Positions 1 to 23,512 of a stretch of DNA of 23,512 bases are shown here, one piece after another. The notes beneath the pieces are model-generated. The model did not search any database and was not told the origin of the DNA. It worked only from the letters and a program-made list of their open reading frames with translations. Position numbers and translations under genes: made by a program. Every line of letters starts with the position of its first letter. The first letter of the stretch is position 1. The stretch comes from a virus. The stretch covers positions 1-23,512 of IMG/VR virus record IMGVR_UViG_3300046692_000320; one strand, written 5' to 3'.

Positions 1-1
1 C

Positions 2-619
2 ATCATGTCAGAGACCAACGCCATCAATAAAGAGGGGCTGCGTACCCAAGTTGTGCAGGATGGTGCTGGAAACTTCATGTTGATCGACAAAGGTACGGGG
101 GCAATCAAGCCAGCCATAACGCAAGCTGGCGGACAGGTTCAGGGCGGCCAGCTCGCGGAGGCGGCCGTTAAAAACCAGAAGAACGGTGAAAAGGCTTTGG
201 CATTGATCGAACAGGCCCGCAAGGACTTGCCGAAAGCCACAGCTAGCGGCTTAGGGACACAAGTTGATAACGCCAACCGGTTTTTTGGCGTAAGCACCCC
301 ATCAGCACAATCGGCTGCCAAGCTCAGCACCATCGGCGGGAATCTGATGATGCTGATGCCGCGAATGGAAGGCCCACAATCGGACGCGGACAGAAAAGGC
401 TACGAGACCATGGCTGGCCGGGTTGGCGACTCTACGCTGCCTGCTGCCGAGCGCGCCGCCGCAATGGATGCCATCGTGGAAATCACCAACAGATACAACG
501 GTAAGGCCCCAGCGCAGCCAGCCTCGCCGAGTGCAGCCACCATTGTGCGTACCGGTAAGGACGCCAATGGCAAAAAAGTGATCATGTATTCGGACGGGAG
601 GATTGAGCATGGCAATTGA
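2..619 (+). CDS. phage virion protein, C-terminal part (5' end outside window)
   Basis: The frame is open to the left edge of the window, and the first ATG at base 5 has no visible ribosome-binding site, so this is probably the last 200 or so residues of a longer gene. The visible part is rich in Ala, Gly and Gln and has no membrane segment. It ends in a small Gly/Lys module (IVRTGKDANGKKVIMYSDG) of the kind seen at the C-termini of phage internal or tail-associated virion proteins. Its stop overlaps the start of the next virion gene by 11 bases, so the two are translationally coupled. Podovirus-style DNA-ejection protein is my best guess from position (upstream of the tail fibre) and composition; no enzymatic motif is visible and the exact family is not recognised. 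Confidence 0.6.
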   Translation: MMSETNAINKEGLRTQVVQDGAGNFMLIDKGTGAIKPAITQAGGQVQGGQLAEAAVKNQKNGEKALALIEQARKDLPKATASGLGTQVDNANRFFGVSTPSAQSAAKLSTIGGNLMMLMPRMEGPQSDADRKGYETMAGRVGDSTLPAAERAAAMDAIVEITNRYNGKAPAQPASPSAATIVRTGKDANGKKVIMYSDGRIEHGN

Positions 620-2648
620 TCCGTCTGGTATCACCTGGGACGACGAAAAGATCGACCCAGCCGGCGTGACGTGGGACGAACCTGCCCCCGCTCAAGCGAT
701 GCCTGCCAATGTTCCAGTTCAGGCCGCTGCGCCCTCAGGCACGCATCAGGCCGGACGCTTCGGCAACCTGCCCATGCTGCCGCCGAACGCTGGCCAAGAG
801 CTGATGCAGGATGCCGGGAACGTGCTAGCTGGCGCCGGTCGTGGCGCTGCGTCCATTGGCGCGACGATGATGGCACCTTATGACATCGCGAGTGATGCTA
901 TGGCAGGGAAAGGCCTGTCCTTGGATAGAAACCGTCAGCGCCGGGCCGCTGTCGACGAAATGATGTATGCGCTTGGGGCAGATCAAAAGTCGCTGCCATA
1001 TCAAGCGGGCAAATTGGGCACAGAAATCGCCGGCACGGCTGGCATGGGCGGATTGCTGGCGAATGGCGCGCGGGTGTTGCCTGGCGCAGCCAAGATTGAG
1101 CCACTGATTGAGTCGATTGGCTCGGGTGGATTCAAAGTTGGTGGCATGAGGGGGCTGTCTGGGCTTGCTACACGCGGTGCTGGCGGGGCGATTACCGGTG
1201 GTGCATCAGCCGGACTTATCGACCCCGAATCGGCTGGAGCAGGCGCCGCTTATGGCGCCGCGTTTCCCGTCGGGACGAAAGTGTTGGGCAGCCTTGGAGT
1301 GATGGCTGGCAACGGTGCCAAAAGCGTTGTGGAGCCACTCTATGATGCTGGCAGAGAAAGGATCATTGGCAGGGCGCTGAACCAGTTTGCGGGCGGACGG
1401 GCCGATGAGGCAGTGCGGAACATGCTTTCTGCGAAGGATCTGATTCCTGGCTCTACGCCAACCGTTGCTGAAGCAGCTGGCGTGCCGAGTTTGTCAGCCC
1501 TCCAGCGCGCAAGTGTAAACGTGTCGCCGGAGGCGGCCAACTCGCTTGAGGCGCGCTTGGCGGCCAATAATCAGGCGCGCGTCGATGTCCTGAGCGATCT
1601 CGCTGGCACTTCAGGCGGTCGAGCGGCGGCGGAAGCTGCTCGGGATGATGCTGCATCTGTGGCCTACAAGACTGCCCGGCAAAGCGATCTGATGAAGCGC
1701 GAGATGGCCATTCAACAACAGCTCGCCTCAGATGCAAAAAATGTCGGGTTTGAATTTTTGGGTAATGTGCCAAAGAGGACACAAGCGCAATCAGAAGCGC
1801 TAGCGATCCGGCCATCGCAAACACTAATTGATTTGGCCAAGCGACCTGCAATGCAAGGCTACATCCAGGATGCAAAGAATCTCGCCGCCAACCATGGCTT
1901 TTTGATCGATAATCCACTGACGTCGATCGATGGTCTGCACTATTTGAAGTTGGCCATGGACGACTCTCTAAAGGGCACTCCGACCACTGCGCTTGGGCGC
2001 AATGCGAAAAGCGCAGTGGTCGGGATGAAAGAAATCCTGACCAATGAAATGGACAAAGTTTCACCGATTTATGGTGTGGCTAGGAATGCATATCAGGAGG
2101 CTTCAAAGCCGCTTAATCAGATGTCGATCGCTGACGAGCTTATGAAGTCGGTGAGCCCTCTTACAGGGAAAATTAGGGCCAATCAATATGCTAGCAAGCT
2201 GACGGACAAGACCGCTCAAATGGCTACGGGGTTCAATGGCTCCACATTAGAGAATACCTTGACGCCCGAGCAGCTTGGTCTGCTAACCAACATAAAAGAT
2301 GATCTGGCGCGAGCAGAGTTTGGCGCGAACGCAGGCCGCCCCGTTGGCACTAACACAGTCCAGAATCTTGCATATGGCAACATGCTCAACCAGTTCGGTG
2401 TTCCGAATATGCTGCGCGGTAGCCCGGTCGGTCAAGTTGCCGGCGGTCTTCTTGGGAAGGCAGGAGACATAGTGTATGGGAAGGCCAACAAGGAAATAGC
2501 CGAGCGGCTTGCCATGGTCATGCTTGACCCTAAAGAGGCGGCAAGGGTCATGCTGGCCAAGAAGCCACAGCACCCTCTGCTTATGAAGGCCGCCGAACAG
2601 GGGCTTCTCTCAACTTCTAAGGCCTTGCCTGCGCTTATGGCGCAGTGA
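609..2648 (+). CDS. large glycine/alanine-rich internal virion (putative DNA-ejection) protein
   Basis: A protein of about 679 residues. I place the start at the ATG at 609, not the in-frame TTG at 603, because a GGAGG at 597-601 lies 7 bases before 609 and only 1 base before 603. The N-terminus carries a duplicated short motif, IDPSGITWDDE followed by IDPAGVTWDEP. Gly/Ala-rich stretches at about residues 68-100 and 185-245 could insert in or cross a membrane, as proposed for ejected internal virion proteins of podoviruses. The remainder is largely helical and charged. It sits between another virion gene and the tail fibre. No lysozyme or peptidase motif was seen. Structural-protein status is well supported by context; the ejection role is inference. 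Confidence 0.6.
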   Translation: MAIDPSGITWDDEKIDPAGVTWDEPAPAQAMPANVPVQAAAPSGTHQAGRFGNLPMLPPNAGQELMQDAGNVLAGAGRGAASIGATMMAPYDIASDAMAGKGLSLDRNRQRRAAVDEMMYALGADQKSLPYQAGKLGTEIAGTAGMGGLLANGARVLPGAAKIEPLIESIGSGGFKVGGMRGLSGLATRGAGGAITGGASAGLIDPESAGAGAAYGAAFPVGTKVLGSLGVMAGNGAKSVVEPLYDAGRERIIGRALNQFAGGRADEAVRNMLSAKDLIPGSTPTVAEAAGVPSLSALQRASVNVSPEAANSLEARLAANNQARVDVLSDLAGTSGGRAAAEAARDDAASVAYKTARQSDLMKREMAIQQQLASDAKNVGFEFLGNVPKRTQAQSEALAIRPSQTLIDLAKRPAMQGYIQDAKNLAANHGFLIDNPLTSIDGLHYLKLAMDDSLKGTPTTALGRNAKSAVVGMKEILTNEMDKVSPIYGVARNAYQEASKPLNQMSIADELMKSVSPLTGKIRANQYASKLTDKTAQMATGFNGSTLENTLTPEQLGLLTNIKDDLARAEFGANAGRPVGTNTVQNLAYGNMLNQFGVPNMLRGSPVGQVAGGLLGKAGDIVYGKANKEIAERLAMVMLDPKEAARVMLAKKPQHPLLMKAAEQGLLSTSKALPALMAQ

Positions 2649-2733
2649 ACCCGATGTAGAAGCCATAAATCAGCGCGCCAATCATGATGGCCACGCCCTT
2701 CAAAATCATGAAGTCCGTAAACGCGAAATCCAC
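2635..2733 (-). CDS. 32-residue putative single-pass membrane protein, antisense to the virion operon
   Basis: This short frame runs against the virion operon and overlaps the last 14 bases of the preceding gene. It starts with GTG at 2733, with a GGAGGT ribosome-binding site (plus-strand ACCTCC, 2738-2743) about 4-5 bases upstream. Residues 9-29 (FMILKGVAIMIGALIYGFYIG) form one clear hydrophobic segment, with Asp residues before it and a short FTAP tail. On the minus strand the 2745-2763 hairpin lies immediately upstream of the ribosome-binding site, so the same DNA is a terminator for one strand and a leader structure for the other. It occupies an otherwise empty 135-base gap. It could be a lysogenic-conversion or lysis-modulating peptide, or chance; no family is recognised. 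Confidence 0.45.
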   Translation of the reverse strand: MDFAFTDFMILKGVAIMIGALIYGFYIGFTAP

Positions 2734-2744
2734 CAAGACCTCCA

Positions 2745-2770
2745 AGCCCGCCCTGAGCGGGCTCTTTATT
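2745..2770 (+). terminator. hairpin terminator before the tail fibre gene
   Basis: A 7-bp perfect stem (AGCCCGC/GCGGGCT, loop CCTGA) is followed by CTTTATT. It lies only 14 bases before the tail fibre start, so it may attenuate or process the late message instead of ending it. Confidence 0.55.
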
Positions 2771-2783
2771 GGGATGAACAAAC

Positions 2784-3947
2784 ATGCCGATCCCCGCTTC
2801 GATCAATGACCTTTCGACAACCGCCGGGAGCAATAGCCCGGCAGGCTCTGAATCGCCGTCGCTCATCGACGACTACCTGCGCACCTATGCATCATACATC
2901 GCCCAGTTGCGCGATGGCTCGCAGGGTAACGCCTTTAATTATGCGGCAGCTGGCGGCTCAGCCAATGCGATCACGGCGACCTATTCCCCTGCGGTTACCG
3001 CGCTCAGCGATAGCACCGTTCTGCTTGTCAAGGCCGCATCGTTTAACACTGGGGCCACCACCTTCAGCCCTAACGGATTGACGGCCAAGCCCATTGTTGG
3101 CGTCGGGCATGCTGCGCTGGCTGGCGGCGAGATCGTGGCCAATGGCGACGTGTGCCTGCAGTACAACTCTAGCATCGGCGGTGGCTCCTGGGTGCTGATC
3201 TCCAGCTCTGGTGGAACCATTCCGGTGCCTACTGCCGGCCTGGCTCGCAACATCAGGGCGTATGTCGCCACCGCCTCGGCGTCCGCCACGTTTACGGCTG
3301 ATGAGGTGTGTGTCGAGGTAGCTATGGGTAGCCTCGGGTACAAGCTCACCTCCTTGAACAAAGTCATCAACCTGGCCACAACTGGCGCGGGCGGTATGGA
3401 CACCGGAACCGCGCCAGTTTCTGGGTTTGTAGGGATCTATGCGATTTACAACCCCGGCACCGCAACGGCAGCTCTGCTGGCAGTCAATGCAAACGCCGCG
3501 GTGGGCCATGTCTATGGCGGGGCCAACATGCCGTCAGGCTATATCGCCTCAGGCCTCATCGCGGTGCTGCCCACCAACGCCAGTAGCCAGTTTCTGCCTG
3601 TGCTGTTGCGCGACCGGAGGGTCAGCTTTTCGCCAAGAACAGCAATTTCTACAAACACCATGGCGGGGACACCAACCGCGCTCTCTGTCTCAGGTTCAAT
3701 TCCGGCAAACGCAATATCGGTCGGTGGTAGTTTCGGCTTAACCAGCACCGCCACTAGCAACCTGAGCACAACTCTGTCTGAAGATGCTGTCAATGCATTG
3801 GCCAGCGCTCAGTTCGGATTAAATGGCGTGACGATGGTTAACCCATTTGAACTAGGTGTCACCGCCGCCCAGTTCATTTATTACCAGTGCGCAAGCTCGG
3901 CCGGCACCCCGACCTACAGCATCAACATCACTTCTTACAGGTTCTGA
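2784..3947 (+). CDS. tail fibre protein
   Basis: A 387-residue protein. The N-terminus (INDLSTTAGSNSPAGSESPS, then LIDDYLRTYASYIAQLRDG) is the virion-attachment segment common to tail fibres of many Pseudomonas and enteric phages. The body is rich in Ser, Thr, Ala, Gly and Asn with short beta-prone repeats (for example SFNTGATTFSPNG and TAKPIVGVGH), typical of trimeric fibre shafts, and ends in an aromatic-rich tip. It should sit at the tail tip and contact the host surface. The ATG at 2784 has only a weak ribosome-binding site (GGGATG). It lies between internal virion genes and a small fibre-associated gene. The receptor cannot be told from sequence. Confidence 0.8.
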   Translation: MPIPASINDLSTTAGSNSPAGSESPSLIDDYLRTYASYIAQLRDGSQGNAFNYAAAGGSANAITATYSPAVTALSDSTVLLVKAASFNTGATTFSPNGLTAKPIVGVGHAALAGGEIVANGDVCLQYNSSIGGGSWVLISSSGGTIPVPTAGLARNIRAYVATASASATFTADEVCVEVAMGSLGYKLTSLNKVINLATTGAGGMDTGTAPVSGFVGIYAIYNPGTATAALLAVNANAAVGHVYGGANMPSGYIASGLIAVLPTNASSQFLPVLLRDRRVSFSPRTAISTNTMAGTPTALSVSGSIPANAISVGGSFGLTSTATSNLSTTLSEDAVNALASAQFGLNGVTMVNPFELGVTAAQFIYYQCASSAGTPTYSINITSYRF

Positions 3948-3948
3948 T

Positions 3949-4176
3949 ATGACCACTTTCTTTGTGCAGTTTGAAGATGACAAAGAGCTGAAGATTGTTT
4001 CTGTGTTCGGCAACCAGCAGGACGCTGATGTGTACCCTAACCAAGGAGTCGTTGCCGATAATGATCCTCGCTACTTGGCATTCATTAATCCGCCGCCTGT
4101 GATCGTCACAAATCCACTGGACAAGTTGAAAGCATTTTTGCTGGCCAATCCTGATGTTGCCGCCATCCTGGAATAG
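3949..4176 (+). CDS. small tail-fibre-associated protein
   Basis: 75 residues, starting one base after the tail fibre stop. The frame is open further upstream, but the ATG at 3949 is the only start that does not run through the fibre gene. The sequence begins MTTFFVQFEDDKELKIVSVF and ends with a hydrophobic helix containing LDKLKAFLLANPDVAAIL. That ending recurs in small proteins encoded directly after tail fibres in Pseudomonas phages. Position suggests a fibre assembly chaperone or minor tail component; no catalytic motif is visible. The family assignment is by resemblance and location. Confidence 0.7.
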   Translation: MTTFFVQFEDDKELKIVSVFGNQQDADVYPNQGVVADNDPRYLAFINPPPVIVTNPLDKLKAFLLANPDVAAILE

Positions 4177-4195
4177 CGCTTGTTGCAAGAAAAGC

Positions 4196-4221
4196 ACCCG
4201 CCATAGAGCGGGTTTATTTTT
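4196..4221 (+). terminator. rho-independent terminator after the tail genes
   Basis: Stem ACCCGC/GCGGGT with loop CATAGA, followed by TTATTTTT. It lies just after the fibre-associated gene and 15 bases before the endolysin remnant. Confidence 0.6.
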
Positions 4222-4235
4222 GCCTGGAGAAAGCC

Positions 4236-4322
4236 ATGCCCATCACCGCGCAGCAACTGCTGCAGATCCTCCCAAACGCCGGCAAACAAGCCGGCGTTTT
4301 TGCGTCTGCATTATGCAGCTGA
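4236..4322 (+). pseudogene. 5' remnant of a GH19-type phage endolysin gene
   Basis: A well-formed start (GGAGA at 4226-4230, 5 bases before ATG 4236) opens a frame of only 28 codons. Its first 22 residues, MPITAQQLLQILPNAGKQAG and on, look like the N-terminus of chitinase-class (GH19) endolysins of Pseudomonas and related phages, which normally continue for about 180-200 residues. Similarity stops after GVF, and the frame ends at TGA 4320, about where the opposite-strand HNH gene ends (4311). No other GH19 part is seen downstream; instead a lambda R-type lysozyme follows at 5075. I read this as the stump of a replaced endolysin. It may still be translated as a short peptide. Confidence 0.65.
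4274..4301 (+). terminator. strong hairpin inside the endolysin remnant, terminator-like
   Basis: A perfect 10-bp stem (AAACGCCGGC/GCCGGCGTTT, loop AAACAA) ends in a run of five T. It arises from codons of the GH19 remnant (NAGKQAG). On the minus strand it lies just beyond the end of the HNH gene. Whether it terminates on either strand is unknown. Confidence 0.45.
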
Positions 4323-5042
4323 CCTTCGATCCTTCCGCAGATATGACTCCTTGTCCCTGCGTGAAGGCAATCGGTCGCTCTGAGTAACTGCCAGCTCAAT
4401 GGGTATGCCGGCTTTGATCCGGTAGTGAGCGGTGGTTAGCTTTACTCCGAAGTGCCTGCATGCGTGGCCGATGCTGTTGAAGAGGACGCCGTCGATCTCA
4501 ATTTTGGTCAGGCCTCGACGGTTCTCGGCGCCTTGCTCCTGGACGGTTGCCCAGCGGCAGTTTTCCGGGGAGTAGTCCTTGTCCGACTCTTTTCGGTCGA
4601 TGCTGTATTGGCCAGCAGGACGCAGACCCATGTCTTCCAGGAAGTTTTCGAACGAGTGCAGCCAGCGCTCACAAACCCTGATGCCCCGGCCGCCCCAGTT
4701 TGGGTAATCCTTGAATTTCTCGTCGTAACACCTGCGCTTCATTCCCAGCCAAGTCTTGTATTCGACCGAGACCTTTCCTTTGCGTTTGTGTCCGTGAGTT
4801 ACCGATCGTTCGGCGCGGATTTTGATGAAGTCCTGATTGGAGCCCATGGAAGAGGCCCACTCAGTCGCCAGGCAACCACAGGACTTTGTTCCTCCTCGGC
4901 GTAGATGTCCTGAGTTAAATGCCGCCTCTTTCCCACAGTCGCAACGACAAAGCCACATCGAGCCTCCGTTCTTGGCAATCCCCGCGTAGCTGATCACCAA
5001 AAGACGGCCATAGCGAAGCCCGGAAATATCAATCCGTTTCAT
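4311..5042 (-). CDS. HNH-type (homing-like) endonuclease with N-terminal Cys motif and C-terminal DNA-binding repeat
   Basis: 243 residues, opposite in strand to the surrounding late genes. Residues 32-36 (CRCDC) and 55-57 (CGC) form a Cys cluster that could hold a metal. Residues 95-170 carry the hallmarks of a phage-spread endonuclease family: YKTWLGMKRRCY, NWGGRGIRVCERW, SIDRKES and NCRWATVQEQ. The tail (about 183-220) resembles a NUMOD/IENR-type helix-turn-helix that helps site recognition. The start at 5042 has AGGTG upstream. The gene lies exactly between the GH19 remnant and the lysozyme, as expected if an endonuclease gene moved with, or promoted, exchange of the lysis module. Free-standing phage HNH enzymes of this kind cut unrelated or cognate DNA and spread by recombination; this one's target is unknown. 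Confidence 0.85.
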   Translation of the reverse strand: MKRIDISGLRYGRLLVISYAGIAKNGGSMWLCRCDCGKEAAFNSGHLRRGGTKSCGCLATEWASSMGSNQDFIKIRAERSVTHGHKRKGKVSVEYKTWLGMKRRCYDEKFKDYPNWGGRGIRVCERWLHSFENFLEDMGLRPAGQYSIDRKESDKDYSPENCRWATVQEQGAENRRGLTKIEIDGVLFNSIGHACRHFGVKLTTAHYRIKAGIPIELAVTQSDRLPSRRDKESYLRKDRRSAA

Positions 5043-5074
5043 TTGCGCACCTATATGTATTGGAGGACGGCCTG

Positions 5075-5569
5075 ATGGCAGTCGTTAGCGAAAAAACAGC
5101 GGGGAGCAGAAACGCGATTGCGTTCCTGGACATGCTTGCGTGGTCAGAAGGGACGTCGACGAGTAAGTACACACGTGACGATGGGTACGACGTTGTGGTT
5201 GGCGGGATTGATAGCCCGAACACGTTTGGCAGCTATGCCGATCACCCGGGTATTCTTGTCTCAGTGAACAAGGCTGGGCTCAAGTCGACTGCGGCGGGCC
5301 GGTACCAGCTGCTGAAACGCTGGTGGACTGCCTACCGTAAATCGCTCTCGCTGAAAGACTTCTCGCCATTGAGCCAAGACCTGGTCGCGCTCCAGCAGAT
5401 CCGCGAACGTTCCGCGCTGGCGGACATCCATTCTGGGCGAATCGCTTCGGCGATCGAGAAGTGCTCGAACATCTGGGCAAGCCTTCCAGGGAACAATTAT
5501 GGGCAACGAATGCATAAGCCGGAAGACCTGCTGTCGCGCTTCGTGGCGTTGGGCGGGGTGCTGGCATGA
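5075..5569 (+). CDS. R: endolysin, lambda R-type lysozyme (murein transglycosylase)
   Basis: 164 residues, close to lambda R (158). The frame is open to a TTG at 5060, but GGAGG at 5062-5066 selects the ATG at 5075. Conserved blocks include AFLDMLAWSEGTSTSKYTR, with the catalytic Glu at about residue 25, then YDVVVGG, STAAGRYQLLKRWWTAYRK, DLVALQQIRER and CSNIWASLPGNNYGQ. Lambda R cleaves the glycan strands and forms 1,6-anhydro ends. There is no signal or signal-anchor sequence, so it needs a holin to reach the wall; none is visible in the window. It overlaps Rz by 4 bases. Confidence 0.92.
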   Translation: MAVVSEKTAGSRNAIAFLDMLAWSEGTSTSKYTRDDGYDVVVGGIDSPNTFGSYADHPGILVSVNKAGLKSTAAGRYQLLKRWWTAYRKSLSLKDFSPLSQDLVALQQIRERSALADIHSGRIASAIEKCSNIWASLPGNNYGQRMHKPEDLLSRFVALGGVLA

Positions 5570-6081
5570 CTTCCATCTGGCTGCGAATCCTTCCTTATAT
5601 AGCTGCGCTGGCTCTGGTGGCCGGTGCGCTGTTCGGCGCCTACCACCATGGCGTGAGTGTCACAGACGCAACATGGAAGTCAGCATGGGACGCACGCGAC
5701 ACATTGGACGCTGAAGCCCGGGCCGCCAATGAGGCAACCGAGCGCGCCAAAGAACAGGCCTACCAACAGTCAATCAACAAGGCGATTCAAGATGGCCAAC
5801 GCACGATCGATCAAGTCACTGCTGACGCTGCTACCGCTCGCGCTGCTGCTGACGGCCTGCGCGGGGCAGCCGACAACCTTGCCAGTCGCCTCGCAGCCAG
5901 TGAAGCCAGCGGCAATTCCTGCACTGCCGCTGCAAGCAAGGCAGCTACCCGCGCCGCAATGGTGTTGGCCGACGTGCTCAAGCGGGTTGATCAACGAGCG
6001 GGCGATTTGGCTGAGATTGCTGACCAGGCCAGAGCCAGGGGAGTGACCTGCGAGATGGCGTATGACGGAATATCGAAGTAG
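5566..6081 (+). CDS. Rz: Rz-like inner-membrane spanin
   Basis: 171 residues starting in the ATGA overlap with the lysozyme stop. A single N-terminal membrane segment (about residues 7-28, ILPYIAALALVAGALFGAYH) is followed by a long Ala/Glu/Gln-rich periplasmic coiled coil (about 40-115), then two Cys residues (in SGNSC and VTCEM). This is the i-spanin plan: it pairs with the Rz1 lipoprotein across the periplasm to fuse the two membranes in the last step of lysis. It resembles the DUF2514 group of Pseudomonas phage Rz proteins. The Rz1 gene is nested inside it in the +1 frame. Confidence 0.85.
   Translation: MTSIWLRILPYIAALALVAGALFGAYHHGVSVTDATWKSAWDARDTLDAEARAANEATERAKEQAYQQSINKAIQDGQRTIDQVTADAATARAAADGLRGAADNLASRLAASEASGNSCTAAASKAATRAAMVLADVLKRVDQRAGDLAEIADQARARGVTCEMAYDGISK
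5792..6046 (+). CDS. Rz1: Rz1-like outer-membrane spanin lipoprotein, nested inside Rz
   Basis: 84 residues read entirely within Rz in the +1 frame, from ATG 5792. The N-terminus (MANARSIKSLLTLLPLALL, then LTAC) is a lipoprotein signal peptide with Cys23 as the lipidated residue. The mature part is rich in Pro, Ala and Gln (AGQPTTLPVASQPVKPAAIP), as is usual for Rz1. The frame is open further upstream, but only this start gives a lipobox at the right depth. The complete nested arrangement matches lambda and makes the spanin pair convincing. The mature protein is somewhat long for Rz1. Confidence 0.82.
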   Translation: MANARSIKSLLTLLPLALLLTACAGQPTTLPVASQPVKPAAIPALPLQARQLPAPQWCWPTCSSGLINERAIWLRLLTRPEPGE

Positions 6082-6114
6082 GAATTTGTGTCGGCAGAAC
6101 GCCGGAGAGGGATG

Positions 6115-6318
6115 TAGCTGAAAAGCTGCTGAAAGCGAAACGAATCCGCATCGATCCGCAGCGACTTTCAGCAACATTCCAAGGTCCAGATGCAGCGAAA
6201 CCCGCACTGGGCGGGCTTCGTTGGTGTTTCAAATGGTGGAGCCGGGGGGATTTGAACCCCCGTCCCATGTGCGTATTTGTTGGCTGGAACGGCAAATGCT
6301 GCTGAAATGCTGCTGAAA
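6115..6318. other. attP: phage attachment site (attP) with ssrA 3'-end core and arm repeats
   Basis: The core at 6234-6265, read on the minus strand, starts GGACGGGGGTTCAAATCC and ends CGGCTCCACCA. It is a T-arm plus acceptor end and matches, as I remember it, the 3' end of Pseudomonas tmRNA. Sequence upstream of it does not continue the tmRNA, so it is a recombination core and not a gene. Short repeats flank it: TAGCTGAAA at 6115-6123, AGCTGCTGAAA at 6124-6134, an inverted TTTCAGCA at 6166-6173, and a tandem pair TGCTGCTGAAA at 6297-6307 and 6308-6318. These have the spacing and number expected of integrase arm-type sites on both sides of a core. The integrase gene is about 350 bases away. 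Confidence 0.8.
6201..6215 (+). terminator. weak hairpin after the lysis genes
   Basis: Stem CCCGC/GCGGG with loop ACTGG followed by CTTCGTT, 120 bases after Rz and just before the attachment core. It may end late transcription, but the T run is poor. Confidence 0.3.
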
Positions 6319-6669
6319 CTAGCTTTTTACATGGTATTTCCCGATATCGGCTGCAACACGGAGTATGGCGCGCCGAGCAGCGGCGCCATGATCCTGCGCT
6401 CCCTCCGTCTCAGCATTCTCACGGAAGACTTTGTCGTTGAACTCCCAACGAGCCCACCATGTGTTGGCACTTCGCCCAAAGGCGATATCGCACTTCACGG
6501 CCAAACGAAACGCATCACCGTCATCTTCCGATGGATTCCACGGCGCGCCCGGGCCTCGATCAACGCCATCTCCAGTCATAACCCATGGATCTGCGCCACC
6601 AGGTACATCCCAATCAAGTTCAAGTCCGGCTGCCTTCGCTGCCATCTCCAGCAACTCACGATCATTCAT
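6319..6669 (-). CDS. phage protein of unknown function, last gene of the leftward operon
   Basis: 116 residues, overlapping the integrase stop by 4 bases, so read from the same message. It opens MNDRELLEMAAKAAGLELDW and contains WNPSEDDGDAFRLAVKCDI. The motif WNP-x-x-D-DGDA-x-RLAVK recurs in small early proteins of many Gram-negative temperate phages (DUF2591-like, by resemblance). Its stop codon directly abuts the tandem arm repeats of attP, so expression and integrase binding are adjacent. Function unknown. Confidence 0.8.
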   Translation of the reverse strand: MNDRELLEMAAKAAGLELDWDVPGGADPWVMTGDGVDRGPGAPWNPSEDDGDAFRLAVKCDIAFGRSANTWWARWEFNDKVFRENAETEGAQDHGAAARRAILRVAADIGKYHVKS

Positions 6670-7838
6670 GCTGACTCCTCCTTAGGGAGTTGAACCGGCG
6701 TCCCGAACATCTCGACGGCGCGATTGCCGGAAGTGTCGTTCTCGCTAGGTATCCATCTGCCGTAGACTCGGGCGATCATCGTCCAGTCCTTGTGCCCCAT
6801 CTGTTTTGCCACCCACATTGGGTGTTCGCCTGCCGAAAGCATCATCGATGCGTATGTGTGCCGGGTCTGGTACGGGTTCCGGTATCGAACCTTCGCCTTC
6901 CTGAGCGTCGGTATCCAGAAGCTTTTGCGAATGGCCTGATCGCCGTCGAACGGTTTGGCGTATCGCGAGTCATGGAAAATCACGCCACCTTCTATATAGG
7001 TGTGCACCTTCTGAGCCGTCAGCGCGTCCAGCGCCATTGGCAAAAGCTTCACGCTCCGAATTCCCGCCGCCGTCTTCGGCAACTCCGCTTCCTTGGCCGC
7101 TCTGGTCAGTCCTCGCGATATTCGAATTTCCCCCCGCAACCAATCCACATCCCCCCATTCTACTGCGATTAGCTCGCTCGTTCGCAGGCCAGTCCACATG
7201 GCGAACTGCAACAGGTTCCGGTACTGCCCGTCGGTGCCAGCCAGAATCAGCCGCTGCTCCTCCGGCGAAAACGGGTCGATCTCGTCCTCGGTTTTCGGCT
7301 TCTCCCTGACCGAGTACGTCCAGCCCGCCATAGGGTTGATCTCGATCAGTTCGTCATGCACCGCATCGTTCAGCGCCGACCGCAGGCAACTCTGCACGTT
7401 CGACAGGCGCTTGTTCGAAGCATCCATGCTCGCCATTGCCTCCTTTATCATCTTGCGACTGAGCAGCACCAGGGGGTGATCGCCAAGCTTCGGCACCAGA
7501 ACCCCGTCGATGATCTTCCGATAGCCGTCGATGGTGCTGGCCTTCAACCCCTTCTCTTTCTTCTCCAGCCATGTCGCGAGGTATTTCGACAGAAGGACTT
7601 GCCCGGTCTGATGCCCAAGCCGATTGGCTCGCTTGGACTTGGGGAAGGTGGCCAGATAGTCGAACGTGCGGCTGTATATCGCCAGTTCGATTTTGGCCTT
7701 GTGCTGCTCAGCGCGCTTCAGATTAGCGGGGGTGGGCTCAAGCGGGAGTCGCTCACGGCACTGGACGCCCTCGAACATGAAGGTGATCTCAATACTACTT
7801 TTGGACGCCGCTCGAACGCCGTTGCGCTTTCCACCCAT
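6666..7838 (-). CDS. int: tyrosine recombinase, phage integrase
   Basis: 390 residues. The N-terminal part (about 1-75, with FEGVQCRERLPLEPT) resembles the arm-binding domain of DUF3596 type. A core-binding domain covers about 80-175. The catalytic domain shows Arg219 in WTGLRTSELIAVEW, Lys255 in LPKTAAGIR, Arg326-His327 in PYQTRHTYASMML, His349 in QMGHKDW and the nucleophile Tyr359 in ARVYGRW. The first position of the HxxR box is Tyr, as in other members of this P22/HK-like group. It would recombine attP at 6234-6265 with the host ssrA end. Its start overlaps the excisionase gene by 121 bases, so the two are tightly coupled. Confidence 0.95.
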   Translation of the reverse strand: MGGKRNGVRAASKSSIEITFMFEGVQCRERLPLEPTPANLKRAEQHKAKIELAIYSRTFDYLATFPKSKRANRLGHQTGQVLLSKYLATWLEKKEKGLKASTIDGYRKIIDGVLVPKLGDHPLVLLSRKMIKEAMASMDASNKRLSNVQSCLRSALNDAVHDELIEINPMAGWTYSVREKPKTEDEIDPFSPEEQRLILAGTDGQYRNLLQFAMWTGLRTSELIAVEWGDVDWLRGEIRISRGLTRAAKEAELPKTAAGIRSVKLLPMALDALTAQKVHTYIEGGVIFHDSRYAKPFDGDQAIRKSFWIPTLRKAKVRYRNPYQTRHTYASMMLSAGEHPMWVAKQMGHKDWTMIARVYGRWIPSENDTSGNRAVEMFGTPVQLPKEESA

Positions 7839-7996
7839 TCGACATACCCGTCCACATCTATCAGAGGTTTATTGTCCGGCGCATGCCTCCACACCAACCC
7901 CTTAGGCCATGTGCCGTCAGCGATCTTTGATCGAATCGCGGCCTCAGTGTAGCCACTTTCGGTGGAAAACTGGCTGATCGTCTTGTATTTGACCAT
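7718..7996 (-). CDS. xis: excisionase
   Basis: 92 residues. The N-terminal 55 residues (YKTISQFSTESGYTEAAIRS, IADGTWPKGLVW and DVDGYVEWVE) form the small winged-helix fold of phage excisionases, with a recognition helix in GYTEAAIRSK. The C-terminal tail is Ser/Arg-rich and ends SPPPLI. It should bind the attachment-site arm and direct Int to excise. The last 121 bases are read again in another frame as the start of int, an overlap that ties the two outputs together. It lies just before integrase on the leftward transcript, as in many Pseudomonas temperate phages. Confidence 0.85.
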   Translation of the reverse strand: MVKYKTISQFSTESGYTEAAIRSKIADGTWPKGLVWRHAPDNKPLIDVDGYVEWVESATAFERRPKVVLRSPSCSRASSAVSDSRLSPPPLI

Positions 7997-7997
7997 C

Positions 7998-8342
7998 TCA
8001 ACCCTCCTTGCTCATCTGCTTCACATTGAAGTCGGCGGCGGCCCATTCGCTCAGTGTGCCGGGCAACTCCTGCGCCTCCCTGCTCATAGCCGCATCAATC
8101 AACTCGCCAGTCATGTTCATTGGCGCAGCGCCGAGTTCGCGCCAGACGGATCTGCGCTGCCGATTGAGCCAGCGGTAGCGCGCGGCGTCGCGGCGCAGCT
8201 CTTCGTTCTCGGCGATCAAGGCCAGCACCGCCGCAGGAGTTGCAGCCCGCTCGAAAGCTACTGTGCACGGCAGATAAAACGAATCCTCTGCATGAGCAGT
8301 CAAAGCCTCTGCCAGCTTCTTCAGTTCGCTGTAGTCCGCCAT
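7998..8342 (-). CDS. phage early protein, Ead/Ea22-like
   Basis: 114 residues: MADYSELKKLAEAL, then TPAAVLALIAENEELRRDAA and RYRWLNRQRR. The SELKKLAEA opening and the AATPAAVLALIAENE block recur in variable early-region proteins of many temperate phages. A helical, charged, probably coiled-coil protein with no catalytic motif. It ends 2 bases before the excisionase start and overlaps its upstream neighbour by 22 bases. A separate rightward gene at 21970 has the same type of N-terminus. Role unknown. Confidence 0.75.
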   Translation of the reverse strand: MADYSELKKLAEALTAHAEDSFYLPCTVAFERAATPAAVLALIAENEELRRDAARYRWLNRQRRSVWRELGAAPMNMTGELIDAAMSREAQELPGTLSEWAAADFNVKQMSKEG

Positions 8343-8665
8343 TCCAAAGCCCCTCCGATTGATTTGGTGATTTGCTCCAGCAGCTCATCCGCCAAGGCTT
8401 CTGCGTTGTTTCTCGACATGGAGTGGTCTACGACGCATTGAAGGTATGAGCGGCATTCTTCAATCAGGCTGAGATGATTCGCCACCCCATCCCTGAACCC
8501 GTCAGCCGCAGCGGTAGCCATATCGACGGCGGTGAAGCCGGGAGTCGGTCCTCCGCGCAGGTGCTCGATCATCTGCGCCTGCTGGGCGATGGTGGCTTGG
8601 GCTGCGATCAGGTCGCCGTTGTCGCGCAGGGTTTGCTGGAGAGGGTGAAGTGGTTTCTCGCTCAT
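8321..8665 (-). CDS. phage early protein, unknown
   Basis: 114 residues, helical throughout. It starts MSEKPLHPLQQTLRDNGDL, has an alanine-rich middle (DMATAAADGFRDGV) and one Cys pair region (EECRSYLQC). No membrane segment, enzyme motif or nucleic-acid-binding motif is visible. It begins in a 4-base overlap with the preceding gene and overlaps the following one by 22 bases, so it belongs to the leftward operon. I do not recognise a family. Confidence 0.7.
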   Translation of the reverse strand: MSEKPLHPLQQTLRDNGDLIAAQATIAQQAQMIEHLRGGPTPGFTAVDMATAAADGFRDGVANHLSLIEECRSYLQCVVDHSMSRNNAEALADELLEQITKSIGGALEWRTTAN

Positions 8666-8889
8666 GCTTTAAGCTCCTTTGTCAGCGCCCATTTAGTGTT
8701 GTTGCTCTGGCTGTGATCGGAGGCGACAAGGCCTTCGCGCTCCATCTTCACCAGCTCTGCTCTGATCGTTTTGGTATCGAAAGGCTCGACGTGAAACCGG
8801 AACCACCATGTGCAGAACCAGATTCCGTCGAACTGGCTGCGTGAGGTCATGTAGGAGGTGATCCGCTCTCGTAAGGTCAGCTCACTCAT
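8662..8889 (-). CDS. small winged-helix-like protein, paralogue of the gene at 15558
   Basis: 75 residues: MSELTLRERITSYMTSRS, then WFCTWWFRFHVEPFDTKTIR and EREGLVASDHSQSNNTKWAL. The pattern of helix, helix, then a Lys/Glu-rich helix with a strand is like a small winged helix. It is clearly related to the 15558-15788 product, sharing LRERIT-YM, WFCTWWFRFH, F-TK, GLV-SDHSQSNNTKW. At DNA level the two also share an identical stretch of 23 bases (8696-8718 and 15604-15626). A DNA-binding role is inference from shape only. Confidence 0.75.
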   Translation of the reverse strand: MSELTLRERITSYMTSRSQFDGIWFCTWWFRFHVEPFDTKTIRAELVKMEREGLVASDHSQSNNTKWALTKELKA

Positions 8890-9098
8890 AGCCGCCTCCA
8901 GTTCGCAGCCGACACCCGCGCCCAGCGCTCTGTGGTGACGATGATGAAATTTCTGATACCGGTCATGACCTTGTGCATCTCGCCGTCGAACTCGACGAAG
9001 GAGTCGGTCTTGCGGATGTCCGGTACACGGTCGATGGTGTCGAGCAGCTTGCCCGGGCGACCGTCTGCGTTCTGTTCGTGTACGTCAAAGGCTGCCAT
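8886..9098 (-). CDS. small phage protein, unknown
   Basis: 70 residues with charged N-terminus (MAAFDVHEQNADGRPGKLL) and a beta-prone middle (SFVEFDGEMHKVMTGIRNFI). It overlaps its downstream neighbour by 4 bases and its upstream neighbour by 14, so it is part of the leftward operon. No motif is recognised. Confidence 0.6.
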   Translation of the reverse strand: MAAFDVHEQNADGRPGKLLDTIDRVPDIRKTDSFVEFDGEMHKVMTGIRNFIIVTTERWARVSAANWRRL

Positions 9099-9279
9099 GG
9101 CGTTCCACCTCGATGCGTTTCTGTATGCCCACCCGATAGCCTTCTGGCCTCATCGCGGCAGTGCGTTCAATATTGGCGATGACCCGCTCGACGCCGCCGA
9201 ATCGTTCATCTACGAGGCGACCGTCCTTGATCAACTGATCGGCCAGATTCCAGCCTTCACGTTCTTCAATGCGAGACAT
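9085..9279 (-). CDS. small phage protein, unknown
   Basis: 64 residues, highly charged: MSRIEEREGWNLADQLIKDG, then VDERFGGVERVIANIERT and RVGIQKRIEVERHG. Probably helical and soluble. The start is preceded by GGAG. A 102-base stretch without a confident gene separates it from the next gene upstream (9382), so it could have its own promoter, but none is convincing. Function unknown. Confidence 0.6.
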   Translation of the reverse strand: MSRIEEREGWNLADQLIKDGRLVDERFGGVERVIANIERTAAMRPEGYRVGIQKRIEVERHGSL

Positions 9280-9381
9280 AACGGCTCCGGGCCGCTACAT
9301 GCGGCAGAGTTGAGTAGTCAATAGGGGTTTACAACTGGAGGGATCAGCGGCAGTACACGTAGTAGAACCAGGCGAGGGCGA

Positions 9382-9870
9382 TCATTGATTCATCTCCTTG
9401 AGCTTATTGGCATATTCAGGAGCAGCAGCAAGCATTCTCGCGTATTGCCCAACCGCGCATTCGGTTTCGCAGTGCGTTAAAACCACCGCCGCACCACGTA
9501 GTCGCTGTAGATGCTTTCCTGCTTCCCAGTCAGCGGGCCATTCGTGCTGAGCAATTGGCACGAGCATCTCAGCAGTCGGCTCAATCGGTACAAGCTTCCA
9601 GCCATCAGGCACCGTTATCGGCGCTGGCGGGGAGGCGTAGAGCGGTGCCCCATTTGGTAGTCGGGGCATATCGAGTGATCCAAAGCTAGTCCACTTCAAA
9701 TATCCCTGGCACGCTCTATCAACCTCGGCCACTGGCTCAACCTTCCCCGCTTCCTGAGCGAGAACGGCGTGGAGTTCGTCAGTCAGTCCATACCATCCGC
9801 CATCGTCTAGACGGGCTATTACACGATCAAGAAGCTCCCTCGACATGGTTACGGTTTTATCGTTGGTCAT
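9382..9870 (-). CDS. phage early protein with PDGW / AAAPE motifs
   Basis: 162 residues. The N-terminal half (MTNDKTVTMSRELLDRVIAR) is helical. The C-terminal half has GAPLYASPPAPITVPDGWKL, then VPIEPTAEMLVPIA and YARMLAAAPE. This C-terminal pattern is widespread in small early proteins of temperate phages of proteobacteria and often appears as an exchangeable domain joined to different N-termini. Its role is not known. AGGA precedes the start at 9870. Confidence 0.75.
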   Translation of the reverse strand: MTNDKTVTMSRELLDRVIARLDDGGWYGLTDELHAVLAQEAGKVEPVAEVDRACQGYLKWTSFGSLDMPRLPNGAPLYASPPAPITVPDGWKLVPIEPTAEMLVPIAQHEWPADWEAGKHLQRLRGAAVVLTHCETECAVGQYARMLAAAPEYANKLKEMNQ

Positions 9871-9875
9871 GGCTT

Positions 9876-10118
9876 TTATCCTTTGCTCGGATTGGCATCA
9901 TTGAACAGGCCAGGGAGTTTTTTAACATCAAGCCGATAGCCTCGGTATCCGGCGGCGTAATCACTGACCAGAACCTGCTGTTGCTTGTAAGTAAGCCCCT
10001 GTATCAAGTCCTGAAAGCGGGTTGATTTGAACGGGACTAACTGAATCCCCTGGGCTTTATCGTCGCGGCCAGCCTGCGCGGCTTTCGCCTTCAGTGCTGC
10101 GAACGCCTCTTTGTTCAT
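9876..10118 (-). CDS. small phage protein, unknown
   Basis: 80 residues: MNKEAFAALKAKAAQAGRDD, then LVPFKSTRFQDLIQGLTYKQ and SDYAAGYRGYRLDVKKLP. Soluble, with a Lys/Ala-rich N-terminal helix and a Tyr-rich middle. It starts in a 4-base overlap with the stop of the preceding gene. No known motif. Confidence 0.65.
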   Translation of the reverse strand: MNKEAFAALKAKAAQAGRDDKAQGIQLVPFKSTRFQDLIQGLTYKQQQVLVSDYAAGYRGYRLDVKKLPGLFNDANPSKG

Positions 10119-10552
10119 TCGCTTGCTCCCGATTCGGTGGGTTTAGTCATGGCCTCATCACACATGTGATTCATTTTCTCTGGAGTCATCTTTCCCCATG
10201 AATGTGGGAACGCTTGAAGCTCATTTGCAACGGAAGAAAAGAAATTCCAGCGAGCTGCATCTTTCTCAAGCTCCGCATTCCGCCGCTCGGCGTCCGCAAG
10301 GCGCTGCTGTGTTTCCTGTAGAGCTTCGATAGCTCCGACTTCAGCGCTGATGCGCGATTCTATTTCGTGATTCGCCACGGCCAGCTCTTCCCGCAAAGCA
10401 GCGAGTTGGGATTGGGCGTCTGACTCCAGCATGTACTTCACAGATGAGCAGCCGCATTCGCATTCAGGCCAAACATCGTCTTCGCACCATTCCCGACCAT
10501 CGCCATCTTTCTGACAGGCCGGGCCTAGATAAATATGTTTTGGGTCACTCAT
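10115..10552 (-). CDS. coiled-coil phage protein with Cys-rich N-terminus
   Basis: 145 residues. The frame is open to 10759, but the ATG at 10552 lies in a 4-base overlap with the preceding stop and gives a sensible N-terminus (MSDPKHIYLGPACQKDGDGR). A Cys-rich patch (WCEDDVWPECECGCSS) precedes a coiled coil of about 60 residues (LAALREELAVANHEIESRI through RRNAELEKDAARWNF). The C-terminal end carries KMTPEKMNHMCDEAM. The HIYLGP and AERRNAELEKDAARW elements are common in mosaic early proteins of Gram-negative phages. Function unknown; a zinc-binding site is possible. Confidence 0.7.
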   Translation of the reverse strand: MSDPKHIYLGPACQKDGDGREWCEDDVWPECECGCSSVKYMLESDAQSQLAALREELAVANHEIESRISAEVGAIEALQETQQRLADAERRNAELEKDAARWNFFSSVANELQAFPHSWGKMTPEKMNHMCDEAMTKPTESGASE

Positions 10553-10851
10553 ACCTGAGCCCTCATAGACCGAAGCTGACTGTGGAATGTGGATCGGTGG
10601 AAGCCGACATGCTGCTCGACGTCGTACCAAGTCGAGCCGTGAGCCCGCATGTCGAGCGCCAAGGCCATGTAATCCGCCGTGAGCTGCTTGGGCTTGCCCT
10701 TGTTGCCGAGCACGATCCCGGCTGAATTGAGGTAGCGCACGACGGTGGGGTAGGAACATCCAGCCGCATCGGCAATGTGCTCGACCGAATGCCCCGTCGC
10801 GTGCATGCTGAAAATCAGCCCGATAGAGTCAGGAGATAACTTGGCTGTCAT
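10549..10851 (-). CDS. small DNA-binding protein with two helix-turn-helix motifs
   Basis: 100 residues from the ATG at 10851, which has GGAG 8 bases upstream. An extension to 10929 is open but would run through the zinc-finger gene at 10829-10990, so I prefer the short form. Two homeodomain-like helix-turn-helix units follow one another: TGHSVEHIADAAGCSYPTVV (about residues 19-38) and GSTWYDVEQHVGFHRSTFHS (about 71-90), joined by a Lys-rich linker. The two-unit plan suggests recognition of a bipartite site. It may regulate the early operon; the target is unknown. Confidence 0.72.
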   Translation of the reverse strand: MTAKLSPDSIGLIFSMHATGHSVEHIADAAGCSYPTVVRYLNSAGIVLGNKGKPKQLTADYMALALDMRAHGSTWYDVEQHVGFHRSTFHSQLRSMRAQV

Positions 10852-10990
10852 GGTCAGTTCTCCGTGCGTGTTCCCGCTGCCGGGCCTTGCTGCATTTGGT
10901 GTGGTTTCCGACATTGCGCGGCCGGCCACAGATGCTGCATCCGTTGTGCAGCTCCATGTAGCCCGCGGCGAGCTTTCCTGTGGATGGCAT
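10829..10990 (-). CDS. 53-residue zinc-finger-like protein
   Basis: ATG at 10990 has a strong GGGAGG site 4 bases upstream. The product starts MPSTGKLAAGYMELHNGCSI and contains CSICGRPRNVGNHTKC, a C-x2-C-x8-H-x2-C pattern (Cys18, Cys21, His30, Cys33) able to hold one zinc, followed by a basic tail (KARQREHARRTDHDSQ). The last 23 bases overlap the double-HTH gene start. Small Cys/His proteins of this kind with an ELHNGC-like opening are, as far as I recall, frequent in Pseudomonas phage early regions. A nucleic-acid or protein adaptor role is inference. Confidence 0.68.
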   Translation of the reverse strand: MPSTGKLAAGYMELHNGCSICGRPRNVGNHTKCSKARQREHARRTDHDSQVIS

Positions 10991-11003
10991 AGGGCCTCCC
11001 GGA

Positions 11004-11195
11004 TTACTTGGAGAGAGTCTTTGCGCGCTTCTTAGACCAGGCGATCACGTCCAGCACGGCGCTCTTGCTGAACACGCTGCGCGACTTGTAGTAATCGACC
11101 GAGTCTCGCGCAACGCTGAAACAGATCCCCTCGGGGAACTTCATCTTGCGCAGCTCGTCGTGAACGTTCTTTTCAATGAATTCAAACGGAGTCAT
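11004..11195 (-). CDS. small basic phage protein
   Basis: 63 residues from ATG 11195, which overlaps the preceding stop (ATGA). A longer frame to 11279 is open but would double-read the upstream gene. The sequence (MTPFEFIEKNVHDELRKMKF, then GICFSVARDSVDYYKSRS and WSKKRAKTLSK) is basic at its C-terminus and has an amphipathic first helix. Family not recognised; the Lys/Arg tail would suit nucleic-acid contact. Confidence 0.65.
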   Translation of the reverse strand: MTPFEFIEKNVHDELRKMKFPEGICFSVARDSVDYYKSRSVFSKSAVLDVIAWSKKRAKTLSK

Positions 11196-11392
11196 ATCAC
11201 CACCCATTCGTTTTTGCCGTTGTAGAAACCGCGCCACTCGCCGAGCCGAAACACTAGGGTTCCAGGCGTGCAGAGCCATGCGCGGTGGATTGGTCCGCCG
11301 TCTAGCCGAAAGCTTTTCTTGATCGCGCTCAGCCGGCGTTTACGGAGTCGCGGACGAGACAGGTCGATCCGCCGGATTCGGAGTAGGCTCAT
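11192..11392 (-). CDS. very basic small phage protein
   Basis: 66 residues with a strongly basic N-terminal half (MSLLRIRRIDLSRPRLRKRR, then LSAIKKSF) and a beta-prone second half (GTLVFRLGEWRGFYNGKNEW). AGGTGA lies 5 bases before the ATG. It overlaps the next gene by 4 bases. The arginine-rich start might bind RNA or DNA, and an antiterminator-like role cannot be excluded, but nothing specific supports it. Confidence 0.62.
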   Translation of the reverse strand: MSLLRIRRIDLSRPRLRKRRLSAIKKSFRLDGGPIHRAWLCTPGTLVFRLGEWRGFYNGKNEWVVI

Positions 11393-11416
11393 GTGGTCAC
11401 CTGATGTTTGGCGGGG

Positions 11417-12061
11417 TTACTGCTGCTTGGCGAAGAAGGCCGGATGAGGCCCTGCCTTACGTTTCGGATAGTCGATGTTGCCCTTGACCAAGAGGCGATT
11501 GAAGCGCGCGAACCTGATACCCATTTGGTTCATGGCTTGGGTGCGGGACAGGCCAACCTCAAGGAATGCCTTGATGCGCTCACAGTCCTTCGCGTCTTGG
11601 GCATCGTCGGCCTGGTGCGCCCTGAGATTCTGGTAGCCAATTTGTGCGGCTGTCTGGAAGCTGAATCCGCCTTCCAGGGCTATGGCTGTCAGAACCTTGC
11701 GCGATTTCCCGGTGGCTTCCATGGCTTGCGCGTAGGTCATCGTCTCGGCGAGCTTTCGGGTGCGATCAACCAGGTCATAGCGCTCTTTTGCCCGCTCGAC
11801 CTCCCGTTCCGCGCGCTCCTTCTGCCGGCGTGTTTTCTGCCGGATCGCTGCGGCAGTGGGCGGCTTCGGCGTAGTGTCGATTACCACCTTCGGGCGTGGC
11901 GGAGGCTCATGGCGTACTGGCGGAGGAACAAAGCTCGGCCCCTGCAACACCTCAATAGTCCCTCCTTTGTTCAAGAAGGCCTCCATCTTCAGGGCCAGTG
12001 CATGGCGGTCAGGGTCTAGTGCCTTGACCATGTTCAGATCGGTGCTGATGTATGCGCTCAT
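11417..12061 (-). CDS. basic coiled-coil protein, possible DNA-binding
   Basis: 214 residues. A Pro-rich linker (about 46-68, FVPPPVRHEPPPRPKVV) leads into a Lys/Arg/Glu-rich coiled coil (RQKTRRQKERAEREVERAKE). The C-terminal half carries two helix-turn-helix-like stretches (MTYAQAMEATGKSRKVLTAI and FLEVGLSRTQAMNQMGIRFA). It starts in an ATGA overlap with the exonuclease gene, which suggests it works with the recombination proteins or is simply co-expressed. I do not recognise a named family. Confidence 0.68.
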   Translation of the reverse strand: MSAYISTDLNMVKALDPDRHALALKMEAFLNKGGTIEVLQGPSFVPPPVRHEPPPRPKVVIDTTPKPPTAAAIRQKTRRQKERAEREVERAKERYDLVDRTRKLAETMTYAQAMEATGKSRKVLTAIALEGGFSFQTAAQIGYQNLRAHQADDAQDAKDCERIKAFLEVGLSRTQAMNQMGIRFARFNRLLVKGNIDYPKRKAGPHPAFFAKQQ

Positions 12062-12690
12062 GCTGCGTTACTCCTCATCCGGCCCCGCATTTCCTGTTCC
12101 AGTTCGGCCAGTTCTTCCAGAAAGGCCTTGATCTCGGCTTCCATCTCGGCGATGCGCTTGTCGTCGCGCTCGAAACGGAAGCAGATGTACTGCAGCTCTT
12201 CCGGCAACCGGTCGTCATAGCTCACGAAGTCCGCCCAGTGCCGGCCGGTGCAAGCCATCTGGGCCAGCATCTGCCACTCGTACTGCGGATCGTGACGGCC
12301 GGATTGCATGGTCGCGATGTGGGTTGCTGTGTTCGGGCACTTGATCTCAAGCACGCCTTCATCGCCAGCGAGCCCGTCAGGCGATGCGCCAAACCCTTCG
12401 ATCTTCGGGTGCATGACAAGGCCTGTCTCGACGACTATCAGGCCCTTGTCCGCCTCGTAGGCCATGCAGGCGAATGGCTCCAGCTCAACGCCACGCTGCA
12501 CGGCGGCATTGCGCGACAGGTCCATGCCGCCTTGCTGACCGGTCAGGCGCTCGCACAGCAACTCCATCATGTAGTTTTTGCGAGTGGCCGAAGGCGCGCC
12601 TCCGCGCCCGCTGGCCATCACATCCTTGACGCGGCTGGCCGTGACGTTGCCGAGACGTGCCGCGAACCATTCAGCGCTACGCTGCTCCAT
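12058..12690 (-). CDS. YqaJ/lambda-exonuclease-type recombination exonuclease
   Basis: 210 residues. It opens MEQRSAEWFAARLGNVTASR, the typical start of YqaJ-like viral recombinases, with the NVTAS signature. The PD-(D/E)xK core is complete: Asp105 in GASPDGL, and Glu115 and Lys117 in VLEIKCPN, followed by YEWQMLAQMACTGR. The C-terminal tail is a Glu-rich helix. Enzymes of this family degrade one strand of duplex DNA 5' to 3' so that a partner annealing protein can load; the partner is the RecT gene directly upstream, overlapping by 14 bases. Together they form a Red/RecET-type recombination pair. Confidence 0.93.
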   Translation of the reverse strand: MEQRSAEWFAARLGNVTASRVKDVMASGRGGAPSATRKNYMMELLCERLTGQQGGMDLSRNAAVQRGVELEPFACMAYEADKGLIVVETGLVMHPKIEGFGASPDGLAGDEGVLEIKCPNTATHIATMQSGRHDPQYEWQMLAQMACTGRHWADFVSYDDRLPEELQYICFRFERDDKRIAEMEAEIKAFLEELAELEQEMRGRMRSNAA

Positions 12691-13621
12691 CTAACACCTC
12701 CTCGGCCTGGCCTTCGATTGGCGCAGCCTCTGCTTTCAGGGCTTCGCTGCGCTTGGTCACTTCCGCCTTGAAGCGGGCGTGTCCGGCAGCGTCTTTGGCT
12801 TGTTTCATGGCGGCGGTGCCTTGGTGGTAGACCTCTGTCAGCGCCTCCAGGCTGCCTGCCTTCATCGCGAGCTCAATCCAGCCATTTACCGCCTCGGTGT
12901 CGGTCGGCGCAGCGCCGGGCATTCCGACCAAGCCTTCTCCGCCATCGGTATTGAGGTGATGGATAGCCTGCTCAAGCCGATCAGTCTTTGGCCAGTATTT
13001 GTAGCCGCGCTTCACGACGGTCTTTTTGGCCATCTCACCAGGATCAGTCACCCACGGGCAGGACTTCTGTTTGCTGATCCACGCTTTCCACGCGCTCGAC
13101 CGGTCGCGGATGGCGTTCACGTCGTCGATGCTCATCGTTTCCGTGAGGTAGTCGCCGTCAGCCGTCTTGACCACGACGTAAACGCCAATTGCTTCGCCGC
13201 GATCCTTGGCGAACGGGTTGTAGGAGTGAGAGGGCGGCTTGTCGAAGCCGTTGAGCGTGAAGGAGTCAGCGGCGTAGACCAGTTCGGCTTGAGCCCAGCG
13301 GATGGCGCCGGTAGCCATGGCAAGATCCATCAGGCCGATATAGCTGATGTCGAGGCAGATCTTGCCGTCACGAGGGACCAGATAGGCCTGCTTCTTGGCC
13401 GGGTTCAGGCTGATGCCGATCGCTGCGATGTTCGTGATCGCATTGGCCACCGACTGCCGGTTTTGCATGGCGATCTTTGTGGCGTACTCGCCGGAAGTGA
13501 TGACCTGAATGGCGAACTCGGCTTCGCGCTCGAAGTTGAGAGAGCGGTCAGTCAGTACGTTGGCGAACTGGTTTCGCACCGCATAGATGTCTTGCGTGAT
13601 GGCTGCGATTGCTGTGCTCAT
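12677..13621 (-). CDS. recT: RecT-family single-strand annealing protein
   Basis: 314 residues. The core at about residues 25-195 has the RecT pattern: NITNIAAIGISLNPAKKQAY, LVPRDGKICLDISYIGLMDL, GEAIGVYVVVKTADGDYLTE and KTVVKRGYKYWPK. The Ala/Glu-rich tail is variable, as usual. RecT binds single strands made by the exonuclease and pairs them with complementary DNA, promoting phage recombination and concatemer formation. It lies between a coiled-coil gene upstream (8-base gap) and the YqaJ exonuclease downstream (14-base overlap). Confidence 0.93.
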   Translation of the reverse strand: MSTAIAAITQDIYAVRNQFANVLTDRSLNFEREAEFAIQVITSGEYATKIAMQNRQSVANAITNIAAIGISLNPAKKQAYLVPRDGKICLDISYIGLMDLAMATGAIRWAQAELVYAADSFTLNGFDKPPSHSYNPFAKDRGEAIGVYVVVKTADGDYLTETMSIDDVNAIRDRSSAWKAWISKQKSCPWVTDPGEMAKKTVVKRGYKYWPKTDRLEQAIHHLNTDGGEGLVGMPGAAPTDTEAVNGWIELAMKAGSLEALTEVYHQGTAAMKQAKDAAGHARFKAEVTKRSEALKAEAAPIEGQAEEVLDGAA

Positions 13622-13628
13622 GTCGGCC

Positions 13629-14792
13629 TCAGTAGGAAATGGTAACGGCTGGAATCTTGCGCTGAGCGATCAGGGTGACCGCCTGCTTGGCGCACTCTTC
13701 GGTCATCCCGCCGGCAACGAATGCTTCCAGCGCGGCGCGGTTTATCGACTTCTTGTGCTCAAGGTCGGCTTCGCGGGCCTGGGCCTGCTCAAGCTCAAAC
13801 GCCACAGCTGCGGCTTGGCGGGCCAGTTCGTTTTGGCGCGCTTGCTCGACGGCCTGTTCCTGGCGCTGCACCGCGGCGATTCGCTCTTGCTCGGCACGCT
13901 GCTCAGCGGCAATGCGATTGGCCTCGGCCTGTGCCGCTGCTGTGCGAGCCTGTTCAGCTTGAAGCTCCAGTTGCAGGCGCTGATGTTCGGCCAGTGCTTC
14001 GGCGTCCCGCGCTGCCTGTTCGGTTGCGCGCTGGGCGGCGGCCGCCTGATCCAGCAACTCTTGCTCGCGGCGTGCTGCGGCATCACGCTCGGCCTGAGCC
14101 CGCTGCTCCGCTTCGATGCGGGCCTGCTCGGCGGCAACACGGGCAATCTCTGCCTCGCGGTCTCGCTGAGCCTGTGCTTCTGCTTCGGCGCGCAAGCGGA
14201 CTAGTTCGGCCTGCTCAGCTTCGTATTGCTGACGGGTGACGAGCAGCGCCCTGAGAGTTGCGAGCGACTTGTCTTTGGCTTGCGCGGCCTCTGGCAAGTA
14301 TTCTTCCCAGCTATCGTCGAGCGCGACCAGTTCCAGGTCTTCGATAACCTGCGCCACGAATGCGGCCGTAGGCGTCTCGGCGAACATCGCCAGATCCTTG
14401 ATGCGCTGAATGCCGTCGTTGTGAGCGCCAACACGCTCATCTTCTGCCGCCTGCCAGTCATCCAGTGGCTTGCGGACTTCCTTCTGCCACGACTCCAGGA
14501 TGTCCCAAACGCGCTTGCGCTCGGCGTCGATCTTCTTCGGGATTTCCTTCTGCTGTGCGGAAATCTCTTTGCCGACGGCTTCCAATGCCGTTTTGGACTT
14601 GGCGATCTGGTGCGCCATGGAAGCGTAGGCATCGCGGCCTTTCTTCGTCTTGAGGTCGGGCAGGATCTTCTGGAACTCGTCGACCTTCACGCGGACCTGC
14701 TGCAACCATGGCTCAAGGCCGTTGGCGGTGCTGAAGACGGCCAGCGCTGTTTCCTTCGGCGGCACGACGGCCAGTTGAGTTTCTTCAGACAT
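13629..14792 (-). CDS. long coiled-coil protein paired with the recombination genes
   Basis: 387 residues from ATG 14792, with AAGGA 8 bases upstream. The frame is open to 15029 but that would run through two small genes. After a short start (MSEETQLAVVPPKETALAVF) come a helical domain (about 25-150) and an Ala/Gln/Glu/Arg coiled coil of about 180 residues (for example QAQRDREAEIARVAAEQARI). The C-terminal domain of about 45 residues has AFVAGGMTEECAKQAVTLIA. Proteins of this type, some annotated DUF1351-like, often sit next to recT in temperate phages, so an accessory role in recombination or DNA handling is plausible but unproven. Confidence 0.75.
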   Translation of the reverse strand: MSEETQLAVVPPKETALAVFSTANGLEPWLQQVRVKVDEFQKILPDLKTKKGRDAYASMAHQIAKSKTALEAVGKEISAQQKEIPKKIDAERKRVWDILESWQKEVRKPLDDWQAAEDERVGAHNDGIQRIKDLAMFAETPTAAFVAQVIEDLELVALDDSWEEYLPEAAQAKDKSLATLRALLVTRQQYEAEQAELVRLRAEAEAQAQRDREAEIARVAAEQARIEAEQRAQAERDAAARREQELLDQAAAAQRATEQAARDAEALAEHQRLQLELQAEQARTAAAQAEANRIAAEQRAEQERIAAVQRQEQAVEQARQNELARQAAAVAFELEQAQAREADLEHKKSINRAALEAFVAGGMTEECAKQAVTLIAQRKIPAVTISY

Positions 14793-14833
14793 GACGGGTT
14801 CCTTCCGCCATGCAGGCGGCGTATGAGTTCGAA

Positions 14834-14950
14834 TTATTGGGTGAGGGTGCTGACGTAGGCGCTGGCCAGCATTACGAAGGTGGTGCCGAGAAGGACGATG
14901 GCTGAGCCGCGTAGCATGTAGATGCGCTTGGCGCGCTGGTAGCTGGTCAC
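14834..14950 (-). CDS. 38-residue single-pass membrane protein
   Basis: A GTG start at 14950 overlaps the preceding stop as GTGA. The product begins MTSYQRAKRIYMLRGSAIVL and continues with a hydrophobic segment (about 15-33, SAIVLLGTTFVMLASAYVS), with basic residues on the N-terminal, cytoplasmic side. It fills a 154-base gap otherwise without a gene and fits the coupling pattern of the neighbours. Function unknown; a small modulator of a host membrane protein is one possibility. Confidence 0.6.
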   Translation of the reverse strand: MTSYQRAKRIYMLRGSAIVLLGTTFVMLASAYVSTLTQ

Positions 14951-15132
14951 GGGATAACCCGCTCAATGTCTGTGATATGCGGCCAAAACACGTAATCAAG
15001 ACAAACAGGCTGATCCGGGTCTTCTTCATCTACCGAAGTGACCTCACCGATATGGCCTACAGGCATCCACGAAAGTTGATTTTCAGATACTCGTTTGGCG
15101 AACTCGCCAACTTTCCATTCAAGTTTGCTCAT
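14947..15132 (-). CDS. small acidic phage protein
   Basis: 61 residues: MSKLEWKVGEFAKRVSENQL, then WMPVGHIGEVTSVDEEDPDQ and YVFWPHITDIERVIP. The alternating Val/Glu/Trp pattern suggests a small beta barrel of the SH3 kind, perhaps a nucleic-acid or protein adaptor. It starts in an ATGA overlap with the upstream 38-residue gene and ends in a GTGA overlap with the next. No named family. Confidence 0.7.
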   Translation of the reverse strand: MSKLEWKVGEFAKRVSENQLSWMPVGHIGEVTSVDEEDPDQPVCLDYVFWPHITDIERVIP

Positions 15133-15245
15133 CTCGCCACCGCCACAGGAATGCTGATCTGCTCGCGCTCAACCTCGCGGACTTGGTCGTACATGCCCCA
15201 GCAGAAGACTGTCAGGACGGTGAGAATCCAGAAGGTGAGTTTCAT
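15129..15245 (-). CDS. 38-residue membrane-anchored protein
   Basis: ATG at 15245 overlaps the preceding gene. The N-terminus MKLTFWILTVLTVFCWGMYD is a membrane anchor or uncleaved signal, followed by a charged segment (QVREVEREQISIPVAVAR). It could also be a secreted peptide, but no clear signal peptidase site is seen. It is the second tiny membrane gene within 300 bases. Function unknown. Confidence 0.6.
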   Translation of the reverse strand: MKLTFWILTVLTVFCWGMYDQVREVEREQISIPVAVAR

Positions 15246-15418
15246 GGCTGCTTCTCCATGAGCGTAATGACTACCATGCGGAGCCGGCAGATATTCTTTT
15301 CTCGCCCTTCTGCCATCTTTTTTGCTTGCTCTATGGCTGCGCCGAGATTTGGATGCTCGACAATGACCGAGATGACGGAATCGTCTAAATCGACGAGATG
15401 GACTTCATATTCATTCAT
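15242..15418 (-). CDS. small phage protein, unknown
   Basis: 58 residues from ATG 15418. Another ATG at 15424 is only 2 bases after the GGGG site, while 15418 is 8 bases after it and overlaps the preceding stop, so I prefer 15418. The product (MNEYEVHLVDLDDSVISVIV, then HPNLGAAIEQAKKMAEGREK) looks like a compact beta-alpha fold. No family recognised. Confidence 0.68.
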   Translation of the reverse strand: MNEYEVHLVDLDDSVISVIVEHPNLGAAIEQAKKMAEGREKNICRLRMVVITLMEKQP

Positions 15419-15561
15419 ATCCATTTCCCCTTGTACTGGATCGGCACGAAGGTGAAGTGCTGATCGGGTTCTTCTTCAGACTCGACGACGTAGAAGACAT
15501 CGGAGTCGAGTCGCTTCATCAGTTCGCGGAAGGTGTAGACGCGGGTGGCGAGGCGTTTCAT
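15415..15561 (-). CDS. 48-residue phage protein
   Basis: ATG at 15561 overlaps the preceding stop (ATGA), and its own stop overlaps the next start. The product begins MKRLATRVYTFRELMKRLDS and ends FVPIQYKGKWI, with an acidic patch (VVESEEEPDQ) between. Soluble and mixed alpha/beta; unknown function. Supported by unbroken coupling on both sides. Confidence 0.6.
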   Translation of the reverse strand: MKRLATRVYTFRELMKRLDSDVFYVVESEEEPDQHFTFVPIQYKGKWI

Positions 15562-15788
15562 GGCGCAACCCCTTTAGGCGTGTACTTGGTGAGCCGCCAT
15601 TTCGTGTTGTTGCTCTGGCTGTGATCCGACTCAACGAGGCCGTCGCGCTTCATGCTTTCCAGCTCTCTGCGGACCTGCTTCGTGGTGAACGGCGCAATAT
15701 GGAACCTGAACCACCAGGTGCAGAACCAGTTATCCTTGGAGCCCTGCACGCCGCTCATGTAGGTGGTGATGCGCTCACGCAGGCTCAT
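15558..15788 (-). CDS. small winged-helix-like protein, paralogue of the gene at 8662
   Basis: 76 residues: MSLRERITTYMSGVQGSKDN, then WFCTWWFRFHIAPFTTKQVR and KRDGLVESDHSQSNNTKWRL. It shares these blocks in order with the 8662-8889 product of the same operon, so one is a duplicate of the other. Differences concentrate in the loop after YM and at the C-terminus. The pattern would suit a small winged helix; whether both copies bind the same target is unknown. Confidence 0.75.
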   Translation of the reverse strand: MSLRERITTYMSGVQGSKDNWFCTWWFRFHIAPFTTKQVRRELESMKRDGLVESDHSQSNNTKWRLTKYTPKGVAP

Positions 15789-15919
15789 CCCAACCTCACA
15801 ACCAGCATGCCGCGCCGGGTCTGAACCTTGATGCGCTGAGGCAGATCAGCGACCAGAAAAAAGCCCTGCTTCAGCAAGGCTTTCGTTAGCGCTTCGTGGG
15901 TTCTCGCAATGATGGTCAT
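15785..15919 (-). CDS. 44-residue basic phage protein
   Basis: ATG at 15919 overlaps the stop of the gene upstream, and its TGA overlaps the next ATG. The product starts MTIIARTHEALTKALLKQGF and ends RIKVQTRRGMLVVRLG. It is basic with a helix-then-strands pattern, too small for a family call. The coupling on both sides is the main support. Confidence 0.58.
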   Translation of the reverse strand: MTIIARTHEALTKALLKQGFFLVADLPQRIKVQTRRGMLVVRLG

Positions 15920-16110
15920 GCCGCACTCCTTGGCCGATGCGCTATAGCGACATTCAGCCGTGCACAGTAGTGGTCGAACTCTTCAAGGCTGATCGCGCCG
16001 GCCGTGTAGAAGCTGGTGATGTTTCGCAGCACCAGGGTCTCGTACAGCGCAGGGCAGGATGGGTGAGAGAGTTCGTCGAGGTCTTGGTCGATCAGGATAT
16101 GTGGGCTCAT
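15916..16110 (-). CDS. small phage protein, unknown
   Basis: 64 residues: MSPHILIDQDLDELSHPSCP, then LRNITSFYTAGAISLEEFDH and ARLNVAIAHRP. Mostly helical and acidic at the start, basic at the end. It overlaps both neighbours by 4 bases. The AGAISLEEFDHYCARL stretch looks like a short helical hairpin. No known motif. Confidence 0.68.
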   Translation of the reverse strand: MSPHILIDQDLDELSHPSCPALYETLVLRNITSFYTAGAISLEEFDHYCARLNVAIAHRPRSAA

Positions 16111-16535
16111 GCTGCGTCGTCCTCGGCCTGAGCCTTGAGTGCGTCGTCGGCCAGCGGTGCCAAGAGGCGTTCTGCGATCTCGCCGCGCATCCCGAATACG
16201 TGGTCGCTGTGACCGAGCAATTCTTCCTCGGCGTTCTTGTCGTGGCTGCTCCAGTTGATGGATAGCATCAGCCAGCCTAGGGATGCGCCAGACACCATGC
16301 AGTCAGCCAGCCTGTTGTTGACATGATCATCCAGCGCCAGCGCCAGATCTTGCATGGTCACAGATCTGGCGCGTTCGCCGCGAAGCTGAACCGTCACGCC
16401 AAGACCGGCCCGGATCATGCGTTCGGCAGCGTTGTACAGCCACTCGGCCCGCGCAATCTCCTGAGGCGTCTCGCTCACCATTGGAGGCAACTTCGCGTCG
16501 TGCGCGGCCTGACAGATATTCAGTCTTGCGTTCAT
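16107..16535 (-). CDS. phage protein of unknown function
   Basis: 142 residues from ATG 16535, which has GGAGG 6 bases upstream. The open frame to 16628 would overlap the upstream gene by 71 bases and adds only a low-complexity Ser/Thr stretch. The product begins MNARLNICQAAHDAKLPPMV, has ERMIRAGLGVTVQLRGE in the middle and ends in an acidic alanine-rich tail. Helical, soluble, with no motif recognised. Confidence 0.7.
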   Translation of the reverse strand: MNARLNICQAAHDAKLPPMVSETPQEIARAEWLYNAAERMIRAGLGVTVQLRGERARSVTMQDLALALDDHVNNRLADCMVSGASLGWLMLSINWSSHDKNAEEELLGHSDHVFGMRGEIAERLLAPLADDALKAQAEDDAA

Positions 16536-16557
16536 GATTGCCTCCAGAGTGGCGGGG

Positions 16558-16944
16558 TTATTCGTGCCGGCTGTTGCCGTGCTTGTAGAAGTCGACGCTT
16601 TCGGAGTAGTAGCCATTCGATTCGCCAAGCCAGCGAATCACGACAAAACCTTTGGCCGTAGCCAGCCGGTAAAATGTCCACGTGAAGCTGTCCGCGTATT
16701 TGAGGTCTTGTCCGGGAATAGCGTCAGAGCTTGTGCTCTCCTCGGCCAATGTGATCGGCGAGCCAATCAGATCGGTAAGATCGCCCTCCACGTCTTCAAC
16801 TTCGACGCTTTCGCAACAGTCTTGGCAGTGGCTCAAGGTGTAGCGATCGCCCTCTGTTGTGATGAACACGATCTCCCCATCTCCTTTCTTTGCTGGCGAT
16901 ATAGAGGAGAGCGTCTTGCCTTGAAGTTCTGAAAAATCAGCCAT
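16558..16944 (-). CDS. DUF7448-like phage protein
   Basis: 128 residues with the block YTLSHCQDCCESVEVEDVEG, then DLTDLIGSPITLAEE, and a C-terminal TFYRLATAKGFVVIRWLGES. The HCQDCCESV-x-(I/V)-EDVEGDL-DLIGSPI pattern is shared by a family of short phage and bacterial proteins that I associate with DUF7448. The HCxxCC cluster might bind metal. GGAG precedes ATG 16944. Function unknown. Confidence 0.75.
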   Translation of the reverse strand: MADFSELQGKTLSSISPAKKGDGEIVFITTEGDRYTLSHCQDCCESVEVEDVEGDLTDLIGSPITLAEESTSSDAIPGQDLKYADSFTWTFYRLATAKGFVVIRWLGESNGYYSESVDFYKHGNSRHE

Positions 16945-16953
16945 CTCAATCTC

Positions 16954-17079
16954 CTAGGCGATATACCCGCCCGGCATAGTGGTCACCACACGCTTAGCTA
17001 CCGGGTCATGCATCCGACCTTTGGCGCAGTCGTGGACGTCGGGGCGGGGCTTGCGGGGTGAGGGGGTTGTGCGTTTCAT
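16954..17079 (-). CDS. possible 41-residue basic protein
   Basis: ATG 17079 opens a frame reading MKRTTPSPRKPRPDVHDCAK, then GRMHDPVAKRVVTTMPGGYI. It ends 9 bases before the next gene start. Only a weak AGG precedes it, and a terminator-like hairpin lies 26 bases upstream. Codon use is compatible with coding. Tentative. Confidence 0.4.
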   Translation of the reverse strand: MKRTTPSPRKPRPDVHDCAKGRMHDPVAKRVVTTMPGGYIA

Positions 17080-17104
17080 GGCTGCTATACCTGTGGGAGC
17101 GAGG

Positions 17105-17134
17105 CAATAAAAAGCCCGAGCGAACCAGGGCTTT
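17105..17134 (-). terminator. terminator inside the leftward early operon
   Basis: On the minus strand AAAGCCC pairs with GGGCTTT around a 10-base loop and is followed by TTATT. It lies between the first gene of the operon (17532-17825) and the bulk of the early genes, so readthrough or antitermination would be needed to express the rest. Confidence 0.6.
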
Positions 17135-17179
17135 ACCTTCCCTACATGACTACCGGGTGCATGAGGCGCCGGGTGTCGG

Positions 17180-17374
17180 CTATCTGTTACATGGCTGCAA
17201 ATCCTCCGCGTGAGTTGAACCATGGCAGTTTTTGCCATAGTTGGAATTGGGTGATGCAGATGTCAGGGGCTGACGAGTCGTCCCCTTACCAGACGTTATG
17301 ACCTTGCGGGCTTTCAACATGCACCGCTTCCGTATTCTGGCAACGATGTGTGGTTGACGCTTACTGCGCTTCAT
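17180..17374 (-). CDS. doubtful basic ORF in a poorly coding stretch
   Basis: A frame from ATG 17374 begins MKRSKRQPHIVARIRKRCML. It has no ribosome-binding site, and its Ser/Thr/Asn-rich second half looks random. It covers most of a stretch of about 450 bases (17080-17531) without a confident gene. If real, its basic N-terminus would suggest nucleic-acid binding. Listed so that the region is not left blank; I would not rely on it. Confidence 0.22.
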   Translation of the reverse strand: MKRSKRQPHIVARIRKRCMLKARKVITSGKGTTRQPLTSASPNSNYGKNCHGSTHAEDLQPCNR

Positions 17375-17501
17375 CTGCATCGGGGCTTGACCTGATCCAA
17401 TCTGTCGAACCGTTTGCGTGGCGGTCCTCCATTGCAACCAAGTCAAGCTCCGATACAGACGCCCTCCCTAATCGAGTTTCCCCAGAGAGATATCGGGCCA
17501 T
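17361..17501 (-). CDS. doubtful 46-residue acidic ORF
   Basis: From ATG 17501: MARYLSGETRLGRASVSELD, then LVAMEDRHANGSTDWIRSSP. It overlaps the basic frame above by 14 bases and lies 30 bases after the TPGPW gene. Composition is plausible for a small acidic protein, but no ribosome-binding site is visible. Confidence 0.28.
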   Translation of the reverse strand: MARYLSGETRLGRASVSELDLVAMEDRHANGSTDWIRSSPDADEAQ

Positions 17502-17531
17502 TTGCGTCTGGCTAGACGTGCACGGAGAGGG

Positions 17532-17825
17532 TTAGGCGATTGCTTTGGCGATCGCTTTACGAGCCGCTTCGATAATCAATCCCGGGATTACCTCGCCATG
17601 CAGATCAAGCTCTCTGTCTGCAAAATCAAGGAACGGGATTAGCGCCGCAAGAAGATCCGGAGCGGCGGCCATCAACTTTGCATTGGCCTCACCCTCAGCG
17701 ATCAGGTGGTTGTAACTGGCGACCACAACGTCTCCATCTTCCGCCGTTACTTGGGCCTCAACTTTGTCGTATGGGTTATAGCCGGACCAATAACTCCAAG
17801 GCCCCGGCGTGTGTTTCGTTTCCAT
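17532..17825 (-). CDS. TPGPW-type phage early protein
   Basis: 97 residues: METKHTPGPWSYWSGYNPYD, then ANAKLMAAAPDLLAALIPFL and a helical C-terminus IIEAARKAIAKAI. The HTPGPW start and the NAKLMAAAPDLL motif mark a very common family of short early proteins in temperate phages and prophages; its role is unknown. GGAG precedes ATG 17825 by 7 bases. It is the first confident gene of the leftward transcript, after a leader of about 500 bases with strong hairpins just upstream. Confidence 0.85.
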   Translation of the reverse strand: METKHTPGPWSYWSGYNPYDKVEAQVTAEDGDVVVASYNHLIAEGEANAKLMAAAPDLLAALIPFLDFADRELDLHGEVIPGLIIEAARKAIAKAIA

Positions 17826-17853
17826 GGACTACTCCAATCGGTTAGGACTTTCG

Positions 17854-17923
17854 AATGCCTCCCGGGGTGTGAGAGGCATTTGTAAAGCCAGATGGCCAGC
17901 CTGAAACAGCAGGAAGCCATCTG
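17854..17923 (-). promoter_or_regulatory. paired hairpins in the leader before the first early gene
   Basis: Two inverted repeats follow each other: AATGCCTC/GAGGCATT (17854-17861 with 17873-17880) and CAGATGGC/GCCATCTG (17889-17896 with 17916-17923). They lie about 30-100 bases before ATG 17825. No T run follows, so a role in message stability or translation is more likely than termination. Confidence 0.45.
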
Positions 17924-17966
17924 ATATCCGGTCGCTCTCTACTGGAGGCAGCGACTGGGTGGTGCG

Positions 17967-18098
17967 TTAGCGGTGGGTGATGTAGGTGGCCTCTTTGCGA
18001 GGAGTGTTGCTTCGTCCACATCCCGAAACGCCCTGTTGCCAAGGCGCTTCAGTGATGTTCTCCGCAGTAATCCGCAACTGGCGTCGATTACTGACCAT
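17967..18098 (-). CDS. possible small leader protein, 43 residues
   Basis: A frame from ATG 18098 (GTG at 18101 also possible) reads MVSNRRQLRITAENITEAPW, then QQGVSGCGRSNTPRKEATYI. The same frame stays open upstream to near the promoter without a standard start and is rich in Arg and Lys (for example EQLRSGKNKSAVGKIRGLFN). There is no good ribosome-binding site, and plus-strand frames are also open here. Its place, first after the promoter and boxA, is that of lambda N, but the similarity is positional only. Confidence 0.38.
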   Translation of the reverse strand: MVSNRRQLRITAENITEAPWQQGVSGCGRSNTPRKEATYITHR

Positions 18099-18247
18099 CA
18101 CAAGTTTGTTAAACAGTCCGCGGATCTTCCCGACTGCACTCTTGTTCTTGCCGGATCTAAGCTGCTCCGGCCGGGTCGAGGCACGACTTGCGTCGCGATT
18201 ACCCGTGGGTCGATTAAGGCTCGACCTCGCTAAACCTGTTGTTGCTG

Positions 18248-18292
18248 GCCGGTGTTGATCCGGCAGGTTGAAGCTGGTGTTCCTAAAGAGCG
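18248..18292 (-). promoter_or_regulatory. nut-like site: boxA and hairpin in the leftward leader
   Basis: On the minus strand CGCTCTTTA (18292-18284) is an exact boxA consensus, about 45 bases after the predicted start of transcription. A hairpin follows 19 bases later (GCCGG/CCGGC around a 7-base loop, 18264-18248), in the place of boxB. This suggests Nus-dependent antitermination of the early operon. Confidence 0.5.
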
Positions 18293-18342
18293 GTCGGTCC
18301 CTTTCAGGCCCTGGCGCCTCGTTGTTCTGTGGCGTTGATGCA

Positions 18343-18393
18343 AGTAAACAGCATGTTTATAAACCCGTCAACACGTTTTGTTTATTTTGTTTA
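18343..18393 (-). promoter_or_regulatory. PL-like promoter with repressor operators
   Basis: Minus strand -35 TTGACG (18371-18366), 17-base spacer and -10 TTTACT (18348-18343). The promoter is covered by operator-like repeats: TAAAC-N5-GTTTA (18345-18359), the palindrome GTTTATAAAC (18355-18364) and two further GTTTA half-sites at 18380 and 18389. The same half-sites occur between cI and cro, so this is the leftward early promoter under CI/Cro control. Confidence 0.7.
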
Positions 18394-18403
18394 TCGCACC
18401 CAC

Positions 18404-18429
18404 AAAAAAGCCCGCTCAGTGGCGGGCTT
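18404..18429 (-). terminator. terminator after the rex-position gene
   Basis: On the minus strand AAGCCCGC pairs with GCGGGCTT around CACTGA, and T runs through the stem end (plus-strand A at 18404-18409). It separates the cI transcript from the PL promoter. Confidence 0.75.
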
Positions 18430-18457
18430 GGGGGGGGAATGCGGGAGAGGAGGGAGG

Positions 18458-18697
18458 CTATTGCTCCCAAGATTGGCCGGTGATTCCGCAGTTTCTGGCA
18501 ATTGAAGAGAAAATAGCGTCAGCGGAGTACTGCTTTGCCTCCCATGCATCCAAGTTCGTTTGGATCACAGCTCGGCAATTTTTCGGGAGTCCGGTTTTTC
18601 CGTAAGTGGGAATTGCATTGGAATCGGGCGCGGTATACCTGCCGATTCCAAACCCAATTATCAGAACGATAATTAGCCACCCAAGATCCTTACCCAT
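18458..18697 (-). CDS. membrane-anchored protein in the rex position (possible lysogen-expressed gene)
   Basis: 79 residues. GGAGG lies 5 bases before ATG 18697. Residues 6-20 (GWLIIVLIIGFGIGR) form a signal anchor. The rest is soluble, with two Cys (NCRAVIQTNLDAWEAKQYSA and SIARNCGI), presumably periplasmic and able to form a disulfide. It lies just downstream of cI on the same strand and before a terminator, where lambda keeps rexAB, so it is probably transcribed from the repressor promoter in lysogens. Superinfection exclusion or lysogenic conversion is plausible but only inferred. Confidence 0.72.
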   Translation of the reverse strand: MGKDLGWLIIVLIIGFGIGRYTAPDSNAIPTYGKTGLPKNCRAVIQTNLDAWEAKQYSADAIFSSIARNCGITGQSWEQ

Positions 18698-18723
18698 TTT
18701 CGCCTCCTTATGGTCGCTTCAGC

Positions 18724-19449
18724 TCAATGAAACCCGCCGGACCAGAAGACGCGACCGAGAATAACGATCTCTTGTGCTTCTACCTGGGAAGGAGGGTATT
18801 CCTCGTCTGGGTGTTCATCTCTATTGAAACTGCGGAGTCGAATGCCTCCGCCTGGTAACCGATAGACCTGCTTCACTCGGAGCTGCCCAGCGTGATCTAT
18901 TGCGTACATGTCGCCGTCGACAATGCGTGTATTGCTTGTATCCACCGCTACCGTGGCTCCGTTGCGCAGGACTGGTTCCATGCTGTTTCCTGCGACGGTC
19001 ACACATTTTGCGGAGGAGGGGTCAACGTTCTTGTTCCGCAGGCTGTTACGGCCAAATCTCAGCTTCCTATTGGAAGATTCCTGAACCGCAGTCCTGCCAC
19101 TCCCTGCTGACAATTCAATCTCCTTGAGGAACGGAACATAGACCTCGTCGTCTTCGAGAGGCGTGTCGTCATCCCAGACATCTATAGGGCCAAGCATTTC
19201 GGCGTTCGGTTCGGGAGGTATCGGAGCGAGCGCCATACCGGATGGATGTGCCTGACCAGTCGTTAGCCAGTGCTGGTCAACGAGAAGGATCTGCGCAGCA
19301 TCGTATATGGCGCGCGCTGGGAGACCCCGGCGAAACCAGTTATTGAGAACCTGAGGGGTCACGCTCAGCGTCTTGGCAACACCTTTCGGAGTAAGCCCTC
19401 GCTGGTCCATGAATTGGCGTAGGCGGTCGCCTGAATGTTCAGTAGTCAT
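18724..19449 (-). CDS. cI: CI-like phage repressor with S24 peptidase domain
   Basis: 241 residues from ATG 19449; a GTG at 19455 is in frame but less likely. The N-terminal helix-turn-helix covers about residues 10-42 (LTPKGVAKTLSVTPQVLNNW). The C-terminal LexA/S24 domain shows the likely Ala115-Gly116 cleavage site (ELSAGSGR), nucleophile Ser156 (VAGNSMEPVL) and Lys193 (RVKQVYRLPGGG). It should hold the lysogenic state by binding GTTTA/TAAAC operators and be inactivated by RecA-stimulated self-cleavage. No ribosome-binding site precedes the start and a possible -10 (TAAACT) ends 8 bases before it, so the message may be leaderless, as for lambda cI. Confidence 0.93.
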   Translation of the reverse strand: MTTEHSGDRLRQFMDQRGLTPKGVAKTLSVTPQVLNNWFRRGLPARAIYDAAQILLVDQHWLTTGQAHPSGMALAPIPPEPNAEMLGPIDVWDDDTPLEDDEVYVPFLKEIELSAGSGRTAVQESSNRKLRFGRNSLRNKNVDPSSAKCVTVAGNSMEPVLRNGATVAVDTSNTRIVDGDMYAIDHAGQLRVKQVYRLPGGGIRLRSFNRDEHPDEEYPPSQVEAQEIVILGRVFWSGGFH

Positions 19450-19511
19450 AAACACAAAGTTTACCCGTCTTGCATTGTTTATTAAATAAACGTATCGTTG
19501 ACTCGTGTTTA
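19449..19511. promoter_or_regulatory. OR-like operators with divergent cI and cro promoters
   Basis: Half-sites GTTTA/TAAAC occur as TAAAC-N5-GTTTA (19449-19463), the 15-base near-palindrome GTTTATTAAATAAAC (19477-19491) and GTTTA at 19507-19511. A rightward promoter, -35 TTGCAT (19470-19475) and -10 TATCGT (19493-19498) with 17-base spacing, brackets the palindrome, so repressor binding would block it. A weaker leftward promoter (TTTAAT, 17 bases, TAAACT) would serve cI. Confidence 0.75.
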
Positions 19512-19532
19512 CTCGCCGACGGCGGAATGTTT

Positions 19533-19733
19533 ATGAAACCTACACCTCTTGAACGCGCAATTTTGGCCGTAGGCACCGGTAAAGCCTTGGCCGAACTCTT
19601 GGGCGTGACCCCGATGGCCGTTTCCTATTGGAAGGTCAGAGGTGTTCCCGCTCGCCAGGCCATCCCTATTGAACAAGCTACTGGCGTGTCTCGCCATGAG
19701 CTTCGCCCCGATCTTTACCCAATCGCCGCTTAA
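19533..19733 (+). CDS. cro: Cro-like regulator (YdaS-type helix-turn-helix)
   Basis: 66 residues from ATG 19533. An earlier ATG at 19527 lies 1 base after GGCGG, while 19533 is 7 bases after it. The helix-turn-helix spans about residues 17-36 (KALAELLGVTPMAVSYWKVR), followed by ARQAIPIEQATGVSRHELRP, the YdaS/Cro arrangement. It is the first gene of the rightward early transcript, divergent from cI across the shared operators, so it most likely acts as Cro, favouring lytic growth. YdaS relatives are sometimes labelled antitoxins; no toxin partner is seen here. Confidence 0.85.
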   Translation: MKPTPLERAILAVGTGKALAELLGVTPMAVSYWKVRGVPARQAIPIEQATGVSRHELRPDLYPIAA

Positions 19734-19765
19734 CCAACCTCGCCAGCCACATAGGAAATACCAGC

Positions 19766-19966
19766 ATGTACCAGGACCCCAACCAAAAGCGCGCCATTCC
19801 GGTGAAGGTTCGATTTGAACCTGTGCTGGATCGGATCCTGCGAAAGGCCGCAACCAAAACCCGCATGCAACACGCGACCTACCTCTACGAAATCATCGAA
19901 TGGGCCGTAGCCAACGGCGTGATCGAAGAGCTGATGCAGGACAAACAAGAAGATATCGCGGGCTGA
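19766..19966 (+). CDS. small putative ribbon-helix-helix DNA-binding protein
   Basis: 66 residues: MYQDPNQKRAIPVKVRFEPV, then LDRILRKAATKTRMQHATYL and IIEWAVANGVIEELM. A short strand (IPVKVRF) followed by two helices resembles the MetJ/Arc fold, with strand residues facing DNA. It follows cro by 32 bases, and AGGAAA precedes the ATG. It occupies the place of cII in lambda but is not a CII homologue. A regulatory role is inferred from fold and place. Confidence 0.65.
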   Translation: MYQDPNQKRAIPVKVRFEPVLDRILRKAATKTRMQHATYLYEIIEWAVANGVIEELMQDKQEDIAG

Positions 19967-19985
19967 AGCCCCTTTGGAGGGCCGA

Positions 19986-20192
19986 ATGACCATCGATAGA
20001 GAAAGGTTGTCGCCTGATACGCGGCAGCGCGTTGAGGAGTTGATGTTCGTAAACGGTTGGGACTTCAACCGGGCCATCAACGAAATGATGGAAACCGCCA
20101 TAGCAGGTGGGGCGCTTTCAGAAGTGGGGCGCAAGAAGGCCACGGTACTTCAGCTGGTGACCCCAATGAGGGCCTCAGGCAGGGACTCTTAA
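19986..20192 (+). CDS. small helical early protein, possible ribbon-helix-helix
   Basis: 68 residues from ATG 19986, preceded by GGAGGG; the in-frame TTG at 19974 overlaps that site and is rejected. The product (MTIDRERLSPDTRQRVEELM, then VNGWDFNRAINEMMETAIAG) has a short N-terminal strand and two helices, broadly like the gene before it. Not recognised as CII. Its stop sits within a boxA-like CTCTTAA and is followed by a GC-rich hairpin (20201-20213). Confidence 0.6.
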   Translation: MTIDRERLSPDTRQRVEELMFVNGWDFNRAINEMMETAIAGGALSEVGRKKATVLQLVTPMRASGRDS

Positions 20193-20213
20193 GGGTAATC
20201 CAGAGGGCCTCTG
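20184..20213 (+). promoter_or_regulatory. weak nutR-like sequence
   Basis: GACTCTTAA (20184-20192) resembles boxA loosely and is followed 8 bases later by the inverted repeat CAGAG/CTCTG (20201-20213). It lies on the rightward early transcript, about where a second antitermination site would be expected. Much weaker than the leftward site. Confidence 0.28.
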
Positions 20214-20228
20214 CCAAATCCGAGACAC

Positions 20229-20306
20229 AAAAAAGCCGGGATTGCGCCCCGGCTGATTCGTTGTAACACGTGAGGTAATCGTAATGGCAAGAGCACGAAA
20301 CATCAA
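20229..20306 (-). ncRNA. possible oop-like antisense RNA: promoter and terminator upstream of O
   Basis: On the minus strand -35 TTGATG (20306-20301) and -10 TACGAT (20283-20278) are spaced by exactly 17 bases; the start would be near 20271. A terminator follows at 20254-20229: AGCCGGG/CCCGGCT with a T run. The predicted RNA, about 40-45 bases, is antisense to the leader of O and touches its ribosome-binding site. There is no minus-strand protein gene nearby to explain this terminator. Lambda has its oop RNA at the same map place. Confidence 0.45.
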
Positions 20307-21192
20307 GCCCGCATTGTTCACCAACGAGATCCTCGGCGTTGGTCATCCTCTATGCACACTTCTGTTCCAGGGCCTTTGGGTTTTGGCTGATCGCGCTGGC
20401 CGTCTTGAAGACCGCCCGCTTCGCATCAAGGCCGAAATCTTCCCCTACCGTGAAGCCGATGTTGACGCGATGCTGCACTGGCTGGCGCACAAAGGATTCA
20501 TCGTTCGGTACCAAGCCGACGGGAAAGCCTTCATCGAGGTTCTGAACTTCACCAAGCACCAGAACCCGCACAAGAACGAGAAAGAGTCAGAAATCCCTTC
20601 TGTATCAGATGGTTGTATCACTTCCGATTTTCTCGGTACTCGTTCCGAATTAATCGGAAGCACTCGGGCTGATTCCCTCTCTTCTGATTCTGATCTTCTG
20701 ATTCCTGATTCACTGATTCCTGATGTTCTGATACCGGATTCAGAAACCTTGCCGATCGCCGAGGCTCCGGCGCCGTCGAACATCCAAGTCCTGAAGCCAA
20801 AAGCAAAAACGAAGACTGACGCCCAGATCGCCAACGCCAACACCTGGGACGCGTACACCATCGCTTACCTTGAGCGCTACGGTGTCGAGCCAGTGCGTAA
20901 TGCCAAGGTCAATGGGCAGATCGCTCAACTTGTCCAGCGCCTTGGGGCTGATGAGGCCCCTCAGGTCGCGATGTTCTACGTGACCATCAACGACTCGTTC
21001 TTCATCCGCGCCTCGCATGAGTTCGGGTTGTTGGTTTCCCGGGCTGAAGGCATCCGCACACAATGGATCACCGGACGCCAAGTCAACGCCGTAACTGCTC
21101 GCCAAGTCGAGAACACCCAGGCCAACCTGAACGCTGCGCAAGAGGCTGCCCGCAACATTCGGGCAGGGGGTGAGCGCAATGCTTTCCTCTGA
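20284..21192 (+). CDS. O-like phage replication initiator
   Basis: 302 residues. The N-terminal domain (about 1-95: MARARNIKPALFTNEILGVG, then LCTLLFQGLWVLADRAGRLE and WLAHKGFIVRYQADGKAF) is a winged-helix type common in phage replisome organisers. A Ser/Asp/Ile/Pro-rich linker (about 125-160) is encoded by repeats that may form the origin. The C-terminal domain (about 175-302, with NTWDAYTIAYLERYGVEPVR) should recruit the next replication protein or helicase. GAGG precedes ATG 20284. Place and size fit lambda O; homology to O itself is not obvious, and it is nearer to Pseudomonas prophage replication proteins. Confidence 0.82.
   Translation: MARARNIKPALFTNEILGVGHPLCTLLFQGLWVLADRAGRLEDRPLRIKAEIFPYREADVDAMLHWLAHKGFIVRYQADGKAFIEVLNFTKHQNPHKNEKESEIPSVSDGCITSDFLGTRSELIGSTRADSLSSDSDLLIPDSLIPDVLIPDSETLPIAEAPAPSNIQVLKPKAKTKTDAQIANANTWDAYTIAYLERYGVEPVRNAKVNGQIAQLVQRLGADEAPQVAMFYVTINDSFFIRASHEFGLLVSRAEGIRTQWITGRQVNAVTARQVENTQANLNAAQEAARNIRAGGERNAFL
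20670..20741 (+). repeat. TGATTC repeat array inside the O-like gene, candidate replication origin
   Basis: TGATTC occurs at 20670, 20685, 20699, 20706 and 20714, with variants TGATCT at 20691, TGATGT at 20721, TGATAC at 20729 and GGATTC at 20736. The encoded protein segment is a repetitive LIPDS linker. Lambda's origin iterons lie at the same place within O. The region is more AT-rich than its surroundings. Confidence 0.55.
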
Positions 21193-21973
21193 TGCCGTCG
21201 CAAACCTCGCTGGCGCCCTTTGCGCTACTGCGGAGACCATAGGTCAAACCATCAGCGCTAACGCAGCTCAGTTGATGGCTGAGGACCTTGCAAACTATGA
21301 AGCTGCCGATATTCGCGCAGCGCTTCAATCGTGCCGCCGCGAGCTGACTGGCAAACTCACCTTGGCCGCAATCCTCCAGCGCATCCAAGCGTCTGACGGG
21401 CGCCCGGGCAAGGACGAGGCGTGGGCAATCGCGCTGATGTCCAGCGATGAGACTGACACCGTCGTGATGACTGACGAAATCCAGCTCGCGCTGGGCGCTG
21501 CTCGGCCAGTTCTTGATCTCGGCGACAAGGTTGGCGCTCGGATGGCGTTCATCAACGCATACGAACGTCTTGTGACGCAGGCCCGTGACGAAGGAAAGCC
21601 GGTCAATTGGCATGTCTCCATCGGCTTTGACGCCAATCGCCGCCTGGAAGCCATCACCAAAGCCGTGCAGCTCAAGCGCATCCCGCAGGAGCGCGGCCAG
21701 TTGTATCTGGCCGATCTGACGCATCAGCCCATCACCGAAGACGGTCGCGCCATTGCTGGCCTACTCGGTGGCCCTGCAGCAGCCAAGCCCAGCGCCGAGA
21801 TCAAGGGCCGGATCGGCGTCATCAAGTCAGCCCTCCAAAACATGCGCAAAGCCAGTGAAGAAGACAAGGTCTTGATGCGGATCAATGCCGCCAATGACCT
21901 CGCCGCGCGATTGGCTCTGCTCAACAAACAAGTCGCCGACGGGCAGAACAAGAATCAGGAGCTTTCCCAATGA
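21179..21973 (+). CDS. second replication protein, P-like in position
   Basis: 264 residues from ATG 21179, with AGGGGG 8 bases upstream; a GTG at 21170 is in frame but lies in that site. It overlaps the O-like gene by 14 bases. The N-terminal half is helical (LANYEAADIRAALQSCRREL, then TGKLTLAAILQRIQASDGRP). The middle has MAFINAYERLVTQARDEGKP, and the end is a Lys-rich helix. There is no Walker motif, so it is not a DnaC-like ATPase. Position suggests a helicase loader such as lambda P; sequence alone does not show it. Confidence 0.6.
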   Translation: MLSSDAVANLAGALCATAETIGQTISANAAQLMAEDLANYEAADIRAALQSCRRELTGKLTLAAILQRIQASDGRPGKDEAWAIALMSSDETDTVVMTDEIQLALGAARPVLDLGDKVGARMAFINAYERLVTQARDEGKPVNWHVSIGFDANRRLEAITKAVQLKRIPQERGQLYLADLTHQPITEDGRAIAGLLGGPAAAKPSAEIKGRIGVIKSALQNMRKASEEDKVLMRINAANDLAARLALLNKQVADGQNKNQELSQ

Positions 21974-22392
21974 CTGACCATACCGAATTGAAACGTCTTG
22001 CCGCAGCTATCGAATCCTGCACGTCGATCCCCGAGGAAGACGAGGCCGCATGGATGCGCAGAACCACCGGCAGAGCGGTAGGCGAGCTTCTTGAGGAACT
22101 GGAAAATTTCAAGGCTGAAGTTCCGAAGTGGACTGAGCGTGAAATCAAGCTGATCGCAGATCTAGAGCGCAACCAACGCATGCTTCTGGCGGCTGCTTGC
22201 GACATTGGGGCGATTGGCAAAGCACTCAAGGCCGACATGAACGCCGACGGCGACGAGTTGCTTGGAATGGTCATCGACCTGAAAGCACAGAACACCCGAA
22301 TGCTGGAATGGCTCAAGGACATTAGCCGCACATCCGGCGACAAGGGTGCGGTTATGGGCGCACGCCAATTGCTGAAGGAGTTCGGGCAATGA
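21970..22392 (+). CDS. phage early protein, Ea22-like N-terminus
   Basis: 140 residues in a 4-base overlap with the preceding gene. MTDHTELKRLAAAIESCTSI resembles the start of the leftward gene at 7998 (SELKKLAEAL). The remainder is helical and coiled coil (RAVGELLEELENFKAEVPKW, then MLEWLKDISRTSGDKGAVMG). No catalytic or binding motif is visible. Proteins of this group are variable accessory genes of temperate phages. Confidence 0.72.
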   Translation: MTDHTELKRLAAAIESCTSIPEEDEAAWMRRTTGRAVGELLEELENFKAEVPKWTEREIKLIADLERNQRMLLAAACDIGAIGKALKADMNADGDELLGMVIDLKAQNTRMLEWLKDISRTSGDKGAVMGARQLLKEFGQ

Positions 22393-22607
22393 GCGATATC
22401 TGTGATGACGCCGACATCCTCATTGAGCAGCGCCGCGACCACGCGCTTGCCCAGATCCCCCGTTACACCGGCATCAGCGCCACTGAGTGCGAAGAGTGTG
22501 GTGAGGCTATACCGGAAGGCCGTCGCAATGCGGCCAAGGGCGTGCAGCTGTGCGTGGGTTGTGCTGAGCGGGTGGCGCTGGTTAAGCAGGGAGTGCGCAG
22601 AGCATGA
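22389..22607 (+). CDS. TraR/DksA-family zinc-finger protein
   Basis: 72 residues. The C4 zinc finger is complete: Cys34 and Cys37 in TECEECGEAIPEGRRNA, Cys55 and Cys58 in GVQLCVGCAER. The N-terminal helix (MSDICDDADILIEQRRDHAL) is short, as in TraR, and carries acidic DD residues near the start. TraR-type proteins enter the secondary channel of host RNA polymerase and mimic DksA/ppGpp. Many phage members remain untested. It overlaps both neighbours by 4 bases in the nin-like region. Confidence 0.85.
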   Translation: MSDICDDADILIEQRRDHALAQIPRYTGISATECEECGEAIPEGRRNAAKGVQLCVGCAERVALVKQGVRRA

Positions 22608-22834
22608 GCAACTGGAAGCTTTTCCGTCTTTCGCTCGCAAATCATCCAGGCATCAGCATTGGTATTGGCTGGCCGTTGCTGTTGGCGGCGTCGATGTTGA
22701 TGCGCACCGGCACGCCGCCGCTGATCTTCTGGCTGACCGTCTACCCGGCTTTTGCAGCGCTGCCGTGGATTGCAATTCTCTGCACTGCGTGGTCTGGCCG
22801 CAAGCAGTACACCGAGGAGGAAGGTCATGAGTAA
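22604..22834 (+). CDS. small two-pass membrane protein
   Basis: 76 residues. Two hydrophobic stretches, about 17-33 (ISIGIGWPLLLAASMLM) and 39-62 (PLIFWLTVYPAFAALPWIAI), separated by a short Arg/Thr/Pro loop; charged C-terminus (GRKQYTEEEGHE). The N-terminus is positively charged. It could be mistaken for a holin, but it sits among early nin-type genes, far from the lysozyme. Function unknown. Confidence 0.65.
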   Translation: MSNWKLFRLSLANHPGISIGIGWPLLLAASMLMRTGTPPLIFWLTVYPAFAALPWIAILCTAWSGRKQYTEEEGHE

Positions 22835-23294
22835 CGTCATCGTCAAGCCTCGCCACTTCTGGTCTGCCGGCGCCAGCCGAATCCGCGACGTGTTCAAGCT
22901 GGCCTACCAGTTCGCCTTCGACCTGTCGGTATCCGGCGCCGTCGAGATCATCGTCCGCCCGGTGAAGTCCCGCCGCACCCTGGAGCAGAACGCCAAGCTG
23001 TGGGCAATGCTCGGCGACATCTCCCGCCAAGTTGAATGGCCGGTCAACGGCGTCATGCAGAAGCTCGACAGTGAAGACTGGAAGGCCCTGATGACCGCTG
23101 CGGCTCGCCAAGAGATCCGCATGGTCCAAGGCATCAATGGCGGCGTGGTCATGCTGGGCGAAAGCACCAAGCGCATGACCGTTGCCGAGCTGGGCGACGT
23201 GATCGAGTGCATGTACGTCTTCGGCGCCGAGAAAGGCGTCACCTGGAGCGAGCCGAAAGGCCAGATGCCAGAGACTTGGGAGGCGGCAGCATGA
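22827..23294 (+). CDS. ninB: NinB recombination protein
   Basis: 155 residues from ATG 22827, with GGAGGAAGG upstream; the open frame to 22752 is rejected because it lies in the preceding gene. The NinB pattern is clear: VEIIVRPVKSRRTLEQNAKL, WAMLGDISRQVEW, SEDWKALMTAAARQEIRMVQ, VVMLGESTKRMTVAELGDVI and a C-terminal EPKGQMPETWE. NinB (lambda Orf) binds single-stranded DNA and SSB and can replace host RecFOR functions in phage recombination. It works alongside the RecT/exonuclease pair of the leftward operon. Confidence 0.93.
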   Translation: MSNVIVKPRHFWSAGASRIRDVFKLAYQFAFDLSVSGAVEIIVRPVKSRRTLEQNAKLWAMLGDISRQVEWPVNGVMQKLDSEDWKALMTAAARQEIRMVQGINGGVVMLGESTKRMTVAELGDVIECMYVFGAEKGVTWSEPKGQMPETWEAAA

Positions 23295-23461
23295 AGCTCT
23301 CATCGAAGCTCTGGTGTTTTCTTGGTGTTCATGAGTGGAAGGTCATTGATCAGGGGCCATACAAACTCACCTATATGGGCAGTCCTCAGTTCAAGGAGGG
23401 GACCTGGTTCAATCTGCAATGCCAGGTTTGCGGCTCCGTGAAGATGCAGAGGTGCGTATGA
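23291..23461 (+). CDS. small Cys-containing protein
   Basis: 56 residues from ATG 23291, in a 4-base overlap with the ninB stop. MKLSSKLWCFLGVHEWKVID, then FNLQCQVCGSVKMQRC. The C-x2-C-x6-C arrangement near the end, with Cys9 and His14 at the start, might bind zinc. The LWCFLG-HEW start recurs in short phage proteins. Role unknown. Confidence 0.68.
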   Translation: MKLSSKLWCFLGVHEWKVIDQGPYKLTYMGSPQFKEGTWFNLQCQVCGSVKMQRCV

Positions 23462-23512
23462 GCCTCCCAGCCAAACAACCCCGCCCAAAGACCTGCATCA
23501 ACGAAGAGTGCA
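23458..23512 (+). CDS. ninG: NinG-like protein, N-terminal fragment (cut by window end)
   Basis: ATG 23458 overlaps the preceding stop. The 18 visible residues, MSLPAKQPRPKTCINEEC, resemble the Pro/Lys-rich start and first Cys pair of NinG (lambda Rap), a Holliday-junction-cleaving recombination endonuclease. Only the start is present, so the call leans on the neighbouring ninB. Confidence 0.55.
   Translation, partial: MSLPAKQPRPKTCINEEC

Follow-up and report, generated by a model that had tools for sequence, protein, structure and literature searches.

A conserved hairpin in the coding start of GH19 endolysins at the left joint of lysis-gene exchange in Pseudomonas phages

Why should the first codons of a GH19 endolysin stand, with their own ribosome-binding site, in front of an antisense HNH endonuclease gene and a lysozyme of the lambda R family? 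This arrangement is found in the window, by which we mean the whole stretch of DNA analyzed, a 23.5-kb virus record (23,512 nucleotides) of the Pseudomonas prophage type. The original prediction read the locus as a captured replacement of one lysis enzyme by another, with the endonuclease gene in the exchanged segment, and the stump, the HNH gene, the lysozyme and a hairpin in the stump were all found where it had placed them. The features that the argument needs are the following.

3949–4176, + strand: small gene before the lysis segment (phrog_20339, function unknown), in the left flank common with contig L094
4196–4222, + strand: terminator-like hairpin T1, ACCCGC-CATAGA-GCGGGT with a U-tract, directly 5' of the ribosome-binding site
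4226–4229, + strand: ribosome-binding site of the stump, GGAG, from the sequence
4236–4322, + strand: GH19 stump, an open reading frame of 28 codons plus TGA, with GH19 homology to codon 26 (4313)
4274–4301, + strand: hairpin T2 running into T5, codons 13–22 of the stump, from its fold and from covariation in intact GH19 genes
4313/4314: left junction of the exchanged segment, in GH19 codon 26, from the alignment with L094
4311–5042, − strand: HNH endonuclease gene, 732 bp, 243 aa, antisense (phrog_374)
5075–5569, + strand: lambda R-type lysozyme, 164 aa, with ATG at 5075 and its stop ending at 5569
about 5557–5566: right junction, within the final codons of the lysin and its ATGA overlap with Rz, from identity with L106 and L042
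5566–6081, + strand: Rz spanin (DUF2514), the right flank common to relatives

Exchange of a Lysis Segment behind a GH19 Start

The first 72 nt of the stump match an intact GH19 gene at 68 positions, and the order of stump, antisense HNH gene and R lysozyme recurs in phages D3, PMG1, phi297 and PSA04, which together exclude chance. The ribosome-binding site is retained as predicted, but the homology reaches codon 26 and not about codon 22. Codons 1–26 are all of GH19 that remains in the window, and the catalytic domain, which occupies residues 41–135 (PF00182) in the intact endolysin of phiPSA1, is absent. The HNH gene has the predicted length and strand, although it does not simply follow the stump: the two overlap, the HNH stop codon being the antisense of stump codon 26.

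Relatives of the window allowed the exchange to be mapped on both sides. Over 3900–4235, the 336 nt that lead up to the start codon and include T1 and the ribosome-binding site, contig L094 (the same contig as L522) is 97% identical to the window; past the start codon its GH19 frame stays open for 73 codons to the contig end. In the alignment, the identity between the two ends at GH19 codon 26, at 4313/4314. On the right side, the GH19-bearing L106 and L042 regain identity with the window at 5557 and the GH24-bearing L299 at 5563. The junctions, which had been expected near 4305 and 5045, were thus placed at 4313/4314 and about 5557–5566. Because the left joint lies in GH19 codon 26 and the right joint at the start of Rz, the exchanged segment is about 1.25 kb long, and it contains the antisense HNH gene and the R lysozyme. 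A GH19 start has been joined here to a foreign lysis segment. The GH19 endolysins of phiPSA1, MR13 and Fyn8 ("pyocin R2_PP") begin with the same 26 codons as the stump and have a like ribosome-binding site and a like embedded hairpin, T1 being common to the window, phiPSA1 and MR13; compared with such intact genes, the window has everything past codon 26 replaced.

Both genes of the segment are under purifying selection, with dN/dS of 0.09 for HNH and 0.07 for the R lysozyme (window vs. L130). The HNH-type domain was identified by profile (phrog_374, E 3.3e-67; phrog_3377, E 2.2e-49), and a weak match to the I-TevI DNA-binding domain (E 5.6e-5) was below the cut-off. A lysozyme profile built from seven homologues matched the lambda R family (PDB 1am7 and 3d3d) at E of about 2e-65 and nearly full length (positions 15–163 of 164), the window copy differing in its place behind both a GH19 stump and an HNH gene on the other strand. 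Residues S24-E25-G26-T27 are invariant among the seven homologues, and we take this SEGT motif, predicted here from sequence, to hold the active-site glutamate of lambda R lysozyme. Matches to HNH among other Pseudomonas genomes were distant ones alone, in 3 of 399. The related HNH protein of L131 resembles that of the window from residue 83 on and differs in its first 82 residues, so the HNH genes at the joint are themselves mosaic. In D14O (L005, 2258–2881), HNH matches residues 1–130 of the D3 protein (93%) and is then rearranged; R is present, and the stump and hairpin are missing.

To the right of the joint, the Rz gene encloses, in a different reading frame, an 84-aa frame at 5792–6046 (+ strand) whose start is lipobox-like (MANARSIKSLLTLLPLALLLTACAGQ) and which by its appearance is an embedded Rz1 spanin. 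Between Rz and the integrase gene, positions 6237–6275 (GGATTTGAACCCCCGTCC) resemble the 3' half of a tRNA gene and are a possible attachment site; ARAGORN reported no tRNA within the window.

The Same Joint in Other Phages

D3, PMG1, phi297 and PSA04 share the gene order with the window and have the junction at a nearly equal position, while the segment DNA is about 67% identical. Their stump allele is the P. aeruginosa GH19 type (PRAGVFVGA), unlike that of the window, and comes without T1; the upstream neighbor is an O-antigen polymerase in D3 and a tail gene in PSA04, and the window differs from both. The stump is unannotated in all four records. Between the window and D3, the DNA is 90% identical in the stump before the hairpin, 66% in HNH and 64% in R. 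The order of stump, HNH and R is old, since the synonymous sites of HNH are saturated (dS 2.6) whereas the stump is still 90% identical. The predicted replacement of a lysis enzyme is therefore upheld as an exchange, but not as a fresh capture or a mere scar. The greater conservation of the stump could reflect selection on it, refreshment from intact genes, or both.

Other pairs of relatives use the same place. Fyn8 has the left flank of D3 (94% over 1.9 kb) yet an intact GH19 gene; the two diverge directly 3' of the hairpin and rejoin within the last 22 nt of the lysozyme gene, and are thus a second pair with breakpoints as in the window. L391 and PSA04 are 96% identical over 400 nt upstream, after which L391 has GH24 and PSA04 has HNH and R. 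In the 41 nt of the stump that precede the hairpin, D3 has five differences from PSA04, whereas the HNH and R genes of the two phages are 99.3% and 99.6% identical and their upstream DNA is unrelated, which implies crossovers inside the stump.

Three P. aeruginosa phages, YMC11/07/P54 (L527, 1829–2761), vB_Pae_CF23a (L528, 1834–2806) and phita81A (L530, 1831–2788), have another antisense gene in the place of HNH, directly behind the GH19 stump. This gene is annotated as an antirepressor in L527 and L528, and the U-tract of the stump has been lost in all three. The spot behind the GH19 stump seems to attract antisense cargo genes. On the minus strand of L113, near 10699–10748, a D3-like left flank is followed by two GH19 starts 49 bp apart with N between them and an intact GH19 frame 3' of the doubled starts; since the doubled start is probably an assembly join, L113 was left out of the evidence.

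GH19 Remnants before Other Lysozymes

We fetched 168 lysozyme loci (80 GH24 and 88 R) by protein alone and sought any part of GH19 around each lysin start, over 2 kb on the upstream side and 1.2 kb on the downstream side. The search found 17 remnants, every one of which starts at residue 1 and ends at residues 22–28; none was found in the 80 R loci of bacterial genomes. The independent events are fewer than 17, as the remnants fall into few junction classes, to which the antirepressor type was added from P. aeruginosa phage records:

Class A: leader of 26–27 codons ending VSGA, VHGA or MPGV, before GH24 (two subfamilies) or R without HNH
Class B: L314 and L315, with the break inside the hairpin
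Class C: L322 and L324, ending FASGTNRRHQP
Class D: HNH and R, the window type
Class E: break at the stem end, an antisense antirepressor gene following the stump

The breaks of all classes lie about −3 to +18 nt relative to the stem end. In class A, the last leader codons contain the GGAG for the next gene, whose ATG stands 2–3 nt past the leader stop. A frame of this length conserved away from HNH had been counted as evidence against the original prediction; such stumps are indeed found before GH24 and R lysozymes that have no HNH in the vicinity, and HNH is therefore not needed for the swap. As most stump types lack it, we rejected HNH as the cause of every stump. Several swaps have used this joint, that of the window among them.

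The stump of L047 is identical to an intact GH19 start at 72 of 72 positions, and the upstream DNA differs right up to the start codon in L130, L131, D3 and PSA04. In L386, the leader frame is broken by a stop codon, yet the hairpin and GGAG are kept.

A Conserved Hairpin in the Coding Start of GH19

T2 in the window consists of a 10-bp stem (4274–4283 with 4290–4299) and a 6-nt loop (4284–4289), with a folding energy of −18.4 kcal/mol and a z score of −4.1. Its T5 run covers 4297–4301, and T makes up 5 of the 9 nt that follow the GC stem. T2 is absent from the output of a consensus terminator scan of the window, since three of its five Ts are consumed by the 10-bp stem, and the hairpin had no match in Rfam. 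The predicted 10-bp hairpin ending in T5 is thus present, but the suggestion that it might now serve as a terminator puts its origin in the wrong place, as hairpin and U-tract are already strongly conserved in intact GH19 genes. A hairpin newly made by the remnant was rejected likewise, since the intact genes carry T2 in codons 14–23.

A query from which the first 44 codons had been omitted was used to collect intact GH19 genes, of which 62 remained once redundancy was removed. The excess synonymous identity was 0.36 in codons 10–25, in comparison with 0.07–0.09 in codons 26–177. All nine stem pairs stand in 58 of the 62 genes, against 0.75% of synonymous randomizations, and nine pairs together with at least six U in eight positions are found in 45 of the 62, against 0.13%; the latter comparison rejects the view that protein sequence and codon bias produce the hairpin by themselves. 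Codon choice points the same way: V21 is GTT in 60 and F22 is TTT in 58 of the genes, though F44 is TTC in 60. A change of residue 16 from Gly to Arg (GGC to CGC) goes with a synonymous change of Ala19 from GCC to GCG that restores the pair. Across the arms, 67 genes have G–C, 24 have C–G and none is mixed (91 of 91 matched). In a tree built from the remainder of the protein, the stem has switched at least seven times, three of the switches being on well-supported branches, and a formal pair test was not significant (P = 0.25).

A pattern leaving both arms free matched in 187 of 399 Pseudomonas genomes, and the matches listed, read by eye, were all of one of two complementary forms; a reversed-pattern control gave no match among the matches listed. 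When 30 of the free-arm loci were translated, 29 were intact GH19 starts and one a decayed GH19 gene. Outside Pseudomonas, among 369 genomes of the class, the sole match was the Pseudomonas center genome, and most of the distant GH19 genes examined are without T2. T2 in intact GH19 genes is thus old and selected, at synonymous sites and by compensatory changes.

The upstream hairpin is also common. Of the 62 GH19 genes, 50 have a T1-like hairpin in the 70 nt preceding the start, in comparison with 6% of random 80-mers, and none of the 62 GH19 stop regions has one; such a hairpin also precedes 25 of the 33 Pseudomonas R genes that have no stump. The T1 region has, in addition, a terminator-like form listed on the minus strand. 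The distance from T1 to GGAG is mostly 11–13 nt, and that from the T2 stem end to the GGAG of the next lysin in class A is always 12 nt. The class A stump thereby repeats the usual layout of hairpin, U-tract, GGAG and start.

Within the stumps, T2 is less uniform. It has decayed to six or seven of the nine pairs in L308, L310 and L312, and its 3' arm is cut in L314 and L315. A hairpin kept in every stump was accordingly rejected, several being without arms or U-tract, and a tally of 23 of 23 stumps with the hairpin is biased because those stumps were found by the hairpin pattern. Counted by eye, 6 of the 15 stumps that have T1 show decay, as do 2 of the 14 that lack it, too few to claim that decay is limited to the former. 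The stumps may be alike through refreshment by recombination with intact genes.

Discussion

The reading that we favor, and hold to be somewhat probable, is that a terminator-like attenuator is built into the GH19 endolysin start, which also serves as the left joint for the exchange of lysis genes. The GH19 5' element comprises the ribosome-binding site, the start codon and the GC-rich T2 with its U-tract, along with T1 in most cases, and the stump serves in this reading as the constant left joint for a lysis segment that can be exchanged up to the start of Rz. T2 would act as an intrinsic terminator or attenuator restraining transcription from the tail operon into the lysis genes, and late antitermination or close ribosome coupling would let the polymerase past it. 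If T2 is both kept and used as a homology joint, the survival of the remnant would be explained. HNH may promote the spread of the segment that encodes it, but exchange occurs also in its absence. Termination at T2, like any role of HNH in the swap, is what we infer from these patterns. Against a strict need for T2 in stumps stand L308, L310, L312, L314, L315 and the antirepressor class, which have lost pairs or the U-tract, and D14O, which has no stump.

The crossovers in the stumps of D3 and PSA04, the perfect match of L047 to an intact gene and the upstream DNA that differs up to the start codon would all be expected if the stump were a recombination joint alone: 80–100 nt of homology at which phage recombinases exchange lysis modules, with a hairpin that is nonregulatory in the stump and kept there by refreshment from intact GH19 genes. 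This account leaves unexplained the synonymous-site conservation and covarying arms in intact genes, as well as the hairpin and GGAG behind the broken leader of L386, and we consider it unlikely. About equally improbable is homing driven by HNH, in which the enzyme cuts the GH19 gene of a coinfecting phage near codon 25–26 and repair copies in HNH and R, leaving the stump as the uncut left side of the target. The junction at codon 25/26 in both lineages, stumps matching the local GH19 allele up to the junction, the occurrence of HNH and R in several upstream contexts, and the purifying selection on HNH with its weak I-TevI match are consistent with homing, but stumps of equal length are found ahead of GH24 and R lysozymes without HNH, and ahead of antirepressor genes.

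Two further explanations concern the stump as such, and both appear very improbable. The 26–28-residue product, or its translation, might be kept for coupling translation to the next lysin; the GGAG-type stumps, with the next ribosome-binding site in their last codons, the next ATG 2–3 nt past the stop and a constant spacing from stem end to GGAG, agree with such a leader peptide. In the window and D3, however, the next sense gene lies beyond an antisense gene, at a distance of more than 700 nt; in L386 the hairpin is kept and the leader frame is broken, and GH19 itself selects the N-terminal residues anyway. If, on the other hand, the stump were a decaying leftover without function, the decayed hairpins of a few stumps and the loss of the stump in D14O would be natural, but neither its 90% identity between the window and D3 across saturated HNH sites nor the shared ends of all remnants would be.

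What looked like a one-off scar becomes a testable rule: lysis-gene exchange in Pseudomonas phages takes place at a fixed left joint directly behind the coding hairpin. We more tentatively propose that the GH19 coding start in these phages is dual-use, a protein start and a transcription attenuator, and has become a standard port for unrelated lysis enzymes with or without moron genes; the element would have to be kept and would for that reason be the port for enzyme exchange, lysis control being conserved through changes of enzyme. Should T2 terminate or attenuate transcription, lysis control would sit in the coding start of the enzyme and outlast the enzyme's replacement. The same reading would account for unannotated frames of 26–28 codons in well-known phages such as D3. 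Apparent debris can be the most conserved piece of a swapped locus, and the conserved hairpin in the endolysin start is a more interesting object than the swap. In the open-access literature, the scope of our search, we found no description of the stump or hairpin element.

The locus can be compared with two kinds of known system. In intronless homing, a free-standing HNH homing endonuclease gene lies beside a site that differs between related phages; HNH of the window likewise stands beside a variable site, but exchange of this kind occurs also without HNH. The closer parallel is with lysis genes behind terminators. AlpA of P. aeruginosa makes the polymerase bypass intrinsic terminators before lysis genes (PMC7969949), and in the AlpA-controlled and lambda Q systems, lysis genes similarly stand behind intrinsic terminators that an antiterminator overcomes (PMC7969949). 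In these systems, the terminator lies upstream of the gene, whereas T2 of the window lies inside the coding start.
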